Assembly: GCF_000166335.1 (NCBI RefSeq)
Contig: NC_014657.1
Coordinates: 124,001-188,000 of the forward strand
From: Caldicellulosiruptor owensensis OL
GTDB taxonomy: Bacteria > Bacillota > Thermoanaerobacteria > Caldicellulosiruptorales > Caldicellulosiruptoraceae
Direction: 5' to 3'
DNA length: 64,000 nt
Shown in pieces: positions 1-64,000 of the stretch. How positions within the stretch are numbered: the stretch's first letter is position 1; each line of letters begins with the position of its first letter. A program made the position numbers and the translations under genes. The notes below the pieces were generated by a model, which did not search any database, had not been told where the DNA came from, and worked only from the letters and a program-made list of their open reading frames with translations.

Positions 1-103
1 AATAAGTTCTATATTTTTTACTATCTACCCACCCCAATACTTATTATAGATTCATTTTTTCTTGTCAAAAATATGTCGAACTTTAAGATTTAATTGAGAA
101 TAA

Positions 104-144
104 AATAAAATGGAGCTGCTTCCTGAAAAATTTTTAGCAGCCCC
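104..144 (-). terminator. Rho-independent terminator of the 176-1348 gene
   Basis: On the minus strand a 9-bp stem (136-144 with 112-120, one G-U pair) closes a 15-nt loop and is followed by a T-rich tract. It lies about 30 bases past the stop codon of the secreted-protein gene. Bases 1-103 show no gene. Confidence 0.75.
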
Positions 145-175
145 TTTAATTTTCTTAGAACTTTCAAAAACAACC

Positions 176-1348
176 CTACATTTTTATTCCTGTCATTGGT
201 AAACCAAGTTTTTTGAATATATTTTCTAAATTCTTCTGCATAATTTCCAAATCCTTGTCAGTTAGCTTTGTCATATCAGCACCTTTTGATATATCGATTT
301 TGGGCACCTTTATATTTGCATTCAAAGAATTTATAACACCCTTCATGTCGAACATAATCTTAAAACCGCTGGAGTCTTTCAGGTAAAAATATAATCTCTC
401 ACCTTTTAGGTTATTTTTGTCATCTATCATAATCCTATACTGAAGGGTAAAAGGTGGAATCTGTGATTTTATTTCATCGATAGCATAAACAGCACTGCTA
501 ACAGCTTGAGTGTAATTTTGGTTTACCTGATTTAAAATTTTGTTGACATCAAAATCCTGAGGTTGAAGTCCTTGCCCCTCAGCTAACATCTGTGCTTGCA
601 GTATTGCTTTGGAATCTTCAAGTATTAGTTTTAAAACTTGAAGTAAAAACTCTTTTGTTTTAGCGTCATTAGCTCCTTTTGTTAAAATAGCTTTTAAGAT
701 TTCTATACTTGAATTTTTATTGAATTCAAAGATAATTTCATCACAACTTTGTTTTTTCCCGTTGCTAAAGACAACATCTGCCTTTTTGTCAGAAAGCTTA
801 ACAACAGCTACAAGTTTAGGCATCAGAACCTCAGCATAGCTTGCTACCAATTCTTGAAGCTGTTTATTAGATCTTACATCAAACAATTTAGTATATTTTT
901 CAACATCAATTTTAACAGGCATATTCTTGTAAGCATCACTGAGTTTTACATATAATGGTTTTGAATAAATTTGTGGGAAGTTGTAAACAGCTAATTCTTT
1001 ATTGACGTAAACAGTACCACTTAAGACTTGTTTGCTGTTGTAATACAAACTTAGTACCATATTAGTTTCATAGTTGTAAACATCTGCTACAACTCTTGCT
1101 TTTATATACATTTTCTTTAAAAACTCTTCCAATTTCTTATCCTCTGCTGTTGCATTTTTGCCTGCAGAGAATCTAAAATCAATTCTTATTTCTTCATCAA
1201 CCGTTTTTGCGTTTTGTGTCTGCAGATAAGCAATTCCCGCTTTGAGAAGCAGAGCAGAATTTGTTTGAGAATATGCAACAGAAGAAATCACAAAACTTAA
1301 AGCAACTATAAATATGATGAGCAGCTTTATTGACCTTTTTAGTTTCAA
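176..1348 (-). CDS. Secreted protein of unknown function
   Basis: A 390-residue protein with a clear Sec signal peptide: Lys/Arg-rich start, a hydrophobic stretch at about residues 8-24, and a probable cleavage after AYS. There is no lipobox cysteine and no further membrane segment, so it is probably exported and released or wall-associated. The rest is a Lys-rich mixed alpha/beta sequence that I do not recognise. The start ATG has a GAGGGGG ribosome site about 9 bases upstream. It is transcribed alone, with its own terminator. It could be a lipoprotein-like substrate carrier or a family-specific wall protein; nothing visible decides this. Confidence 0.8.
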   Translation of the reverse strand: MKLKRSIKLLIIFIVALSFVISSVAYSQTNSALLLKAGIAYLQTQNAKTVDEEIRIDFRFSAGKNATAEDKKLEEFLKKMYIKARVVADVYNYETNMVLSLYYNSKQVLSGTVYVNKELAVYNFPQIYSKPLYVKLSDAYKNMPVKIDVEKYTKLFDVRSNKQLQELVASYAEVLMPKLVAVVKLSDKKADVVFSNGKKQSCDEIIFEFNKNSSIEILKAILTKGANDAKTKEFLLQVLKLILEDSKAILQAQMLAEGQGLQPQDFDVNKILNQVNQNYTQAVSSAVYAIDEIKSQIPPFTLQYRIMIDDKNNLKGERLYFYLKDSSGFKIMFDMKGVINSLNANIKVPKIDISKGADMTKLTDKDLEIMQKNLENIFKKLGLPMTGIKM

Positions 1349-1480
1349 AAAAATTACCCCCTCATGTATTTTTAGAAATTGAATATATGCTAAGTATATC
1401 CAAAAAATTTTCTACTGTCAATAATTTTTTGAAATAACAGATTAATACGGCAGAGAAAAATGTTAATTGTCTTTTTTACA

Positions 1481-1600
1481 ATGATGAGATGTTTTTATTA
1501 ACGGCTATGGATAGCCTTTGGGACTTTACATGATAGTATGCGATTTGCAAAAGGGAATATAACTGGAGAGGAATATCAGAGGAAGAAAGAATTGATTTAA
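1481..1600 (+). pseudogene. Possible relic of a small SHOCT-domain protein
   Basis: Frame +2 from 1481 reads a short start, an in-frame TAA at about 1499, then an open stretch ending in MRFAKGNITGEEYQRKKELI and a stop at 1598-1600. The last 20 residues resemble the SHOCT motif (RxAKGEITxEEYxxxK) found at the C-terminus of many small bacterial proteins. The internal stop suggests a decayed gene; a very short gene starting at 1538 is the alternative. Apart from this and the terminator at 1621-1678, the gap 1349-1691 holds nothing I recognise. Confidence 0.3.
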
Positions 1601-1620
1601 AATAAGTAACTCAAAAATTT

Positions 1621-1678
1621 AAAGGCTGCCACATGTTACTTTAGGAGGTTCAACCCCAAAGTAGATGGCAGCCTTTTT
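1621..1678. terminator. Bidirectional hairpin terminator after rubrerythrin
   Basis: The outer arms AAAGGCTGCCA (1621-1631) and TGGCAGCCTTT (about 1666-1676) pair, and the inner TACTTT/AAAGTA arms extend the stem. T-runs follow on both strands. On the minus strand it lies directly after the rubrerythrin stop codon. Confidence 0.8.
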
Positions 1679-1691
1679 AATTTTTAAATTT

Positions 1692-2228
1692 TTAATAATT
1701 CTCAGCTCTTATCTCAAAGAACGACTGTGGATGTTTGCAGGTTGGACATACCTTTGGAGCTTCTTTGCCAACATGAACATAGCCGCAGTTTCTGCACTTC
1801 CAAGCAACAACATCATCTTTTACAAATACCTTGCCGTTTTCAACGTTTTCAAGAAGTTTTCTGTATCTTTCTTCATGTTTTTCCTCGACCTTTGCAACAA
1901 ACTCAAAAGCAATGGCTATCTCTTCAAATCCTTCTTCTCTTGCAACCCTTGCAAATTCTTTGTACATTTCAGCCCATTCGTAATGTTCGCCTTCTGCAGC
2001 AGCTTTTAGGTTTTCTTGAGTGTTACCAATTCCGTTTAAGAACTTGAAAAATAGCTTTGCATGTTCTTTTTCATTCTCAGCTGTCTCCTCAAAGATTGCT
2101 GCAATCTGCTCATACCCTTCTTTTCTTGCCTGGGATGCAAAATAGGTATACTTGTTTCTTGCCTGAGACTCACCAGCAAACGCAGCCCACAAGTTCTTTT
2201 CTGTCTGTGTTCCTTTTAAATCCTTCAT
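1692..2228 (-). CDS. rbr: Rubrerythrin
   Basis: A 178-residue cytoplasmic non-haem iron protein that reduces hydrogen peroxide with electrons from rubredoxin or an NADH:rubredoxin reductase, a standard anaerobe defence. The N-terminal four-helix domain carries the di-iron ligands: E20, E53-x-x-H56, a Glu near 97-98, and E115-x-x-H118. The C-terminal rubredoxin-like knuckles are C145-x2-C148 and C161-x2-C164, ending in the usual [10 protein letters not shown]. The length is normal for the family. The start ATG follows GGGAGG. It lies 23 bases downstream of a perR-like gene and shares its promoter, which fits peroxide-controlled expression. Confidence 0.95.
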
Positions 2229-2251
2229 CTTAAAATCAACCTCCCATAAAC

Positions 2252-2674
2252 TTAAGATAGATTTTTATTTTTACAATAAGGGCATACACCCTTATTGTAG
2301 ACGTAAATTTCCTCAACATCAAAGCTCGCGTCTAAAGAAGACTTAATTGAATCTTTTTCAACTAAAAAGTCATAAATCTTTTCGCATACCTTGCACTGAA
2401 AATGTCCATGAACAGATGTGTCAGCATCAAACCTTGCTATATTTTCTTCAATTGTTATCATCTGTGCAAGCCCTTTTTCAACAAAAAGGCTTAAAGTGTT
2501 GTACACCGACGTTTTAGAAAGTGTTGGAATCTCCTTTGAAAGACTACTGTACACTTCTTCTGCCGTGGGGTGGGTTTTGTGCTTTGTCAAGTACTCATAG
2601 ATTTTCAGCCTTATTAAAGATGGTTTTATTCCTTTTTTCTCGAGCTGCTCTTTCAAAAGATTTAGATCATTAAT
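2252..2674 (-). CDS. perR: Fur-family peroxide repressor (PerR-like)
   Basis: A winged-helix metalloregulator of about 140 residues. PerR-type features are visible: the oxidisable His in HPTAEEVY (equivalent to B. subtilis H37), the [11 protein letters not shown] metal site (D85, H91, H93 equivalents), an Asp in KIYDF (D104, where Fur has Glu), and two structural-zinc CxxC pairs (CKVC and CPYC). It should repress itself and rbr until peroxide oxidises the iron site. Start: the TTG at 2656 has no ribosome site, whereas an in-frame ATT at 2672-2674 sits 8 bases after AGGGGG and adds six plausible residues. I therefore place the start there, but a TTG start is possible. Confidence 0.85.
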
Positions 2675-2711
2675 CTTGGTCGCCCCCTGTGAACTTATTT
2701 TAATATTGAAC

Positions 2712-2753
2712 TAATTACAATTTTATTATAATTACGACTTTTAATTTTGTCAA
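2712..2753 (-). promoter_or_regulatory. perR-rbr promoter with overlapping operator
   Basis: The minus strand carries a perfect sigma-A promoter: TTGACA (2748-2753), a 17-bp spacer and TATAAT (2725-2730). An inverted repeat TAATTATAAT-AAA-ATTGTAATTA (2712-2734, 9 of 10 arm pairs) covers the -10 box. The half sites resemble the Fur/PerR consensus TTATAAT, although the centre is 3 bp instead of the usual 1 bp. This is a good candidate autoregulatory operator. Confidence 0.8.
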
Positions 2754-2783
2754 TAAAAATTTTGAAAATTACTTTTTAAAAAC

Positions 2784-2825
2784 AAAAGGGCTGTTTTTGT
2801 CATCTATTTACAGCCCTTTTTACTT
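2784..2825. terminator. Bidirectional terminator after the GH13 gene
   Basis: An 11-bp perfect stem (AAAAGGGCTGT at 2784-2794 with ACAGCCCTTTT at 2810-2820) has T-runs on both sides. On the minus strand it follows the alpha-glucosidase stop codon. Confidence 0.85.
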
Positions 2826-2828
2826 TTC

Positions 2829-4505
2829 TTATATTTTATATACCCTCGATTCATATGGTTTTAAAACAATTTTTTGTTGAATATCATCTTCAACCTCATA
2901 ATTGCTGATTAAAAGCTCAGGCTTATTAAGGAATATTTCTTTTGGTGCGCAAAATTCCACTTCTTCTTCCGAAAAGTTCATAACAACAAGAAGTTTTTCA
3001 TTTCCATAGCTTCTTGTATAGGCAAAGATTTTTTCATCATTTTCATAAAGCATCTGAACATCACCATATACAACTGCCGGATGTGTTTTTCTCAGCTGGA
3101 TAAGTTTTTTGTAGTAGTAAAAGATAGAACCTTTGTCAGCAAGAGCTTTCTTTACATTTATTTCTTTGTAATTTGGATTTACTTTTATCCACGGCTTTCC
3201 TGTTGTAAACCCCGCGTTTTCTGAGTCGTTCCATTGCATTGGAGTTCTTGCATGGTCTCTGCTTCTTTTGTTCAGGATTTCTAAAATGCTATCATCTGAC
3301 ATGCCTTTTTCCTTCATTTCACGGTAAAAGTTAAGTGTTTCAATATCTCTGAACTCATCAATACTTTCAAACTTGCAGTTTGTCATGCCAATCTCTTCGC
3401 CTTGGTAGATAAAAGGAGTTCCTTGCCATGTGTGAAGCAAAGTCGCCAAAAGCTTAGCAGACTCAACCCTGTATTCTTTATCATTACCAAAACGCGAGAC
3501 CATCCTTGGCTGGTCATGGTTGTTAAGGTAAAGCGAATTCCAGCCCTTGTCTTTTAAAGCTAAATACCACTTGTACATTATTTTTTTCAAATCAGTGAGT
3601 TTCCAAGGCTTTACATTCCACTTGCTGCCGCTACAGTCCATATCCATGTGCTCAAAATGAAAGATCATATTAAGCTCATTTCTGTCATACTCTACATACA
3701 GCTTTGCAATCTCAGGAGTTACAAATGGAGTCTCTCCAACTGTCATGATGTCGTATTTGCTCAAGACTTCTCTGTTCATCTCCTGCAGATATTCATGAAC
3801 GCGCGGACCGTTTGCATAGTATTTGAAACCAACAAGTCCTCCTTTTTTTTCGCCTTCTCTATCGTCTGGTAGTCCTTCCACCTTGGAGATAAGATTTATC
3901 ACATCCATTCTAAAACCGTCTATACCCTTGTCAAGCCACCACTTCATCATTTTATAAACTTCCTGACGGACCTGAGGATTGTCCCAGTTCAGGTCTGGCT
4001 GCTTTGTTGCAAAAAGATGTAGATAGTACTCTCCAGTCTGTGGGTCATACTCCCACGCAGGACCACCAAAAAAGGATGTCCAGTTGTTAGGAAGCTTACC
4101 GTTTTTCCCAGGTCGCCAGAAATAAAAGTTTCTGTAAGGACTGTCTTTTGATTTTTTTGACTCCAAAAACCATTTGTGCTCGTCAGATGTGTGGTTCACA
4201 ACAAGGTCCATTACAATTTTAATTCCTCTTTTGTGGGCTTCGTTCAATAGTCTATCAAAATCTTCCATTGTACCAAACTCATCCATGATGTCATAGTAAT
4301 CGCTGATGTCATAACCATTGTCTGCGTTTGGAGATTTGTAAATAGGATTGAGCCAGATAACGTCTACTCCAAGTTCTTGTAGATAATCAAGTTTTTCTAT
4401 TATTCCTGGCAAATCTCCAATTCCATCACCGTTTGAGTCATAAAAGCTTCGAGGATAGATTTGATATACAACAGCTTCCTTCCACCACTTTTTGTGCAAG
4501 TCCAT
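2829..4505 (-). CDS. malL: GH13 oligo-1,6-glucosidase / alpha-glucosidase
   Basis: A cytoplasmic family GH13 enzyme of about 558 residues that hydrolyses short alpha-glucosides such as isomaltose or panose. All GH13 signatures are present in order: DLVVNHT (region I), QPDLNW (region V), GFRMDVIN with the nucleophile Asp (region II), VGETP with the acid/base Glu (region III) and LNNHDQPR (region IV). The Val after the nucleophile Asp (DVIN) is the residue linked to alpha-1,6 preference in this subfamily. The start is set at the ATG at 4505, which has AAGGAG just upstream; the open frame extends further but that part is hydrophobic noise. It lacks a signal peptide. It stands alone, with a terminator behind it. 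Confidence 0.92.
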   Translation of the reverse strand: MDLHKKWWKEAVVYQIYPRSFYDSNGDGIGDLPGIIEKLDYLQELGVDVIWLNPIYKSPNADNGYDISDYYDIMDEFGTMEDFDRLLNEAHKRGIKIVMDLVVNHTSDEHKWFLESKKSKDSPYRNFYFWRPGKNGKLPNNWTSFFGGPAWEYDPQTGEYYLHLFATKQPDLNWDNPQVRQEVYKMMKWWLDKGIDGFRMDVINLISKVEGLPDDREGEKKGGLVGFKYYANGPRVHEYLQEMNREVLSKYDIMTVGETPFVTPEIAKLYVEYDRNELNMIFHFEHMDMDCSGSKWNVKPWKLTDLKKIMYKWYLALKDKGWNSLYLNNHDQPRMVSRFGNDKEYRVESAKLLATLLHTWQGTPFIYQGEEIGMTNCKFESIDEFRDIETLNFYREMKEKGMSDDSILEILNKRSRDHARTPMQWNDSENAGFTTGKPWIKVNPNYKEINVKKALADKGSIFYYYKKLIQLRKTHPAVVYGDVQMLYENDEKIFAYTRSYGNEKLLVVMNFSEEEVEFCAPKEIFLNKPELLISNYEVEDDIQQKIVLKPYESRVYKI

Positions 4506-4686
4506 CCCTGCTCCTTTCAATAAAATGTGGTATATCAATAGTATAACATAAATTTTACAAAAACAGTAGACATTACTTGCTATACAAAACATTTTCAAGA
4601 CAAAAGATACTAAACTATTCTTTTGAGGAAAAAAATTTATCAAAAATTAAACAAGAAGGCTCCATCTTCTGTAAGATAGATATAAA

Positions 4687-5313
4687 TTACTTTTTTATCT
4701 CATGTTGCTTATCAATAAGTGAAATATAAAAAGTAGCAAGTTTTTCCTTGTTCTTATATATCATTATAATTAGGTTTAAAAACCACAAAGCCAAAAGATA
4801 GACCGAAAAGTTATTCAAATAGAGATATACTCCCACAATTGTAAAACCAAGTACTACCATAAAAGCATCCTCTTCAGTTGTTGTACGGCCACCATGTTTT
4901 AGCTTTTTCGCTATTAAAAAGAGCAAGGCAAGTACTACCGCATAGAAGAGAGAAACCCTAAAACGAGTTGTAGCACTCCACATTCCAAATGTAGTTGCAA
5001 TGGATTTTCCTCCTTTAAATCTCAAAAAAGGTGAAAATGCATGGCCCAAGATGGGTGCAATTGCAGCAGGGATAATATATGACTTTGGAAGATATCCCTT
5101 TTCAACAAAATAAACAAGAGGAAAATAACCTTTTGCAAAATCGAGGAATACTCCCAAAAGTCCAATTTTAACTCCAGCTACCTGAATTAGGTTAAAAGCT
5201 CCTGGATTTCCGTCGCCAACCGCTGTTATATCCTTTTTAACAAGCTTTCCAAGCCAGTAGGAGAACATCAACGACCCACAGAAAAATTCCAAAAGAGTGA
5301 TTGCAGCAAGCAT
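4687..5313 (-). CDS. plsY: PlsY-like glycerol-3-phosphate acyltransferase paralogue
   Basis: A 208-residue multispanning membrane protein. The three PlsY motifs are recognisable: GSLMFSYWLGK with VGDGNPGAFN (motif 1), LDFAKGYFP (motif 2) and GHAFSPFLRFKGGKSIATTFG (motif 3). PlsY transfers acyl groups from acyl-phosphate to glycerol-3-phosphate. Motif 1 here reads GDGNPGAFN where housekeeping PlsY has GSGNIGATN, and the C-terminal third is divergent, so this may be a specialised paralogue acting on another acceptor. The start lies 2 bases after the stop of the glycosyltransferase gene, so the two are translationally coupled. Confidence 0.75.
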   Translation of the reverse strand: MLAAITLLEFFCGSLMFSYWLGKLVKKDITAVGDGNPGAFNLIQVAGVKIGLLGVFLDFAKGYFPLVYFVEKGYLPKSYIIPAAIAPILGHAFSPFLRFKGGKSIATTFGMWSATTRFRVSLFYAVVLALLFLIAKKLKHGGRTTTEEDAFMVVLGFTIVGVYLYLNNFSVYLLALWFLNLIIMIYKNKEKLATFYISLIDKQHEIKK

Positions 5314-5315
5314 TT

Positions 5316-6413
5316 TTATTTACCCCCTACTTTAATTTGTCTTCCTTTCCAGTAGACACTTCTAATAAACTTTACTTGATAAAAAGAGTACAAAATCATT
5401 AGTAAAAAATACGCAGTAGGAATAAAGTACAGTATAGGAAGTACAATGCCAAAATTACCTATATATATTTGGAGGTATAATATCTGAATAACATAAAGAA
5501 TATAGCCTATTAAAAATTTAGTTGCTAAAGGATGATGAGTGTACAGCAAAATTGGTGTTAAGAAACCTGTTAAGACAAGTCCAAAAGTCCACAGGGCAAT
5601 TAAAATGACTGTTTTTGTATTTAAAAGCTGCATGCTTAAGGCTGCACTTTTTGCAATTCCTTCCAGCTGGCTTTTCATTCCATTTGGGTACATTCTAAAC
5701 GCAACAGCACCGTATCCTAAAAAATTTTCAACTCTAATGCCATTTTCGCAAAAAAGTTTGCCAAGGCTCAAATCGTCTGTTACTCTGTTGTATATACGTT
5801 TGTGCCCGCCAACCTTTTCGTAGTCTTTTCTAAAAACTGCTATACATGAACCATACATTCCTTTGCTCCTGCTCTTTCTTTCATAAGGTGACATAAACGC
5901 AAATACACCAAGGATATTTACAATTAAACATAATTTTTCATAAAGCTGCTGCGTTGTATGATATGGTATAACCGAAATTGCACCATTTGTTGAAAAGAGT
6001 GTCTTTACAATTCTTTCTATACTATCTTGGGATAATCTCACATCAGCGTCTAAAAATATCAGTATATCACCTGTTGAGTTTAAATACCCATTCCAAAGAG
6101 CCCAATTTTTACCTGTCCAGCCAGACGGCAAAGTTGGATTTTTAATTAGCTTCACACCAAATTTTTCAGCGATTTTGCTAGTCCCATCTTCAGAAAAATC
6201 ATCTACCACTATTATTTCATCAGGAACTATTGTTTGATTTGAAAGGCTTTTAAGAAGGTGAGGCAAGTTCTTCTCTTCATTTCGAGCAGGGATTATAACA
6301 GAAATCTTTTGATTTAATTCAAAAAAATCGCCTTTAGTGTCTGTAAGAAAAATTTTTGAGAAAAGAAGAAATCCTGAAGCTATACCCAGAATGAAAAGAG
6401 CAAAAAGTATCAT
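5316..6413 (-). CDS. Membrane GT2 family glycosyltransferase
   Basis: About 365 residues. An N-terminal membrane anchor (about 1-20) is followed by a GT-A domain (VIIPARNEEKN, VVDDFSEDGT, FLDADVRL as the DxD-type metal site, VTDDLSLG), then three or four C-terminal membrane helices. The architecture matches glycosyltransferases of the CrtQ/CruC type that glucosylate lipids or carotenoid-type acceptors, but the acceptor cannot be read from sequence. The start is set at ATG 6413 because AAAGGAG lies 8 bases upstream; the longer frame begins with a TTG lacking a ribosome site. It is the first gene of a two-gene operon with the PlsY-like gene. Confidence 0.82.
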   Translation of the reverse strand: MILFALFILGIASGFLLFSKIFLTDTKGDFFELNQKISVIIPARNEEKNLPHLLKSLSNQTIVPDEIIVVDDFSEDGTSKIAEKFGVKLIKNPTLPSGWTGKNWALWNGYLNSTGDILIFLDADVRLSQDSIERIVKTLFSTNGAISVIPYHTTQQLYEKLCLIVNILGVFAFMSPYERKSRSKGMYGSCIAVFRKDYEKVGGHKRIYNRVTDDLSLGKLFCENGIRVENFLGYGAVAFRMYPNGMKSQLEGIAKSAALSMQLLNTKTVILIALWTFGLVLTGFLTPILLYTHHPLATKFLIGYILYVIQILYLQIYIGNFGIVLPILYFIPTAYFLLMILYSFYQVKFIRSVYWKGRQIKVGGK

Positions 6414-6468
6414 AAAAAAATCAGCTCCTTTTTGAAAATGCAGAATGTTAGCCAATCATATTTACTAT

Positions 6469-6497
6469 ATTATACATTATTTGTGCTATTATTTGAA
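6469..6497 (-). promoter_or_regulatory. Candidate promoter of the GT2-PlsY operon
   Basis: The minus strand has TTCAAA (6492-6497), 17 bp, then TATAAT (6469-6474), about 55 bases before the chosen start codon. The target duplication of the insertion sequence begins only 7 bp upstream of the -35 box, so the element landed at the edge of this promoter. Confidence 0.45.
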
Positions 6498-6504
6498 TGC
6501 AACA

Positions 6505-8134
6505 TATATTCAAGATAGTGTCAAGAGTTTGTAGGGAAATTTTTTATTAAAATACGACTGCATTTAAGAAATCTCCAGTACTTAGGCCTTTCAGTACTCT
6601 AAACGTCAAATCAACTTTTCCTCTTGCTAAAATTGGCACATTATTCCTCGTCTCCTCAATCTGTTTCCTTATCTTCTTAACATTTTTTCTCACAATTTCT
6701 TTCAATATTTTTTCTTCTTTCTCTTCCTTGCCACAAATCTCTTTTAAATATGCTTCTTTCAAGTTTACACCATTATACTTCAAGCTCAATAACTTTACCA
6801 TCACTTCTGCTCCTTGTTCGCTCCATCCTCTTGGTCTTGAACTCATCCTATCTGCTAATACGTGGCTTACATGCCCTTCTGCACTACATCCTTTTATAAT
6901 CCTATTATCTAACTCTAATACTATATTATCCCAATGATTGGCTATATATCTCCTACTTTCATTTATCCTCTTCAACGCTCTTTTGTCCTCTCCAGCCTTT
7001 TCCATCGCTTTAGCTACCAATCCCTCAAACTTCTCTCTATCCTTATCCCTCAATGCTTCTACTATCCCAGCAAAAATATTCTTATCTCCACCGCTTATTT
7101 TGATTACCTCTCTCATTAGATGAAACCTGTCTAATACAAATTCTGCACCCACTATCCATTCAAGCCCTTCCTTTATCCATGCCGCTCCATCCCCTAACAA
7201 ATATATCTTCTCTATCTTCTCCGTTTCATAGTGCTCCTCTATATATTCACTTACTTTTGACCAAAAATCTTCTGGTCTCTCTTTAATACTGCTAAAATAA
7301 TGCACCCCTTTTAATTCCTTTCTTTTGACAATCCCTTTCTCTTCTTTATATCCCTCATTTATGTACGCAAGCTTCGCTATCTTCCCTTCTCCGTTTTGTA
7401 ACGAAATATGATCTTCATCTGCCTCTATATAAAGTTCTTTTACCACTTTTTTACTGCCTGCAACTCCTTTTTTATTATGCTCGATTCTATCTAACTGAGC
7501 TGCCTCTATCCTCCTCAAAATATTCATTACACTTTGTCTTGTCATTTTCTCTTCTCCTAATACTTCTTTGGCTGCTTTTTCATATGATATTTCCACTACT
7601 TTCTCAACTATTGCTGCTTTGACTGCTTTGTCTATTCTTTGGTATTTCTCTATCCCCAAAATTTCATCTGCTAAATACACATACCCTCCCTCTTCTTTAT
7701 TCTTGTAGTACGTCCTTATATATTCCACATCTCCAAATATTGTCTTTATGCTCCTCTTATCTTTCCTTACAACCTCATACCTTGCCTTCCTCTTCTTTTC
7801 ATTCCTTACAATCTCATCTACAAGTCCGCATGCCTCTTTTATCATCTCCTTCCCTATCTCATCCATCTTCTCCTTCAATTCCATTGAATACATCGCTATA
7901 TCTTTCTCACCTCTTAATATCTCCACTATCCCTTCTCCAAATCTATTTAAAAGTTCCTCTATTTTTGCTATAATATTATCAAACATTTTGCTCCCTCCTT
8001 TGGTTTGTTTTTCCTTTCAGTTTTCTTCTTCTTTTTTTGCTCATTATTTTATATCATTCTCTCATTTTTCCCAAGAGGAGGGAGCATTTTTTCCATCTCA
8101 AGTCCTATAAATATTTTACACTAAGTATATTCAA
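6505..8134 (-). mobile_element. ISLre2-family insertion sequence with 9-bp target duplication
   Basis: The element spans 6514-8125 (1612 bp) and is flanked by the direct repeat TATATTCAA at 6505-6513 and 8126-8134. The ends are imperfect inverted repeats: GATAGTGTCAAG on the left and CTTAGTGTAAAA on the right read inwards, with about 15 of 21 positions matching after the first two bases. It contains one intact transposase gene. Both flanks are intergenic, so no gene is broken. The perfect duplication suggests a recent insertion. Confidence 0.88.
6547..7986 (-). CDS. ISLre2 (UPF0236) family transposase
   Basis: A 479-residue Lys/Glu-rich protein that I recognise as the UPF0236/ISLre2 transposase family. 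It has an N-terminal helical region, a central stretch with IEADEDHISLQ and LLGDGAAWIKEGL that is probably part of the DDE catalytic core, then HLMREV and a long helical C-terminus. Its length is normal for the family and the frame is unbroken, so the element is probably active. The gene fills almost the whole insertion sequence and starts at ATG 7986 behind a GGAGG-type site. Confidence 0.88.
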   Translation of the reverse strand: MFDNIIAKIEELLNRFGEGIVEILRGEKDIAMYSMELKEKMDEIGKEMIKEACGLVDEIVRNEKKRKARYEVVRKDKRSIKTIFGDVEYIRTYYKNKEEGGYVYLADEILGIEKYQRIDKAVKAAIVEKVVEISYEKAAKEVLGEEKMTRQSVMNILRRIEAAQLDRIEHNKKGVAGSKKVVKELYIEADEDHISLQNGEGKIAKLAYINEGYKEEKGIVKRKELKGVHYFSSIKERPEDFWSKVSEYIEEHYETEKIEKIYLLGDGAAWIKEGLEWIVGAEFVLDRFHLMREVIKISGGDKNIFAGIVEALRDKDREKFEGLVAKAMEKAGEDKRALKRINESRRYIANHWDNIVLELDNRIIKGCSAEGHVSHVLADRMSSRPRGWSEQGAEVMVKLLSLKYNGVNLKEAYLKEICGKEEKEEKILKEIVRKNVKKIRKQIEETRNNVPILARGKVDLTFRVLKGLSTGDFLNAVVF

Positions 8135-8256
8135 AAAATTTTTGCTAAATTCAAGTAATACTAGAATTTTTGATGTACTATAGAGATAATATAAGGAAAA
8201 AGAAAACATAGTTAGTTATTTGGATAGTACAAAATCAAGATAAGAGGGTGAACTTT

Positions 8257-9330
8257 ATGTATGATATAATCATTGTGGGTGGAGGGCCTGCAGGTTCCAC
8301 TTTGGCAAGGTTGCTCAGTAGAAACTATAATATTTTACTTTTGGAAAAAAGGTCTTTTGAGAAATCGGATATTAGGACAAAGTGCTGTGGAGGTCTTATT
8401 GCGCCTGACGCACAGTTGATGCTTGCAAAGTTTGGCTTGGGTGTTCCAAAAGAAGTTTTGCAAACTCCTCAATTGTTTGCTGTAAGAGCTATTGATTTTG
8501 ATAACTCGATAGAGAGGTATTATCAGAGGTATTACATAAATATTGATAGAGAAGAATTTGATAAGTGGTTAATTAGAAGTATTCCTTCACAGGTTGATGT
8601 TCTTACAAATTCAATTTATAAATCTTTGGAGATAGTTGGGAACGAAAATATAAAAGTTAAATTCAGTTGGAATGGTAAAGAATATAAAGAGCAGTGCAAG
8701 TTACTGGTTGGTGCAGATGGAGCTTTTTCTAAATTGAGAAGACAAAATTTTAATAACTTTCTCAGTCCCAAATTATATATTGCTATTCAAGAGTGGTTTG
8801 AAACCGGTTTCAATTTAGACTATTATGGAGCAATATTTGATAGAGAAATAACAGATTTTTATTCATGGACAATTCCAAAAGAGAATCATTTACTAATAGG
8901 AACAGCATTAATGCCTAATAAAGATGCTTTAAAAAAATTTGAACTTTTAAAGGAAAAGTTAAAAATATATGGATTTAAAGTTGAGAAAATGACAAAAAGA
9001 TGTAGTGCTTATATATTCCGTCCTACATCAGTAAGACATATTATAACAGGGAACGACAAAATAGCATTAATTGGAGAAGCTGCAGGTTTCATTAGTCCAA
9101 GTTCTGCTGAGGGTTTAAGTTTTGCTTTTAAGAGTTCTTTGGCTCTTGCAAAAGCACTTGAGAGTGGTATAGATGGATATGATAAACGTTACAAAGAGAA
9201 TGTAAAAACGCTTAAGAAAAGTATACTGTTTAAGAATATAAAGTCAGTCATAATGTACAATCCTGTTTTAAGGAGATTGGTGATGAAAACAGGGCTTTTA
9301 AGTGTGGATATAGAAAAGTATTTCTATTAG
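8257..9330 (+). CDS. Geranylgeranyl-reductase-family FAD oxidoreductase
   Basis: A flavoprotein of about 357 residues. The N-terminal dinucleotide site is IIVGGGPAGSTLARLL with an acidic residue in LLLEKR. The second FAD motif is IALIGEAAGFISPSSAEGLSFA. A CCGG stretch follows the first beta-alpha-beta unit, as in the geranylgeranyl reductase/FixC group, whose members reduce isoprenoid double bonds or pass electrons to quinone-like acceptors. The substrate here is unknown. The start is set at ATG 8257, because the upstream GTG at 8248 lies inside the AGAGGGTG ribosome site. The PlsY-like and GT2 genes lie beyond the insertion sequence on the other strand, raising the possibility of a shared lipid pathway. 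Confidence 0.8.
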   Translation: MYDIIIVGGGPAGSTLARLLSRNYNILLLEKRSFEKSDIRTKCCGGLIAPDAQLMLAKFGLGVPKEVLQTPQLFAVRAIDFDNSIERYYQRYYINIDREEFDKWLIRSIPSQVDVLTNSIYKSLEIVGNENIKVKFSWNGKEYKEQCKLLVGADGAFSKLRRQNFNNFLSPKLYIAIQEWFETGFNLDYYGAIFDREITDFYSWTIPKENHLLIGTALMPNKDALKKFELLKEKLKIYGFKVEKMTKRCSAYIFRPTSVRHIITGNDKIALIGEAAGFISPSSAEGLSFAFKSSLALAKALESGIDGYDKRYKENVKTLKKSILFKNIKSVIMYNPVLRRLVMKTGLLSVDIEKYFY

Positions 9331-9358
9331 GATACTTTCAAAATCTCAAAAAGTATGT

Positions 9359-9515
9359 TATAATATTAACAAACTAAACATTTGCTCCTGACTTAGAGGG
9401 CAAAATGGCCTGATAAGGAGGGGATTGGATTGAAAGCAGAAAAAATAAGGCTTGTATCCACCTCTTTTGTTTAAAAAGGTTAAAATAAAGTCAGGAGAGG
9501 TGGATTTATTTTTTT
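9359..9515 (+). promoter_or_regulatory. Structured leader / attenuator before the hydG operon
   Basis: A TATAAT box (9359-9364) suggests a start near 9371 and a leader of about 165 bases. Three pairings compete. A terminator hairpin is formed by 9456-9465 with 9496-9505 (10 bp), followed by a T-rich tract (9506-9515). A perfect 10-bp long-range stem joins 9385-9394 with 9488-9497, overlapping and disrupting the terminator. A short local stem joins 9385-9389 with 9416-9420. This is the layout of a transcription attenuator or riboswitch. I cannot match it to a known class. Confidence 0.6.
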
Positions 9516-9536
9516 AGAAAAAGGAGATGCATTTTT

Positions 9537-9782
9537 ATGGAAAGACGAATTGGGGTTATTGGGATTGTAGTTGACAACAGAAAAGAAGTTGCAGATAAGC
9601 TCAACAAGATCCTAACTGAACATGGGGATATTATTGTTGGAAGGATGGGTATACCATATAAAGAAAGAGGACTTTGTGTGATTTCGCTTATAGTTGATGG
9701 AACAACTGATGAGATTGGTGCGCTCACAGGAAAGCTTGGGTCTTTGAGCGGTGTTAAGGTAAAAAGTGCTCTTACTAAATAA
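9537..9782 (+). CDS. TM1266-family iron-only hydrogenase system putative regulator
   Basis: An 81-residue ACT/ferredoxin-like-fold protein: a beta strand GVIGIVVD, a helix with KEVADKLNKIL, strands around IIVGRMGIP and LCVISLIVDG, and a second helix TDEIGALTGKLGSL. The family takes its name from Thermotoga maritima TM1266 and commonly sits beside [FeFe]-hydrogenase maturase genes. Its biochemical role is not established as far as I know; a ligand-sensing function is inferred from the fold. Ribosome site AAGGAG about 10 bases before the ATG. It is followed within about 25 bases by hydG, so the two form an operon behind the structured leader. Confidence 0.85.
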   Translation: MERRIGVIGIVVDNRKEVADKLNKILTEHGDIIVGRMGIPYKERGLCVISLIVDGTTDEIGALTGKLGSLSGVKVKSALTK

Positions 9783-9805
9783 TAAGTTTGGAGTGTGATT
9801 TTGAG

Positions 9806-11239
9806 ATGTTTAGAAAAGATGAATGGGAAAGAGCTGAGTTTATAAATGACCAGATGGTCTATGATATCCTTGAAGAGGGGAACAAAAATGTTGATAGAGC
9901 GGAAGAAATAATTGAAAAAGCTTTGCAGCTAAATGGACTTGAGCCTCGAGAGGTTGCAACACTTCTTTATATAGAGGACAAAGACCTTTTGGAAAAGCTT
10001 TTTAAGGCAGCAAAACAGGTAAAAGAGAGGATTTATGGCAAGAGAATTGTACTTTTTGCACCTCTTTATATCAGCAACTTTTGTGTAAACAACTGCCGAT
10101 ACTGTGGCTATCACAGGTCAAATACAAAGATGAAAAGAAGAAAACTTACAATGGATGAAATACGAAGAGAAGTTGAAATAATTGAGTCTCTTGGGCACAA
10201 AAGAATTGCGCTTGAACTTGGTGAAGACCCCAAAGAAGCGCCAATTGAATATGTAGTAGATAGCTTAAAAACAATATATTCGGTATATAAAGAAAAAGGA
10301 AACATAAGAAGGGTGAACGTCAATATCGCTGCAACAACCATTGAAGAATATCGAATGCTAAAAGAAGCAAAAATAGGCACATATGTACTTTTCCAGGAAA
10401 CATACCACAGACCAACATATGAATATATGCATCCGGAAGGTCCAAAATCAGATTACGACTGGCATGCAATGGCAATGGACAGAGCAATGCAGGCAGGAAT
10501 TGATGATGTTGGGCTTGGAGTGCTCTTTGGGCTTTATGACTATAAATTTGAGGTTGTTGGGCTAATCTTGCATGCAAAGCATCTTGAAGAAAGGTTTGGA
10601 GTAGGACCGCATACAATCTCTGTGCCAAGGATTAGACCTGCTGAAGGTGTTGAGGTGACAAAAGAAAGGTATCCTTACCTTGTTTCTGATGATGAATTTA
10701 AAAAGATTGTTGCTATAATTCGGCTTGCTGTGCCATACACTGGCATGATTTTATCTACCCGTGAAAGACCAGGTTTTAGAGAAGAAGTAATTGACCTTGG
10801 AATATCTCAAATCAGTGCCGGGTCTTGTACAGGTGTTGGTGGCTACACACTTGAATACGAAGGGAAATCCACAGGTGATTTAGATGAAGATCTTGCACAA
10901 TTTGAAGTAGGAGATAAAAGAAGCCCAGATGAGGTAATAAGGACGCTTTGTGAGGCAGGTTATATTCCAAGCTACTGCACAGCATGTTATAGAAAAGGAA
11001 GAACAGGAGATTTGTTTATGCAGTATGCAAAGACAGGTGATATTCAGGACTTTTGCACACCAAATGCACTTTTGACTTTTATGGAATATTTAGAAGACTA
11101 TGGGTCTGAAAAGACAAAAGAGGTGGGAAGACGGTTAATATATGAGGGTTTAAATCAAATAAAAGATGAAAGAATGCGCAAAGAGACAGAAAAAAGGCTT
11201 GAGATGATAAAAAGTGGAGTAAGAGATTTGTATTTCTAA
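9806..11239 (+). CDS. hydG: [FeFe]-hydrogenase H-cluster maturase HydG (radical SAM tyrosine lyase)
   Basis: About 477 residues, cytoplasmic. HydG cleaves tyrosine and builds the CO- and CN-bearing iron synthon of the H-cluster. The radical-SAM cysteines are C93-x3-C97-x2-C100 (CVNNCRYC). The C-terminal cluster motif is CTACYRKGRTGDLF followed by a third Cys in DFCTP, which distinguishes HydG from ThiH. The length is normal. The start is set at ATG 9806 (MFRKDEW); the upstream TTG at 9788 has no good ribosome site. HydE, HydF and the hydrogenase are not in this window. Confidence 0.93.
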   Translation: MFRKDEWERAEFINDQMVYDILEEGNKNVDRAEEIIEKALQLNGLEPREVATLLYIEDKDLLEKLFKAAKQVKERIYGKRIVLFAPLYISNFCVNNCRYCGYHRSNTKMKRRKLTMDEIRREVEIIESLGHKRIALELGEDPKEAPIEYVVDSLKTIYSVYKEKGNIRRVNVNIAATTIEEYRMLKEAKIGTYVLFQETYHRPTYEYMHPEGPKSDYDWHAMAMDRAMQAGIDDVGLGVLFGLYDYKFEVVGLILHAKHLEERFGVGPHTISVPRIRPAEGVEVTKERYPYLVSDDEFKKIVAIIRLAVPYTGMILSTRERPGFREEVIDLGISQISAGSCTGVGGYTLEYEGKSTGDLDEDLAQFEVGDKRSPDEVIRTLCEAGYIPSYCTACYRKGRTGDLFMQYAKTGDIQDFCTPNALLTFMEYLEDYGSEKTKEVGRRLIYEGLNQIKDERMRKETEKRLEMIKSGVRDLYF

Positions 11240-11252
11240 TAAGATCAATCAA

Positions 11253-11281
11253 AAAATGGGGCTAACGCACAGCCCCATTTT
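11253..11281. terminator. Convergent terminator shared by hydG and the cheY-like gene
   Basis: AAAATGGGGCT (11253-11263) pairs perfectly with AGCCCCATTTT (11271-11281) around a 7-base loop, with T-runs on both strands. The stop codon of the minus-strand receiver gene (11262-11264) lies inside the hairpin at the stem-loop junction. Confidence 0.88.
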
Positions 11282-11648
11282 TGCTATTTTGCTCTTCTTC
11301 AATTTGCTTTAAAACATGCTCAATTGCCAGTTTTGAAAACGGCTTTCTTATAAACTCAAAAGCACCACATTTTTTTGCTTCTTTTTCAATGTCTGGCTGG
11401 GAGATTGCGGAGATTATGATAACATGTGTTTCTGGCAGTATATTTTTAATGATACGCGTCGCAGTAAGACCGTCAATATCAGGCATGGTTATATCAAGAG
11501 TTATAATATCCGGCTTTAGGTCTTCTATCTCTTCTATGAGCGGCGATGCTGAACAAAATTCGGCAACAACCTGGTGCCCAAGTGATGTGAAAATATCCTT
11601 TAGCATGACCCTTATAAACTGGGCGTCATCTACAATACAAACCTTCAT
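11262..11648 (-). CDS. Stand-alone CheY-like response regulator receiver
   Basis: About 128 residues, a single receiver domain with no output domain. The acidic pocket (VDDAQ), phospho-acceptor Asp (LDITMPDIDG), switch Ser (IIISAI) and conserved Lys (RKPF) are all present, so it should be phosphorylatable. It may serve chemotaxis or another phosphorelay; no kinase is adjacent. The start is set at ATG 11648 behind GAGGAG; the longer frame starts without a ribosome site. Confidence 0.88.
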   Translation of the reverse strand: MKVCIVDDAQFIRVMLKDIFTSLGHQVVAEFCSASPLIEEIEDLKPDIITLDITMPDIDGLTATRIIKNILPETHVIIISAISQPDIEKEAKKCGAFEFIRKPFSKLAIEHVLKQIEEEQNSKNGAVR

Positions 11649-11806
11649 AACAAATCTCCTCTTTTTGAGATTGTCAAATATTTTCAAGGGCACTATAATA
11701 TATTATAATGCTTTTATTGAAAAAAACAACACCAATAAAATAGAATTTTTTCAGGAAAATAATAACTTTATTATATTATCAATTTTGCAGGCAAAGAGGT
11801 AAAGGT

Positions 11807-12529
11807 ATGCTCAGGAAAGAAAATTTAAAGATAGGAAACTACTGTATATATCAGGATACAGATTTTTTCCTGTATGGGACAGATGCTGTTGTTTTGAGCG
11901 ATTTTATACAACTTAAGAAAAATGACATTGTGGTTGAGTTTGGCACAGGGAATTTGATAATTCCCATTTTGCTGTGGGCAAAAGGAAAAAAGTTCAAAAA
12001 ACTCTATGCTTTAGAGATACAAAAAGAAGTTTGTGAACTTGCCATTTTAAATAGGAATATAAATAATCTTCAGGATAGGATTGAAGTGATAAATGCTGAT
12101 TTGAAAGATGCCCTTAAGATTTTTGGTTCTGAATTTGCAAACGTAGTTTTTACAAATCCCCCTTATAGAAAGGTAAACAGCGGAACAATAAATCCAAACA
12201 TCAAAAAAGCCATCGCAAGACATGAGATTATGTGTACAATTGAAGATGTCATTCGATCTGCAATGCAGATTCTAAAATTTGGTGGGCGTTTTTACATGGT
12301 CTACAGAAGTGACAGACTCACAGATGCACTATATTATTTAAGACTTTACAAGTTAGAACCAAGTCTAATACGATTTGTTCACCAGAACAAGGAAAAAGAG
12401 TCTTCACTTGTGCTGATAGAGGCCAAAAAAGGTAAACAGTGTTCACTGAAAGTTGACAAACCACTGTTTATAGATGAGATGGAATATTACCTTGAGAAGC
12501 AAAATGGCAGCGAGGATGAAAAAAGATGA
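11807..12529 (+). CDS. TrmN6/YfiC-type class I SAM-dependent methyltransferase
   Basis: A 240-residue Rossmann-fold methyltransferase. The SAM site is VVEFGTGNLIIP, the acidic second strand is YALEIQKEV, and the adenine-N6 signature FTNPPYRK is clear. The family methylates adenine-37 of tRNA(Val) in E. coli; in Firmicutes (YabB) the target is less certain. It overlaps rsmI by 4 bases (ATGA), so the two are coupled. The neighbourhood methyltransferase-rsmI-abrB with abrB on the other strand is the same as around B. subtilis yabB, which supports the assignment. Ribosome site GAGGT upstream of the ATG. Confidence 0.85.
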   Translation: MLRKENLKIGNYCIYQDTDFFLYGTDAVVLSDFIQLKKNDIVVEFGTGNLIIPILLWAKGKKFKKLYALEIQKEVCELAILNRNINNLQDRIEVINADLKDALKIFGSEFANVVFTNPPYRKVNSGTINPNIKKAIARHEIMCTIEDVIRSAMQILKFGGRFYMVYRSDRLTDALYYLRLYKLEPSLIRFVHQNKEKESSLVLIEAKKGKQCSLKVDKPLFIDEMEYYLEKQNGSEDEKR

Positions 12530-13371
12530 GTGGAAAGCTGTTTATTGTTGGAACACCAATTGGGAATTTAGATGACATGTCAAAACGTGCTATAGACACT
12601 TTAAATTCGGCAGACTTTATTGCATGTGAGGATACACGGGTCACCATAAAGCTTTTGAACCATTTCGGTATAAAAAAGAAACTTGTTTCTTTTCATGAGT
12701 TCAGTCCAAAAGAAAAAGAAGAGAAAATTATACATGAATTGAAAAGCGGTAAGAAAATTGCACTTGTATCTGATGCGGGAATGCCTCTTATTTCAGATCC
12801 TGGGTATGAGCTTGTTAGAAGGTGCATAGAAGAAGGTATAAATGTTACAGTGATACCCGGGCCTTCTGCATTTGTATGTGCTCTTGTGCTATCTGGACAG
12901 AATACTTACAGCTTTGTGTTTGAAGGTTTTTTACCCAAAAATAAAAGAGCCAAAAGGGAAAAGCTTGAAAGTTTAAAGTATGAAAAGCGGACCCTCATAT
13001 TTTATGAAGCTCCCCACAAACTTTTAGATACGCTTTCTCAGATGGCTGAAATTTTTGGGGTGGACAGAGAGATAAGTATTGTTAAAGAAATAACAAAAAT
13101 GCATGAGAGTATTATGCTCACAACTTTAGGTAATGCTGTTGAATTCTTCAAACAAAATCCACCCAAAGGAGAATATGTGCTTGTTGTGAGAGGCTATGAA
13201 GATGCTAAAGAAAAAACACAAGATGACAATGTTGAGTTTATAAAAGAAAAGCTCAGAGAAAAGCTTTTGCAAGGATTTTCTAAAAAAGAGGCGGCGAAGA
13301 TGGTTGCAGATGAGCTGAATTTGCCTAAAAACAAGGTATACAAAATTATGGTTGAAAGCAGAGAATTTTAA
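12526..13371 (+). CDS. rsmI: 16S rRNA 2'-O-ribose C1402 methyltransferase RsmI
   Basis: A 281-residue tetrapyrrole-methylase-fold enzyme that methylates the ribose of C1402 in the decoding centre. Family motifs are visible: LFIVGTPIGNLDDMS at the N-terminus, CEDTR, SDAGMPLISDPGYELV, VIPGPSAF, and FEGFLP followed by FYEAPHKL. The C-terminal region KKEAAKMVADELNLPKNKVYKI is the small helical domain typical of Gram-positive RsmI. The start overlaps the preceding gene's stop. Confidence 0.95.
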   Translation: MSGKLFIVGTPIGNLDDMSKRAIDTLNSADFIACEDTRVTIKLLNHFGIKKKLVSFHEFSPKEKEEKIIHELKSGKKIALVSDAGMPLISDPGYELVRRCIEEGINVTVIPGPSAFVCALVLSGQNTYSFVFEGFLPKNKRAKREKLESLKYEKRTLIFYEAPHKLLDTLSQMAEIFGVDREISIVKEITKMHESIMLTTLGNAVEFFKQNPPKGEYVLVVRGYEDAKEKTQDDNVEFIKEKLREKLLQGFSKKEAAKMVADELNLPKNKVYKIMVESREF

Positions 13372-13383
13372 ATGAAATAAAAT

Positions 13384-13411
13384 AGAGGGCAGAATATTTT
13401 TTCTGCCCTCT
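13384..13411. terminator. Convergent terminator between rsmI and abrB
   Basis: An 11-bp perfect stem (13384-13394 with 13401-13411) with a 6-base loop. The minus strand continues into a TTTTATTT tract, so it best serves abrB; the plus-strand tail is weaker but probably also ends the rsmI transcript. Confidence 0.8.
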
Positions 13412-13445
13412 GTTCTTGTAATATTTGTCTATCTTTTTTACACAA

Positions 13446-13688
13446 TTAGCTCTTTTTGAGTTCTTCCATGCAATCTTTGCAGATGTTTTTACCCTTGTAG
13501 TAGATAACATCCTTTGCATTTCCACAGAAGATGCAAGCTGGTTCATACTTTCTGAGGATTATCTTGTCACCATCAACGAAGATTTCAAGAGCATCCTTTT
13601 CAGCAATGTCAAGTGTTCTTCTGAGTTCGATAGGAAGAACTATTCTGCCAAGCTCGTCAACCTTTCTTACAACACCTGTTGATTTCAT
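13446..13688 (-). CDS. abrB: AbrB/SpoVT-family transition-state regulator
   Basis: An 80-residue DNA-binding protein. The N-terminal swapped-hairpin AbrB domain reads STGVVRKVDELGRIVLPIELRRTL followed by DALEIFVDGDKIIL. Behind it is a small zinc-binding tail with two Cys pairs (CIFC and CKDC), a known Clostridia-type extension. AbrB-like proteins are global repressors of stationary-phase and sporulation genes in relatives. The start is set at ATG 13688 behind AAAGGAGG. Confidence 0.92.
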   Translation of the reverse strand: MKSTGVVRKVDELGRIVLPIELRRTLDIAEKDALEIFVDGDKIILRKYEPACIFCGNAKDVIYYKGKNICKDCMEELKKS

Positions 13689-13737
13689 TTCAAATCTTCC
13701 TCCTTTCAACAAATTTCGACATTTTTTTTACATTGCT

Positions 13738-13766
13738 ATTATACCATCGTTGCAATTTTATGTCAA
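13738..13766 (-). promoter_or_regulatory. abrB promoter (perfect consensus)
   Basis: The minus strand has TTGACA (13761-13766), a 17-bp spacer and TATAAT (13738-13743), about 50 bases before the abrB start. This predicts strong sigma-A transcription. Confidence 0.85.
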
Positions 13767-14059
13767 GAATTTTTTAAGACTTTTTACAATAAATATTATT
13801 CAAGCTAACAATCTCTTTTAAAGGTTTTATGTGCACAGAACAGTAGTATCACTATCTGTACCTTATAACTGAATAATTTTAAAACTAATATTATCGAAAT
13901 ACTCAAAGTAAATAATTTCAACTCTGAGAAACAAACAACTGTAAAATTATCTGGTTTTTAAAAATCTTGTTTTTCGACAGAATCCGACAAATTTTATACA
14001 CATTTTGATGTATTATATTGTATAATCGAAAAATCTGTTATTAATAACCATTAGCATTT

Positions 14060-14079
14060 AAGTTGTATATATACAACTT
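14060..14079. promoter_or_regulatory. 20-bp perfect palindrome upstream of the sugar-transport promoter
   Basis: AAGTTGTATA and its exact reverse complement meet at 14069/14070, and flanking GCATT (14054-14058) and AATGC (14084-14088) extend the symmetry. A run of T follows, so it could be a hairpin terminator. However, no gene is read into it, and it ends 25 bp before the -35 box of the next promoter, so a repressor or activator operator is the likelier reading. The gap 13767-14059 otherwise shows only AT-rich sequence. Confidence 0.5.
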
Positions 14080-14104
14080 TTTTAATGCAAAGTTACACAA
14101 ATTA

Positions 14105-14133
14105 TTGACAAAAAACGTTTACAGTTATATAAT
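14105..14133 (+). promoter_or_regulatory. Promoter of the sugar ABC / xylan locus with LacI-type half site
   Basis: A perfect sigma-A promoter: TTGACA (14105-14110), 17 bp, TATAAT (14128-14133). The spacer contains AAACGTTTACA. The right half of this matches the LacI/CcpA-family operator consensus TGTAAACGTTTACA, while the left half is degenerate (4 of 7). A LacI-family regulator or CcpA could therefore act here. The predicted start is near 14140, giving a leader of about 210 bases. Confidence 0.8.
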
Positions 14134-14238
14134 GAAATCACAATAAATTTAAGATTTTTTGTTAACAAAAGAAATTGAAAAGGCTCTCAAACGAAAGTAT
14201 TTATCTTCATGTCTTCAAAAATGCATAAAACATTGAAT

Positions 14239-14286
14239 TGTACATTTTGGCATAAAAACAAAGCCTATCCAACAGCAAAATGTACA
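14239..14286 (+). repeat. Inverted repeat in the 5' leader of the sugar-transport operon
   Basis: TGTACATTTTG (14239-14249) and CAAAATGTACA (14276-14286) are exact reverse complements separated by 26 bases. They would form an 11-bp stem in the leader RNA. No T-tract follows, so it is not a terminator. Confidence 0.6.
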
Positions 14287-14350
14287 TATAACTTATTTTG
14301 TAGATGCAAAATGCGAGGGTATCTAAACGAAAAATAAGGGGTTGATTAAA

Positions 14351-17206
14351 TTGAAAAGATATTTAAAAACGCTAAAAGTATCAGGTGCAATTGTTTCTCT
14401 TATTACTATATTCCTTCTTTTACAGAATGTAGTATTCAGCTCTGAAAGTATTCCAACTCTTCAGGAATATTTAAAGAAAATAGGAAATGCTGCAAGACCT
14501 CAAAAGACAGTAGTAGTTGATGCAGTAAACTATACAGCTTCTGAGAATGCCTCTCTTAGAAAAGCGGAAGAATTTAAAGGTCGAAAGAATGTCTTATTGT
14601 GGGAAAAAGATGGTGGTTGGGTTGAATGGAAGGTACATATCTCTGAAGCAGGTCTTTATAACATGGCTCTTGACTATTATCCTTTACCAGGAAAAGGGTT
14701 GGGGATAGAACTTGCTGTTATGATTGATGGAAAAATTCCATATAAAGAAGCACGAAAAGTGACGTTTAATAGAGTATGGAAAGATACAACAGGGATAAGG
14801 AAGGATAAAAAAGACAATGATTTGCGTCCTAAATGTGAAGAAGAGCCGATGTGGCAACAAGCAGATTTTATAGATACAGAAGGATTTTATAACAGGTCTT
14901 TGCCTTTTTATTTTACTGAAGGTGAGCACACAATAAGAATAGTAAGCATAAGAGAGCCTTTTGCGTTAAAACAGCTGGTTATTTATAATCCGGAACAATT
15001 GCCATCTTATGATGAATACATAAAAAGTAATAGTTCAAATGGAAAGGTTTCAAAAAAGGTTATAGTCAAGGTACAAGGCGAAAAACCTTACTTAAAATCA
15101 GATCCTATTTTATATCCTACATATGATAGAACAGATCCTGCTACAGAACCTTACCATGTATCTAAGATTAGATTAAACACAATAGGTCAGTGGAACTGGC
15201 GATATCCGGGGATGTGGATTAGCTGGAAGGTCGAAGTTCCAGAGGACGGTTATTATAAAATAGCAATTAAAGTGCGTCAGAATTTTGTTCGTGGTTTATC
15301 TGTTCACAGAAAGCTTTATATCGATGGAAAAATTCCTTTTAAAGAAGCAGAAGATATTGAGTTTCCATACAGTATAAGGTGGTATATTAAAACTATAGGG
15401 GAGAAAAACAAACCCTATTTGGTTTACCTTACAAAAGGTGTTCATGAAATAAAATTAGAAGCTACTTTGGGTTCGTTTACAGAACTACTCAGCAGAGTTG
15501 AAACAACAGCAATAGGATTAAATGATATTTATAGAAAAATTATTATGATAACAGGAGCATCCCCTGATTTATACAGAGATTATTTCCTTGAAGAGCAGAT
15601 ACCTGGGCTTGTAAAGACACTTTTAAAATATGCAGGTGAACTTGAAGAAGAGGCGGCATTATTTGAAAAATTGGCAGGACAGAAAGGCGGAGAAGCTGAA
15701 TTTTTAAGAAGAGTGGCATTACAGCTAAGAAGTATGGCTGAGGATACAGATACTATTCCGGCAAGAATTTCGAATTTCAGAGATAATTTGAGCGGGCTGT
15801 CATCGTGGCTTGCTTACAGAAGAGACCAACCTTTAGAAATTGATTATATACTTGTGGCATCTCCTGATGCTGAGCTTCCATCGCCGACAGCTTCAATTGC
15901 AAGTAAATTTGTAAATTCATTGAAGTCATTTATTTACTCGTTTATTGAGGATTACAACAATATCGGAGAGGTATATGAGGGTCAAAAGGTTATAAAACTC
16001 TGGGTTGGCGGGGGAAGAGATCAGGCGCAAATTATCCGTGATTTGATAAATGATTCATTTACCCCTCAGACGGGTATTAAAGTTAATGTAAGTTTGGTTC
16101 AAGCGGGCTTAATTGAAGCGATACTTGCCGGTAAAGGACCTGATGTAGTTTTAACTGTTTCGAGGGGACAGCCGGTTAACCTGGCTGCACGTGGTGCTCT
16201 TGTTGATTTGAGTAAGTTCAAAGACTTTGATGAGGTAAAGAAAAGATTTGCACCAACAGCGCTTGTACCATATACATACAACGGGGGAGTTTATGGTCTG
16301 CCGGTTACTCAAGATTTTTATATGCTGTTTTATAGAAAGGATATTTTGAAAGAATTGAACATAGATGTACCTCAAACATGGGATGATATGTACAGAGTAA
16401 TTGCGAAACTACAGAGATACAATCTTCAGGTAGGATTGCCATATCAAAGAATAGATGCATTGGAAGCTATTGACGCAGGACTTGGTGCAAGAAACTTATT
16501 CCCGACTTTGCTTTTGCAGTTTGGAGGTAGTTTTTATGATAAAACGAAAACTCGAACACTTTTAGACAGACCTGAAGCTGTTGCGGCGTTCAAAACGTGG
16601 ACAGATTTTTATACAAAGTATAATCTTCCGCTCATTTACGATTTTTATAACAGATTCAGAACAGGTGAGATGCCTATTGGAATAGCTCCTTATACAACTT
16701 ATAATCTTTTAGCTACAGCAGCACCTGAGATAAGAAACGAATGGGCAATGGCACCGATTCCAGGAGTTAAAAAAGCAAATGGGGAGATAGACCGTTCAAC
16801 AGGTGCTTCTGGTACCGCGTGTATTATACTAAAGAAGAGCAAAAATAAAGAAGCTTGCTGGGAGTTTTTAAAGTGGTGGACTTCTGATGAAACTCAAATG
16901 CAGTTTGGAAAAGAACTTGAAATGCTTATGGGAACAGCGGCAAGGTATAACACAGCAAACCTGAAAGCTTTCCAGAGACTTCCGTGGAATAAAGAAGAGC
17001 TTGAGAGTTTAGAGGCCCAGTGGAAATATGTAAAGGAAATAGAAGAAGTGCCCGGCAGTTATTACATTACAAGGAGTATTGATAGTGCATTTTCGGCAGT
17101 TGTTTATCAAGGTATAAATCCAAGAGAAAGTCTGTGGAAGTATACAAAAGAGATTAACGATGAGCTTGAAAGAAAGAGAATTGAGCTCAGTACGTACAAC
17201 AAGTAA
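14351..17206 (+). CDS. Extended family-1 extracellular solute-binding protein with N-terminal beta-sandwich modules
   Basis: About 951 residues, roughly twice the usual binding-protein size. The order is: signal peptide (about 1-31); two similar modules at about 50-215 and 235-400 that look like carbohydrate-binding beta-sandwiches (each has a W-x-SWKV/WVEWKV strand, a DGKIPxKEA loop and a late GxHxI strand); a helical linker (about 400-480); and a classical family-1 sugar-binding domain (about 545-940, with TQDFYMLFYRKD and the WEFLKWWTS signature). It should capture oligosaccharides for the permeases that follow. There is no lipobox Cys. The start is TTG 14351, 9 bases after AAGGGG. The duplicated N-terminal modules are inferred by eye. 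Confidence 0.85.
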   Translation: MKRYLKTLKVSGAIVSLITIFLLLQNVVFSSESIPTLQEYLKKIGNAARPQKTVVVDAVNYTASENASLRKAEEFKGRKNVLLWEKDGGWVEWKVHISEAGLYNMALDYYPLPGKGLGIELAVMIDGKIPYKEARKVTFNRVWKDTTGIRKDKKDNDLRPKCEEEPMWQQADFIDTEGFYNRSLPFYFTEGEHTIRIVSIREPFALKQLVIYNPEQLPSYDEYIKSNSSNGKVSKKVIVKVQGEKPYLKSDPILYPTYDRTDPATEPYHVSKIRLNTIGQWNWRYPGMWISWKVEVPEDGYYKIAIKVRQNFVRGLSVHRKLYIDGKIPFKEAEDIEFPYSIRWYIKTIGEKNKPYLVYLTKGVHEIKLEATLGSFTELLSRVETTAIGLNDIYRKIIMITGASPDLYRDYFLEEQIPGLVKTLLKYAGELEEEAALFEKLAGQKGGEAEFLRRVALQLRSMAEDTDTIPARISNFRDNLSGLSSWLAYRRDQPLEIDYILVASPDAELPSPTASIASKFVNSLKSFIYSFIEDYNNIGEVYEGQKVIKLWVGGGRDQAQIIRDLINDSFTPQTGIKVNVSLVQAGLIEAILAGKGPDVVLTVSRGQPVNLAARGALVDLSKFKDFDEVKKRFAPTALVPYTYNGGVYGLPVTQDFYMLFYRKDILKELNIDVPQTWDDMYRVIAKLQRYNLQVGLPYQRIDALEAIDAGLGARNLFPTLLLQFGGSFYDKTKTRTLLDRPEAVAAFKTWTDFYTKYNLPLIYDFYNRFRTGEMPIGIAPYTTYNLLATAAPEIRNEWAMAPIPGVKKANGEIDRSTGASGTACIILKKSKNKEACWEFLKWWTSDETQMQFGKELEMLMGTAARYNTANLKAFQRLPWNKEELESLEAQWKYVKEIEEVPGSYYITRSIDSAFSAVVYQGINPRESLWKYTKEINDELERKRIELSTYNK

Positions 17207-17259
17207 AGAAGAGGTTAGGTTATCTTTCTTTACAAATCCAGGAAGGGAGATAGTTCAAA

Positions 17260-18153
17260 ATGGGTTTAGTTGAAGATATAAAAAGGAATAAGGCAAGTTA
17301 TTTAATGATTGCGCCTTACATGATTCTTTTTACCATATTTACGCTGATACCGGTTATTAGCTCAATATTCTTAAGTTTTACTAATTACAACATGTTACAG
17401 CCGCCCAAATGGGTTGGCTGGTCAAATTACATAAGATTATTTCTCAACGACAAGATATTCTTAAAGGTATTAAGAAATACATTGATATTTGCGTTTTTGA
17501 CAGGACCTCTTAGCTATTTTATGTCATTTTTCCTTGCGTGGTTTATAAGTGAATTTAATCCCAAGCTGAGAGCATTTTTGACTTTGGTGTTTTACTCACC
17601 ATCACTTGCAGGAAATGTGTTTTTCATATGGTCGTTTATATTCAGCGGCGATGTGTACGGGTTGATTAATGGATGGGCAATGAGACTTGGTTTGATAGAT
17701 GAACCAATTAACTGGTTACAGGATCCGAACTACATTTTGTGGGTAATTATAATAGTTCAACTTTGGTTGAGTATGGGTGCTGGTTTTTTGGCTTTTGTTG
17801 CAGGGTTTCAAAACCTTGACAGAGAACTGTTTGAGGCAGGAGCAATTGATGGGATAAAAAATAGATTTCAGGAACTCTTTTATATAACCATTCCGCAGAT
17901 GGCACCACAGCTTTTATTTGGTGCAGTAATGCAGATAGGTGCATCGTTTGGTGTGAGTACAGTAGTAATGGCTCTTGGAGGGCTTCCAACAAGAGAATAC
18001 AGCGCTGATACTGTTGTGACATATCTTATTGACTACGGAACTGTGAGATTTGAAATGGGTTATGCATCGGCAATTGCAGTAATTCTCTTTATAGCTATGC
18101 TTTTGACAAACAAGGTTATTACCTCAATTTTAAGAAGGTATTCTCTTGATTAA
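17260..18153 (+). CDS. Sugar ABC transporter permease, MalF-type
   Basis: A 297-residue inner-membrane protein with six predicted helices and the permease EAA loop (ELFEAGAIDGIKNRFQELFYITIPQM) that docks the ATPase. It follows the binding-protein gene by 53 bases, with a GGGAG site before the ATG, and precedes a MalG-type partner. Together they form the channel of a carbohydrate uptake transporter (CUT1) system. Confidence 0.93.
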   Translation: MGLVEDIKRNKASYLMIAPYMILFTIFTLIPVISSIFLSFTNYNMLQPPKWVGWSNYIRLFLNDKIFLKVLRNTLIFAFLTGPLSYFMSFFLAWFISEFNPKLRAFLTLVFYSPSLAGNVFFIWSFIFSGDVYGLINGWAMRLGLIDEPINWLQDPNYILWVIIIVQLWLSMGAGFLAFVAGFQNLDRELFEAGAIDGIKNRFQELFYITIPQMAPQLLFGAVMQIGASFGVSTVVMALGGLPTREYSADTVVTYLIDYGTVRFEMGYASAIAVILFIAMLLTNKVITSILRRYSLD

Positions 18154-18186
18154 GGTAAAAATTACAAATAAAGTAGGTGATTTAAA

Positions 18187-19050
18187 TTGGGAAAGAGAGC
18201 AACTATATCGTGGAAAAAACCAAATAGGAGTGTTGGAGGCAATATAGTTATATTTGCGATACTAATTATTTTGGGCGTATTTACAGCACTGCCGCTTATT
18301 TATACCATAGTAAATGCATTTAAACCATTTGATGAGATATTTATATTTCCTCCGAGGCTTTATGTTAGGCGACCAACACTTGATAACTTTGTTTTGCTGT
18401 TTCAACTTGCAACAAACATGTGGGTACCGTTTTCAAGATACGTTTTTAACAGTTTGTTTATATGTGTAGTTGGGACAATAGGACATATTTTGATAGCTTC
18501 ACTTGCTGCTTATCCCCTTGCTAAGCATCAGTTTGCTGCAAAAAGGATAATAAACGAAATAATTGTTCTTGCACTGCTTTTTACACCCCAGGTTACCTAT
18601 ATTCCGCTTTACATAATAATGTCGAATTTAAAGCTTATTGACACTTATGGTGCTTTGATTTTTCCGGCTTGGCAGATGACGCTGGGGCTTTTCCTTATGA
18701 GACAGTTTATGACACAGATTCCTGATGCGCTTTTAGAGGCTGCAAAAATTGACGGTGCGCATGAACTGGGAATTTGGTGGAGAATTGTAATGCCAAATGT
18801 AAAACCTGCATGGTTAACATTAATGATTCTTTCATTTCAGCAACTTTGGAACCAGACAGGAGGTTCATTTATATTCAGTGAAAGTCTCAAGCCATTACCA
18901 ACGCTTATGTCTCAGATAGCAGCGGCTGGTATTGCCAGAGCCGGAGTTGGTGCAGCAGTTGCACTTGTTCTGATGATACCTCCGATAATACTTTTCATAA
19001 TCTCACAGAGCAGTGTAATGGAGACAATGGTGAATGCAGGTATTAAGTAA
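18187..19050 (+). CDS. Sugar ABC transporter permease, MalG-type
   Basis: A 287-residue inner-membrane protein with six helices and an EAA loop (ALLEAAKIDGAHELGIWWRIVMPNVKP). It starts at TTG 18187, 6 bases after AGGTGA. The N-terminus carries a short basic stretch before the first helix, as in other MalG-type subunits. It pairs with the MalF-type gene just upstream. No ATPase gene follows, which is common for CUT1 systems sharing an MsmK-type ATPase. Confidence 0.93.
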   Translation: MGKRATISWKKPNRSVGGNIVIFAILIILGVFTALPLIYTIVNAFKPFDEIFIFPPRLYVRRPTLDNFVLLFQLATNMWVPFSRYVFNSLFICVVGTIGHILIASLAAYPLAKHQFAAKRIINEIIVLALLFTPQVTYIPLYIIMSNLKLIDTYGALIFPAWQMTLGLFLMRQFMTQIPDALLEAAKIDGAHELGIWWRIVMPNVKPAWLTLMILSFQQLWNQTGGSFIFSESLKPLPTLMSQIAAAGIARAGVGAAVALVLMIPPIILFIISQSSVMETMVNAGIK

Positions 19051-19095
19051 TTTTGAAGTATTTTCTAAACAATTATGAAAGCAAAGGTGATGGTA

Positions 19096-21225
19096 GTGAA
19101 GGATTATGTTAAAATAACACGAAAAGGAATAGTCCAGTTCTTATTGTTAACTTTATTTCTGCAGATATTTTTAGGTGTAAAGGCTTATGCTTATATTATT
19201 GAGGACATGAAAGAAGTTCCTTACTATCAATACAACTACGATGTCTATATGAATGAAATTCCAAGTGCTGCTGGTTATTATCCTATAAATGCTATTAAAG
19301 GTGAAGATATTGGAGTTGGAGCTTTTAAAAACCCTACAGATATATATGTTGATTCGAAGAACGATGTCTATATTATGGACAGTGGCAATAAGAGAATAGT
19401 TATATGTGATATGAATTTTAATTTGAAAAAAATAATAAATAGATTTTTCTATGGAAACGAAAATATACAATTAATTGAACCCGAGGGGATATATGTTGAC
19501 AAAAATGGATTGATCTACATATGTGATAAAGGTTCAAAACAGGTATATATAATAGATCAAAATGGTAAAATCGTAAGAACTATAACAAAACCAGTATCAG
19601 ATTTAAAAGCGGCTCAAAAGGACTTTGTACCATTTAAAGTTGCAGTAGACAATGCAGGTGTTATATATGTTCTTTCATTGGGAAGTTATGAGGGTGCATA
19701 TATGTTCGATCAAAATGGCACTTTTCTCGGATTTTATGGAAGTAACAAAGTTGTTGTTACATGGCAGTTATTAGTTGATAGGTTTTGGAAGAGCATATTG
19801 AGTAAAGAACAGAAATCCTCTATGGTCCGATATTTGCCTACTGAATGCACGAGCATTGATTTTGGCATGGATGGCTTCATATATACCTGTTCTAATATTT
19901 CTGATGTTAGTCAGGGTGAAATAAGAAAGCTGAACTATCAAGGCGATAATATACTGTGGTACAAAAAAATAGGACAAACAAGAGATTTTGGTGATATTCC
20001 CAAATATTATGGCAAAAAATTAGAGGATACTTACTTCATAGATATTGATGTAACAAAGGAAGGTTTTATAAATGCTCTTGACTATGAAAGAGGAAGAATA
20101 TTTCAATATGATCAAAATTCAAATTTACTATTTATATGCGGTGGCAAAGGAGACCAAATAGGAACATTTAGAGATCCGGTAGCTGTAGATAGCATAAATA
20201 ATACTCTTCTTGTACTTGATAAACTTAAAGGAACTATAACTGTTTTTGAAGAAACAAAACTTGGGAAATTAGTGCATGAAGCAACTATACTTTACAATGA
20301 AGGTAAATATGATGAAGCAAAAAGTCTATGGGAACAGGTTCATAAGATGGATTTTAACTTTGCGCTTGCCCAGGTAGGATTGGGTAAGGCTCTTTTAAGA
20401 ATGAATAAATATGAAGATGCAATGTATTATTTTAGGCTTGCTAATGATAAAGATGATTATTCGGAAGCTAAGGAAAATTTAAGAAATGAATTCTTAAAAA
20501 GAAATTTTGGCATTATTGCGACACTGTTCATAGTTTTCATCATAGGGATTTACATAATCGTAAAAAAGTTTAAAAAACAGGTAACAGCTGAAGAGATATT
20601 AACAAAAAAGATTAGCAAATATAAGTTTCCAATTCATACAATGTTGCATCCCTTTAGAGGATTTGAAGAGCTGAAAGAAGAGAGAAAAGGTTCAATTTGG
20701 CTTTCACTGCTGATAATCTTTCTATTCTTTATTATTTCGGTAATAAATAGACAATACACAGGATTTATATTTAATCCATATAGACAAGACAAAATTAATA
20801 TATTATCTCTATTTTCTAGTACGGTTGGAATATTCTTTTTCTGGGTTCTTTCAAACTGGATGGTAACCACCTTAATGGAGGGTGAGGGTAAGTTTGATGA
20901 AGTTTGGATATTCTCGGCATATGCTTTATTACCATATATTATCTGTACTATAATTGCTGTAATCATGAGTCAATTCATGATAGCTGATGAAGCAATGTTT
21001 ATTAACTTAGTCAGAATGATTGGTACACTATGGGCAACTTTATGCATGTTTAATGCGACAAAGGCAGTTCATCAATTTTCAGGTGGTAAAACTGTGGCTG
21101 CTATGATTGTCAGTGTTATAGGAGTTGGAATTATATTGTTCATAATAGTTCTTATGCTAACACTATTTGGACAGTTAATTGATTTTGTTATTAACATTTA
21201 TAATGAACTCTTGCTTAGAATGTAG
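19096..21225 (+). CDS. NHL-repeat / TPR / Yip1-domain membrane protein
   Basis: About 709 residues with an unusual build. A signal peptide ends near AYA. An outside domain of NHL beta-propeller repeats follows (NPTDIYVDSKNDVYIMDSGN, PEGIYVDKNGLIYICDKG, DPVAVDSINNTLLVLDK), to about residue 400. Next is a TPR-like helical pair (YNEGKYDEAKSLWEQVHK, ALAQVGLGKALLRMNKYEDA). After one membrane helix (about 480-500) comes a cytosolic linker and a C-terminal Yip1-type domain with five helices. It could sense or tether extracellular carbohydrate or a partner protein near the transporter; no enzyme motif is visible. Start: GTG 19096 has AAAGGTG at good spacing; ATG 19075 is the alternative. Confidence 0.8.
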   Translation: MKDYVKITRKGIVQFLLLTLFLQIFLGVKAYAYIIEDMKEVPYYQYNYDVYMNEIPSAAGYYPINAIKGEDIGVGAFKNPTDIYVDSKNDVYIMDSGNKRIVICDMNFNLKKIINRFFYGNENIQLIEPEGIYVDKNGLIYICDKGSKQVYIIDQNGKIVRTITKPVSDLKAAQKDFVPFKVAVDNAGVIYVLSLGSYEGAYMFDQNGTFLGFYGSNKVVVTWQLLVDRFWKSILSKEQKSSMVRYLPTECTSIDFGMDGFIYTCSNISDVSQGEIRKLNYQGDNILWYKKIGQTRDFGDIPKYYGKKLEDTYFIDIDVTKEGFINALDYERGRIFQYDQNSNLLFICGGKGDQIGTFRDPVAVDSINNTLLVLDKLKGTITVFEETKLGKLVHEATILYNEGKYDEAKSLWEQVHKMDFNFALAQVGLGKALLRMNKYEDAMYYFRLANDKDDYSEAKENLRNEFLKRNFGIIATLFIVFIIGIYIIVKKFKKQVTAEEILTKKISKYKFPIHTMLHPFRGFEELKEERKGSIWLSLLIIFLFFIISVINRQYTGFIFNPYRQDKINILSLFSSTVGIFFFWVLSNWMVTTLMEGEGKFDEVWIFSAYALLPYIICTIIAVIMSQFMIADEAMFINLVRMIGTLWATLCMFNATKAVHQFSGGKTVAAMIVSVIGVGIILFIIVLMLTLFGQLIDFVINIYNELLLRM

Positions 21226-21253
21226 TTTTGCATTTAGAAGGAGGCAATTTAAA

Positions 21254-23458
21254 TTGATTAATAGTAAATTTTCTAAAAAAACATTGATTTGTGTTTTGGT
21301 TTTGGTCATTATGTTATATCAAGTAATTGCAACTGTCCCTTGTTATAGTGATGATATTTCATATACCAAAATCGCCGAGAATCAGAGATTTGTGTTATAT
21401 GTAAACCAAAAATATGGATATATTAAATTATACGACAAACTTTCAAAAGCTACGTGGTTCAGCAATCCGGAAAACTGGCGAGAGGATCCTGTTGCTGCAG
21501 GAAGTATGAGGACACAACTTGCATCTCAGCTTGTAATAAAATATGCATATATGGAATCATACTCAATACAAACAGCAAATAGCTATGCTGGTTCAGCCGT
21601 TAAAAAGGGTTTAAAAATTCAGAAGATAAAAAACGGATATATAGCAAGATATTGGTTTAAGAAAGAAGGATTTGAAATACCAGTCGAGGTAACATTGAAT
21701 AAGGATTATTTGAATGTAAGTATTCTTGTAAACAAAATAAAAGAAACGAAAACGGAAAAATATAGACTTGTGTCAATTCAACTGTTACCGTTTTTTGGAG
21801 CTGGAAGTATTAATGATAAAGGTTATATAGTAGTTCCTGACGGTTGCGGTGCTGTTATTAACTTTAATAATAGAAAAGGCAATGAAGAATACAGTCAGAG
21901 GGTATATGGTCCTGATTATGCATTGGTACGTGAACCAAATGTGTATGTGACTCAATATGCAAGGCTTCCTGTATATGGTATAAAAAAGAATAATGTTGCG
22001 ATATTAGCAATTGCAACGAAGGGTGATTCAAAAGCCATTGTAAATGCTTATACAAGTGGTTCAAGGAACAGCTATAATCAGGCATATTTTGAATTTATCA
22101 TTCGAGAGCAAGACAATTTAACTTTTAGAGAAAAACAGTGGAATGAAAGATCATTTAATGTGTTCGAAGAGAGAATACCTATATACGATAAATACTCAGT
22201 AAGATATTATTTTTTGACACCGGAAAAATCTGACTATGTGGCAATGGCTGAAAAATACAGAGAATATTTAGTTGAAGAAAAAGGAATGAGAAGGGTAAAT
22301 CAAAATAAGTCACCTGTATATCTTGAATTTTACGGAGCAGTTAAAAAAATAAAGTATATTGTGGGGCTGCCAAGAAATGTAACTATACCGTTAACTACAT
22401 TTAAAGATGCGGAAGAGATTGTCAAACAGTTAAAGAACATGGGTATAAATGATATTGTTATAAAATTTACAGGATGGTACCAGAATGGTGTATATTACAA
22501 CATGCCACTTTCATTAAAACCTGAAAAAGTTCTTGGAGGTAGTAGTAGTCTTAAAAAAATGTTAAATAACTTTAAGAAGATTGGTGTAAAAACATATTTT
22601 GACATTGATTTTATAACTTTTAGAAAAGGTTCGTTGTTTTATCCGGTTAATAGCGTAGCGACAAAATCAATGAAGAAAACACCTGCAAAGTTGATAAGAT
22701 ACTCTCCTGCAACGTGTTATGCTGATGAAGACTATCCAGTTTTGTTTGCAGCGTCACCTGTTTATGTAGAAAGATTTGTTGATAAATTTTTAAAGCTTGA
22801 AGAAAGCAATATTGATTCAATATCGATTTCCTCGTTATCACGACTACTTTATTCTGATTTTGGTTCCAAAAAAATAAATAGGTTAAAAACAGAGGAAATC
22901 TTTGAAAGTACCATAAAAGGACTCCAAAGAAAATACAAAAATATTCTTCTTACAGAGCCTAATATGTATTTAGTTACAAACGGTACAGAAATTGTTGATG
23001 TACCGATACAGAGCAGCAAGTATGCTATTGAAGACTATGAGATACCTTTTTATCAAATGGTATTGAGGGGTTATATTCCATATAGTACACCCTCTATAAA
23101 TTATTACACAGCTGATTGGCTATGGAAATTAAAAGTACTTGAAACAGGTTCATATATAAAATACACTTGGACTGCAAGAAATGAAGATGAACTAAAGGAA
23201 ACGCTATGTGATTACTTATACTCGTCAAATTATAGGCTGTGGTTGAACGATACAGAAAAGATTTATAGAGAGATATATCCAGTATTAAATCTTATAAGAG
23301 GTAAAAAATTTAAATCACATATGCTTATTCGGAACGGAGTTGTAAAAGTTGAGTATGAAGGAGGAACACAGATATTACTAAACTATACTGAGAAAGCTCA
23401 AAATATTGACGGGGTTATAGTTGAAGGTAGGAATTTCAAAGTTATAAGCAAGAGGTGA
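21254..23458 (+). CDS. DUF5696-family exported protein
   Basis: About 734 residues with an N-terminal signal/anchor helix (about 10-30). I recognise the DUF5696 family, found in Firmicutes beside sugar ABC transporter and YIP1 genes. The first half is beta-rich (VPDGCGAVINFNNRK). The second half resembles a TIM-barrel glycosidase fold (VYLEFYGAV, FKDAEEIVKQLKNMGINDIVIKFTGWYQNG, VKTYFDIDF), with acidic residues at strand ends such as TEPNMY. A glycoside-active role is an inference; no assigned GH signature is visible. The start TTG 21254 follows GGAGG. It overlaps the next permease gene's ribosome site, so it is coupled to it. Confidence 0.8.
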   Translation: MINSKFSKKTLICVLVLVIMLYQVIATVPCYSDDISYTKIAENQRFVLYVNQKYGYIKLYDKLSKATWFSNPENWREDPVAAGSMRTQLASQLVIKYAYMESYSIQTANSYAGSAVKKGLKIQKIKNGYIARYWFKKEGFEIPVEVTLNKDYLNVSILVNKIKETKTEKYRLVSIQLLPFFGAGSINDKGYIVVPDGCGAVINFNNRKGNEEYSQRVYGPDYALVREPNVYVTQYARLPVYGIKKNNVAILAIATKGDSKAIVNAYTSGSRNSYNQAYFEFIIREQDNLTFREKQWNERSFNVFEERIPIYDKYSVRYYFLTPEKSDYVAMAEKYREYLVEEKGMRRVNQNKSPVYLEFYGAVKKIKYIVGLPRNVTIPLTTFKDAEEIVKQLKNMGINDIVIKFTGWYQNGVYYNMPLSLKPEKVLGGSSSLKKMLNNFKKIGVKTYFDIDFITFRKGSLFYPVNSVATKSMKKTPAKLIRYSPATCYADEDYPVLFAASPVYVERFVDKFLKLEESNIDSISISSLSRLLYSDFGSKKINRLKTEEIFESTIKGLQRKYKNILLTEPNMYLVTNGTEIVDVPIQSSKYAIEDYEIPFYQMVLRGYIPYSTPSINYYTADWLWKLKVLETGSYIKYTWTARNEDELKETLCDYLYSSNYRLWLNDTEKIYREIYPVLNLIRGKKFKSHMLIRNGVVKVEYEGGTQILLNYTEKAQNIDGVIVEGRNFKVISKR

Positions 23459-23463
23459 ATAAA

Positions 23464-24396
23464 ATGAAAAAATTTAGTTTGAACAAATTAAATATTAATA
23501 GAGTGATAGGTAGAAAAAAGTTATCGTTACGAGAAAGAGAAGCTATGTATGGAAGACTATTTATTCTCCCATGGCTAATAGGTCTTGTGGTTTTCTTTAT
23601 AGTACCTTTTATAGATTCAGTATATTACACATTTCAAAAGCTTAGCTTTGGTGACAATGGTCTTGAATTCACATACATTGGATTAGAAAATTATATATAT
23701 GCATTTACAAAGGACCCGGATTATATAAAAAATCTCACATCTTCGATAACAAATATGTTATACGAAGTACCAATTGTTATGGTGTTTAGCATATTTGTAG
23801 CATATCTACTAAAAGACGAGTTTAAAGGTAGAACATATGCAAGAACAATATTCTTCTTCCCTGTCATAATAGCTTCCGGTGTTGTAATCACAGTATTAAA
23901 AGAGAATGTACTTGGCAGTGGTTCTAATATGGTAGGTTCTGCTACTACTATCTTCAGGGCAGAAAATTTAAGAGCTGTGATGATTAATGCAGGAATTCCA
24001 AGATGGTTCAGTATGTATGTTGTAGATGTAGTTAACAAGATATTTGACCTTACATGGAGGTCGGGTGTTCAAATTCTCTTAATACTTGCTGCACTTCACA
24101 ATATTCCAAAAAGCTTCTATGAAGTCGCGATTATAGAAGGGGCAACAGAGTGGGAGAAATTTTGGAAGATAACTTTTCCTATGATTTCACCTACTGTATA
24201 TGTAGCAATAATTTATTCTATAATTGACTATTTCACTGACTATGGTAATCAAGTTATGAGGATGGTTGTTACACAGGCCAATAATGGCAGGTTTGAATAC
24301 AGTAGCACACTTGCGATAGTTTACTTTGTGGTTGTGATGATTATAATTCTGATTGTCAACAGAATTATAGGCAAACGAGTGGTTTATTTAAGTTAA
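23464..24396 (+). CDS. Sugar ABC transporter permease, MalF-type (second system)
   Basis: A permease of about 310 residues with a basic N-terminal tail and six helices. Its EAA loop is SFYEVAIIEGATEWEKFWKITFPMI. An insertion between helices (about residues 155-200, GSGSNMVGSATTIFRAENL) is longer than in the first MalF-type subunit. The start is set at ATG 23464; the upstream GTG is part of the AGAGGTG ribosome site. It partners the MalG-type gene that follows. Confidence 0.92.
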   Translation: MKKFSLNKLNINRVIGRKKLSLREREAMYGRLFILPWLIGLVVFFIVPFIDSVYYTFQKLSFGDNGLEFTYIGLENYIYAFTKDPDYIKNLTSSITNMLYEVPIVMVFSIFVAYLLKDEFKGRTYARTIFFFPVIIASGVVITVLKENVLGSGSNMVGSATTIFRAENLRAVMINAGIPRWFSMYVVDVVNKIFDLTWRSGVQILLILAALHNIPKSFYEVAIIEGATEWEKFWKITFPMISPTVYVAIIYSIIDYFTDYGNQVMRMVVTQANNGRFEYSSTLAIVYFVVVMIIILIVNRIIGKRVVYLS

Positions 24397-24435
24397 AAAA
24401 TTTTACAAATTATTTCAAAAGAGAGGCGAAGAAGA

Positions 24436-25455
24436 GTGAAAAGTGTAAGAGTATTGAAACTAGATCAAATACATCAGAGTATAAAAGTAGATGAATTGAC
24501 AATGTCAATAATACGAAAGAACATACTTAGAATCTTAAAAAAGCTGTTTCTATACACTTTTATAGTATGCATGAGCTATATTCTACTTTATCCTGTATTG
24601 TTTTTAATAAGTAATGCCTTCAGAGCCAAAGAGGATCTTTTTGATCCGAGCGTGATTTGGATCCCTAAACATATTACACTTGCCAATTTTAAGTATGCCA
24701 ATTTACTTCTATCATATCCCACAGCAATAAAAAATACTCTAATAATGCTTATACCTTCTGTAATAATACAGACCTTTATATGTATGATGGTAGGTTACGG
24801 TTTTGCAAGGTTCAGATTTCCAGAGAGAGAAATACTTTTTGGGATATTGTTGTTTACAATAATTGTTCCTATCCAAACGATTATTGTACCTTTGTATGTA
24901 AAGTTCAGATACTTTGATTTTTTATACTTGGGAAGATTGATAGGGCTGATTACAGGGAAACCTCTTACAGTTAATCTATTAGATACACCTTGGCCATTTT
25001 ATATACTGAATCTTTTTGGTATGGGCATTAGATCCAGCTTATATATATTTGTATTCAGACAATTTTTCAGAAACATGCCGACAGAACTTGAAGAGGCCGC
25101 AAAGATAGATGGGTGTGGTCCATTCTCTACATTTATAAGAATAATGGTTCCTAATGCAACAGGGGCAATAATAACTGTTATGTTATTTACAATTGTATGG
25201 CATTGGAACGATTACTATGTTTCAACAATGTTTAACAATGAAAATCTTCCTGTATCTGTAATGTTAACAATATTGAATACACGCATGAGTATGTTACAGG
25301 CTGCTCAAGGCTTCTCGTCAGATGATATATATCTTTTGGGGTCGACTGTACTTGAAGCCGGATGTTTGATGGTGATATTACCTTTGATAATTATGTATAT
25401 TATAGGGCAACGATATTTTACCGAAAGCATAGAACGAACAGGCATTGTTGGTTAG
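24436..25455 (+). CDS. Sugar ABC transporter permease, MalG-type (second system)
   Basis: A 339-residue permease with an N-terminal extension of about 40 residues, six helices and an EAA loop (ELEEAAKIDGCGPFSTFIRIMVPN). It begins at GTG 24436 behind a purine-rich stretch. It completes the second permease pair, whose cognate binding proteins are likely the two tandem genes downstream. A strong stem-loop lies directly after it. Confidence 0.92.
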   Translation: MKSVRVLKLDQIHQSIKVDELTMSIIRKNILRILKKLFLYTFIVCMSYILLYPVLFLISNAFRAKEDLFDPSVIWIPKHITLANFKYANLLLSYPTAIKNTLIMLIPSVIIQTFICMMVGYGFARFRFPEREILFGILLFTIIVPIQTIIVPLYVKFRYFDFLYLGRLIGLITGKPLTVNLLDTPWPFYILNLFGMGIRSSLYIFVFRQFFRNMPTELEEAAKIDGCGPFSTFIRIMVPNATGAIITVMLFTIVWHWNDYYVSTMFNNENLPVSVMLTILNTRMSMLQAAQGFSSDDIYLLGSTVLEAGCLMVILPLIIMYIIGQRYFTESIERTGIVG

Positions 25456-25475
25456 TACTGGTTATTAACGGAGGC

Positions 25476-25517
25476 TATAAAGGCTTTCAAGCGCTCTGAT
25501 AGCTTGAAGCCTTTATA
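25476..25517 (+). repeat. Long stem-loop between permease and first binding-protein gene
   Basis: Arms of 16-17 bases (25476-25492 and 25502-25517) pair with a single bulged T and a 9-base loop. No T-tract follows, so it is more likely an mRNA-stabilising or processing hairpin than a terminator. It is the first of three similar structures flanking the two binding-protein genes. Confidence 0.75.
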
Positions 25518-25559
25518 TAAGCATAATAAAAAATAAGTGATAAGAGGAGGTAATGACAG

Positions 25560-27353
25560 ATGAGATCACGGAAATTTAAAAACAAAGTGGTAGCAACTCT
25601 GGTGATTTTCTCTCTATTACTATCATTATTTGTGGTTGCTAGCAATAACATCCAGAAGGTGGAAGCTTCAAGTAAATTAGGTGATATCTTATTTTTAAGA
25701 CCTGATTTTTCAGAAAATAATCTTAAAGGAACAGATCATGGGAGCAAGGTTATGGCTTTAGCAGTAAAGGAATATCAAGAGAAGTATGGTGGAAAAGTAA
25801 AGTTTGTATTTGCAGATTACAACGGTTGGAGAACAAAGCTATTAGCAATGGCAGCAGCAGGTACTCCAGTTGATGTAATATCCGTATGGGAGACTGACAT
25901 ACCATCCTTTTATACACGTGGATTGATTCAAGCAGTTGATAATTATGTCAACTTAAAAGCGCCATATTTTGACAAGAATGCTATGGAGAACTTTAAATAC
26001 AAAGGTAGGCACTATGCGGTTGTCGGCAAAGGAGCAAGTGTGCCATGGGGTGTTATATATAACAAAGACCTTATGCTTGAAGAAGGAATTGATGAAAGTG
26101 AAATGCCATATGAGCTTTTCAAACGTGGCAGATGGAATTGGGATACATTTGAGAAACTTGCAAAAAAGCTAACTGCAGATACCAACAAAGATGGTAAAAT
26201 TGACAGGTATGGCGTTACATTCTGGAATGGCATGGTATTAGCGTATTTTAATGGAACACCGTTTGTTGGAATAGATAAAAATGGAAATGTAAAATTGAAT
26301 TTTGACAGTGCAGCACTCCAAAGAGCACTCAATTTCTATAGGAAGGGTGTTAAGGAAGGCTGGTTGACAACCGACTGGAACATTGTTTCATCGGGTATGA
26401 AAAAGAGACAAACAGCAATGCTGGTGGCTCCATACTATAAGTTTGATCAGGATAGAAGAGATTGTGATGACGAGATATTGTTTGCACCACAACCATTTGG
26501 GCCTGATAATAAAAACAAATATTATCACTTTGTTTTAGGGATAGCTTGGGCAATAGGAAAGGGTTGTAAGAATCCGGTTGGTGCAGGAAAGTTCATAGAA
26601 CTTATGCACGAAGCAGACCAAAAAGTTCCACAGGATCCTGCGCCACCGCTACCGAAAGAGGTAACAGAAGCTGTCAATACGATGGCTAAAAAACCTTTCT
26701 ACTTTTATGCAGCTGATTCATATTTGCTGACAGTAATTCCACGATGGGAGATATTGGGCGCTATTGAAAGTGCTGATTCTGTTGCAGCAGGTTTGGCAAG
26801 TTTAAGACCAAGGGCTGAAAAGGCTATTAAAGAGACATTCTATGGCACTGGGACAAAGCCTATAATTCGTGAATTTAAACCGTTTGTTGTCAACTTTGAT
26901 GATGGTAAGATTGATAAAATCAAAGCATATGATCCTAATAAGAAAACAGTTAAGTTCACACTTGTGTCAGGAAAAGAAGCAATTAAAGGCAAATCGCTGA
27001 AAGTTACGTGGGATGCATCAAAAGATGGTAATGAGGTCTATATATTGACAGATCCAAGTAAGATAAAAGTATATGGCTGGCATGATTACAAGGTTAGTTT
27101 TGATATCAAAGTGATGAAGAACGTAAAACCTGGAAGCACAAAAGTTGTGTGTTCAATACTGAGCGAACCAAAAGTAGGGGCAACATCATATGGCAGTGTA
27201 TCAAAAAATATCGATAGAGGGCAAACTGTATATAGAGTAGAAGGCAATATTACAAACATCCAGGACAATTCGGAGAATATGTGTTTGAGAATTGGTGTTC
27301 AGAACGGTGGAGACTTTATAATTGACAACATAAAGGTTGAAGAACTCAAATAG
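25560..27353 (+). CDS. Extracellular sugar-binding protein with C-terminal beta-sandwich (copy 1)
   Basis: A 597-residue exported protein: signal peptide (about 1-38, cleavage after VEA), no lipobox. A family-1 solute-binding domain at about 40-430 contains a calcium-loop-like DTNKDGKIDRYG. A C-terminal domain at about 445-597 (FDDGKIDKIKAYD to DNFIIDNIKVEE-type ending) resembles CBM4/9/22-like modules. It is paralogous to the next gene over its whole length. It probably delivers xylo-oligosaccharides to the second permease pair. ATG behind GGAGG. Confidence 0.9.
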   Translation: MRSRKFKNKVVATLVIFSLLLSLFVVASNNIQKVEASSKLGDILFLRPDFSENNLKGTDHGSKVMALAVKEYQEKYGGKVKFVFADYNGWRTKLLAMAAAGTPVDVISVWETDIPSFYTRGLIQAVDNYVNLKAPYFDKNAMENFKYKGRHYAVVGKGASVPWGVIYNKDLMLEEGIDESEMPYELFKRGRWNWDTFEKLAKKLTADTNKDGKIDRYGVTFWNGMVLAYFNGTPFVGIDKNGNVKLNFDSAALQRALNFYRKGVKEGWLTTDWNIVSSGMKKRQTAMLVAPYYKFDQDRRDCDDEILFAPQPFGPDNKNKYYHFVLGIAWAIGKGCKNPVGAGKFIELMHEADQKVPQDPAPPLPKEVTEAVNTMAKKPFYFYAADSYLLTVIPRWEILGAIESADSVAAGLASLRPRAEKAIKETFYGTGTKPIIREFKPFVVNFDDGKIDKIKAYDPNKKTVKFTLVSGKEAIKGKSLKVTWDASKDGNEVYILTDPSKIKVYGWHDYKVSFDIKVMKNVKPGSTKVVCSILSEPKVGATSYGSVSKNIDRGQTVYRVEGNITNIQDNSENMCLRIGVQNGGDFIIDNIKVEELK

Positions 27354-27380
27354 TTTAAAGTAGCAAATGTATAATAGCAA

Positions 27381-27415
27381 CAACCATGGCATACTTGGAT
27401 AGTATGCCATGGTTG
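27381..27415 (+). repeat. Stem-loop between the two tandem binding-protein genes
   Basis: CAACCATGGCATAC (27381-27394) and its exact reverse complement (27402-27415) form a 14-bp perfect stem with a 7-base loop. The following bases are A-rich, not T-rich. It was presumably placed when the gene was duplicated or was selected for mRNA stability. Confidence 0.8.
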
Positions 27416-27457
27416 AGATAAAAAATTAAAAAATTTAGTGAAGAGGAGGGTTGTAAA

Positions 27458-29245
27458 ATGTCTAAAAATTTTAAAAGAATGATTGCTTTGATGGTTGTTA
27501 TTGGTCTTATTGTTTCGTTATTTGCTATTGTAGGCAAGATGCCCCAGAAAGCAGAAGCATCAGCAAAATTTGGTGATATCTCATTCTTAAGACCCGGTTA
27601 CTCTAAAGAAAGCTTAAAAAGCAAGGATTTATTCGACAAAGCTGTTGCAAGGGCTATATCCTTGTACGAGAAAAACTATGGTGGGAAAGTCAATATAGTA
27701 TACTCAGACTGGGTAAACTGGAACACAAAAATAATAGCAAGGATGGCAGCAGGTGATCCTATTGACGTGATTTTTGGTAGTGATGGGACATTTCCAAGAT
27801 ACTACTTGCAAGGTATTGTTCAGCCTCTTGACAACTATGTTGATCTCAAAGCACCGTATCTAAACAAAACAGCTATGGACTTGATTTTCAAGTATAATGG
27901 CAAGTATTATCTTGCAAGCCAGAAAGGTTCAAACGTACCTATTCTCTGTATCTACAACAAAGACCTTATGTTAGAAGAAGGTATTGATGAAGATGAAATG
28001 CCTTTGGCACTCTACAAAGCTGGCAAATGGAACTGGGATGCATTTGAGAAACTAGCAAAGAAATTAACAGCAGATACAAACAAAGACGGCAAGATTGATA
28101 GATATGGTGTTAATTTCTGGTCACCAACATATATGGTATATGCTAATGGTACATCATTTGTAACGTTAGACAAAAATGGGAAGGCTAAGGTAAACTTTGA
28201 TGACCCTGCACTTCAGAGAGCACTCAACTTCTACAAGAAAGGTAAAAAAGAAGGATGGCTGATGGATGATTGGGATATAACTGTCTCTGGCTTGAAGAAG
28301 AGACAGACAGTTATGCTTGTTGCACCACTTTACAAGTATGACCAAGACAAGAAAGAAGTTGAAGATGAGTTAGAGGCAGCACCATTACCACTCGGACCTG
28401 ATAACAAGAAGAAGGTATATGTGTTCCATGCAGATGGTTATGGTATTAGTAAAGGCGCAAAAAATCCGCGTGGCGCTGGAAAATTCATCAACCTGATTCT
28501 TGAGAATGTTCAGAAGTATCATGATGATGTTAATATGTCAAAGAGGTCAAAATTTGTATTTGACATTGTAAGTGATATGGCTAAAAATCCGTTCTATCCA
28601 TCTACATCAGATTCACTCACAGGAATGCCATGGTGGGAATTGTTTGGTCCAGTTAATAGCCAGGATTCTGTTGCATCAGCACTTGCAAGCTTGAAGCCTC
28701 AAATTGAGAAGAATGTAAAAGAGGCTTATTCGGGTACTACAACAAAGATTGTGTACAAACCTTTCAAGCCATTTGCAATAAACTTTGATGACGGAAAGGT
28801 AGATACATTCAAGTCACTTGATACAAATAAGAAAACTGTTAAGATTTCAACTGCATCTGGCAGTGCTGCAATTAAAAACAAGTCACTGATTGTTACGTGG
28901 GATACTGCAAAAGATGGTGCAGAAATCTATGTTGTAACTAATCCAGACAAAGTAAAGATTTATGGTTGGCATGATTACAAGATAAGTTTTGAGGTGAAAA
29001 CAACCAAGGCACCAAAGTCTGGTAAACCAACAATAGTATGTTCAATCCTGAGTGAACCAAAAGTTGGTGCAACATCGTATGGAAGCTTGTCTGTAACAGT
29101 TGATAAAACAAATACCGTATACAAAGTTGAAGGCAACATTACAAACATTCCTGACAACTCAGATAAGATGTGTTTAAGAATTGGAATACAAAACGGTGCA
29201 GGTGACTTCATTATAGACAACATAAAAGTTGAAGAGCTTGAATAA
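27458..29245 (+). CDS. Extracellular sugar-binding protein with C-terminal beta-sandwich (copy 2)
   Basis: A 595-residue paralogue of the preceding protein with the same domain order: signal peptide ending near AEA, solute-binding domain with DTNKDGKIDRYG, and a C-terminal beta-sandwich ending DFIIDNIKVEELE. The two differ mainly around the putative ligand loops of the binding domain (for example GSDGTFPRYYLQG here versus WETDIPSFYTRG), so they may bind different oligosaccharides. The ATG lies behind GAGGAGGG. Codon use looks smoother than in neighbouring genes, consistent with high expression. Confidence 0.9.
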   Translation: MSKNFKRMIALMVVIGLIVSLFAIVGKMPQKAEASAKFGDISFLRPGYSKESLKSKDLFDKAVARAISLYEKNYGGKVNIVYSDWVNWNTKIIARMAAGDPIDVIFGSDGTFPRYYLQGIVQPLDNYVDLKAPYLNKTAMDLIFKYNGKYYLASQKGSNVPILCIYNKDLMLEEGIDEDEMPLALYKAGKWNWDAFEKLAKKLTADTNKDGKIDRYGVNFWSPTYMVYANGTSFVTLDKNGKAKVNFDDPALQRALNFYKKGKKEGWLMDDWDITVSGLKKRQTVMLVAPLYKYDQDKKEVEDELEAAPLPLGPDNKKKVYVFHADGYGISKGAKNPRGAGKFINLILENVQKYHDDVNMSKRSKFVFDIVSDMAKNPFYPSTSDSLTGMPWWELFGPVNSQDSVASALASLKPQIEKNVKEAYSGTTTKIVYKPFKPFAINFDDGKVDTFKSLDTNKKTVKISTASGSAAIKNKSLIVTWDTAKDGAEIYVVTNPDKVKIYGWHDYKISFEVKTTKAPKSGKPTIVCSILSEPKVGATSYGSLSVTVDKTNTVYKVEGNITNIPDNSDKMCLRIGIQNGAGDFIIDNIKVEELE

Positions 29246-29253
29246 TATTCATA

Positions 29254-29298
29254 TTTAATTAAGGCATGCTCCTTATTTGGGAGCATGCCTTAATTAAA
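29254..29298 (+). repeat. Long perfect stem-loop after the second binding-protein gene
   Basis: A 19-bp perfect inverted repeat (29254-29272 with 29280-29298) with a 7-base loop. The tail is AAATCAAATAA, so it is not a canonical terminator, although some termination is possible. It would protect the 3' end of the binding-protein message. Confidence 0.8.
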
Positions 29299-29327
29299 TC
29301 AAATAACTAAAGGAGACCAAGTATAAT

Positions 29328-32300
29328 ATGTGGGAAAACAATACAATGCTAATCTCAAAAAAGTCAATGTCAAAGCTAATTGCAACAATATTTATTTTGT
29401 TTGCTTTAATATTTCACATTTCATCAATCTTAACTGAAAATGCTTATTTCATGAATAGTAGTACGGGAGGTTTAAAATTGTCTATAAAAAACAACCTTTC
29501 AGAAAATCCAATAATCCTTTCTGATATTCCAGATCCTGATGTTATAAGAGTTGGGAATAACTATTATATGGTCAGCACCACTATGCATATGACACCTGGT
29601 GTTCCTATTATGCATTCAACAGATCTTGTTAACTGGAGGATAATTGGCTATGTATATGATAGGTTAGAAGACAATGATGCACACAACTTAAAAAATGGTT
29701 TGAACATTTATGGTAAAGGTCAGTGGGCAGCTTGTATAAGATATTATAAAGGTAAATTTTATGTATTGTTTGGGTCACTGGACACAGGTAAAACTTATTT
29801 ATTTTCATCTTCCCAAATTACTGGTCCGTGGGAAAGAACAGAAATAAATGAATATCTGCACGATCCGTCACTTTTATTTGATGACAATGGAAAAGCGTAC
29901 ATAATTTACGGGGGTTCAGAGATAAGAGTAAGAGAACTTACATCAGATCTGAAAGCTCTCAATCCCAAGGGTATTAATAAGGTTATCATAAAATCGAAAA
30001 TAGAAGGTTTGGAAGAGGGCTCTCACGCGTATAAAATAAACGGTAAGTATTATATCATAACAATAAGATGGAAAAAAGGCGGCATAAGAGAGGTCTGTGT
30101 ATACAGATCAGACAAAATTGATGGACCATACGAGGGAAGATTGGCACTGAGTGACACCATGGGATATAAAAACAACGGGGTTGCGCAGGGCGGTCTTGTT
30201 GATACGCCGGACGGAAAATGGTATTCAATGCTATTTCAGGACCATGATGCAGTAGGACGTGTACCTGTTTTAGTTCCTGTCAGATGGGAAGACGGGTGGC
30301 CGGTTTTTGGCGATGAAAAGGGCAGGGTTCCTACAAAGTTTGAAAAGCCGGGCAAGAGCAACTTCACAACAGAAGTAGTTAAAAGTGATGAGTTTTATCA
30401 AGAAAAGCCAGAAATTAGTCCCAGAAGATTTGAAGTACTAAAAAATACAGAAGTAACGGCAAAAGAAGAGATCTCTGTTAATGGTGATTTTAGCAGAGGA
30501 AAAGTTGGATGGAAAGGCAAAGACGGAGCAAAAATTGAGGTTGTAAAAGAGACAGGGAAAAATGTGCTTCATGTTTATTCTTTAACAGATGAAAATTCAG
30601 GAGTACAGCAGAATTTAACAGGAAGAATAGAGAAAGGCAAAAAATACAGGACGGTGTTCAGAATAAAGTATACGAACGGACCAGACACAGCTGAAATTGT
30701 ATTGTCTGCAAAGCTGAGCTATAACGATAAAGAGACTTATAAAGAGCTTGTGAGAGGTTATGCAAACAAAAATGAATGGGTTTCAATTTCTGGAACATTT
30801 GAGATTCTTCAAGATTTTGAAACAATATCGCTTTTCATAAAAGCTTTGCCAGCAGGTAATAAGAACAAAAATGAGAAAATAACAGATTACTATATAAGTT
30901 ATGTGTCAATTAAAGAAATACTTTCTTCAGATATTGAGTCAAAAGAGACAGCACCAAATGGATCTGTACTTGGACTTACATGGCAATGGAATCATAATCC
31001 TGATAATTCCAAATGGTCTTTATTAGAAAGAAAAGGCTTTCTTAGGCTCAGGACATGCGATGTTGTAAAGGATATACAGCAGGCAAGAAATACCCTAACT
31101 CAGAGAACAGTGGGTCCGAAGTGTTCCGGGTGGATACTTATGGATGTAAGAAACATGAACGATGGTGACTGGGCAGGTCTTGCTGCATTTCAGCAGGAAT
31201 ACGGCTTTATTGGAGTTACCAAGCAGGCAAACAGGTTTTACATTGTTATGGTTGAAAAGGGTAACGAGATTGCAAGAGAAAAACTAATGCAAACAATGGT
31301 TTATCTGAAAGTTGATTTTGATTTTGAGATAGATAAAGCTTACTTTTATTACAGCTATGATGGTGTTAATTGGACAAAGTTTGGTTCGGACTTAGCTATG
31401 AGATATACCATTCCACACTTTATGGGGTACAGGTTTGCAATTTTTAACTATGCGACAAAAAAGCCAGGTGGCTATGTTGACATAGACTTTTTCAAGTTTG
31501 AAAATAAGCTTACAGGTACAAAAACTGAAAATAACTATAAGGTGTATTTAGAAGAGGAAGCAATTTCTTTTGACAACACAACAAGTAAAACTCATGAAGT
31601 TTCAGTACTTACAAATTTAATACCTTATAATGCAGATTTAAAGCAGATTGTTGCTGTATTTACTCATCCAGAATGGCTTGATGTTGTTGGTGTTATTAAG
31701 ACAAGTAAATTGCTTGATAAATCCACAGTAAAGATTGTAAAAGATAATGCTAACCAAACAACAATAATTATAAGTAACTTGAATAACCGTGGAAGTACAG
31801 TGAACAACACATGGGAGAAACTTATGAAGTTACAATTGAAGCAAAAACAAAAGCTTACCCAATCTGTAAAAAGTGAAGTGTTAATTAAATGGTTTGAAAT
31901 ACAAACGGTAAAAGAAAAAATTTGTTACGGGAGTGACAGTGCAGTGACAAAGATAGAATATATAGCCCCAAAAGAACCGGTCGGCAAAATTCCAACAAAT
32001 GCTAATCCTTTAATTGCACATAAATTTGGTGCAGATCCAGCTGTACTTGTGTATAATGACAGGGTATATGTATACCTTACAAACGATATTTTGGAATATG
32101 ACGAGAATGGCAAGATAAAAGACAACACATATAGTAAAATAAACAAAATCACGGTAATATCTTCTGATGACCTTGTTAACTGGACAGACCATGGTGAGAT
32201 AGAGGTTGCAGGTCCAAATGGGATTGCAAAATGGGCAATGCATTCTTGGGCACCAGCTGTTGCATATAAAAAAATCAATGGGAAGGACAAGTTTTTCCTT

Positions 32301-33383
32301 TATTTTGGGAATAGCGGTGGAGGTATTGGTGTACTGACAGCTGACACACCGATAGGTCCGTGGGAGGATCCTTTAGGAAGACCGCTCATAACTTGGAGTA
32401 CACCGGGTGTTCAAGGGGTTGTATGGCTATTTGACCCTGCTGTGCTGGTAGATGATGACGGAAAAGCCTACATTTATTTTGGTGGTGGAGTTCCACAGGG
32501 ACAGGATGCAATGCCAAACACGGCACGTGTTATGCAGCTTGGAGATGACATGATAAGCGTTGTTGGTGAGGCAAAGGTAATACCAGCACCGTTTATGTTT
32601 GAAGATTCAGGTATTAACAAGATAAACGGGTTATATTACTATTCGTATTGTACAAACTTTTACAGTGGAACAAGACCGCAGGGAAGTCCGCCTGCTGGGG
32701 TGATAGCTTACATGACAAGTAAAAGCCCGATAGGACCGTGGGAATATAAAGGGGTGATACTTAATAATCCGGGTTATTTCTTTGGAGTTGGTGGTAATAA
32801 CCATCATCAGCTTTTCCAGTTCAAGGGCAAGTGGTATATTGCTTATCACGCACAGACGCTTGCAAAGGATTTAGGGGTTGCGAAAGGCTACAGGTCACCT
32901 CATATAAATGAGGTGATTATTGAGGGTGACAAGATAAAAGAGGTTATAGCAGATTACAAAGGAGTAAATCAGATAAAACTTTTTGATCCGTATAAAGAGG
33001 TTGAGGCAGAGACTTTTGCGTGGAGTGCGGGAGTTGAGACAAAGAAAGCAAATGCAAGCAACAATATGTGTTTGACCGGTATAGATAATGGAGATTGGAT
33101 TGCACTTTCAAAGGTTGACTTTGGTCAAACAGGTCCAAGGAAATTTGAAGCAATGGTTTCAAATGTAAAAGGAAAAAGTTATATAGAAATCAGATTGGAT
33201 AGCATTGATGGCAGGACTATTGGAGTTGCTGAGATAAATCCGCAAAATGGTTCTTCTTCGAAGTGGACCAGGATTGAAACCAGGGTTGAAGATGTAACAG
33301 GTGTACATGACCTGTATTTTGTATTTAAAGGTGAAAACGAAACAGATCTGTTTGATATGGATTTTTGGAAGTTTGTGAAGTAG
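29328..33383 (+). CDS. xynF: Secreted two-headed GH43 xylosidase/arabinofuranosidase (XynF-like)
   Basis: 1351 residues with an N-terminal signal peptide. Domain order by eye: GH43 (about 60-360, DIPDPDV catalytic base region); CBM22/CBM4-like (about 385-540); GH43 C-terminal beta-sandwich (about 545-730, LTWQWNHNPDNSKWSL); a linker beta domain (about 735-870); second GH43 (about 880-1215, KFGADPAV base); CBM6 (about 1220-1350, VEAETFAW to FDMDFWKF). This matches the GH43-CBM22-GH43-CBM6 plan of C. saccharolyticus XynF as I recall it. It should remove xylose and arabinose side chains outside the cell. AAGGAG is 12 bases before the ATG. It heads the enzyme genes of the locus. Confidence 0.9.
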   Translation: MWENNTMLISKKSMSKLIATIFILFALIFHISSILTENAYFMNSSTGGLKLSIKNNLSENPIILSDIPDPDVIRVGNNYYMVSTTMHMTPGVPIMHSTDLVNWRIIGYVYDRLEDNDAHNLKNGLNIYGKGQWAACIRYYKGKFYVLFGSLDTGKTYLFSSSQITGPWERTEINEYLHDPSLLFDDNGKAYIIYGGSEIRVRELTSDLKALNPKGINKVIIKSKIEGLEEGSHAYKINGKYYIITIRWKKGGIREVCVYRSDKIDGPYEGRLALSDTMGYKNNGVAQGGLVDTPDGKWYSMLFQDHDAVGRVPVLVPVRWEDGWPVFGDEKGRVPTKFEKPGKSNFTTEVVKSDEFYQEKPEISPRRFEVLKNTEVTAKEEISVNGDFSRGKVGWKGKDGAKIEVVKETGKNVLHVYSLTDENSGVQQNLTGRIEKGKKYRTVFRIKYTNGPDTAEIVLSAKLSYNDKETYKELVRGYANKNEWVSISGTFEILQDFETISLFIKALPAGNKNKNEKITDYYISYVSIKEILSSDIESKETAPNGSVLGLTWQWNHNPDNSKWSLLERKGFLRLRTCDVVKDIQQARNTLTQRTVGPKCSGWILMDVRNMNDGDWAGLAAFQQEYGFIGVTKQANRFYIVMVEKGNEIAREKLMQTMVYLKVDFDFEIDKAYFYYSYDGVNWTKFGSDLAMRYTIPHFMGYRFAIFNYATKKPGGYVDIDFFKFENKLTGTKTENNYKVYLEEEAISFDNTTSKTHEVSVLTNLIPYNADLKQIVAVFTHPEWLDVVGVIKTSKLLDKSTVKIVKDNANQTTIIISNLNNRGSTVNNTWEKLMKLQLKQKQKLTQSVKSEVLIKWFEIQTVKEKICYGSDSAVTKIEYIAPKEPVGKIPTNANPLIAHKFGADPAVLVYNDRVYVYLTNDILEYDENGKIKDNTYSKINKITVISSDDLVNWTDHGEIEVAGPNGIAKWAMHSWAPAVAYKKINGKDKFFLYFGNSGGGIGVLTADTPIGPWEDPLGRPLITWSTPGVQGVVWLFDPAVLVDDDGKAYIYFGGGVPQGQDAMPNTARVMQLGDDMISVVGEAKVIPAPFMFEDSGINKINGLYYYSYCTNFYSGTRPQGSPPAGVIAYMTSKSPIGPWEYKGVILNNPGYFFGVGGNNHHQLFQFKGKWYIAYHAQTLAKDLGVAKGYRSPHINEVIIEGDKIKEVIADYKGVNQIKLFDPYKEVEAETFAWSAGVETKKANASNNMCLTGIDNGDWIALSKVDFGQTGPRKFEAMVSNVKGKSYIEIRLDSIDGRTIGVAEINPQNGSSSKWTRIETRVEDVTGVHDLYFVFKGENETDLFDMDFWKFVK

Positions 33384-33401
33384 TAAGGAGGAATTTAAAC
33401 A

Positions 33402-35501
33402 ATGAAGAAAAAGGTATTAAAATTGTTTGTTTCGGTGTTTGTAATTGTTAATTTTCTGATAACAGGCATAATTTCGTTTGTACAACCTGAGACAAAAACA
33501 GCAGCACAAACAGCAGCAATAACATCTGTCAATTTTGAAGGAAAAGATAAACTTGTATTTTTTGCATACGGTAACGCCAGAATAGCTGTCAAACAAAATA
33601 ATGCAAAAGAAGGTAAAAAGCACGTAAGTGTTGAAAATAGGAAATCTGTGTGGGATAGTATAGGAATAGATGTAAAGGATGTTATGACAAGAGGAAAAAC
33701 ATGGGTTGTATCAGGTTATGTAAGGCATAATGGAAAAAAACCAATACTATTTTCAATAACAGCAGTTTACAATGATGGTAAAGGGATAAAGTATATTCAG
33801 CTTGGCGAAAGAGTTTTGATGCCAAACAAATGGGAGAAGATCTCGGCTAAATGGAAACCGACACTGAAAAATCCCGCTGATTTGATTATTGCAATTCATC
33901 CAACAGTTGATAAGACAACTTCCTACGATGTAGACAATATCCAGATAATGACTGAAGAAGTATATATGTCACAGGCGGACGTGTTCAAGGACACATTTGA
34001 ATCAAACACAACTGTCTGGCAACCAAGAGGTGATGGTGTCAAGATAAAGGTTGACTCCACTAAATCTCATAACGGAGACTGGAGCCTTTATGTAACTGGA
34101 AGGTCGGCATTCTGGCACGGGGTACAGATTCCGTTAACAAAATACCTTGTTCCCGGGAAGAGTTACAAAATTAGTATGTGGGTATACCACACATCAATGG
34201 GCAAGCAGGGGATAATGCTAACAGTTCAGAGAAAGATGGCAGACGAGCAGCAATACAGGTATGACTGGATAGGCGGTAGCCAGATTGAAGGTGATGGCTG
34301 GGTTCAGATAAGAGGGAATTATAATGTGCCAAAGAGTGGGAAAATCGAAGAACTGGTACTTTGTATTTCTTCATGGAATCCGACTCTGTCATTCTGGATA
34401 GATGATGTTACAATTTCGGACCCGACAAGGATTCAACAACCAAACTATGCTCTTCCTGCATTAAAAGAGAAGTATAAGAACGATTTTAAAGTAGGTGTTG
34501 CAATTGGTTATGGTGAACTTATGAGTGATATTGACTCACAGTTCATTGTAAAGCACTTTAACAGCATTACACCTGGAAATGAGATGAAACCGGAGAGTGT
34601 GTTGAGAGGACCAGATAACTATGATTTTACTGTAGCAGATGCTTTTGTTGATTTTGCAAGGAAAAATAATATTGGAATACGAGGGCATACTCTTGTTTGG
34701 CATAACCAGACTCCTGACTGGTTCTTTAAAGATTCCAATGGAAACCTTTTGAAGAAAGATGAACTTTTAAAGAGATTAAAAAACCACATATACACAGTTG
34801 CTGGAAGGTACAAAGGGAAGATATATGCATGGGATGTTGTCAATGAGGCAATAGACGAAACACAACCGGATGGTTTTAGAAGATCTACGTGGTATAACAT
34901 ATGTGGTCCAGAGTATATAGAAAAAGCCTTTATCTGGGCACATGAGGCAGACCCTCAGGCAAAACTCTTTTACAATGACTATAATACAGAGATTCCACAG
35001 AAAAGAATGTTTATATACAACATGATTAAAAATATGAAAGCAAAAGGAATTCCTATTCATGGCGTGGGGCTTCAGTGCCATATAAATGTGGATAATCCAT
35101 CTGTTGATGAGATTGAAGAAACTATAAAACTGTTTAGTACAATACCCGGGCTTGAGATACAGATAACTGAGCTTGATATGAGTTTTTATCAGTGGGGTTC
35201 ATCTGTTTATTACATTGAGCCTTCAAAAGAAATGCTTTTAAAGCAGGCAAAGAAGTATTATGAACTATTTAATCTGTTCAGAAAATACAAGAATGTTATA
35301 AAAAGTGTTACTCTGTGGGGACTTAAAGATGATAATTCATGGCTAAGAGGAGTTTTTAACAAACCAGATTTTCCGCTTTTGTTTGATGAATATTACGATG
35401 GTAAACTGGCTTTCTGGGCATTGATTGATAATTCCATTTTGCCGCAGGATACTAAATTACCAGCACCACCTGCAATACCAAAGATAAAGGCAAAAAAATA
35501 A
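33402..35501 (+). CDS. xynE: Secreted endo-1,4-beta-xylanase, CBM22-CBM22-GH10 (XynE-like)
   Basis: 699 residues: signal peptide (about 1-38), two CBM22-type xylan-binding modules (about 40-185 and 190-345, the second with [17 protein letters not shown]), then GH10 (about 350-690). The acid/base Glu is in WDVVNEAID and the nucleophile in ITELDMS. There is no S-layer anchor or lipobox, so it is probably released. It starts 18 bases after the GH43 gene behind AAGGAGG. It makes the xylo-oligosaccharides that the ABC systems import. Confidence 0.95.
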
Positions 35502-35543
35502 AACTGCAATAAATATGAGGAAATTTTATTGGGGGAAATAGAA

Positions 35544-37049
35544 ATGAAATATGTAAAGATTGAGAGAGACAAACAAATAGGTATATTTCCTGATGCGTGG
35601 AAATTCTGTGTTGGTAGTGGTCGGATAGGTCTTGCACTTCAGAAAGAATATATTGAGGCTTTGGCATATGTCCAGAAACATATTGGATTTAAATATTTGA
35701 GAGCTCATGGACTTCTGCATGACGATGTAGGGATATATCGCGAGGACAAGGTAGGGGATAGCACATCACCTTTCTATAATTTCACATACATTGACAGAAT
35801 ATATGATTCATTTTTGGAACTGGGGATACGACCGTTTGTGGAGATTGGGTTCATGCCATCAAGACTTGCGTCTGGCACACAGACAGTGTTTTACTGGAGG
35901 GGGAATGTTACCCCTCCCAGTGACTATAACAAATGGGAAAAGCTTATTAAAGCTGTTGTAAAGCATTTTATTGAAAGATATGGGAAGAAAGAGGTTGAAC
36001 AGTGGCCGTTTGAGATATGGAATGAACCAAATTTGAATGTATTCTGGAAAGACGCAGACCAGTCTGAGTATTTTAAGTTATATGAGGTTACTGTAAAAGC
36101 TATAAAAGAGGTAAATGAAAATATAAAAGTTGGTGGACCGGCTATATGTGGTGGAGGTGAACACTGGATAGATGATTTTCTGAATTTCTGCTACAAAAAC
36201 GGTGTACCTGTTGATTTTGTAACTCGCCATGCATATACTGCAAAACCACCTGAATACACCCCGCATTTTGTGTATCATGACCTTCATCCAATTGACTACA
36301 TGATAAACGAGTTCAAAGAGGTGAGAAATCAAGTAAAGAATTCACCTTTTCCAAACTTGCCTGTTCATATAACTGAATACAATAGTTCTTATCATCCGCT
36401 GTGCCCTGTACATGATACTCCATTTAACGCTGCTTATCTTGCAAGGGTGTTAAGTGAAGGTGGTGACTATGTAGATTCATTTTCTTACTGGACGTTCAGC
36501 GACGTGTTTGAGGAAGCTGATATTCCAAGGTCAATCTTTCATGGAGGTTTTGGACTTGTTGCATTTAACAATATTCCTAAACCTGTTTTTCACATGTTTA
36601 CATTTTTCAATGCAATGGGTAAAAAGGTTTTATACAGAGACGAACACATTTTAGTAACTCAAAGAGAAGATGGTTCAATCGCAATTGTTGCATGGAACGA
36701 GGTAATAAGCAGAGAATGTGAACAGGAAAGACAGTACAAGCTTAAGATACCTGTTGAGTTTGAAGACATCTTTGTAAAACAAAAATTAATTGATGAGGAT
36801 CACGGGAATCCGTGGAAAACATGGATTGATATGGGTAGACCAAGATTTCCAACAAAAGAGCAAATAGAAACATTGAGGGAAGTAGCAAAACCATATATTA
36901 GCACATGGAGGACTAAATCTGAGAATGGTTATGTGACTCTCGAGATCAAACTTGGCAAGAATGCGGTTGTGCTGTATGAACTTTCAAAGGTAAATGACCA
37001 GACACACACATATATAGGACTTGACGACAGTAAAATCCCCGGTTATTAA
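35544..37049 (+). CDS. xynB: GH39 beta-xylosidase (XynB-like)
   Basis: About 501 residues, no signal peptide, hence cytoplasmic. A TIM barrel with the acid/base Glu in IWNEPN (residue 161) and the nucleophile in HITEYN (residue 278), matching E160 and E277 of the characterised Thermoanaerobacterium GH39 enzyme as I recall it; the C-terminal beta domain ends with [13 protein letters not shown] as in that enzyme. It releases xylose from imported xylo-oligosaccharides. The start is set at ATG 35544 behind GGGGG; a TTG at 35529 behind GAGG is also possible. Confidence 0.95.
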
Positions 37050-37074
37050 AAAATGAAAGGTGGGTTTGTATTTG

Positions 37075-38088
37075 ATGAGTGAATATCAAGATAAAACAAT
37101 TCCTTCGCTGGCAGAAAAGTATAAAGAATATTTTAAAATTGGTGCTGCTGTTACTGTAAAAGATCTTGAAGGTGTACATGGAGAAATTCTTGTCAAGCAT
37201 TTTAATAGTTTAACACCCGAAAATGATATGAAGTTTGAAAGAATACATCCAGATGAACACAGGTATAACTTTGATGCGGTTGATAAAATGAAGGAATTTG
37301 CTATTAAAAATAATATGAAGATGAGAGGTCACACATTTGTTTGGCACAATCAGACACCAGAATGGGTTTTCAAAGACAGAGAAGGCAATGATGTCTCACG
37401 AGAACTTCTAATTGAAAGGTTAAGGGAGCACATAAAAACTGTATGTGACAGATACAGGGACATAGTTTATGCGTGGGATGTTGTTAACGAAGCTGTCGAA
37501 GATAAGACAGAAAAATTACTCAGAGACTCAAACTGGAGAAGGATCATAGGTGATGATTACATCAAAATTGCTTTCGAGATAGCAAAAGAATATGCAGGAG
37601 AAGGCAAACTGTTTTATAACGATTACAATAACGAAATGCCTTACAAGTTAGAAAAGACATACAAACTTTTAAAAGAACTGATTGATAAAGAGACTCCTAT
37701 AGATGGAATTGGGATACAGGCTCACTGGAATATATGGGATAAAAACCTGATAGATAATCTGAAAAGAGCAATTGAGATGTATGCTTCCTTGGGCTTGGAA
37801 ATTCAAATTACTGAGCTTGATATGTCTGTTTTTGAATTTGAAGATAGAAGAACTGATCTTTTAGAGCCTGCTGAAGAGATGATGGAGTTACAAGCAAAGG
37901 TATATGAAGATGTATTCAAAGTGTTTAGAGAATATAAAGGTGTAATAACATCAGTTACATTTTGGGGTATAAGCGACAAACATACATGGAAAGATAATTT
38001 CCCTGTTATAGGACGAAAAGACTGGCCACTTCTTTTTGATGTAAATGGAAAGCCTAAAGAAGCATTTTTCAGGATTGTTAATTTTTAG
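37075..38088 (+). CDS. xynA: Intracellular GH10 endo-xylanase (XynA-like)
   Basis: About 337 residues, a single GH10 domain without signal peptide or binding module. Catalytic Glu residues are in WDVVNEAVE and [10 protein letters not shown]; the RGHTFVWHNQTPEW substrate-site segment is intact. It closely resembles C. saccharolyticus XynA. Its cytoplasmic location suggests it trims longer imported oligosaccharides for the GH39 enzyme. It begins at ATG 37075 (a GTG and two TTG codons lie in frame just upstream) after AAAGGTGG. Confidence 0.94.
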   Translation: MSEYQDKTIPSLAEKYKEYFKIGAAVTVKDLEGVHGEILVKHFNSLTPENDMKFERIHPDEHRYNFDAVDKMKEFAIKNNMKMRGHTFVWHNQTPEWVFKDREGNDVSRELLIERLREHIKTVCDRYRDIVYAWDVVNEAVEDKTEKLLRDSNWRRIIGDDYIKIAFEIAKEYAGEGKLFYNDYNNEMPYKLEKTYKLLKELIDKETPIDGIGIQAHWNIWDKNLIDNLKRAIEMYASLGLEIQITELDMSVFEFEDRRTDLLEPAEEMMELQAKVYEDVFKVFREYKGVITSVTFWGISDKHTWKDNFPVIGRKDWPLLFDVNGKPKEAFFRIVNF

Positions 38089-38140
38089 ATAGCATATTTA
38101 GGTTAACCATTTGAAGTAATTTGCAGGAGTGATTAAATCA

Positions 38141-38941
38141 ATGGCTATTTTTGAGATCAATTTTTATTCAAAAATGTTGAAAAGAAGCACAACACTGATG
38201 GCAGTTTTACCTGTAGACAGGTTTGACAAAAGCTTTTCCAAAAAAACAGATGTTGATAATTTAAAGACACTCTATCTTCTGCATGGATATGCAGGGAATC
38301 ATATGGATTGGCTATATGGTGCACAGATTGTAGAACTGTCTTTACGTTTTAATGTTGCAATATTCATGCCATCCGGGGAAAACAGTTTTTATCTTGATGA
38401 TGAAGACAAAGAAGCATATTACAGTGAATTTTTAGGCAGAGAGCTGATAGAATTTACAAGAAATATATTTCCAATACCTGAAGAGAAGAACAAGACATTA
38501 ATTGGCGGGCTTTCAATGGGTGGATATGGTGCGCTGAGAAATGGTTTGAAGTACAATGAGGTGTTTGGAGGAATAATTGCTCTTTCATCAGCCTTGATAG
38601 TTCATAAAATAGCTGGTATAACACCTGATTTTAACAACGGAATAGCAAGTTATAAGTATTATAGACATGTATTTGGAGATTTAAATTCTTTGATTGGCAG
38701 TGATAAAGATATAAATGCACTTGCTAAAAAGTTGAAAGAAGAGGGTGCAGACATTCCAAGGATATACATGGCATGTGGTAAAGATGATTTTCTTATTCAG
38801 GAAAACAGAGACCTTTATAATTACCTAAAACAAATAGGATTAGATGTGACATACGAAGAAGATGAAGGGACTCACGATTGGCAATTCTGGAACAAGTACA
38901 TCTTCAAGGCTTTTGAATGGGTAAACAAGGTTTTTGGTTAA
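38141..38941 (+). CDS. xynC: Acetyl(xylan) esterase, esterase-D family (XynC-like)
   Basis: About 266 residues, alpha/beta hydrolase of the esterase-D type, no signal peptide. The nucleophile Ser125 is in GGLSMGGYG, the acid is Asp215 or Asp216 in CGKDDFL, and the His is H245 in GTHDW; LLHGYAG forms the oxyanion region. It resembles the acetylesterase XynC of C. saccharolyticus and would strip acetyl groups from imported acetylated xylo-oligosaccharides. The start is ATG 38141; the GTG at 38129 is part of the CAGGAGTG ribosome site. Confidence 0.92.
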   Translation: MAIFEINFYSKMLKRSTTLMAVLPVDRFDKSFSKKTDVDNLKTLYLLHGYAGNHMDWLYGAQIVELSLRFNVAIFMPSGENSFYLDDEDKEAYYSEFLGRELIEFTRNIFPIPEEKNKTLIGGLSMGGYGALRNGLKYNEVFGGIIALSSALIVHKIAGITPDFNNGIASYKYYRHVFGDLNSLIGSDKDINALAKKLKEEGADIPRIYMACGKDDFLIQENRDLYNYLKQIGLDVTYEEDEGTHDWQFWNKYIFKAFEWVNKVFG

Positions 38942-38955
38942 AATTTTATAAAATA

Positions 38956-38990
38956 GGAAGGAATTTTTGCCTCCTCTCCTTCCCTTTTTC
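38956..38990 (+). terminator. Terminator after xynC
   Basis: GGAAGGA (38956-38962) pairs with TCCTTCC (38977-38983), followed by CTTTTTC. It probably ends, at least partly, the long transcript from 14.1 kb. Confidence 0.65.
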
Positions 38991-39044
38991 TTGCATTAAT
39001 ATTTTAAAGCATAATTAATAGATTTTGAAAGGAGAGATGTAAAG

Positions 39045-40493
39045 ATGAAAATAGAACTTTACCCTGAAAAGACTTCAGGGAAAATTAATAAGTTTTGGAC
39101 AAAATGTGTTGGAAGCTGTCATGCTGCAACTGCTCTGAGAGAAGACTGGAGGAGACAACTAAGAAAATGCAGGCAAGAACTTGGTTTTGAATATCTCAGA
39201 TGTCATGGATGGCTGAACGATGACATGAGTGTTTGCTTCAGAAATGAAGATGGTAAATTATGGTTTTCGTTTTTCAATATTGATACTATTATAGATTTTT
39301 TGCTTGACATTGGGATGAAACCTTTTATCGAACTGAGTTTTATGCCTGAAGCTTTAGCGTCTGGCACAAAAACAGTTTTTCATTACAAAGGGAACATTAC
39401 TCCTCCAAAATCATATGAAGAATGGGGACAGCTTGTTGAAGAACTTGCAAGACATCTTGTAAAAAGATATGGCAAAAATGAGGTTAAAGAATGGTTTTTT
39501 GAGGTATGGAACGAACCAAACTTAAAAGACTTTTTCTGGGCAGGGACAATGGAAGAGTATTTTGAACTTTACAAACATGCAGCATTTGCAATAAAGAAAG
39601 TGGACCCTGACTTGAAAGTTGGTGGACCTGCATCGGCAATAGATGCATGGATACCAGAGCTTAAAGAATTTTGTGAGAAAAATAACGTCCCAATTGATTT
39701 TATTTCAACTCACCAGTATCCTACGGACCTGGCTTTCAGTACAAGTTCTAATATGGAAGAGGCTATGGCAAAAGCAAAGAGGGGTGAACTTGCAGACAGA
39801 GTAAAGAAGGCAATAGAAGAAGCATCACCGTTACCTGTTTATTACACTGAGTGGAACAACTCGCCAAGTCCACGAGACCCGTACCATGACATTCCATATG
39901 ACGCTGCGTTTATTGTGAAGACTATAATAGATATTGTTGATTTGCCGCTTGGTTGTTATTCGTACTGGACGTTCACAGATATATTTGAAGAATGCGGTCA
40001 GAGTTCCTTGCCTTTTCATGGTGGATTTGGACTTTTAAACATTCACGGTATACCAAAACCGTCATACAGAGCATTTCAGATTTTGGATAAGCTAAATGGA
40101 GAGAAAATAAATGCAGAGGCAGAAGATATAAGTCCAACTATTGACTTTATAGCTACCAAAAATAATAATGAAATAGTGCTTATAATATCAAACCATAATG
40201 TTCCACTATCTCCAATAGAAAACGAAAATATATTGGTTACTGTAAATGGACTTAAAGGGTGTAAAGAAATATCTATAGAGAGGATTGACGAGTATAATGC
40301 AAATCCGAAAAGAAAATGGGTTGAGATGGGGAGTCCTGAATATCTCAATAAAGATCAAATCGAGGAACTAATAGAAGCATCAAAACCAAAGAAAGAAGTA
40401 GTTTCATGGAGAATTACAGGTGACAATCAGCTTGCATTTGAGTTAAACATTTTGCCTCATTCAGTTCTGGGAGTTACGATAAAAACTGAGTAA
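39045..40493 (+). CDS. Second GH39-family glycosidase
   Basis: 482 residues, no signal peptide. The acid/base Glu lies in FEVWNEPNLKDFFW and the nucleophile in VYYTEWNNSPSPRD; the segment EALASGTKTVFHYKGNITPP parallels the GH39 enzyme upstream, and the C-terminal beta domain is conserved. The active-site surroundings differ (CHGWLNDDMSV, STHQYPTDLAF), so it may prefer another linkage or substituted xyloside. GGAGAG precedes the ATG. It lies between a terminator and a hairpin, so it may be transcribed separately. Confidence 0.9.
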   Translation: MKIELYPEKTSGKINKFWTKCVGSCHAATALREDWRRQLRKCRQELGFEYLRCHGWLNDDMSVCFRNEDGKLWFSFFNIDTIIDFLLDIGMKPFIELSFMPEALASGTKTVFHYKGNITPPKSYEEWGQLVEELARHLVKRYGKNEVKEWFFEVWNEPNLKDFFWAGTMEEYFELYKHAAFAIKKVDPDLKVGGPASAIDAWIPELKEFCEKNNVPIDFISTHQYPTDLAFSTSSNMEEAMAKAKRGELADRVKKAIEEASPLPVYYTEWNNSPSPRDPYHDIPYDAAFIVKTIIDIVDLPLGCYSYWTFTDIFEECGQSSLPFHGGFGLLNIHGIPKPSYRAFQILDKLNGEKINAEAEDISPTIDFIATKNNNEIVLIISNHNVPLSPIENENILVTVNGLKGCKEISIERIDEYNANPKRKWVEMGSPEYLNKDQIEELIEASKPKKEVVSWRITGDNQLAFELNILPHSVLGVTIKTE

Positions 40494-40552
40494 TATATAA
40501 AGCTAAAAACGTAAAACCACCAGATTTTTGTTTTTGAAAATTTTTGCCCCTC

Positions 40553-40600
40553 CTCATAGCAGCATATTTGTTTTAAAACATATTTTACTGTGGCTATGAG
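40553..40600. repeat. Inverted repeat before the GH10 lipoprotein gene
   Basis: CTCATAGC (40553-40560) and GCTATGAG (40593-40600) are exact complements, and an AT-rich partial palindrome fills the loop. No T-tract follows. It may be an operator or mRNA hairpin separating the GH39 and GH10 units. Confidence 0.5.
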
Positions 40601-40646
40601 AAGGGTTTACCCCATTTTGAAGGGTAAGGAATTGTTTGAAAGTGCT

Positions 40647-40652
40647 TATAAT
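40647..40652 (+). promoter_or_regulatory. Candidate -10 box of the GH10 lipoprotein gene
   Basis: TATAAT lies 25 bases before the start codon, with its predicted start just ahead of the GGGGAGGG ribosome site. No convincing -35 box is visible, so this is tentative. Confidence 0.35.
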
Positions 40653-40676
40653 AGAGATAAATGGGGAGGGAAAATA

Positions 40677-42032
40677 ATGAAAGAGAAAAGAAAATGGATG
40701 GGTGTCCTGTCATCTGTGGTGTTAGGTATAGTGATGATTTTCTTTCTCACCTCATGTTCAATTCAATCTGCTTTGGATCAGAAAAGGGCTGTTGAAAAAA
40801 TCATGGGCAGCGTAAATGAAAGTGAAGACAAAACAAATATATGGGGGCAATCACCGGTGATTGGAAAAAATGAAAATGCTCAGAATGAATCAAAAAAAAC
40901 TCAAAAGAATCCTGGAACTGAAACTGCAAAAGATTATGCATTAAAGGACGTGTATGCAGACTATTTTTTGGTTGGAGCAGCGATTAACGGGTCGTCTGTA
41001 GAAACTGCTGCTATTAATCATCCTGGGATGGCTGCAATTTTGAAGAAACATTTTAACAGCACCACTCTTTCTAATTTAATGAAACCGCAATACCTTTTGG
41101 ATTATGAAGCTACAAAAAAGAGCAAAGATGGAATGCCTGTGTGCAGGTTTGACAGTTGTATACCTTCTCTAGAGTTTTGCAGGAAAAATGGTATAAAGAT
41201 GAGAGGACATGTTCTTGTGTGGCACAATCAGACACCTGAATGGTTTTTCCACAAAGATTACGATGTATCCAAACCACTGGTAGATGCAGCCACAATGGAG
41301 CGCAGACTTGAAAGCTATATAAAACAGGTAATTGAATTTTGTCAAAAAAATTACCCAGGTGTTGTCTATTGCTGGGATGTGGTTAATGAAGCTATAAATG
41401 ATGATGGAACATGGCGTGAAAACAATAATAATTGGTATACTATCATGAGAGAAAGCTATGTAGAAAAAGCATTTGTTTTCGCCAGAAAGTATGCTGATAA
41501 AAACGTTACACTATTCTACAACGATTATAATGTTTTTCTTCCTGCCAAAAGAGAGGCTATTTATAATCTTGCGAAAAAACTGAAAGTAAAAGGATTGATT
41601 GACGGATTAGGGCTTCAACCTACGGTTGGGCTGGATTTTCCCGAGCTAGATTCTGATAAGTCAAGTTCGAGTTTTAAAAAGACTCTTGAAAAGTTTGCAG
41701 AGATAGGGTTACAGATTCATATTACAGAGCTGCATTTTGAAATAGAAGGTGATGAGAGCAATAGAACTCCTGAAAATCTTAAAAAACAGGCAGACAGATA
41801 TTATGAAATGATGAAGTTGCTTCTCAAAGAAGATAAAGAAAATGGAGGACCGTGTAACATTACATGTGTTACAGTTTTTGGAATATGTGATGATTTTCCA
41901 ATGTATAAAAACTTCAAACAATGTCGTTATTTATGGGATAAAAACTGTAATCCAAAACTTGCTTTTTATTCATTCCTCCAGGCTGGTCTTGATTGGAAAG
42001 CGTCCTTAAATAAAAACAAAAAGGATAAATGA
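40677..42032 (+). CDS. GH10 xylanase-like lipoprotein
   Basis: About 451 residues. A lipoprotein signal peptide ends in FLTSC-S, so Cys27 should be lipidated and the enzyme held on the outer face of the membrane. After a linker of about 65 residues rich in Asn, Lys and Glu comes a GH10 barrel. The acid/base Glu is in WDVVNEAIN; the nucleophile is in HITELHFEI, where most GH10 enzymes read ITELD. The barrel has several insertions (for example MRESYVEKAF, GLDFPELDSDKSSSS). The start is set at ATG 40677 behind GGGGAGGG. Confidence 0.9.
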   Translation: MKEKRKWMGVLSSVVLGIVMIFFLTSCSIQSALDQKRAVEKIMGSVNESEDKTNIWGQSPVIGKNENAQNESKKTQKNPGTETAKDYALKDVYADYFLVGAAINGSSVETAAINHPGMAAILKKHFNSTTLSNLMKPQYLLDYEATKKSKDGMPVCRFDSCIPSLEFCRKNGIKMRGHVLVWHNQTPEWFFHKDYDVSKPLVDAATMERRLESYIKQVIEFCQKNYPGVVYCWDVVNEAINDDGTWRENNNNWYTIMRESYVEKAFVFARKYADKNVTLFYNDYNVFLPAKREAIYNLAKKLKVKGLIDGLGLQPTVGLDFPELDSDKSSSSFKKTLEKFAEIGLQIHITELHFEIEGDESNRTPENLKKQADRYYEMMKLLLKEDKENGGPCNITCVTVFGICDDFPMYKNFKQCRYLWDKNCNPKLAFYSFLQAGLDWKASLNKNKKDK

Positions 42033-42090
42033 TTAATTTTTTCTTTTATAGTAAATACTATTTATTTTGAAATGCATTCAATTTTTGGTT

Positions 42091-42119
42091 TTGACATCTC
42101 AAACAATGTCAATTAAAAT
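42091..42119 (+). promoter_or_regulatory. Candidate promoter of the M23 peptidase gene
   Basis: TTGACA (42091-42096), 17 bp, TAAAAT (42114-42119). The predicted transcript would pass through the hairpin at 42165-42185 before reaching the gene. Confidence 0.6.
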
Positions 42120-42164
42120 AAAAGTATAGGATTTTGCATATTCAACATAGTATAAATTATATAG

Positions 42165-42195
42165 AAGGGTAACTAAAATACCCTTTTATTTTTTG
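42165..42195 (+). terminator. Terminator-like hairpin in front of the M23 peptidase gene
   Basis: AAGGGTA (42165-42171) pairs with TACCCTT (42179-42185), followed by TTATTTTTT. It lies after the candidate promoter and 18 bases before the GTG start, so it may attenuate the gene rather than end the xylan locus. Confidence 0.6.
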
Positions 42196-42212
42196 TAGCA
42201 GGGGGTGTTCTT

Positions 42213-43964
42213 GTGGCAAAGAACATTGCAAAATCTAAGACATCTGCCACAGCCACCGTTTTGGACCAAAAGAAAGCAAGGTTTGTTTCGAAAGATACAA
42301 GGGATAATGAATTCAAACAGAATTTAAAAGAGCCGTCGATAAAACCTGAAAAACCTCTTGTGCGGGCAGATGCAGAAAAAGGAAAGAAAAAATCAAAAGA
42401 TAAAAAAACAAGTGAGAGGGAGAATAATAGTTATTTATATAGATTTTGGAGAGCTATATCTTCAAAGACAAAACCAGCGATAATTAAGAAAACCCATGTT
42501 TTCAAAAATAAACCAAAAAACTTTGTTTTTTCCTACAAGCATTTCAGAAAAAATCTTCTAAAAACTATATTAGAGGAGATATTAAGGATAGTTATTGGGT
42601 TGAGGTTCATTGGCAATATAAGAAATTCAAAGGAAGGTATGCTAAAGCTAAAGATATCTGCTACTCTGGTATTTATGATTTTTATGATTTTTGCCATACA
42701 TAGAATTCCAACTACATACCAGAAAGCTTATGCGGTTTTACTAAATGGAAGCGTTGTAGGATATGTAAAGGACAAAACAGAGGCTCAAAAACTCTTCAGT
42801 AGCCTGAAAAAAGAAGTATCAATCAAACACGGAACAGACGAATTTGTTTTTCAAAACAGCCCTCAGCTAAAAGAGATTCCGCCCGGTTTGTATAAAAGTA
42901 CAAGTTTGGATAGTCTTAAAAATACAATAATAGAAAAAGGAGTTGTGCTTGTAAAAAGATATGCGCTTTTTGTAAATTCAAAGGCTTATTTGATATTTGA
43001 AGATTCTGAGATGCCTCAAAATATCTTAAACAGGTTAAAAACTATTTACTACAAGGATGAAGCAAGGTCTGCAAGGTTCCTGGAAAAGGTTGAGATAAAA
43101 CCAATTTATGTAAAGCCAGACATGAAGGTTGTGACAGAACAGCAGGCACTCAATAAAATAATGTTTGGGAAAGATGAGGTAATTGAGTATACAATAAAAG
43201 AAGGTGATACTCTCTGGGACCTGGCAAGAAAATACAATATTTCTGTTGATGATATTTTTGCTTCAAACCCGGGACTTACAGAAAAGATAATGCCAGGGCA
43301 GAAGATAAAACTTACCCAAATGACTCCACTTGTAAATGTTGTACTTGAAAAAGAAGTGGAGTTTGTAGATACTCTTCCCAAAGAAGTTAAAACTATAAAA
43401 TCAGATAAATACTATACAACACAAACTATAGTAAAACAGGAAGGAAAAGATGGCAAAGCAAGGATAAGAGCAAAGATAGTGTATTTAAATGGTCTTGAAT
43501 ATGATAGACAGGTAATTTCTCAGAAGATATTAGAAAAGCCTGTGGAGAGGATTGTAGTTGTTGGCACTAAAAAACCACCGAGATATTTTGCAACAGGAAG
43601 ATTTTCATATCCGACATGGGGTGTTCTGACATCACGATTTGGTTACAGAGGAAGAGGATTTCATGAAGGGATAGACATAGCAGTGCCATGGGGTTCAAAT
43701 GTGTATGCCGCAGACGGTGGTGTTGTTGAGTTTGTAGGTTGGCTTGGCGGCTATGGTAAACTCATAATCATAAATCATCAAAACGGCTATAAAACCTATT
43801 ATGGGCATCTTAGTAGATTTTTGGTAAGTCCGGGACAGAAGGTTGCGAAAGGGCAGCTCATTGCAAAAAGCGGTTCAACTGGTAGAAGTACAGGGCCTCA
43901 TCTTCATTTTGAAGTGAGGAAAAATGGCGTGCCACAAAATCCGCTTGTGTATCTGCGGCAATAA
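42213..43964 (+). CDS. Cell-wall endopeptidase: LysM, G5 and M23 domains
   Basis: 583 residues. A long basic cytoplasmic N-terminus (about 1-145) precedes one membrane helix (about 150-170), then an outside part: a LysM peptidoglycan-binding repeat (YTIKEGDTLWDLARKYNISVDDIF), a G5 domain (about 385-460) and a C-terminal M23 zinc metallopeptidase. The M23 ligands are visible in HEGIDIAVP and HLHFEV, so the enzyme should be active on peptide cross-links. The highly charged 145-residue cytoplasmic tail is unusual for this class. GTG start 8 bases after GGGGG. Transcribed alone. Confidence 0.9.
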   Translation: MAKNIAKSKTSATATVLDQKKARFVSKDTRDNEFKQNLKEPSIKPEKPLVRADAEKGKKKSKDKKTSERENNSYLYRFWRAISSKTKPAIIKKTHVFKNKPKNFVFSYKHFRKNLLKTILEEILRIVIGLRFIGNIRNSKEGMLKLKISATLVFMIFMIFAIHRIPTTYQKAYAVLLNGSVVGYVKDKTEAQKLFSSLKKEVSIKHGTDEFVFQNSPQLKEIPPGLYKSTSLDSLKNTIIEKGVVLVKRYALFVNSKAYLIFEDSEMPQNILNRLKTIYYKDEARSARFLEKVEIKPIYVKPDMKVVTEQQALNKIMFGKDEVIEYTIKEGDTLWDLARKYNISVDDIFASNPGLTEKIMPGQKIKLTQMTPLVNVVLEKEVEFVDTLPKEVKTIKSDKYYTTQTIVKQEGKDGKARIRAKIVYLNGLEYDRQVISQKILEKPVERIVVVGTKKPPRYFATGRFSYPTWGVLTSRFGYRGRGFHEGIDIAVPWGSNVYAADGGVVEFVGWLGGYGKLIIINHQNGYKTYYGHLSRFLVSPGQKVAKGQLIAKSGSTGRSTGPHLHFEVRKNGVPQNPLVYLRQ

Positions 43965-43982
43965 AGCATTACGACTATAAAG

Positions 43983-44024
43983 AAAGGCTGGTTGGTACTT
44001 CAAAAGAGCGCCAAACCAGCCTTT
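43983..44024. terminator. Bidirectional terminator between the M23 peptidase and queC genes
   Basis: AAAGGCTGGTT (43983-43993) pairs with the AACCAGCCTTT arm (44014-44024), with T-runs on both strands; the two genes converge here. Confidence 0.85.
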
Positions 44025-44029
44025 TGGTT

Positions 44030-44695
44030 TTACCAATCAATCTCAATTTCATATTCAACTGGGTCTTTCACGCCCACTTTTTTGAAAGCTTCAATCCGCT
44101 CTGTACAAGTTCCACACCTGCCACAGGCTTTTTGACCACCCTTGTAGCATGACCATGTCAGGCTATAGTCTACTCCAAGTTCAAGCCCTCTTCTGAGTAT
44201 GTCTTCTTTTTTCATATCAACATAAGGTGCTTCAAGTTCAAGACCTATATAGTCAGCAAGATATAGTGCCTTTTTCATTGCTTCAACAAACTCTTTTCTG
44301 CAATCAGGGTATATGGGATGGTCACCTGCGTGCGCACCATAAAAAAGCTTTTTTGCACCAAGTGATATAGCATATGCCGCAGAGATAGAAAGTAAAACCA
44401 TGTTCCTGTTTGGCACAACTGTTTGTTTCATGGTGCTGTCGGTGTAATATCCTTCTGGCACGTCCCAGTCAGGCATTGTGAGTGCAGATGGTGCAAGCTC
44501 TGCAAAAAATGAAATATCCACAATCCTGTGAGGGATTGATAAAAGACTGCATGTCTTTTTTGCAAACTCAAGCTCTTTTGAGTGTTTTTGCCCGTACAGA
44601 AAACTTATTGCAAAAACTTCATAGCCCTGATTTTTAACATCGTAAAGAAGAGTTGTTGAGTCCATTCCGCCAGATAAAATCACAACTGCTCTCAT
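44030..44695 (-). CDS. queC: 7-cyano-7-deazaguanine synthase QueC
   Basis: A 221-residue cytoplasmic enzyme converting 7-carboxy-7-deazaguanine to preQ0 with ATP and ammonia, in queuosine synthesis. The PP-loop is SGGMDSTTLL, followed by the family stretch YGQKHSKELEFAK. The zinc site near the C-terminus has the expected four Cys (CYKGGQKACGRCGTC). Length is normal. It lies 13 bases after ridA on the same strand. QueE, the preceding enzyme of the pathway, is encoded about 2 kb away. Confidence 0.95.
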   Translation of the reverse strand: MRAVVILSGGMDSTTLLYDVKNQGYEVFAISFLYGQKHSKELEFAKKTCSLLSIPHRIVDISFFAELAPSALTMPDWDVPEGYYTDSTMKQTVVPNRNMVLLSISAAYAISLGAKKLFYGAHAGDHPIYPDCRKEFVEAMKKALYLADYIGLELEAPYVDMKKEDILRRGLELGVDYSLTWSCYKGGQKACGRCGTCTERIEAFKKVGVKDPVEYEIEIDW

Positions 44696-44708
44696 TTTTT
44701 TAAGCTTT

Positions 44709-45086
44709 TCACTCCTTTGCTGCGATCACATCAACTTCAATCAATGCACCTGGTAGAAGCTTTGCCTCAACAGTTGTTCTTGCAGGAAAATTCTGCGTAA
44801 AGATTGTGGAGTAAATTTCATTGAACTTTGCAAAATCTTCAAGCGAAGACAAATATACATTTACTTTGACAACATCTTCGAAAGAAAATCCAGCTTCTTT
44901 TAAAATAGCTTCAATATTCTTAAAAACAAGCTGTGTTTGAGCTTTTATATCCTCACCTTCTATTTTTCCGGACATTGGGTTTATGGCAAGCTGTCCTGAG
45001 ACAAAAAGGAAATTTCCTGCTTGAACAGCATGTGAATATGGACCTACTGGCTTTGGAGCATCATTTGAAACAATACATTTTTTCAT
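44709..45086 (-). CDS. ridA: RidA family reactive-intermediate deaminase
   Basis: A 125-residue trimeric enzyme that hydrolyses reactive enamine/imine intermediates from PLP enzymes. Signature segments are PKPVGPYSHAVQAGNFLFVSGQL and, at the C-terminus, FPARTTVEAKLLPGALIEVDVIA with the conserved Arg that binds the substrate carboxylate. Normal length. It sits between queC and a zinc-ribbon gene in a minus-strand operon. Confidence 0.95.
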   Translation of the reverse strand: MKKCIVSNDAPKPVGPYSHAVQAGNFLFVSGQLAINPMSGKIEGEDIKAQTQLVFKNIEAILKEAGFSFEDVVKVNVYLSSLEDFAKFNEIYSTIFTQNFPARTTVEAKLLPGALIEVDVIAAKE

Positions 45087-45113
45087 TTTAAAATCACGCT
45101 CCTACAAAAAAGT

Positions 45114-45515
45114 TTATTCAAGCTTGTTGCCACAATAAGGACAGTACAAAAAAGTCTTTGAAACTCTTCTCTGACAGTTTGGACAAAAATCAGAGCTTTC
45201 ATCCTCAAATCCATATGAAGGTTCAAATTTTCTGAAAAGCTCAACATCGGCAAGAGTAATTGGAGTGTCAATTCCACGTTCCAAATCATGAGCAAGTTGC
45301 TGATTTGTAATTATATAAATTCGATTGCAACAGCTTGTTTGCAAAAAATACCTAACATTCCACCTGAAAAGTGGAATAAAGAAAAAATGAAAATAGTTAT
45401 AAACTTTAAGCAAAGTATGGTTTCCTTTTCTTGAGCAAAAAGGACAAATTGTCACATCTATTTGCCGTATAGCTTTTGCCTTCTCTTCGATACCAAAAAT
45501 ACCTATAAAAAACAT
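45114..45515 (-). CDS. Small zinc-ribbon protein of unknown function
   Basis: About 133 residues. A hydrophobic start (MFFIGIFGIEEKAKAIRQ) is followed by a first CPFC pair, a hydrophobic hairpin-like stretch (YFHFFFIPLFRWNVRYF), a CC pair and a C-terminal zinc ribbon with CPNC and CPYC. Similar short proteins starting MFFIxGIFG occur widely in Firmicutes without assigned role. The start is set at ATG 45515 by that similarity, although its ribosome site (GAGGAG) is 15 bases away; ATG 45545 is the alternative. Confidence 0.75.
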   Translation of the reverse strand: MFFIGIFGIEEKAKAIRQIDVTICPFCSRKGNHTLLKVYNYFHFFFIPLFRWNVRYFLQTSCCNRIYIITNQQLAHDLERGIDTPITLADVELFRKFEPSYGFEDESSDFCPNCQRRVSKTFLYCPYCGNKLE

Positions 45516-45573
45516 TATTAGTATATTCAGCTCCTCAAAAATCATTATTCTTTTTGTATTTTATCATTTTAAG

Positions 45574-45601
45574 TTTTGATTTTAAAGATTTGTGATATAA
45601 T
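45574..45601 (+). promoter_or_regulatory. Candidate promoter of the ttuB-ttuA-like operon
   Basis: TATAAT (45596-45601) with TTTTGA (45574-45579) 16 bp upstream, in the divergent gap ahead of the sulfur-carrier gene. Confidence 0.4.
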
Positions 45602-45656
45602 TTTATTGCGGTTTGAAAAGTGCGTATTAAGATTTGTGAGGAGGGTGAATGCAGAG

Positions 45657-45851
45657 GTGAAGGTAATATTTGTGGGTAAAAATAAAGAGGTTGAAGTAAA
45701 AGGACCAAAGACAGTTGTAAATCTTGCTAAAGAGCTAAATATAACTTTAGAAGCAAACGTGTTCATCAGAAATGGCGAGATAGTTGCACCTGATGATGTT
45801 TTAAATGATGAAGACACAATTGAGGTTATCTCAGCGGTCTCAGGTGGTTAG
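45657..45851 (+). CDS. Ubiquitin-like sulfur carrier (ThiS/MoaD/TtuB family)
   Basis: A 64-residue beta-grasp protein ending in VSGG, the C-terminal Gly-Gly that is activated by adenylation and carries sulfur as thiocarboxylate. The family stretch TVVNLAKELN and VIRNGEIVAPDDVLNDEDTIEVI-like end are typical of this group. The GTG 45657 start gives the compact normal length. The gene is 15-27 bases before a TtuA-like tRNA thiolase, so a TtuB role (sulfur donor for tRNA 2-thiolation) is more likely than thiamine or molybdopterin synthesis; no thi or moa genes are nearby. Confidence 0.85.
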   Translation: MKVIFVGKNKEVEVKGPKTVVNLAKELNITLEANVFIRNGEIVAPDDVLNDEDTIEVISAVSGG

Positions 45852-45878
45852 AAGTTTTGAAAGGAGTTGAAAAAGACT

Positions 45879-46790
45879 TTGAAGTGTGTCAGGTGTAAAG
45901 GAAAGGGCATAATTTATCTCAAGCGACACAATGCAGCTTTTTGTCAGGATTGTTTTTTATATTATTACAATAATCAGGTAAAGAAAAATATAAAAAAGCA
46001 CAGAATGTTTGACAAAAAGGATAAGATTTTGGTGGTCATCTCCGGTGGAAAGGACAGCATGGCTCTGTGGCACATATTAGCAAAAGAAGGATACAATGTT
46101 ACAGGGATGTATATAAACCTTGGAATTGGCCAGTATTCTGACAAATCACAGCAGGTTGTGGAAAGCTTTGCGCAAAAAAATGGTCTTGAGCTTATTGTAA
46201 AAGACATTAAAAAAGAGTATGGACTTGACATTTACAAGCTTTCAAAGCTTTTGAAAAGAAGCACGTGTTCAGTTTGCGGTTCGATAAAAAGGTACCTTTT
46301 TAACAAAATAGCATATGACGGCGGGTTCTCAGCTGTTGCAACAGGTCACAACCTTGACGATGAAGCTGCAACACTTTTGGGAAATGTTCTTTCGTGGGAA
46401 GAAGGATATCTGGCAAGACAGTCGCCTGTTCTTGAATCCATTCATCCAAAGCTTGTAAAAAAAGTAAAACCGCTTTATACTCTCACAGAGCGTGAAAACC
46501 TGTTTTATGTTCTTATAAACAAGATAGAATTTTTGCATGATGAATGTCCTCATGCCGTTGGTGCGAGGTCAATTATGTACAAAGATGTTTTAAACAGGCT
46601 TGAAGAGGAAAGTCCGGGAACAAAGCAGCGTTTTATAACAAGCTTTCTTGAAAAAGGAAGGAAACATTTTCAGGATGTCTATGAAAAGGTTGAGCTAAAA
46701 GAGTGCAGCATCTGCGGTCAGGTTACAACAACAGATGTCTGTTCATTTTGCAGGTTTGTAAGACTGTCAAACCAGAATACAGAAAACTAA
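45879..46790 (+). CDS. TtuA/TtcA-family tRNA thiolation enzyme
   Basis: About 303 residues, cytoplasmic. An N-terminal zinc finger (C3, C6, C22, C25) precedes an ATP PP-loop (SGGKDS, 55-60). Three cysteines expected to hold a 4Fe-4S cluster follow (C130, C133 and C223, within STCSVCG and DECPHA), and a C-terminal zinc finger (CSICG and CSFC) ends the protein. This is the TtuA plan; Thermus TtuA makes 2-thioribothymidine-54, which stabilises tRNA at high temperature. Paired with the sulfur carrier, this fits a thermophile. An in-frame TTG at 45867 is an alternative start with poorer spacing. Confidence 0.85.
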   Translation: MKCVRCKGKGIIYLKRHNAAFCQDCFLYYYNNQVKKNIKKHRMFDKKDKILVVISGGKDSMALWHILAKEGYNVTGMYINLGIGQYSDKSQQVVESFAQKNGLELIVKDIKKEYGLDIYKLSKLLKRSTCSVCGSIKRYLFNKIAYDGGFSAVATGHNLDDEAATLLGNVLSWEEGYLARQSPVLESIHPKLVKKVKPLYTLTERENLFYVLINKIEFLHDECPHAVGARSIMYKDVLNRLEEESPGTKQRFITSFLEKGRKHFQDVYEKVELKECSICGQVTTTDVCSFCRFVRLSNQNTEN

Positions 46791-46851
46791 AAGGGTTGCC
46801 GAAACCGATGAATTCCAAAGCAGATAAAAACTTCTTGGCAACCCTTTGATT
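46791..46851. terminator. Bidirectional terminator between the ttuA-like gene and queE
   Basis: AAGGGTTGCC (46791-46800) pairs with GGCAACCCTT (46837-46846) around a 36-base loop; T-rich tracts follow on both strands. Confidence 0.75.
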
Positions 46852-46853
46852 TT

Positions 46854-47528
46854 TCACACCCCTCTGCTATTTTCTGACCATATTATCTTATGAAGCTGAA
46901 GCTGGACCCTTGCATCAAAAAGCCCATTTTCAAGCAAAAACTTTACAATCTCCGCTGGTTCTATTTTACCAAACACTGGACTGAAAAAGATATTGCACCT
47001 TGGCTTGAAGGTCTTTATTATTCTTTCAGCACTTTTTAAATCTTCATATGTGCCAACAACAAACTTGAGCACATCTTTTTGACCAAGAAAGTGAATATTA
47101 TCAACTATCATCCTGTCTTCCATACCGCTTGATGGGCACTTATAATCCATGGTTATTATAGCATTTCTTGGTACATGTTTTATGCTGACAGACCCGTTTG
47201 TTTCAATGTTGACTTCAAATCCTTCGTAGATGAGCCTGTCAATCAATATGTAAATGTATGGTTGAATAAGAGGTTCTCCACCTGTGAGAGTAACCCTTTT
47301 GATGCCAGAAGAAGCTATAAAGCTCAAAAGAGTATCAATATCAATTTGCTCATATTTTGGATTTTCAGTTGCATACTTTGTGTCGCACCAAGAGCAGCTG
47401 AGATTACATCCTGCAAACCTGACAAACACCGCAGGGTACCCACTTCGGATACCTTCTCCCTCAATGCTAACAAATTTTTCAACCACATTAAATTTAATAA
47501 GATCTTCGTTATTATATAAATTTAGCAA
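46854..47528 (-). CDS. queE: 7-carboxy-7-deazaguanine synthase QueE
   Basis: A 224-residue radical-SAM enzyme that contracts the ring of 6-carboxytetrahydropterin in queuosine synthesis. The cluster motif is CNLSCSWCDT with the typical preceding FVRFAGC; the SAM-binding TGGEPLIQP and substrate-site SIEGEGIRSG segments are clear. It starts at TTG 47528 behind AAGGGTG; no ATG is available in frame. It is a single minus-strand gene separated from queC by the ttu-like pair. Confidence 0.93.
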   Translation of the reverse strand: MLNLYNNEDLIKFNVVEKFVSIEGEGIRSGYPAVFVRFAGCNLSCSWCDTKYATENPKYEQIDIDTLLSFIASSGIKRVTLTGGEPLIQPYIYILIDRLIYEGFEVNIETNGSVSIKHVPRNAIITMDYKCPSSGMEDRMIVDNIHFLGQKDVLKFVVGTYEDLKSAERIIKTFKPRCNIFFSPVFGKIEPAEIVKFLLENGLFDARVQLQLHKIIWSENSRGV

Positions 47529-47754
47529 CTAACATCATCACCCTTTTTGTTATAATTTGCTATATTTTATATTAAAATTTAAACATAAGGCTTTGAAATT
47601 TTTTTAAAAACGAATACATTTACAATTTTACAATCAATATTATAGTAAATAACATTTAAAATTTCGATACTAACTTGAAAATAAAATGATCTCAACCAGT
47701 AAACTAAAATAAAGCTTTCTTTGATGGGATTTTAAAAAGTATAAATTTTTAGGC

Positions 47755-47828
47755 TTGACGTACAACTATTTCGGGAGTAAAATATACTTCGTATCCGAAA
47801 TATTCGAGTTCGAAATATTTGATACGAA
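47755..47828 (+). promoter_or_regulatory. marR promoter and palindromic operator
   Basis: TTGACG (47755-47760), 17 bp, TAAAAT (47778-47783). Directly behind the -10 box, TTCGTATC (47788-47795) is mirrored by GATACGAA (47821-47828), and inside are two direct copies of CGAAATATT plus a central TTCGAGTTCGAA. This dense symmetry at the transcription start is what a MarR-type autorepressor would bind. The rest of the gap from 47529 is AT-rich with nothing else recognised. Confidence 0.75.
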
Positions 47829-47852
47829 ATAAATTAATATTTGGTGGTGACT

Positions 47853-48287
47853 ATGGAATTAAGAGAAAAAAAGATTAAATTATTAAAACTTTTAAAAGAG
47901 GTGTCTATAAAGGTTAAAGATGCGCTGAGGTACAGGGATGATAATGTAAATATACCTGCTTCTCACTGGATGCTTATGAATGTTCTTGATAGGAATGGGG
48001 AAATGAAGGTTGGAGATTTAAGTAAATTTTTAGGGCTATCGAACAGTACAGTCTCTGGTATAATAGACAAACTTGAGGAGCAGGGCTATGTTGAGAGAAG
48101 AAGAAGCAACGAAGATAGAAGAGTTGTGTGGGTAAAGACCACTCAAAAGTTCAAGGACAGTCTAAAGCAGCATTTTAAAGAAGCTGAAAAACAGTTTGAA
48201 GGTATTTTGAGCAAAGCAACTGAAGAGGAATTGGATAAAATTATCGAAGGTTTTGAAACTCTTAAAAAAGTTTTGGAAAAACGGTAA
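47853..48287 (+). CDS. MarR-family transcriptional regulator
   Basis: 144 residues. The winged helix is clear: LDRNGEMKVGDLSKFLGLSNSTVSGIIDKLEEQGYVERRRSNEDRRVVWVKTT, flanked by dimerisation helices. It starts at ATG 47853 behind GGTGGTG. It lies 34 bases upstream of a two-gene ABC exporter and has a palindromic operator in front, so it very likely represses itself and the exporter until a drug-like or metabolic ligand binds. Confidence 0.93.
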   Translation: MELREKKIKLLKLLKEVSIKVKDALRYRDDNVNIPASHWMLMNVLDRNGEMKVGDLSKFLGLSNSTVSGIIDKLEEQGYVERRRSNEDRRVVWVKTTQKFKDSLKQHFKEAEKQFEGILSKATEEELDKIIEGFETLKKVLEKR

Positions 48288-48321
48288 AATCCAAAATTCT
48301 GAAAAGAAGGGTGATAGCAAA

Positions 48322-50550
48322 TTGAAGAAAGTGTTAAGATATGTAAAACCTTATATTCTGCTTGTCTTAGCAGCAGTTTTGTTTGTGTTTATTCAAGCAA
48401 TGAGTGAACTTACGCTGCCAGATTATATGTCAAAGATAGTAAATGTAGGTATTCAGCAAAGTGGTATAGAAGGTGCAGTGCCAGAAGCTATATCAAGTTC
48501 AACTATGGAAAAAGTGCTTTTGTTTGTGTCACAAGACAAAAAAGATGACATTTTGAACATGTATAAGCTTTTAACAAAAAGTTCTGATGATTACAGTAGC
48601 TATCTTAAAAAATATCCTCTTTTATCCAAAGAAGATATTTATGTATTAAAGACAAAGGACAAGGACAGCATAGACAGGGTTAATGTTGAGATGGGTAAAG
48701 CTATTTTAGCTGCTTTTGGAATTGAAAAGATGAAAAAAGAAGCAAAAGGCGGGATTATAAACTTTAATGGCAGACAGATACCAGCAAGTATTGACCTTTT
48801 TGCTATTTTAAAACAGTTACCACAGGACCAGATAAATCAAATTCAGCAAGAAATAAACAAAAAGTTTTCATCGCTTGGCAACGGTATGATAGTTCAGGCA
48901 GCAGCTGTAGCGATAAAGGATGAATATAAGAAAATTGGAATTGATATAGGTAAGATGCAGAACGCGTATATTATAAAAATGGGGCTTTTGATGCTTCTTT
49001 TAACTTTAGTTTCAGCAATCTCTACTATTCTGGTTGCTTTCTTTGCTGCAAGAGTGGCAGCTGGTGTTGCAAGAGATTTGAGAAAAGATGTATTTTCCAA
49101 GGTTGAAAGTTTTTCAATTGAAGAGTTTGATAAGTTTTCAACAGCATCACTCATTACAAGAACGACAAACGATATCATGCAGATTCAAATGCTTCTTGTG
49201 ATTGGAATAAGGATGATATTCTTTGCACCTGTAATGGGATTTGGTGGTGTAATCAAAGCACTTTCAAAAAGCGTTTCAATGTCGTGGATAATTGCTCTTG
49301 CTGTAATTGTTCTTCTGGGGCTTATCATGATTTTATATGCCATTGCAATGCCAAAGTTTATGATTATGCAAAAACTAATAGATAAGTTAAACCTTGTAGC
49401 AAGAGAGAATCTGTCTGGTATCATGGTTGTGCGGGCATTTAATGCACAAAAGTTTGAAGAACAAAGGTTTGATGAGGCAAATAGGGATTTGACCAAAGTA
49501 GGTCTTTTTGTAAACAGAGCAATGGCAGTGCTTTTTCCTTCAATGTTGTTTATTATGAATGGTACAACCCTTTTGATTGTATGGGTAGGTGCTCACTATA
49601 TTCAAAATTCAAGTATGCAGGTTGGAGACATGCTTGCATTTATGCAGTATGCTATACAGATAATCTTTTCATTCTTGATGCTTTCAATGCTATTTATACT
49701 TGTTCCAAGAGCTGCTGTTTCAGCAGGACGTATTGAAGAGGTACTTTCAACAGAACCTTCAATCAAAAATCCAGAAAAGCCGGAGAAGTTCAGAGAAGAT
49801 ATGAAAGGAATGGTAGAGTTTAAGAACGTGTTCTTCAAATATCCCGGTGCTGAAGAATATGTTCTTGAAAATATAAACTTCAAAGTTATGCCGGGTCAGA
49901 CGGTTGGTATAATTGGAAGAACAGGAAGTGGAAAGAGCACTCTTGTGAACCTTATTATGAGATTTTATGATGCTACGGAAGGTCAAGTTCTGGTAAACGG
50001 GGTTGATGTTAAAAATGTAAAGGTTGAGGATTTGAGAGCAAAGATAGGGTATGTTCCGCAAAAGAGCTGGCTTTTTAGCGGTACCATCAAATCAAATCTC
50101 AAGATTGGCAACGATTTTGCAACAGATGAAGATTTGAAGCAGGCAGCAGAGATTGCTCAGGCACTTGAGTTTATAGAGGAAAAACCACAAAAGTTCGATA
50201 CTGAAATTGCGCAGGGCGGAACTAATGTTTCGGGAGGACAGAAACAAAGACTTTCAATTGCGAGGGCGCTTGTAAAAAATCCGGATATTTATATATTCGA
50301 TGAAAGCTTTTCGGCTCTTGACTTTAGAACTGAACTTAAGCTAAGAAGAGCTTTGAAAGAAAAGCTTAAAGATAAGACGGTAATAATAGTATCTCAAAGA
50401 ATTGCAACCTTGATTCATGCAGACCAGATAATAGTACTTGAAGATGGCAAGATTGCTGGTATTGGCAGGCATGAAGAACTTTTAAAAACCTGTGAAACTT
50501 ATCGTGAAATTGCTCTTTCACAACTTCCAGAGGAGGAACTTTTGGCATGA
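48322..50550 (+). CDS. ABC exporter half-transporter, subunit A (heterodimer)
   Basis: About 742 residues: a six-helix membrane domain interrupted after helix 1 by an outside insertion of about 170 residues, then an ATPase domain. Walker A is GRTGSGKST, signature VSGGQKQR, Walker B IYIFDES. The H-loop His is replaced by Gln (IVSQRIATL), a hallmark of the subunit that contributes the degenerate ATP site in heterodimeric exporters. The start TTG 48322 follows AAGGGTG; the open frame upstream overlaps marR. It overlaps the partner gene by 4 bases. Confidence 0.92.
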   Translation: MKKVLRYVKPYILLVLAAVLFVFIQAMSELTLPDYMSKIVNVGIQQSGIEGAVPEAISSSTMEKVLLFVSQDKKDDILNMYKLLTKSSDDYSSYLKKYPLLSKEDIYVLKTKDKDSIDRVNVEMGKAILAAFGIEKMKKEAKGGIINFNGRQIPASIDLFAILKQLPQDQINQIQQEINKKFSSLGNGMIVQAAAVAIKDEYKKIGIDIGKMQNAYIIKMGLLMLLLTLVSAISTILVAFFAARVAAGVARDLRKDVFSKVESFSIEEFDKFSTASLITRTTNDIMQIQMLLVIGIRMIFFAPVMGFGGVIKALSKSVSMSWIIALAVIVLLGLIMILYAIAMPKFMIMQKLIDKLNLVARENLSGIMVVRAFNAQKFEEQRFDEANRDLTKVGLFVNRAMAVLFPSMLFIMNGTTLLIVWVGAHYIQNSSMQVGDMLAFMQYAIQIIFSFLMLSMLFILVPRAAVSAGRIEEVLSTEPSIKNPEKPEKFREDMKGMVEFKNVFFKYPGAEEYVLENINFKVMPGQTVGIIGRTGSGKSTLVNLIMRFYDATEGQVLVNGVDVKNVKVEDLRAKIGYVPQKSWLFSGTIKSNLKIGNDFATDEDLKQAAEIAQALEFIEEKPQKFDTEIAQGGTNVSGGQKQRLSIARALVKNPDIYIFDESFSALDFRTELKLRRALKEKLKDKTVIIVSQRIATLIHADQIIVLEDGKIAGIGRHEELLKTCETYREIALSQLPEEELLA

Positions 50551-52433
50551 GCAAAAGGCATACTGCACCATCTCAGATGAATATTCAAAGAACGAGAAGA
50601 GGTGGACCCGGTGGACCGATGGGACCGGTTTTTGTGGGTGAAAAGCCAAAAGATTTTAAAACAGCTATGAAAAAGCTCATAAGGTATCTATCTTCTTACA
50701 AGGTTTCACTTGTTGCAGTGATGGTTCTTGCAATGCTATCTGCTGCTTTTTCAATAGCAGGTCCTAAAATCCTCAGCAAAGCAATAACAAAGATATTTGA
50801 AGGTATCATGAGCAAGATAAGCGGCACAGGCAGCGGTATTGACTTTGAATATGTTGGGAAAATCATTTTAATTTTGCTGGTTCTTTATATAGTAAGTGCT
50901 ATTTTTGGTTACTTACAGGGCTGGATTATGTCGGGGATTTCTATGAAGCTCACATACAGGCTCAGAAAAGAGATTTCACAGAAAATTAACAGGCTTCCAC
51001 TGAAATATTTTGAAAATACAAATCAGGGTGAGATACTGTCAAGAATTACTAACGATGTTGACACACTCACACAGACGTTAAATCAGAGCCTCACACAGGT
51101 AATAACCTCAACAACCTTAGTCATTGGTGCGCTTGTTATGATGCTGAGCATAAATGTATTGATGACTGTAGTTGCACTGCTTATAATTCCTCTTTCTTTT
51201 TCGGTTGTTATGTTAATTATTAGCAAGTCCCAGAAGTTTTTCATGCAGCAACAAGAGTATTTAGGGCATGTCAATGGTCAGGTTGAAGAAGCATATGGCG
51301 GGCATATTGTAATAAAGGCATTTAATGCTGAAAGAAAGACTATTGAAAAATTTAATATTTACAATGAAAAGCTTTATAACGCTGCATGGAAATCACAGTT
51401 TTTGACAGGTGTTATGATGCCGCTCATGAACATCATAGGGAACCTTGGATATGTTGTTGTAACTGTCATGGGAAGTTATCTTACAATAAAAAGAACAATT
51501 GAGGTTGGAGATATTCAAGCATTTATTCAATATATAAGGTCATTTACACAGCCAATTGCCCAGATTGCTAACATTTCAAACATCTTGCAGCAAACAGCCG
51601 CTTGTAGCGAGAGAGTGTTTGAATTCTTAGAAGAAGAGGAAGAGGTACCAGATACACCAAATCCAGACATTAATCTTGATAGCATAAAAGGAGAAGTAGA
51701 GTTTAGAAACGTCAGGTTTGGTTACAGACCTGACAGAATTGTTATTAAAAATTTCTCGGCAAAAGTCAATGCAGGACAGAAAATTGCCATTGTTGGACCA
51801 ACTGGTGCTGGTAAGACAACTATTGTTAAGCTTTTGATGAGATATTATGATGTCAACGATGGAGCAATTTTGATAGATGGATATGACATAAGAGAGTTCA
51901 ACCGTAATGATTTGAGATCTTTTTTTGGTATGGTTTTACAAGATACATGGCTTTACAATGGTACTATAAAAGATAATATACGCTATGGGAAACCAGATGC
52001 AACAGATGAAGAGGTTATAAGAGCTGCAAAACTTGCACATGCAGACCATTTTATAAGGACATTACCTCAAGGGTATGACACAGTTTTGAACGAAGAGACA
52101 ACAAATATTTCTCAAGGACAAAAACAGTTATTAACTATTGCACGGGCAATCTTAAAAGATCCGAAGATTTTGATTCTTGATGAAGCAACAAGTTCTGTTG
52201 ATACTTTGACGGAGATTCAGATTCAAAAAGCAATGGACAATCTTATGAAAGGAAGAACATCGTTCATAATAGCGCACAGGCTTTCAACAATAAGAAATGC
52301 AGACCTGATACTTGTCATGGACCATGGAGATATTGTTGAACAAGGCACACATAAGGAACTTTTGCAGAAAGGCGGATTTTACGCTCGGCTTTACTACAGT
52401 CAGTTTGAAAGGGAAGAAGAACTTGCGGGGTAA
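50547..52433 (+). CDS. ABC exporter half-transporter, subunit B (heterodimer)
   Basis: 628 residues: a Gly/Arg-rich N-terminus (RRGGPGGPMGP), a six-helix domain and an ATPase. Walker A is GPTGAGKTT, Walker B LILDEATSSVD and the H-loop IIAHRLSTI are intact, but the signature reads ISQGQKQLL instead of LSGGQ. Together with the H-loop Gln of subunit A this predicts one working and one degenerate ATP site. Substrates of such LmrCD/BmrCD-like pairs are usually drugs or peptides; here unknown. Confidence 0.92.
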   Translation: MSKRHTAPSQMNIQRTRRGGPGGPMGPVFVGEKPKDFKTAMKKLIRYLSSYKVSLVAVMVLAMLSAAFSIAGPKILSKAITKIFEGIMSKISGTGSGIDFEYVGKIILILLVLYIVSAIFGYLQGWIMSGISMKLTYRLRKEISQKINRLPLKYFENTNQGEILSRITNDVDTLTQTLNQSLTQVITSTTLVIGALVMMLSINVLMTVVALLIIPLSFSVVMLIISKSQKFFMQQQEYLGHVNGQVEEAYGGHIVIKAFNAERKTIEKFNIYNEKLYNAAWKSQFLTGVMMPLMNIIGNLGYVVVTVMGSYLTIKRTIEVGDIQAFIQYIRSFTQPIAQIANISNILQQTAACSERVFEFLEEEEEVPDTPNPDINLDSIKGEVEFRNVRFGYRPDRIVIKNFSAKVNAGQKIAIVGPTGAGKTTIVKLLMRYYDVNDGAILIDGYDIREFNRNDLRSFFGMVLQDTWLYNGTIKDNIRYGKPDATDEEVIRAAKLAHADHFIRTLPQGYDTVLNEETTNISQGQKQLLTIARAILKDPKILILDEATSSVDTLTEIQIQKAMDNLMKGRTSFIIAHRLSTIRNADLILVMDHGDIVEQGTHKELLQKGGFYARLYYSQFEREEELAG

Positions 52434-52462
52434 AAATAGGATTTTATTCAAAATTGCTGCAG

Positions 52463-52500
52463 AGACTGTCCTGAATTAGGGAAGGGCAGTCTTTTATTTT
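52463..52500 (+). terminator. Terminator of the ABC exporter operon
   Basis: AGACTGTCC (52463-52471) pairs with GGGCAGTCT (52484-52492, one G-U), followed by TTTATTTT. Confidence 0.8.
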
Positions 52501-52725
52501 GCTGTTTTTACTTATGTGGTTTTTGATATAGAAAAGAAAAATCGTAGAACTTAAATCTGGAAAGACAGTCTACTGAAAATTACGTATTGGAAAACCTAAA
52601 AAATTGTAAGGAAACTATACTGTGTTCACATTATATTACAAAGTGGGGAGATTAAAAGTATAATAAAAGCAGATAGAGAAAGAGTATTCAAAATGTATCT
52701 ACAGGAATGTAAAAATAGAAAACTG

Positions 52726-52768
52726 CTACAGCAAAAAGCTGTGGTTTTTGTTTTTTATGTGGTATAAT
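52726..52768 (+). promoter_or_regulatory. Second terminator hairpin followed by extended -10 promoter of the Rpn gene
   Basis: CTACAGC (52726-52732) pairs with GCTGTGG (52738-52744), followed by TTTTTGTTTTTT. Directly behind is TGGTATAAT (52760-52768), an extended -10 box, about 68 bases before the Rpn start. The stretch 52501-52725 shows no gene I recognise, yet the extra terminator suggests something is transcribed there. Confidence 0.5.
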
Positions 52769-52835
52769 AAAAGTGAGAAGAACTAAACCTCTTCTTCCCC
52801 TGCTGGAAGTTAACTAAAAGAGGGGGAGTTAGCAA

Positions 52836-53789
52836 GTGCGTGATAGTTTGCCACCACAGGAGCATGATTCAACCTTTAAGTTTTTGTTTGAACATCCCAA
52901 AGATATTTTCTTCCTCATAAGAAATGTAATAGGCTACAGCTGGGCAAAAGAGATTGAAGAGGATTCAATTGAACTTGCTGACAAAGAATTTATAGATGAA
53001 TATTTTCTGCAAAGAAGAGCCGATGTCATAGCGAAAGCAAAACTAAAAGACAGAGAAGTGTACTTCTACATTATCATTGAGAACCAGTCAACTGTGGCAA
53101 AAGATATGCCAGAAAGACTTTTGAAGTACATGATTTTGCTGTGGGCAAGAAAGATAAGAGAAGGTGTAGAGAAACTACCTGCAATAATTCCTATAGTAAC
53201 ATACAACGGTCTTGAAAAAGACTGGGATGTACCACAGGAGATAATCAGCGAATTTGACATTTTCAAGGAAGATATTTTCAGATATGCGCTTGTAAACATT
53301 TCAAAATTGGATATGACCGCTCTGCTCAAAGAGGAAGAGGATGTCTTGAGTCCAGTAGTGTTTTATTTAGAGCAGGTAAGGGATGACACAGAGGAGCTTA
53401 TAAGAAGGCTTAAAGAGATTGAACCAAAGCTTGAAAGCTTTAGTCAAAACAACACAGAGAGATTCTTAATATGGGCAGGGAATGTAATTCGACCAAAGCT
53501 TTCAAAGGAGGATAAAGAAAAGTACGACAAGCTTGCACAAAGAGTTTGGCAAGGGGGGAGTAGAAAAATGGGTGAGTTTGTATCCAATGTAGCAAGACTT
53601 TTGGATGAAGCACAGATGAGAAAATTCAATGAGGGAAGAATTGAAGGAAAAATTGAAGGAAAAATTGAAGGAAAAATCGAGGTAGCGAAGAAACTAATTC
53701 AAAGAGGTTTTAGCGATGAAGATATTGCAGAACTTACAGAATTGGATGTTGAGAGGATAAAGGGACTGCGAAAAGAATTGCTCAACTAA
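52836..53789 (+). CDS. Rpn-family (YhgA-like) PD-(D/E)XK nuclease
   Basis: 317 residues. The N-terminal part matches the Rpn/YhgA-like transposase-nuclease family: HDSTFKFLFEHPKD, then QRRADVIAKAKLKDREVYFYIIIENQS, where RADV and the later IENQ supply the PD-(D/E)XK catalytic residues. Such proteins are DNA endonucleases that promote recombination in E. coli; a phage-defence role has been proposed. The C-terminal tail holds three tandem IEGK units followed by a short helical hairpin (LIQRGFSDEDIAELTELDVERIKGL). GTG start 7 bases after GGGGGAG. Confidence 0.88.
   Translation: MRDSLPPQEHDSTFKFLFEHPKDIFFLIRNVIGYSWAKEIEEDSIELADKEFIDEYFLQRRADVIAKAKLKDREVYFYIIIENQSTVAKDMPERLLKYMILLWARKIREGVEKLPAIIPIVTYNGLEKDWDVPQEIISEFDIFKEDIFRYALVNISKLDMTALLKEEEDVLSPVVFYLEQVRDDTEELIRRLKEIEPKLESFSQNNTERFLIWAGNVIRPKLSKEDKEKYDKLAQRVWQGGSRKMGEFVSNVARLLDEAQMRKFNEGRIEGKIEGKIEGKIEVAKKLIQRGFSDEDIAELTELDVERIKGLRKELLN
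53641..53676 (+). repeat. Three perfect 12-bp tandem repeats inside the Rpn gene
   Basis: The unit TTGAAGGAAAAA occurs three times in a row (53641-53652, 53653-53664, 53665-53676). It is in frame and codes for repeated IEGK, so slippage would change repeat number without breaking the frame. Confidence 0.9.
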
Positions 53790-53810
53790 AAATCTTAATT
53801 GAAAACCTTT

Positions 53811-53854
53811 AGTCACAGAGGTTATTGTTAACTACCTGTGGCTTTTATTTTTCT
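53811..53854 (+). terminator. Terminator of the Rpn gene
   Basis: AGTCACAG (53811-53818) pairs with CTGTGGCT (53836-53843, one G-U), followed by TTTATTTTTCTT. Confidence 0.8.
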
Positions 53855-53910
53855 TATCATGCTTGCAGTCCTTCTTATTCAAATCCTTGCTGCTTTGCTT
53901 TACTGCTCCC

Positions 53911-54092
53911 TTGCAAACTTGAAATAAACATGCTACAATATACTTAAATTCATTGCCAGAAATACAACTTTTAGGTGTTTATATAGAGTGTCAAAGTTTT
54001 TAGATGAGTAAAACACGAATGAAATAAATCAAAAGGGAGTTGACCACGGAAAAGGTTACAGTCAAAACCTTGCCGTGGTTTTTTGTTTTTTT
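53911..54092 (+). ncRNA. Possible small RNA transcription unit
   Basis: A promoter-like TTGCAA (53911-53916), 17 bp, TACAAT (53934-53939) is followed about 105 bases later by a strong terminator. In it, ACCACGG (54043-54049) pairs with CCGTGGT (54073-54079), with inner AAGGTT/AACCTT pairing and a T-run to about 54092. No convincing reading frame lies between. The predicted RNA is about 145 bases. It could instead be a leftover of a decayed gene. Confidence 0.4.
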
Positions 54093-54126
54093 GCAAGCAA
54101 AATTTTGTGTAGCAAATTTTAAAAAC

Positions 54127-54135
54127 ATGGTATAA
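54127..54135 (+). promoter_or_regulatory. Extended -10 box before the secreted-protein genes
   Basis: TGGTATAAC matches the extended -10 pattern and lies about 40-50 bases before the start of the 54178 gene, just behind the terminator ending at 54092. Confidence 0.4.
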
Positions 54136-54177
54136 CAATAATGAGAGAAAACTTTTCACAGGAGGAGTTGATTGGCT

Positions 54178-55770
54178 ATGAAAAAAGTTTTGAGCTTTAT
54201 ACTCATTTTGAGCTTGCTTTTAACTTTTGCCTTCCCAGTAGCTAAGGCTGGAACAATAGCAACCAAGATAGACTACATCACAGCAGGTGAGTTTGTGACA
54301 TCGCTTTTGCTGGGTGCAAAAGTAAAACCAGATGGTATTGCAGACTACTGGGGAAAAGCTGTTAAGATGGGTTTGATACCTGGTGAGGTCAAAAAAGACA
54401 AGCCCTTGACAAGAGCTCAGGCAAGCTATATTGTGTGGAAGCTGATAAACAGCGTACCGGAGCTGAGAGACAAAAACATACCAGTCAAGACTGTTGTACT
54501 TTCACCGGTTGACTACACATTCTGGACAGGTGGAGACCCTACTCACAATTTCAGAGGTGCATACGTTGCCTGGGGACCTGGTGATGGCTACGACTTTCCT
54601 GAAACACAGTTCAATTCCAAATATGCTGTTATGGCTTATGATTTGGTTGTGATTGACAAGTACTACAAAGATGGTACCATCAAGACAGTGCATGTGTGGA
54701 ACAGACTCAAAGATTACTTTTTGCCGCTTGACTGGTGGAAGGTTTTGCAGAGGTTTATGAGAGAAAACCCTGACAAAGTCAAGTTTGACCTGCCGCAAGA
54801 GAGACTAAAAGCTCAAGTGTGGGTACTGGGACATCATAGTCTATTGGGTGGCTCTCCAACAATAACAGATAAAAATTTTGTATCAACTGTTCAGAACAGA
54901 GAACTTTACAAGTTATATTACGAACCAAAAAGAAATGATAAACTGGCATATTGGTCTGGTTGTTATACGTTTTTTACCTACAAGTTTGATTTTCCACCAG
55001 ATGGCATATGGTTTACCAAGCCAAGATACTTTCAGATATTTCTGAATTATCTTGAATTCGGCAAATACAAGAGCACAAACATAGACGACTGGCAGTGGAC
55101 AGCAGAGCTCAATCCTGTGACAAATGAAGCTCTTAACAGATGGCTTATGAAACTGCCAAGAAAGTTCCCGCTGGACTGGACAAGGTTTAAATACATTTGT
55201 TCTGACTTTAACAGAATACCGGCACTTTATCAGGAAGCAGTACTCAGACTTGCTGATTTGGGTATTATCCAGCCAGAAGCTAATGTTGATGTGAATGTGT
55301 TTAAGAAGAAGTTTAAGACAATTAGGAACTATGTAACATGGCAGTTAAACCTGCCACCAAAGATGGATATGCCAGATATAAGATTCAACGCAGGCAAACT
55401 TTTAACAAGAGCAGAAGCGGTTGATATGATAGCAAGGGTGTTTGATGAGAGTAAAAGAGTTGTGTTTGATGAGCTGACGTTTGAAAATGATACTATTGAT
55501 GACTATGGATGGAATCACTATACAAGTGGTACAAGATGGGCTGTAGATGTTTTGTATTTTCATGTTGGCAAAACTATAACATACAGAATTGATGAATTAT
55601 GGCAACTGCTATATTTAGTAAAATACGAGTTAACTCAGAAAAGGAATATAACTAATTTGTATGACTCATTATACAAGAGATTCATGCCAGTGCAAATATT
55701 ATTCCGCTTTGGATATGGTTCTATAGGAACACCTTCACGTTGGATATCTCTGTATGATGGAACGATTTAA
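54178..55770 (+). CDS. Large secreted protein with SLH-like motifs, function unknown
   Basis: About 530 residues with a typical signal peptide cleaved after AKA. Two segments resemble S-layer-homology motifs: LTRAQASYIVWKLI near residue 85 and LLTRAEAVDMIARVF near residue 415, suggesting cell-wall association. Between them is a Trp/Tyr-rich region (WNRLKDYFLPLDWWKVL, YWSGCYTFFTYKFDFPPDGIWFTKPRYF) with no family I know. ATG 54178 follows AGGAGGAG; TTG 54172 has tighter spacing and may be the real start. It is followed 29 bases later by another secreted protein, so the two probably work together. Confidence 0.8.
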   Translation: MKKVLSFILILSLLLTFAFPVAKAGTIATKIDYITAGEFVTSLLLGAKVKPDGIADYWGKAVKMGLIPGEVKKDKPLTRAQASYIVWKLINSVPELRDKNIPVKTVVLSPVDYTFWTGGDPTHNFRGAYVAWGPGDGYDFPETQFNSKYAVMAYDLVVIDKYYKDGTIKTVHVWNRLKDYFLPLDWWKVLQRFMRENPDKVKFDLPQERLKAQVWVLGHHSLLGGSPTITDKNFVSTVQNRELYKLYYEPKRNDKLAYWSGCYTFFTYKFDFPPDGIWFTKPRYFQIFLNYLEFGKYKSTNIDDWQWTAELNPVTNEALNRWLMKLPRKFPLDWTRFKYICSDFNRIPALYQEAVLRLADLGIIQPEANVDVNVFKKKFKTIRNYVTWQLNLPPKMDMPDIRFNAGKLLTRAEAVDMIARVFDESKRVVFDELTFENDTIDDYGWNHYTSGTRWAVDVLYFHVGKTITYRIDELWQLLYLVKYELTQKRNITNLYDSLYKRFMPVQILFRFGYGSIGTPSRWISLYDGTI

Positions 55771-55799
55771 ATCAAATCAAATATGGAGGTGTTTAAAAA

Positions 55800-56945
55800 G
55801 TGAAAAGAATATTTAAGAGCAAGGGAAAAAATAAATCCCTTGCTTTGTTTTTAGTATTAGTCTTTGTATTCGAATTGACAGTACAATTTCTCCCTGTAAT
55901 AAGAGCATATGCAATTGACTACAGTGCAGTAGCTAACAACTATTATGAAATGGGCTTTGATAGTTATAATGGAATAACGAGAGATGATGTATTAAGAGAT
56001 GTATTACCACAAGGTACAAAGAAGTATATTGATATTCCCGGCTACGGCACTTTCTATCTCAACACCGAATACGCAATAGACTACAGGAAAGCAGTATATG
56101 GACTGCCAGGAAGCGTACCAGGCAACCCTTATGGTGCAACAAAGGTAAGCTACAGTGCAAATCCGTGGAAACCATCGTCAGTTGGTTACTGGTGGATAAA
56201 AGAGTACACACCGGGTGTTGCTACGATAGTACCTCCTCACACCTCTGGTGCAACAAGGGTTATATTTCAGTACGATGGCTTGAGAGCAGACGGTAAGCCC
56301 TATCAGAATCCCTACTGGTCAGTGAACGGTGATGAAATTTTGAGCTGGTCTGACCTGACAAGTTCGAATCTTGCATCAAAAACAGATACTGATGTTAGAG
56401 CAAAATATAGCAGTTTAGTTGCACAGGACAGGTCAGCAGGTTTATCTGCTTCTATGAAGACTGCCATTTTTAACACATATATCAAATCTCCAAACTGGTT
56501 TCTTGCAGCAATAAGCTCTAATAAAAGTATAGATGGCAGGTATATTAATGAACTTTCATGGTTAACAGAAAATCTGGTTTTCAGTAAAGGAGTTGTAATA
56601 GGTACAGCAAAAGAAGGGTATCTGCAGGTTATACTGTTTTTCAGAAAAAACGGGCAGGTAGCTCCAGTAAAGTTTACAGGCGCAATAAATAAAATGTTAC
56701 CAGACCAGAGCAAAGTACAGTCATATAGTATTTCGTATTCTTCCAGTTTACCAAAGACTTCTGATGGTTCTGCCTTTGTTTTTGACCCGGCAAAGAATTC
56801 AACAGCTGATGTGAGGCTTACTATCAAAGGTGTATTTTATGATACCGAACAGGGAATTGCAGATTATGACAAATGGTATTTTGTAAGAAATGACGTGCTA
56901 CAACACCGGACTATTCAGAAAGTTATGACACGACCGCAACAATAA
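55800..56945 (+). CDS. Secreted protein of unknown function, possibly 3'-truncated
   Basis: 381 residues: a very basic N-terminus, a long hydrophobic signal segment (about 14-33) ending in AYA, then a Tyr/Ser/Gly-rich, beta-type sequence (YGLPGSVPGNPYGATKVSYSANPWKP, YWWIKEYTPGVATIVPPHTSGATRVIF). It contains no Cys after the signal. I do not recognise the family. GTG start behind GGAGGTG. The frame ends abruptly in MTRPQQ and the DNA that follows is decayed, so the protein may have lost its C-terminus. It is the second gene of a two-gene operon. Confidence 0.75.
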   Translation: MKRIFKSKGKNKSLALFLVLVFVFELTVQFLPVIRAYAIDYSAVANNYYEMGFDSYNGITRDDVLRDVLPQGTKKYIDIPGYGTFYLNTEYAIDYRKAVYGLPGSVPGNPYGATKVSYSANPWKPSSVGYWWIKEYTPGVATIVPPHTSGATRVIFQYDGLRADGKPYQNPYWSVNGDEILSWSDLTSSNLASKTDTDVRAKYSSLVAQDRSAGLSASMKTAIFNTYIKSPNWFLAAISSNKSIDGRYINELSWLTENLVFSKGVVIGTAKEGYLQVILFFRKNGQVAPVKFTGAINKMLPDQSKVQSYSISYSSSLPKTSDGSAFVFDPAKNSTADVRLTIKGVFYDTEQGIADYDKWYFVRNDVLQHRTIQKVMTRPQQ

Positions 56946-57017
56946 TTTACATATCAAACGCAAGATTTTATGCCTCAGAACTGTTTTTAAAATGTGCAAG
57001 CTTCTTTGGTGTATAAT

Positions 57018-57112
57018 ATGACTAAAGAGCAAAAAAGAATGTTGAGCTTTTCAATAAGTTTGAGGATTGTAAAATCAAAGCAGAGTTTAACAAATATTTA
57101 ACGTATATATAA
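57018..57112 (+). pseudogene. Frameshifted remnant of a small gene
   Basis: From ATG 57018 the frame reads MTKEQKRM. A one-base shift near 57041 then joins it to ELFNKFEDCKIKAEFNKYLTYI and a stop at 57110-57112. The joined product looks like a natural helical protein, whereas neither frame alone does. I cannot name the family. The flanking stretch 56946-57201 contains nothing else I recognise. Confidence 0.3.
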
Positions 57113-57201
57113 TTTGAATTTAACAAAAAATGGTAATATATAAATCGAAAAAAATAAGAAAAAAGAATATTTTGTCAAGGAGTAGAGGGGATTGTATATT
57201 T

Positions 57202-57420
57202 ATGGACTATAAAGACAGTAAGATAGAAACTATCGATTTAAACCTTTTTTATGGAAATGAACAAGCTCTCAAGAATGTAAACGTTTCTATTCCAGAAAAA
57301 ACAATAACAGCTTTAATAGGACCGTCTGGATGTGGCAAATCTACTTTTTTGAGAACATTAAACAGAATGAACGATTTAATAGACGGAGTTAAGATCTGGG
57401 GGAAAGTTTTTATTGGATGA
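57202..57420 (+). pseudogene. pstB: Truncated phosphate ABC transporter ATPase (pstB 5' fragment)
   Basis: About 72 residues align with the start of Pst[47 protein letters not shown], including an intact Walker A. The frame stops just after GKVFIG, where intact PstB continues for some 180 residues with signature and Walker B. The rest is missing, so the fragment cannot be a working ATPase. No other pst genes are nearby. Confidence 0.88.
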
Positions 57421-57622
57421 GAGCTATAAAATAAACGAAAAATCACTTCTAAAAATAGAAATTCTGGGAAGAGTTCACCAAGAACTTCTGAAATGGAAAA
57501 ACGAAAAGCAGCACAAAGAACTTCAAAAAGAGCTTGATTGTAAAATAGAAAAACTTGAAAATCTTGTTAACCTTTTGTTGGACAACGTTTATTGTATTCA
57601 TTCACAGTTGTTTGATACCTAA
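57413..57622 (+). pseudogene. 3' fragment of an unidentified gene fused to the pstB break
   Basis: A different frame begins exactly where pstB stops and codes for about 69 residues of helical, Lys/Glu-rich sequence (LGRVHQELLKWKNEKQHKE, LDCKIEKLENLVNLLL). It has no ribosome site of its own. It reads like the coiled C-terminus of another protein brought next to pstB by a deletion. Its origin is unknown to me. Confidence 0.45.
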
Positions 57623-57652
57623 GGATATATGTCCAAATACACCAAAGAACAA

Positions 57653-57697
57653 GGGGTTGTCCTTTGGAAAAGTTCAAAGGACAACCCCTCTTTTATT
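57653..57697. terminator. Bidirectional terminator before the chemotaxis receptor's 3' end
   Basis: A 14-bp perfect stem (57653-57666 with 57675-57688) with an 8-base loop; T-rich on the plus side and usable by the minus-strand receptor gene ending at 57711. Confidence 0.85.
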
Positions 57698-57710
57698 ATC
57701 TTATTTTAAA

Positions 57711-58985
57711 CTATCTTATCTTGTATTTTTTAAGTTTCTTTTCAAGCTCATCAACAAGCTTTTGAAGTGACTGTGCAGAGTATTTCATTTCGTTTATTGA
57801 GTTTAGCTGATTTTCAACAGTTGCTGCAACTTCCTGGGATGCTGCAGCCGTCTCTTCAGATACAGAGGATATACTTTCAATTGCTTTGATAACTGCATTT
57901 CTTGCATCTTCCATTCTGACAAGAGCATCCTTTACAATATAAGTCTTTTCGACAATTGCATTTATCTCATCAGAAATTTTTGCAAATGATTGCTGCGACT
58001 CAATAACAGCATCTTTTTGACCAAACGCAGCAGATTTTATTTCATCTATTATCTTTATTGTGTTTTCAGTTTCTCCAAGTATAACATCAACAATTGAATT
58101 TATTTCATCAGCAGCTTTTTTGCTCTGGTCAGCAAGTTTTCTTACTTCATCTGCAACAACTGCAAACCCTTTACCTGCTTCACCTGCTCTTGCTGCCTCA
58201 ATTGCAGCATTGAGTGCTAAAAGGTTTGTCTGCTCGGCAATAGTATTTATCACTTCAACAAAGTTTGAAATGTTCCTAATTCTTTCTATAAACGAAGTAA
58301 TAGTATTTATAACATTTTCAGCGGTGGTCACAGCAATTTCAGCCTTTTCACGAAGTGCACTCATCTTTTCTATTCCTTCTTTGTTAAGGCTATCTATTTT
58401 GTTAGCTTCATCAATTACAGCATTGTAACTTTCTGATACAGCATTTATCTGTTCGGAAAGGTTATTTACAAGCAGAACACCATGCTGTGCCTCTTCGGCC
58501 TGCTGGGACGCGCCTTTTGCGATCTCCTCAATGGTCTTTGCAATCTCTTCAATTGCAGCAGCAGCTTCTTCAGATGTCTTTGTGACCTTTTTAGATGCAC
58601 CTACAATTGCGTTTGACAGGTCAAAAAAGCTTTCAATCAATGTCTTTATATCCGAAAGAACAATGTTTACGCTTGATGCAACTCTTTGGATATTACCAAA
58701 TTCTTTTGATGAAATAAGTTTGCTGTAATCTCCGTTTTTGATTTTTTCAAGAACATCTTCGAGTTTTGCAATCATTTTGTTCATCTCATACCGAATCATA
58801 AAAGCTGTAAGTGCAAGTGTTAAAATAAATGTGATTGTAGCAACCAAGATGGAGTATAACTTGAATTTTGGTGGCATAATAATTCCGAGCAGAATATCAA
58901 GCGCAATTATAAATGCAATTGCTACGTATGTAAGACTTATAACTCCTTTTTTGACAACACCATTTTGTTCATTTTTTGGTGGCAT
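57711..58985 (-). CDS. Methyl-accepting chemotaxis protein without outside sensor domain
   Basis: About 424 residues. Two membrane helices (about 12-30 and 38-60) are separated by only a few residues, so there is no extracellular ligand domain. A HAMP-like segment ([20 protein letters not shown]) is followed by a long signalling domain. The conserved hairpin tip reads [42 protein letters not shown]. It probably senses a membrane or cytoplasmic cue or relays from a partner. ATG 58985 follows AAAGGAGTG. Confidence 0.93.
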
Positions 58986-59170
58986 TAATTTCACTCCTTT
59001 TACCCAAAAATTTCTTTAGTTATTTCTATTATAATACAAGATGTGCCCTTTTTGCTAATATTTCTTTTTAAAATTGTATCTAAAAATTATACAAAACTTT
59101 TTGTCTAAAGCTACAAAAAGATTTCAATACTACTATAATAAGCAAAATTTTAGGACGGAGAAAAAAACAA

Positions 59171-60415
59171 ATGTCGAAATTTGTAATAGAAGGTGCAAAT
59201 AAGATTTCAGGATGTATAAAGGTTCATAGTTCAAAAAATGCAATACTGCCACTTTTGGCTGCAACCTTGCTGGCAAGTGAACCGATTGAAATTTTAGATG
59301 TTCCTTTGCTGGAAGACATCAAAGTGCTTTTGCAGCTTCTTTCCCACTGCGGGTGCGATGTAAAGATTGAAGGTAGCAAACTGCAAATCACTCCTGATAT
59401 CAAAAACGGGGATATAGATGTAGATGGGGTGAGCAAACTCAGAGCCTCAATACTCCTGTTAGGAAGCCTTCTTGCACAGGGGAAGAAGGTTGTAATTGGA
59501 ATGCCGGGCGGGTGTAATATTGGAACACGACCAATTGACCTTCATATAAAAGGGCTTTCTCAGCTTGGTGCAGAGATTAAACTCAATCAAGGGTACATTG
59601 AAGCAAAAGTTAAAAAATTAAAAGGTGCAAAAGTGTATCTGGATTTTCCGTCTGTTGGTGCAACAGAAAATATCATGATAGCAGCCGTTTTAGCAGAAGG
59701 GGAAACTATAATAGAAAATGCTGCAACAGAACCTGAGGTTGTATGTCTTGCAAATTTTTTGAATTCTATGGGTGCAAAGGTGATGGGGGCTGGTACTGAT
59801 ACAATCAGAATTTTGGGAGTAAAGAAGCTTTCAGGCTGCTCATTTGTTCCAATCCCAGACAGGATTGAAGCGGGGACATACATGGTAATGGCTGCAATGT
59901 GTGGTGGTGAGCTTGAACTTACAAATGTAATCTGTGAGCATATAAGACCTATTATTGCCAAATTCAAAGAGAGTGGCGTGAAGATCTATGAAGGGGAAAA
60001 TACTGTACGCGTTGAGGCACCGGACAGGATTTTAGCAACAGACATAAAAACCTTGCCTTACCCGGGTTTTCCGACAGATATGCAGGCGCCCATGATGAGC
60101 ATGCTAAGTATAGCAAAAGGCACAAGCGTTGTTATTGAGACAATATTTGAAAACAGGTTCCTCCATGTTGGTGAGCTGGTCAAGATGGGGGCAAATATAA
60201 AGGTTGAAGGCAGGGTAGCGGTGGTTGAAGGAGTAAAAAAGCTAAAAGGTGCAAAGGTTGAAGCAAAAGATTTGCGTGGCGGTGCTGCACTTGTTCTGGC
60301 AGCACTCTCAGCAGAGGGGGTAACTGAAATTGATGGAGCTTGTCACATCGATAGAGGATATTTTGAATTTGAGAAAAATATCACAAGCCTTGGCGGGAGA
60401 ATAAAAAGAGTGTAA
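59171..60415 (+). CDS. murA: UDP-N-acetylglucosamine 1-carboxyvinyltransferase MurA
   Basis: A 414-residue cytoplasmic enzyme transferring enolpyruvate from PEP to UDP-GlcNAc, the first committed step of peptidoglycan synthesis. Active-site K22-N23 (SSKNA) and the catalytic C115 (GGCNIGTRP), which is also the fosfomycin target, are both present; RAPDRI/ETIFENRFLHV-type segments are conserved. Length is normal. It may be one of two murA copies, as in many Firmicutes. GGACGGAG lies upstream of the ATG. Confidence 0.96.
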   Translation: MSKFVIEGANKISGCIKVHSSKNAILPLLAATLLASEPIEILDVPLLEDIKVLLQLLSHCGCDVKIEGSKLQITPDIKNGDIDVDGVSKLRASILLLGSLLAQGKKVVIGMPGGCNIGTRPIDLHIKGLSQLGAEIKLNQGYIEAKVKKLKGAKVYLDFPSVGATENIMIAAVLAEGETIIENAATEPEVVCLANFLNSMGAKVMGAGTDTIRILGVKKLSGCSFVPIPDRIEAGTYMVMAAMCGGELELTNVICEHIRPIIAKFKESGVKIYEGENTVRVEAPDRILATDIKTLPYPGFPTDMQAPMMSMLSIAKGTSVVIETIFENRFLHVGELVKMGANIKVEGRVAVVEGVKKLKGAKVEAKDLRGGAALVLAALSAEGVTEIDGACHIDRGYFEFEKNITSLGGRIKRV

Positions 60416-60449
60416 GAAAGGGTTTTTCTCTCACACTGCTGAAAAGTTG

Positions 60450-60458
60450 TGGTATAAT
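60450..60458 (+). promoter_or_regulatory. Extended -10 promoter of the DUF1284-birA-fol operon
   Basis: TGGTATAAT fits the extended -10 pattern, 32 bases before the DUF1284 start codon. No clear -35 box. Confidence 0.45.
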
Positions 60459-60489
60459 TAAATTAAAAAGCTTGTTTTGATGAAAGAAA

Positions 60490-60918
60490 ATGAATAGAAA
60501 TAAAGTGCCAATTATACTCAGAGCACATCATCTTTTGTGTTTTTTGGGCTTTAGAGGATTGGGATACAGCAAAGAATTTGTTGAAAATTTCAAGAGTATA
60601 TATAAAAGAGTATATCTTGGAAATTCGTATATAAAGGTTGTATCTTTTCCTGATAAAATTTGCCGCTGCTGCCCGAATTTAACTGCTGCAGGGTGCAGGT
60701 TTGAAGATAAAGTAAAAATGTACGATGAAAAAGTGATTGAGCTTTTAAAAGTATATGGGCTTTCTGATTTAGAAGATGTGCTGCCTTCTGAAGCTTACAG
60801 CGCTTTGAAAAAAGCTTTGCCACAGCAGCTCGAAAGCATCTGTCGAACATGCGAGTGGTTTGCCCTTGGTTTTTGCAGAGAAAGCTTTTATAGAAAGGAC
60901 TTGTGGAAAAATGGATGA
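60490..60918 (+). CDS. DUF1284 family cysteine-rich protein
   Basis: 142 residues. The family opening ILRAHHLLCFLGFRGLGYSKEFVENF is clear. Cysteines in ICRCCPN, AAGCRF, SICRTCEWFALGFC suggest an iron-sulfur or zinc site; the role is unknown. No signal peptide. The last 8 bases overlap the birA start, so translation is coupled. It heads an operon running through the folate genes. Confidence 0.85.
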   Translation: MNRNKVPIILRAHHLLCFLGFRGLGYSKEFVENFKSIYKRVYLGNSYIKVVSFPDKICRCCPNLTAAGCRFEDKVKMYDEKVIELLKVYGLSDLEDVLPSEAYSALKKALPQQLESICRTCEWFALGFCRESFYRKDLWKNG

Positions 60919-61855
60919 AAAGGACATCTTCATATTAAGAAAACTTTATGAAAATGAATACATCTCAGGTGAAGAGATTGCTTCTTCTTTAAATATCAGC
61001 CGGATGGCAATAAACAAGAGAATAAAGTTGCTAAAAACTTTGGGTTACAAGATAGGATCTTTAAAGAAAAAAGGATATATACTTTTGGATAAAGATGTGA
61101 TAAGAATTTGGGAAATAAAAGAGTATATCAAATCCTCACCCCTTTTCAAAGAGTTTATATATCTTGAAGAGGTAGACTCAACCAATACATATATAAAACA
61201 AAACCAGCAGTATCTTCCAGACGCTACACTTGTGTATGCTGAGAGGCAGACCCGGGGAAGAGGCAGACTTTCTCGCAGGTGGGTAGACCTTGACAAAGGC
61301 ATAAAAATGTCTATATTATTGAAACTTCTTTTACTGGATTTAGAAAAGATTGTTCCGCTTACACTTTTCACCGGGCTTGTGATAAACAGGGTTTTGAGAA
61401 AACATGGAGTTGAGAGTTTTATAAAATGGTCAAATGATATATATTTAAACGGTAAAAAGGTTTGTGGTATTTTGTCAGAGCTGACAGGTGAGGTTGAGGG
61501 GGTTGGCAGTATTATAATTGGTATAGGAATCAATGTCAATGCAAAAAGCGTGCCAGAGGAGATAAAAGACATCGCAACTACCTTGAAAGCAGAGACATTA
61601 CATGATTTTGACAGGACAATGTTAATAATTGACATTTTAAAAGAATTTGAAAGAGATTTTTCTAACTTTGAGAAGTATGGTTTTTCATATTTCAGAGATG
61701 AATATAAAAGCTTTTGCATAAATCTTAGAAAAGAGATTTTGGTAAATGGTGAGAGGATGCTTTGCAAGGACATTGGCGAGAATGGGGAGCTTGTATGTGA
61801 AAAAGATGGAAAAATAATAGAGATTTCAAGTGGAGAAGTTACCATAAGATTTTAA
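60911..61855 (+). CDS. birA: Biotin--protein ligase / biotin operon repressor BirA
   Basis: About 314 residues. The N-terminal helix-turn-helix (SGEEIASSLNISRMAINKRIKLLKTLGYKI) indicates the bifunctional class that also represses biotin genes. The ligase core has the biotinyl-AMP loop GRGRLSRRW and the KWSNDIYLNGKKVCGIL motif, and a small SH3-like C-terminal domain follows. ATG 60911 is chosen by homology; the longer frame overlaps DUF1284 and is a shadow. Confidence 0.93.
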   Translation: MDEKDIFILRKLYENEYISGEEIASSLNISRMAINKRIKLLKTLGYKIGSLKKKGYILLDKDVIRIWEIKEYIKSSPLFKEFIYLEEVDSTNTYIKQNQQYLPDATLVYAERQTRGRGRLSRRWVDLDKGIKMSILLKLLLLDLEKIVPLTLFTGLVINRVLRKHGVESFIKWSNDIYLNGKKVCGILSELTGEVEGVGSIIIGIGINVNAKSVPEEIKDIATTLKAETLHDFDRTMLIIDILKEFERDFSNFEKYGFSYFRDEYKSFCINLRKEILVNGERMLCKDIGENGELVCEKDGKIIEISSGEVTIRF

Positions 61856-61872
61856 AAGGGGATGGATAAAAC

Positions 61873-63003
61873 TTGAGGCTGATTTCAAAAAATGCAAATT
61901 TAAAAAAGATTTTGTATCAAAAAGGTTTTGATGAAAGAGACATTTTAGAATTTGAAAAAAAAGCAAATTCGATAATTTTGAGATTTAACAATGTGAAAGA
62001 TCCATCAAGGTTTGTTCAGTTTCTTTCAAATATTGGATATTTTGCAATATCAAACGGCAATATGTGTTTTGCAACAACTTCACTTTACAATTTTGAGAAA
62101 ACAAAATGCATGCTGGCAGAGGAAGGGATAGAGTGCAGTTTTGATACAGATTTTACCATTTCGCAAAGGTACTTGCTGGCAAAAGATAAGCAAATAAGCC
62201 TTTTGAAGACGAATGTGATGGGGATTATAAATGTCACACCAGACTCGTTTTATGAAAATTCAAGAGTTCAGGTTGATAAGGTGACCCAAAGGGCGTTGCA
62301 GATGATTCAAGATGGTGCAGATATTTTAGACATTGGCGGTGAATCTACAAGACCTTTTTCAGAGCCAGTTTCAGAAGAGGAGGAGTTAAAAAGAGTAATT
62401 CCTGCAATTGAAGCGATAAGAAGCGTGGACAAAAATATTCCTATTTCAATTGATACATATAAAAGCGGGGTAGCTCAAAAAGCGATAGAAGCCGGTGCTG
62501 ACATTATAAATGATATCAGCGGCGGAACGTTTGACAAAGACATGTTTTACGTGGCAGCACAGTACAATGTTCCTATCATAATTATGCACATCAAAGGTAC
62601 CCCAAAAGATATGCAGAAAAATCCTTACTATGAAGATGTGATTGAAGAGATTTTACGTTTTTTTGAAGAAAGAATTGAACATGCACTAAAAGCCGGTGTG
62701 AAACTTGAAAACATCATTTTAGACCCGGGTATTGGTTTTGGAAAAAGACCTGAAGACAATTTAGAAATACTGCAAAGATGTGAAGAGTTCAAGGTTTTAG
62801 GAAGACCAATTTTGATTGGAGCATCTAGGAAATCAGTAATTGGTCATGTACTCGGCGGTGTTGGACCTGAGGAAAGACTGGAAGGGACTATTGCAATCTC
62901 TGTGATATGCGCTCAGAAGAAGATCGAATTTGTGAGAGTACATGATGTGAAAGAAAACAAAAAAGCTATCTTGATGACACAGGCAATATTTGACAAGGTT
63001 TAA
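61873..63003 (+). CDS. folP: Dihydropteroate synthase FolP with N-terminal extension
   Basis: 376 residues. The DHPS barrel (about 112-370) joins p-aminobenzoate to the pterin pyrophosphate, the sulfonamide target step of folate synthesis. Motifs: VMGIINVTPDSF, DILDIGGESTRPF, INDISGGTFD, LDPGIGFGKRPEDN and GASRKS. The first 110 residues are an extra mixed alpha/beta domain of unknown role seen in some Firmicutes DHPS proteins. It begins at TTG 61873, about 11 bases after AGGGG. A separate folB is not seen; folK lies two genes downstream. Confidence 0.93.
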   Translation: MRLISKNANLKKILYQKGFDERDILEFEKKANSIILRFNNVKDPSRFVQFLSNIGYFAISNGNMCFATTSLYNFEKTKCMLAEEGIECSFDTDFTISQRYLLAKDKQISLLKTNVMGIINVTPDSFYENSRVQVDKVTQRALQMIQDGADILDIGGESTRPFSEPVSEEEELKRVIPAIEAIRSVDKNIPISIDTYKSGVAQKAIEAGADIINDISGGTFDKDMFYVAAQYNVPIIIMHIKGTPKDMQKNPYYEDVIEEILRFFEERIEHALKAGVKLENIILDPGIGFGKRPEDNLEILQRCEEFKVLGRPILIGASRKSVIGHVLGGVGPEERLEGTIAISVICAQKKIEFVRVHDVKENKKAILMTQAIFDKV

Positions 63004-63026
63004 ACTTTTTAAAAAAGAGGTGCTAT

Positions 63027-63245
63027 ATGGTGACCAAAAAAGCTATTATAGACAGGTTTGAAGGTGACTTTGCTATTATTGAGCTTCAAAACAGGAAGAT
63101 GGTAAGTGTTCCAAGAGAGATTTTACCTGAGTGTGCAAAAGAGGGCGATGTGATTTTGATTTCAGTAGATGATAAGGAAACTCAGAAGAGAAGTGAAAGG
63201 ATAAAAAATCTTTTTGAAAGTTTGAAGGAAGAAGGCGAAGAATAG
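63027..63245 (+). CDS. DUF3006 family small protein
   Basis: 72 residues, starting KKAIIDRFEGDFAIIELQNRKMVSVPREILPECAKEGDVI, the DUF3006 pattern: a small beta domain with a charged helical tail (KRSERIKNLFESLKEE). Function unknown. AAGAGGTG precedes the ATG. It lies between folP and folK, 3 bases before folK, so it is part of the operon. Confidence 0.85.
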   Translation: MVTKKAIIDRFEGDFAIIELQNRKMVSVPREILPECAKEGDVILISVDDKETQKRSERIKNLFESLKEEGEE

Positions 63246-63248
63246 GAT

Positions 63249-63722
63249 ATGGCTGAAAATATTGTATTTTTAGGGCTTGGAAGTAATCTTGGTGATAGAG
63301 ATGAGAATATAAAAAAAGCAATTGAGCACCTGAAAGATAAGGTAAGAATTGAAAAGCTTTCAAGTATAATTGAGACAGAGCCATATGGATTTGTAGATCA
63401 GCCAAAGTTTTTAAACTGTGTTTTGAAAGGCACAACCTTACTTTCGCCGTTTGAGCTTCTTGAGTTTGTGCTTGAGATAGAAAATAAAATGGGGAGAAAA
63501 AGGCTTTTTAAATGGGGACCGAGGAACATCGATATTGATATTCTTTTTTATGATGACTGGGTCATAGACACAGAGAAGCTCAAAATCCCCCATCCAGAAC
63601 TTCACAAAAGACTATTTGTACTTGAGCCTCTTTGCGAAATTGAAAAAGATTTTGTCCATCCGGTGCTGAAAAAGAACGTGTATGAGCTTTACACTCAGCT
63701 AATTTCTTCAAGAAAGGAATGA
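63249..63722 (+). CDS. folK: 2-amino-4-hydroxy-6-hydroxymethyldihydropteridine pyrophosphokinase FolK
   Basis: A 157-residue enzyme that pyrophosphorylates the pterin for FolP. Motifs: FLGLGSNLGDRDENI at the N-terminus, ETEPYGFVDQPKFLNCV, and WGPRNIDIDILFYDD with the metal-binding Asp pair, then IPHPELHKRLFVLEPLCEI. Normal length; follows the DUF3006 gene immediately. Confidence 0.95.
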   Translation: MAENIVFLGLGSNLGDRDENIKKAIEHLKDKVRIEKLSSIIETEPYGFVDQPKFLNCVLKGTTLLSPFELLEFVLEIENKMGRKRLFKWGPRNIDIDILFYDDWVIDTEKLKIPHPELHKRLFVLEPLCEIEKDFVHPVLKKNVYELYTQLISSRKE

Positions 63723-63728
63723 TAAAAA

Positions 63729-64000
63729 GTGGGTAATTGTTCTTTTCTTTCAGTGCCTGAATTTAGGAATAAAAATATAGTTATAACAGGCGCTGCCCAG
63801 GGGATAGGACTTGTAACAGCACTTTCTTTTCTGGAAAATGGGGCGAGAGTGTTTGCTATTGACAAAGACAGAGAAGCAATTGAAGATGCTTCTCAAGACT
63901 TTTTTGATAAGTTCAAAGACAGGATAACCTTTTTTGAGTGTGACCTGGCAGACGCAAAAGAGGTTGAACTTGTGTGTCAGAAGATTGGGAAAAGTGCAGG
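63729..64000 (+). CDS. Short-chain dehydrogenase/reductase (partial, cut by window end)
   Basis: A GTG at 63729 behind AAAGGAA opens a frame to the window edge (about 90 residues visible). The Rossmann start reads VITGAAQGIGLVTALSFLENGARVFAIDKD, with the TGxxxGIG cofactor motif and a following CDLAD acidic pocket. The Asp after the second strand suggests NAD(H) preference. Catalytic YxxxK lies beyond the window, so the substrate class is unknown. Probably the last visible gene of the folate operon. Confidence 0.85.
   Translation, partial: MGNCSFLSVPEFRNKNIVITGAAQGIGLVTALSFLENGARVFAIDKDREAIEDASQDFFDKFKDRITFFECDLADAKEVELVCQKIGKSA

Follow-up and report, generated by a model that had tools for sequence, protein, structure and literature searches.

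The TM1266-hydG gene pair of Caldicellulosiruptor owensensis OL is preceded by a structured leader whose core hairpin represents a class of cis-acting leader RNAs that, judged by sequence comparison, is widespread and absent from Rfam. We analysed this leader in a window of 64,000 nt (NC_014657.1, positions 124,001 to 188,000), to which all coordinates in the leader refer. The unlisted class probably acts as an OFF switch on genes for [FeFe]-hydrogenase maturation, a judgement that leaves the nature of the sensor aside. A preliminary description of the same DNA had proposed an attenuator- or riboswitch-like leader for H-cluster maturation, and the comparative evidence presented here supports that proposal; from the pairings predicted in these leaders we infer that they regulate, and that they do so in the OFF direction.

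Promoter and alternative folds of the TM1266-hydG leader

The genes behind the leader, both on the plus strand, encode an 81-aa TM1266-family protein (9537–9782; TIGR03959, 119.2 bits with a cut-off of 60.8) and the [FeFe]-hydrogenase H-cluster maturase HydG (9812–11239; TIGR03955, 656.9 bits), with the hydG start codon assumed near 9812 and a further in-frame TTG upstream at 9788. A second TM1266-like protein with 39% identity is encoded elsewhere in the same genome (G000:C1:1464607-1464822), as in every other Caldicellulosiruptor genome searched; no motif match was found at this second locus (L002) in the window's genome, G000.

The putative promoter (9336–9364, plus strand) has a weak −35 element, TTTCAA (9336–9341), a 17-nt spacer and, at 9359–9364, the TATAAT box that had been noticed earlier. 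The −10 region, TATAATATTAACAAA, is kept in nearly all of 12 Caldicellulosiruptor species, one of which (L007) has TACAAT. It is overlapped by a Rex operator-like palindrome, ATGTTATAATATTAACAA (9355–9372, plus strand), with one mismatch to TTGTTANNNNNNTAACAA; matches to TTGTTANNNNNNTAACAA with two or fewer mismatches occur in the window at the frequency expected by chance. The first base of this site lies 182 bp before the TM1266 ATG. In C. bescii, the homologous two-gene unit is reported to have a Rex site 181 bp ahead of its ATG, within the set tested by gel shift, and to show a log2 change of only −0.21 to −0.27 upon deletion of rex (PMC6391272). So small a change leaves room for a further level of regulation.

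None of 200 dinucleotide shuffles folded as well as the leader itself (z = −2.96). Its core motif (9385–9425, plus strand) is a pseudo-symmetric hairpin, CCUGACUUAGAGGGC-AAAAUG-GCCUGAUAAGGAGGG, interrupted by two U·G/tandem-GA internal loops; it scores 33.5 bits with our covariance model R3. The pairing register is CCU-GA-CUUA-GA-GGGC...GCCU-GA-UAAG-GA-GGG, with helices at 9387–9389/9420–9422, 9392–9395/9414–9417 and 9398–9401/9408–9411. A helix between 9385–9389 (CTCCT) and 9416–9420 (AGGAG) had been suggested instead; the two segments are complementary, but the conserved pairing is the tandem-GA register, with which we replaced that helix. In other species, the flanking pairs, outermost and innermost, exchange C-G with U-A and G-C with A-U, and since the CTCCT/AGGAG helix does not predict these exchanges, they fix the register.

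Downstream lies an intrinsic terminator hairpin (9456–9505, plus strand; arms 9456–9469 and 9492–9505), followed in the sequence by a T-tract at 9506–9515 (plus strand). The terminator was correctly recognized in the preliminary description, which understated its stem as 10 bp (9456–9465/9496–9505 plus T-tract); it comprises 14 bp, including two U·G pairs. The long-range stem reported there is indeed a perfect 10-bp helix and joins CTCCTGACTT (9385–9394, plus strand) to AAGTCAGGAG (9488–9497, plus strand), the latter overlapping the 3′ arm of the terminator. To this outer antiterminator helix we add a further exclusive helix, absent from the earlier account, between 9415–9424 and 9457–9467 (AAGGAGGGGA/TCC-A-CCTCTTT, with one bulged A). 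Its 5′ strand, AAGGAGGGG (9415–9424, plus strand), is the 3′ strand of the core hairpin, the inner antiterminator strand and a ribosome-binding-site-like sequence in one. The predicted ON fold is nested, with 9385–9394/9488–9497 outside and 9415–9424/9457–9467 inside. With the terminator just complete, the best fold resembled the ON state at −39.7, against −39.5 for the fold constrained to OFF; the gap of 0.2 kcal/mol makes the two equal within error, for energies computed at 37°C and hosts that are thermophiles.

All 12 Caldicellulosiruptor genomes searched have the leader before TM1266, in each case with the core motif. The stretch from CCTGACTTAGAGGG to GCCTGATA-GGAGGGG and both terminator arms are nearly invariant across the 12 species, and the intervening segment is variable. 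Over 17 alignment pairs, 97% of the terminator cells were paired; the first eight pairs of the long-range stem were kept in 12 of 12 species, except the outermost, missing in five. Because both helices hardly vary within the genus, a covariation test there is neither passed nor failed.

Covariation and distribution of the core hairpin

In its general form, the motif joins two similar YCUGA-N4-RAGG strands into a hairpin through their mutually complementary N4 segments; the covarying 4-bp helix has the same internal loop (U·G plus tandem GA) on either side. A covariance search of related leaders, which had been proposed as a check, found that the core hairpin covaries and recurs before maturation genes. 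Model R2, built from the 12 Caldicellulosiruptor leaders alone, matched the plus strand immediately before TM1266 in several further genomes, among them those of Caloramator, Thermobrachium and Maledivibacter, and a descriptor scan detected the motif before 18 of 81 TM1266 genes compared with two matches in 617 kb of control sequence. TM1266 leaders then served to train model R3, whose alignments are biased towards the model structure. In alignment A3 (24 sequences), 98.7% of the cells were paired, compared with 80.4% after shuffling; as 18 of the 24 rows had been picked with a complementarity requirement, two further covariation tests were run. Among 56 matches at loci outside the training set, aligned by fitting to R3, 96.2% of the cells were paired (76.6% when shuffled), and both sides of a pair had changed 112 times (29.9 when shuffled). 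When a sequence-only regular expression without any demand for complementarity was used, 28 of 43 distinct N4 pairs were fully complementary; in 5000 shuffles, full complementarity was reached by 3.9 pairs on average and by 12 at most.

The loops are symmetric and bulge-free in alignments A3 and A4, lacking the 3-nt bulge beside tandem G·A that marks a kink-turn. Three leaders contain tandem copies of the motif (L212:481-565, L215:2973-3058 and L249:1452-1538). In L083, L099, L113, L237 and L249, about 14–21 nt before the core, there is a further hairpin whose stem is longer and bears a single CUGA/RAGG loop; such an upstream hairpin was found in 8 of 83 leaders, compared with 0.02 expected by shuffling.

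Searching the 398 genomes of the phylum sample with R3 gave 58 places at E ≤ 0.01, the E-values of such custom models being rough. Fifty-seven were classified, and 51 of these lay before TM1266 (26), hydG (13), hydE (5), hydF (3) or the gene for an ECF transporter S component (4); four were unrelated and two ambiguous. At the ambiguous place L193/L286, a transposase-like ORF lies between motif and hydF, in L286 as if an insertion had split the leader from hydF. A second sample of 291 genomes gave 28 places, 23 of them before maturation-related genes as judged by reading, including one (L269) whose orientation was assigned from a poor regular-expression match. In four of the 23, the gene is aspA with hydF behind it, and in two of these four the order is aspA-hydF-hydG-hydE. 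In a Mesoaciditoga genome (Thermotogota), the motif precedes both hydF, with aspA next to it, and hydG. AspA can supply ammonium for the dithiomethylamine ligand of the H-cluster (PMC11736057), so its inclusion makes biochemical sense.

Genes for ECF S components (PF12822) stand directly behind the motif or TM1266 in L190, L195, L197 and L216 and in L252, L254 and L256, and the substrate of such a transporter could hint at a ligand. By eye, TM1266 is followed behind the motif by an ABC-type substrate-binding-like lipoprotein in L235 and L238, and L238 also has a permease-like ORF. No motif was found before TM1266 at the Thermoanaerobacter TM1266 loci; other genomes of the same class carry it before hydG, with TM1266 elsewhere. 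Matches at L188, L204, L210, L213, L264, L270 and L275 were unrelated and treated as false positives. We also rejected a structural [FeFe]-hydrogenase operon as a target (L261/L282), as the large subunit there is best described as a NuoG/formate-dehydrogenase-like fusion and not HydA; the motif-like match itself (L282:6006-6050, 30.4 bits) precedes a NuoE-like gene, with the fusion further down. An Auribacterota locus (L130) that looked motif-like by eye had no R3 score and is not claimed.

At gathering threshold, none of the 4227 families of Rfam 15 matched the leader, either in the window or at 11 + 20 related loci, so the match to a known RNA family that would have spoken against a new class did not appear; the window leader gave no Rfam T-box match either. 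Relaxing the limit to E ≤ 10 for the window leader brought up nothing convincing, and weak matches below gathering (PyrG leader, SpF36, PyrR) were judged to be chance. The words hydrogenase, hydG, iron-sulfur and maturase were not found in the main text of the structured-RNA surveys searched, a set outside which the 2017 survey of 224 candidates falls, and a keyword literature search of incomplete coverage returned no RNA element for these genes. Leader-RNA control of H-cluster maturation, unfamiliar to the author of the preliminary description, was found neither in Rfam nor in the literature searched.

Predicted expression platforms

Outside Caldicellulosiruptor, 60 motif/terminator pairs were examined, many of them related in sequence; in 36, among them L247, L112, L103 and L105, the 3′ strand of the motif pairs with the 5′ arm of the terminator at a shuffle p ≤ 0.05. 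The remaining 24 miss this threshold. The terminator finder chose a wrong hairpin for at least one leader of Caldicellulosiruptor. In 11 terminator-less leaders, before hydG, hydF or an ECF gene, no more than about 35 nt separate the motif from the start codon, and the RAGG strand is at or adjoining the ribosome-binding site. The leaders thus combine, as riboswitches do, a covarying core upstream of related genes with a predicted, mutually exclusive expression platform. Pairing with the terminator arm and overlap with the ribosome-binding site both suggest that formation of the hairpin should turn expression OFF.

During transcription, the core hairpin with its two YCUGA-N4-RAGG strands would form first. 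If stabilized, it would keep both strands unavailable and let the downstream terminator form, or, in a leader lacking a terminator, would cover the ribosome-binding site. If the hairpin is not stabilized, its 3′ strand could pair with the 5′ arm of the terminator and transcription would continue; in Caldicellulosiruptor, the 5′ strand would additionally pair with the 3′ arm.

Candidate sensors and comparison with known systems

Our leading guess for the sensor, still a tentative one, is TM1266 itself, binding the pseudo-twofold hairpin possibly together with a cofactor-related ligand. Proteins of this family (TIGR03959) may be PyrR-like RNA-binding regulators whose gene often opens the operon, directly preceded by the regulator's own target; with the same reserve we suggest that they bind the identical hairpin before the other maturation genes. 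In the phylum sample, HydG was found in 212 genomes, TM1266 in 199 and both in 178. All 49 genomes in which the motif precedes a hyd-related gene had TM1266, compared with 178 of the 212 HydG genomes (Fisher 8e-5), a figure no more than suggestive, as these are counts uncorrected for phylogeny and R3 had been built on leaders of TM1266; counting only motifs before genes other than TM1266, it was present in 23 of 23 (p 0.03). As expected of a protein-dependent attenuator, the candidate trans-acting protein thus occurs wherever the RNA does, which makes TM1266 a candidate RNA-binding partner. Conversely, the hydG upstream regions of 19 genomes lacking TM1266 (20 leaders), the only region this comparison covered, gave no convincing motif and a best score of 10.9 bits; of 20 TM1266 leaders that the strict search had not detected, one scored 26.8 bits and several 13–17 bits. 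The locus L180, with one motif before TM1266 and a second between TM1266 and hydG, also fits TM1266 as the sensor.

A pseudo-twofold RNA would suit a symmetric oligomer, and the TM1266 crystal structure 2nzc has four chains. The protein is distantly like NikR, with R4, G35, R36, G38, P40, G65 and G68 nearly invariant among 123 distinct sequences. We know of no RNA binding by this fold, and TM1266, long filed as a "putative regulator" and with a solved structure, has to our knowledge no known job. In its full form, to which we give slightly less credence, the idea is that TM1266 is a sequence-specific, ACT/NikR-C-like RNA-binding protein that responds to the state of H-cluster assembly by clamping the hairpin, thereby turning off hydE, hydF, hydG, aspA, transporters and itself.

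Close behind comes a direct small-molecule or metal riboswitch, in which the hairpin would bind, without any protein, a ligand linked to H-cluster assembly or to what supplies it; we regard this as possible, if somewhat less so. The compact conserved loops, forming two identical 3 × 3 internal loops, the tandem copies in several leaders (L212, L215 and L249) and the use of terminators in some leaders and ribosome-binding sites in others as expression platform would all be in keeping with a riboswitch, and targets including ECF S components (PF12822) and aspA are what metabolite control would predict. However, no Rfam riboswitch matches the motif, and a direct riboswitch does not predict TM1266 in every motif-bearing genome.

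Ribosome-mediated attenuation was suggested by a leader ORF with a TTG start, (M)KAEKIRLVSTSFV (9430–9474, plus strand), that ends just past the 5′ arm of the terminator. In Caldicellulosiruptor, its translation would cover this arm and cause read-through, with the hairpin gating the ribosome-binding site of the ORF; we consider this unlikely. The ORF is open in 12 of 12 species, from an in-frame start behind a strong ribosome-binding site, 6–9 nt downstream of AAGGAGGGG, to a conserved TAA/TGA right at the terminator arm, with the ending STSF[GVD]*. Such an ORF arises in about 6–13% of composition-shuffled segments per species, figures that, for 12 related species, are not to be multiplied naively, and pairing in the terminator and antiterminator is likewise enough to keep STSF conserved. 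Reading the leaders of other genera, we saw no leader ORF as a general feature: an ORF overlapping the terminator, as in leader-peptide attenuators, is found in Caldicellulosiruptor and not across the class, so this would be at most a lineage-specific layer. The ORF at 9430–9474 may still couple translation to antitermination.

It is equally improbable that another RNA-binding protein uses the hairpin or that the hairpin simply serves processing or stability control. Proteins commonly bind hairpins that contain tandem GA pairs, but we found no such protein, and the conserved alternative pairing with terminators argues for attenuation rather than processing or stability. A DNA operator followed by an ordinary, unregulated terminator is very improbable: although the motif as DNA is a direct repeat (CTGA-N4-AAGG) and Rex is reported to bind this promoter in C. 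bescii (PMC6391272), the N4 segments are complementary to each other and covary, the window motif lies downstream of the promoter, and the motif has its alternative pairing with terminators.

If the leaders act as proposed, an RNA element common to hydE, hydF, hydG, aspA, TM1266 and transporter genes would define a maturation regulon and offer a concrete hypothesis for the job of TM1266. A ligand of the leader could point to the metabolite or metal that limits H-cluster assembly, and the leader would be a handle on biological hydrogen production.

The NiCo/czcD riboswitch class is a metal-related lead for an iron enzyme system. It forms a four-way junction, whereas the leader motif is a single unbranched hairpin that has no Rfam match. 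OFF riboswitches of the SAM-I and FMN classes share with the leader a conserved core and a terminator/antiterminator or ribosome-binding-site platform; the leader, however, falls outside all Rfam families at gathering. Rex control in C. bescii concerns the same two-gene unit but acts at the DNA level, and the passages of that study consulted mention no leader (PMC6391272). The role of aspA in H-cluster ligand synthesis (PMC11736057) explains why it would share an RNA element with hydE, hydF and hydG; neither "regulat" nor TM1266 occurs in that paper.

The pyr attenuators bound by PyrR (RF00515) differ in sequence and loops, the Rfam match being at chance level (17.4 bits, gathering 54). We know of no relation between TM1266 and PyrR. 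The likeness lies in the predicted logic, as hairpin formation blocks an antiterminator in both, and in the arrangement, as the target precedes the gene of the candidate regulator itself and recurs inside the operon (L180).
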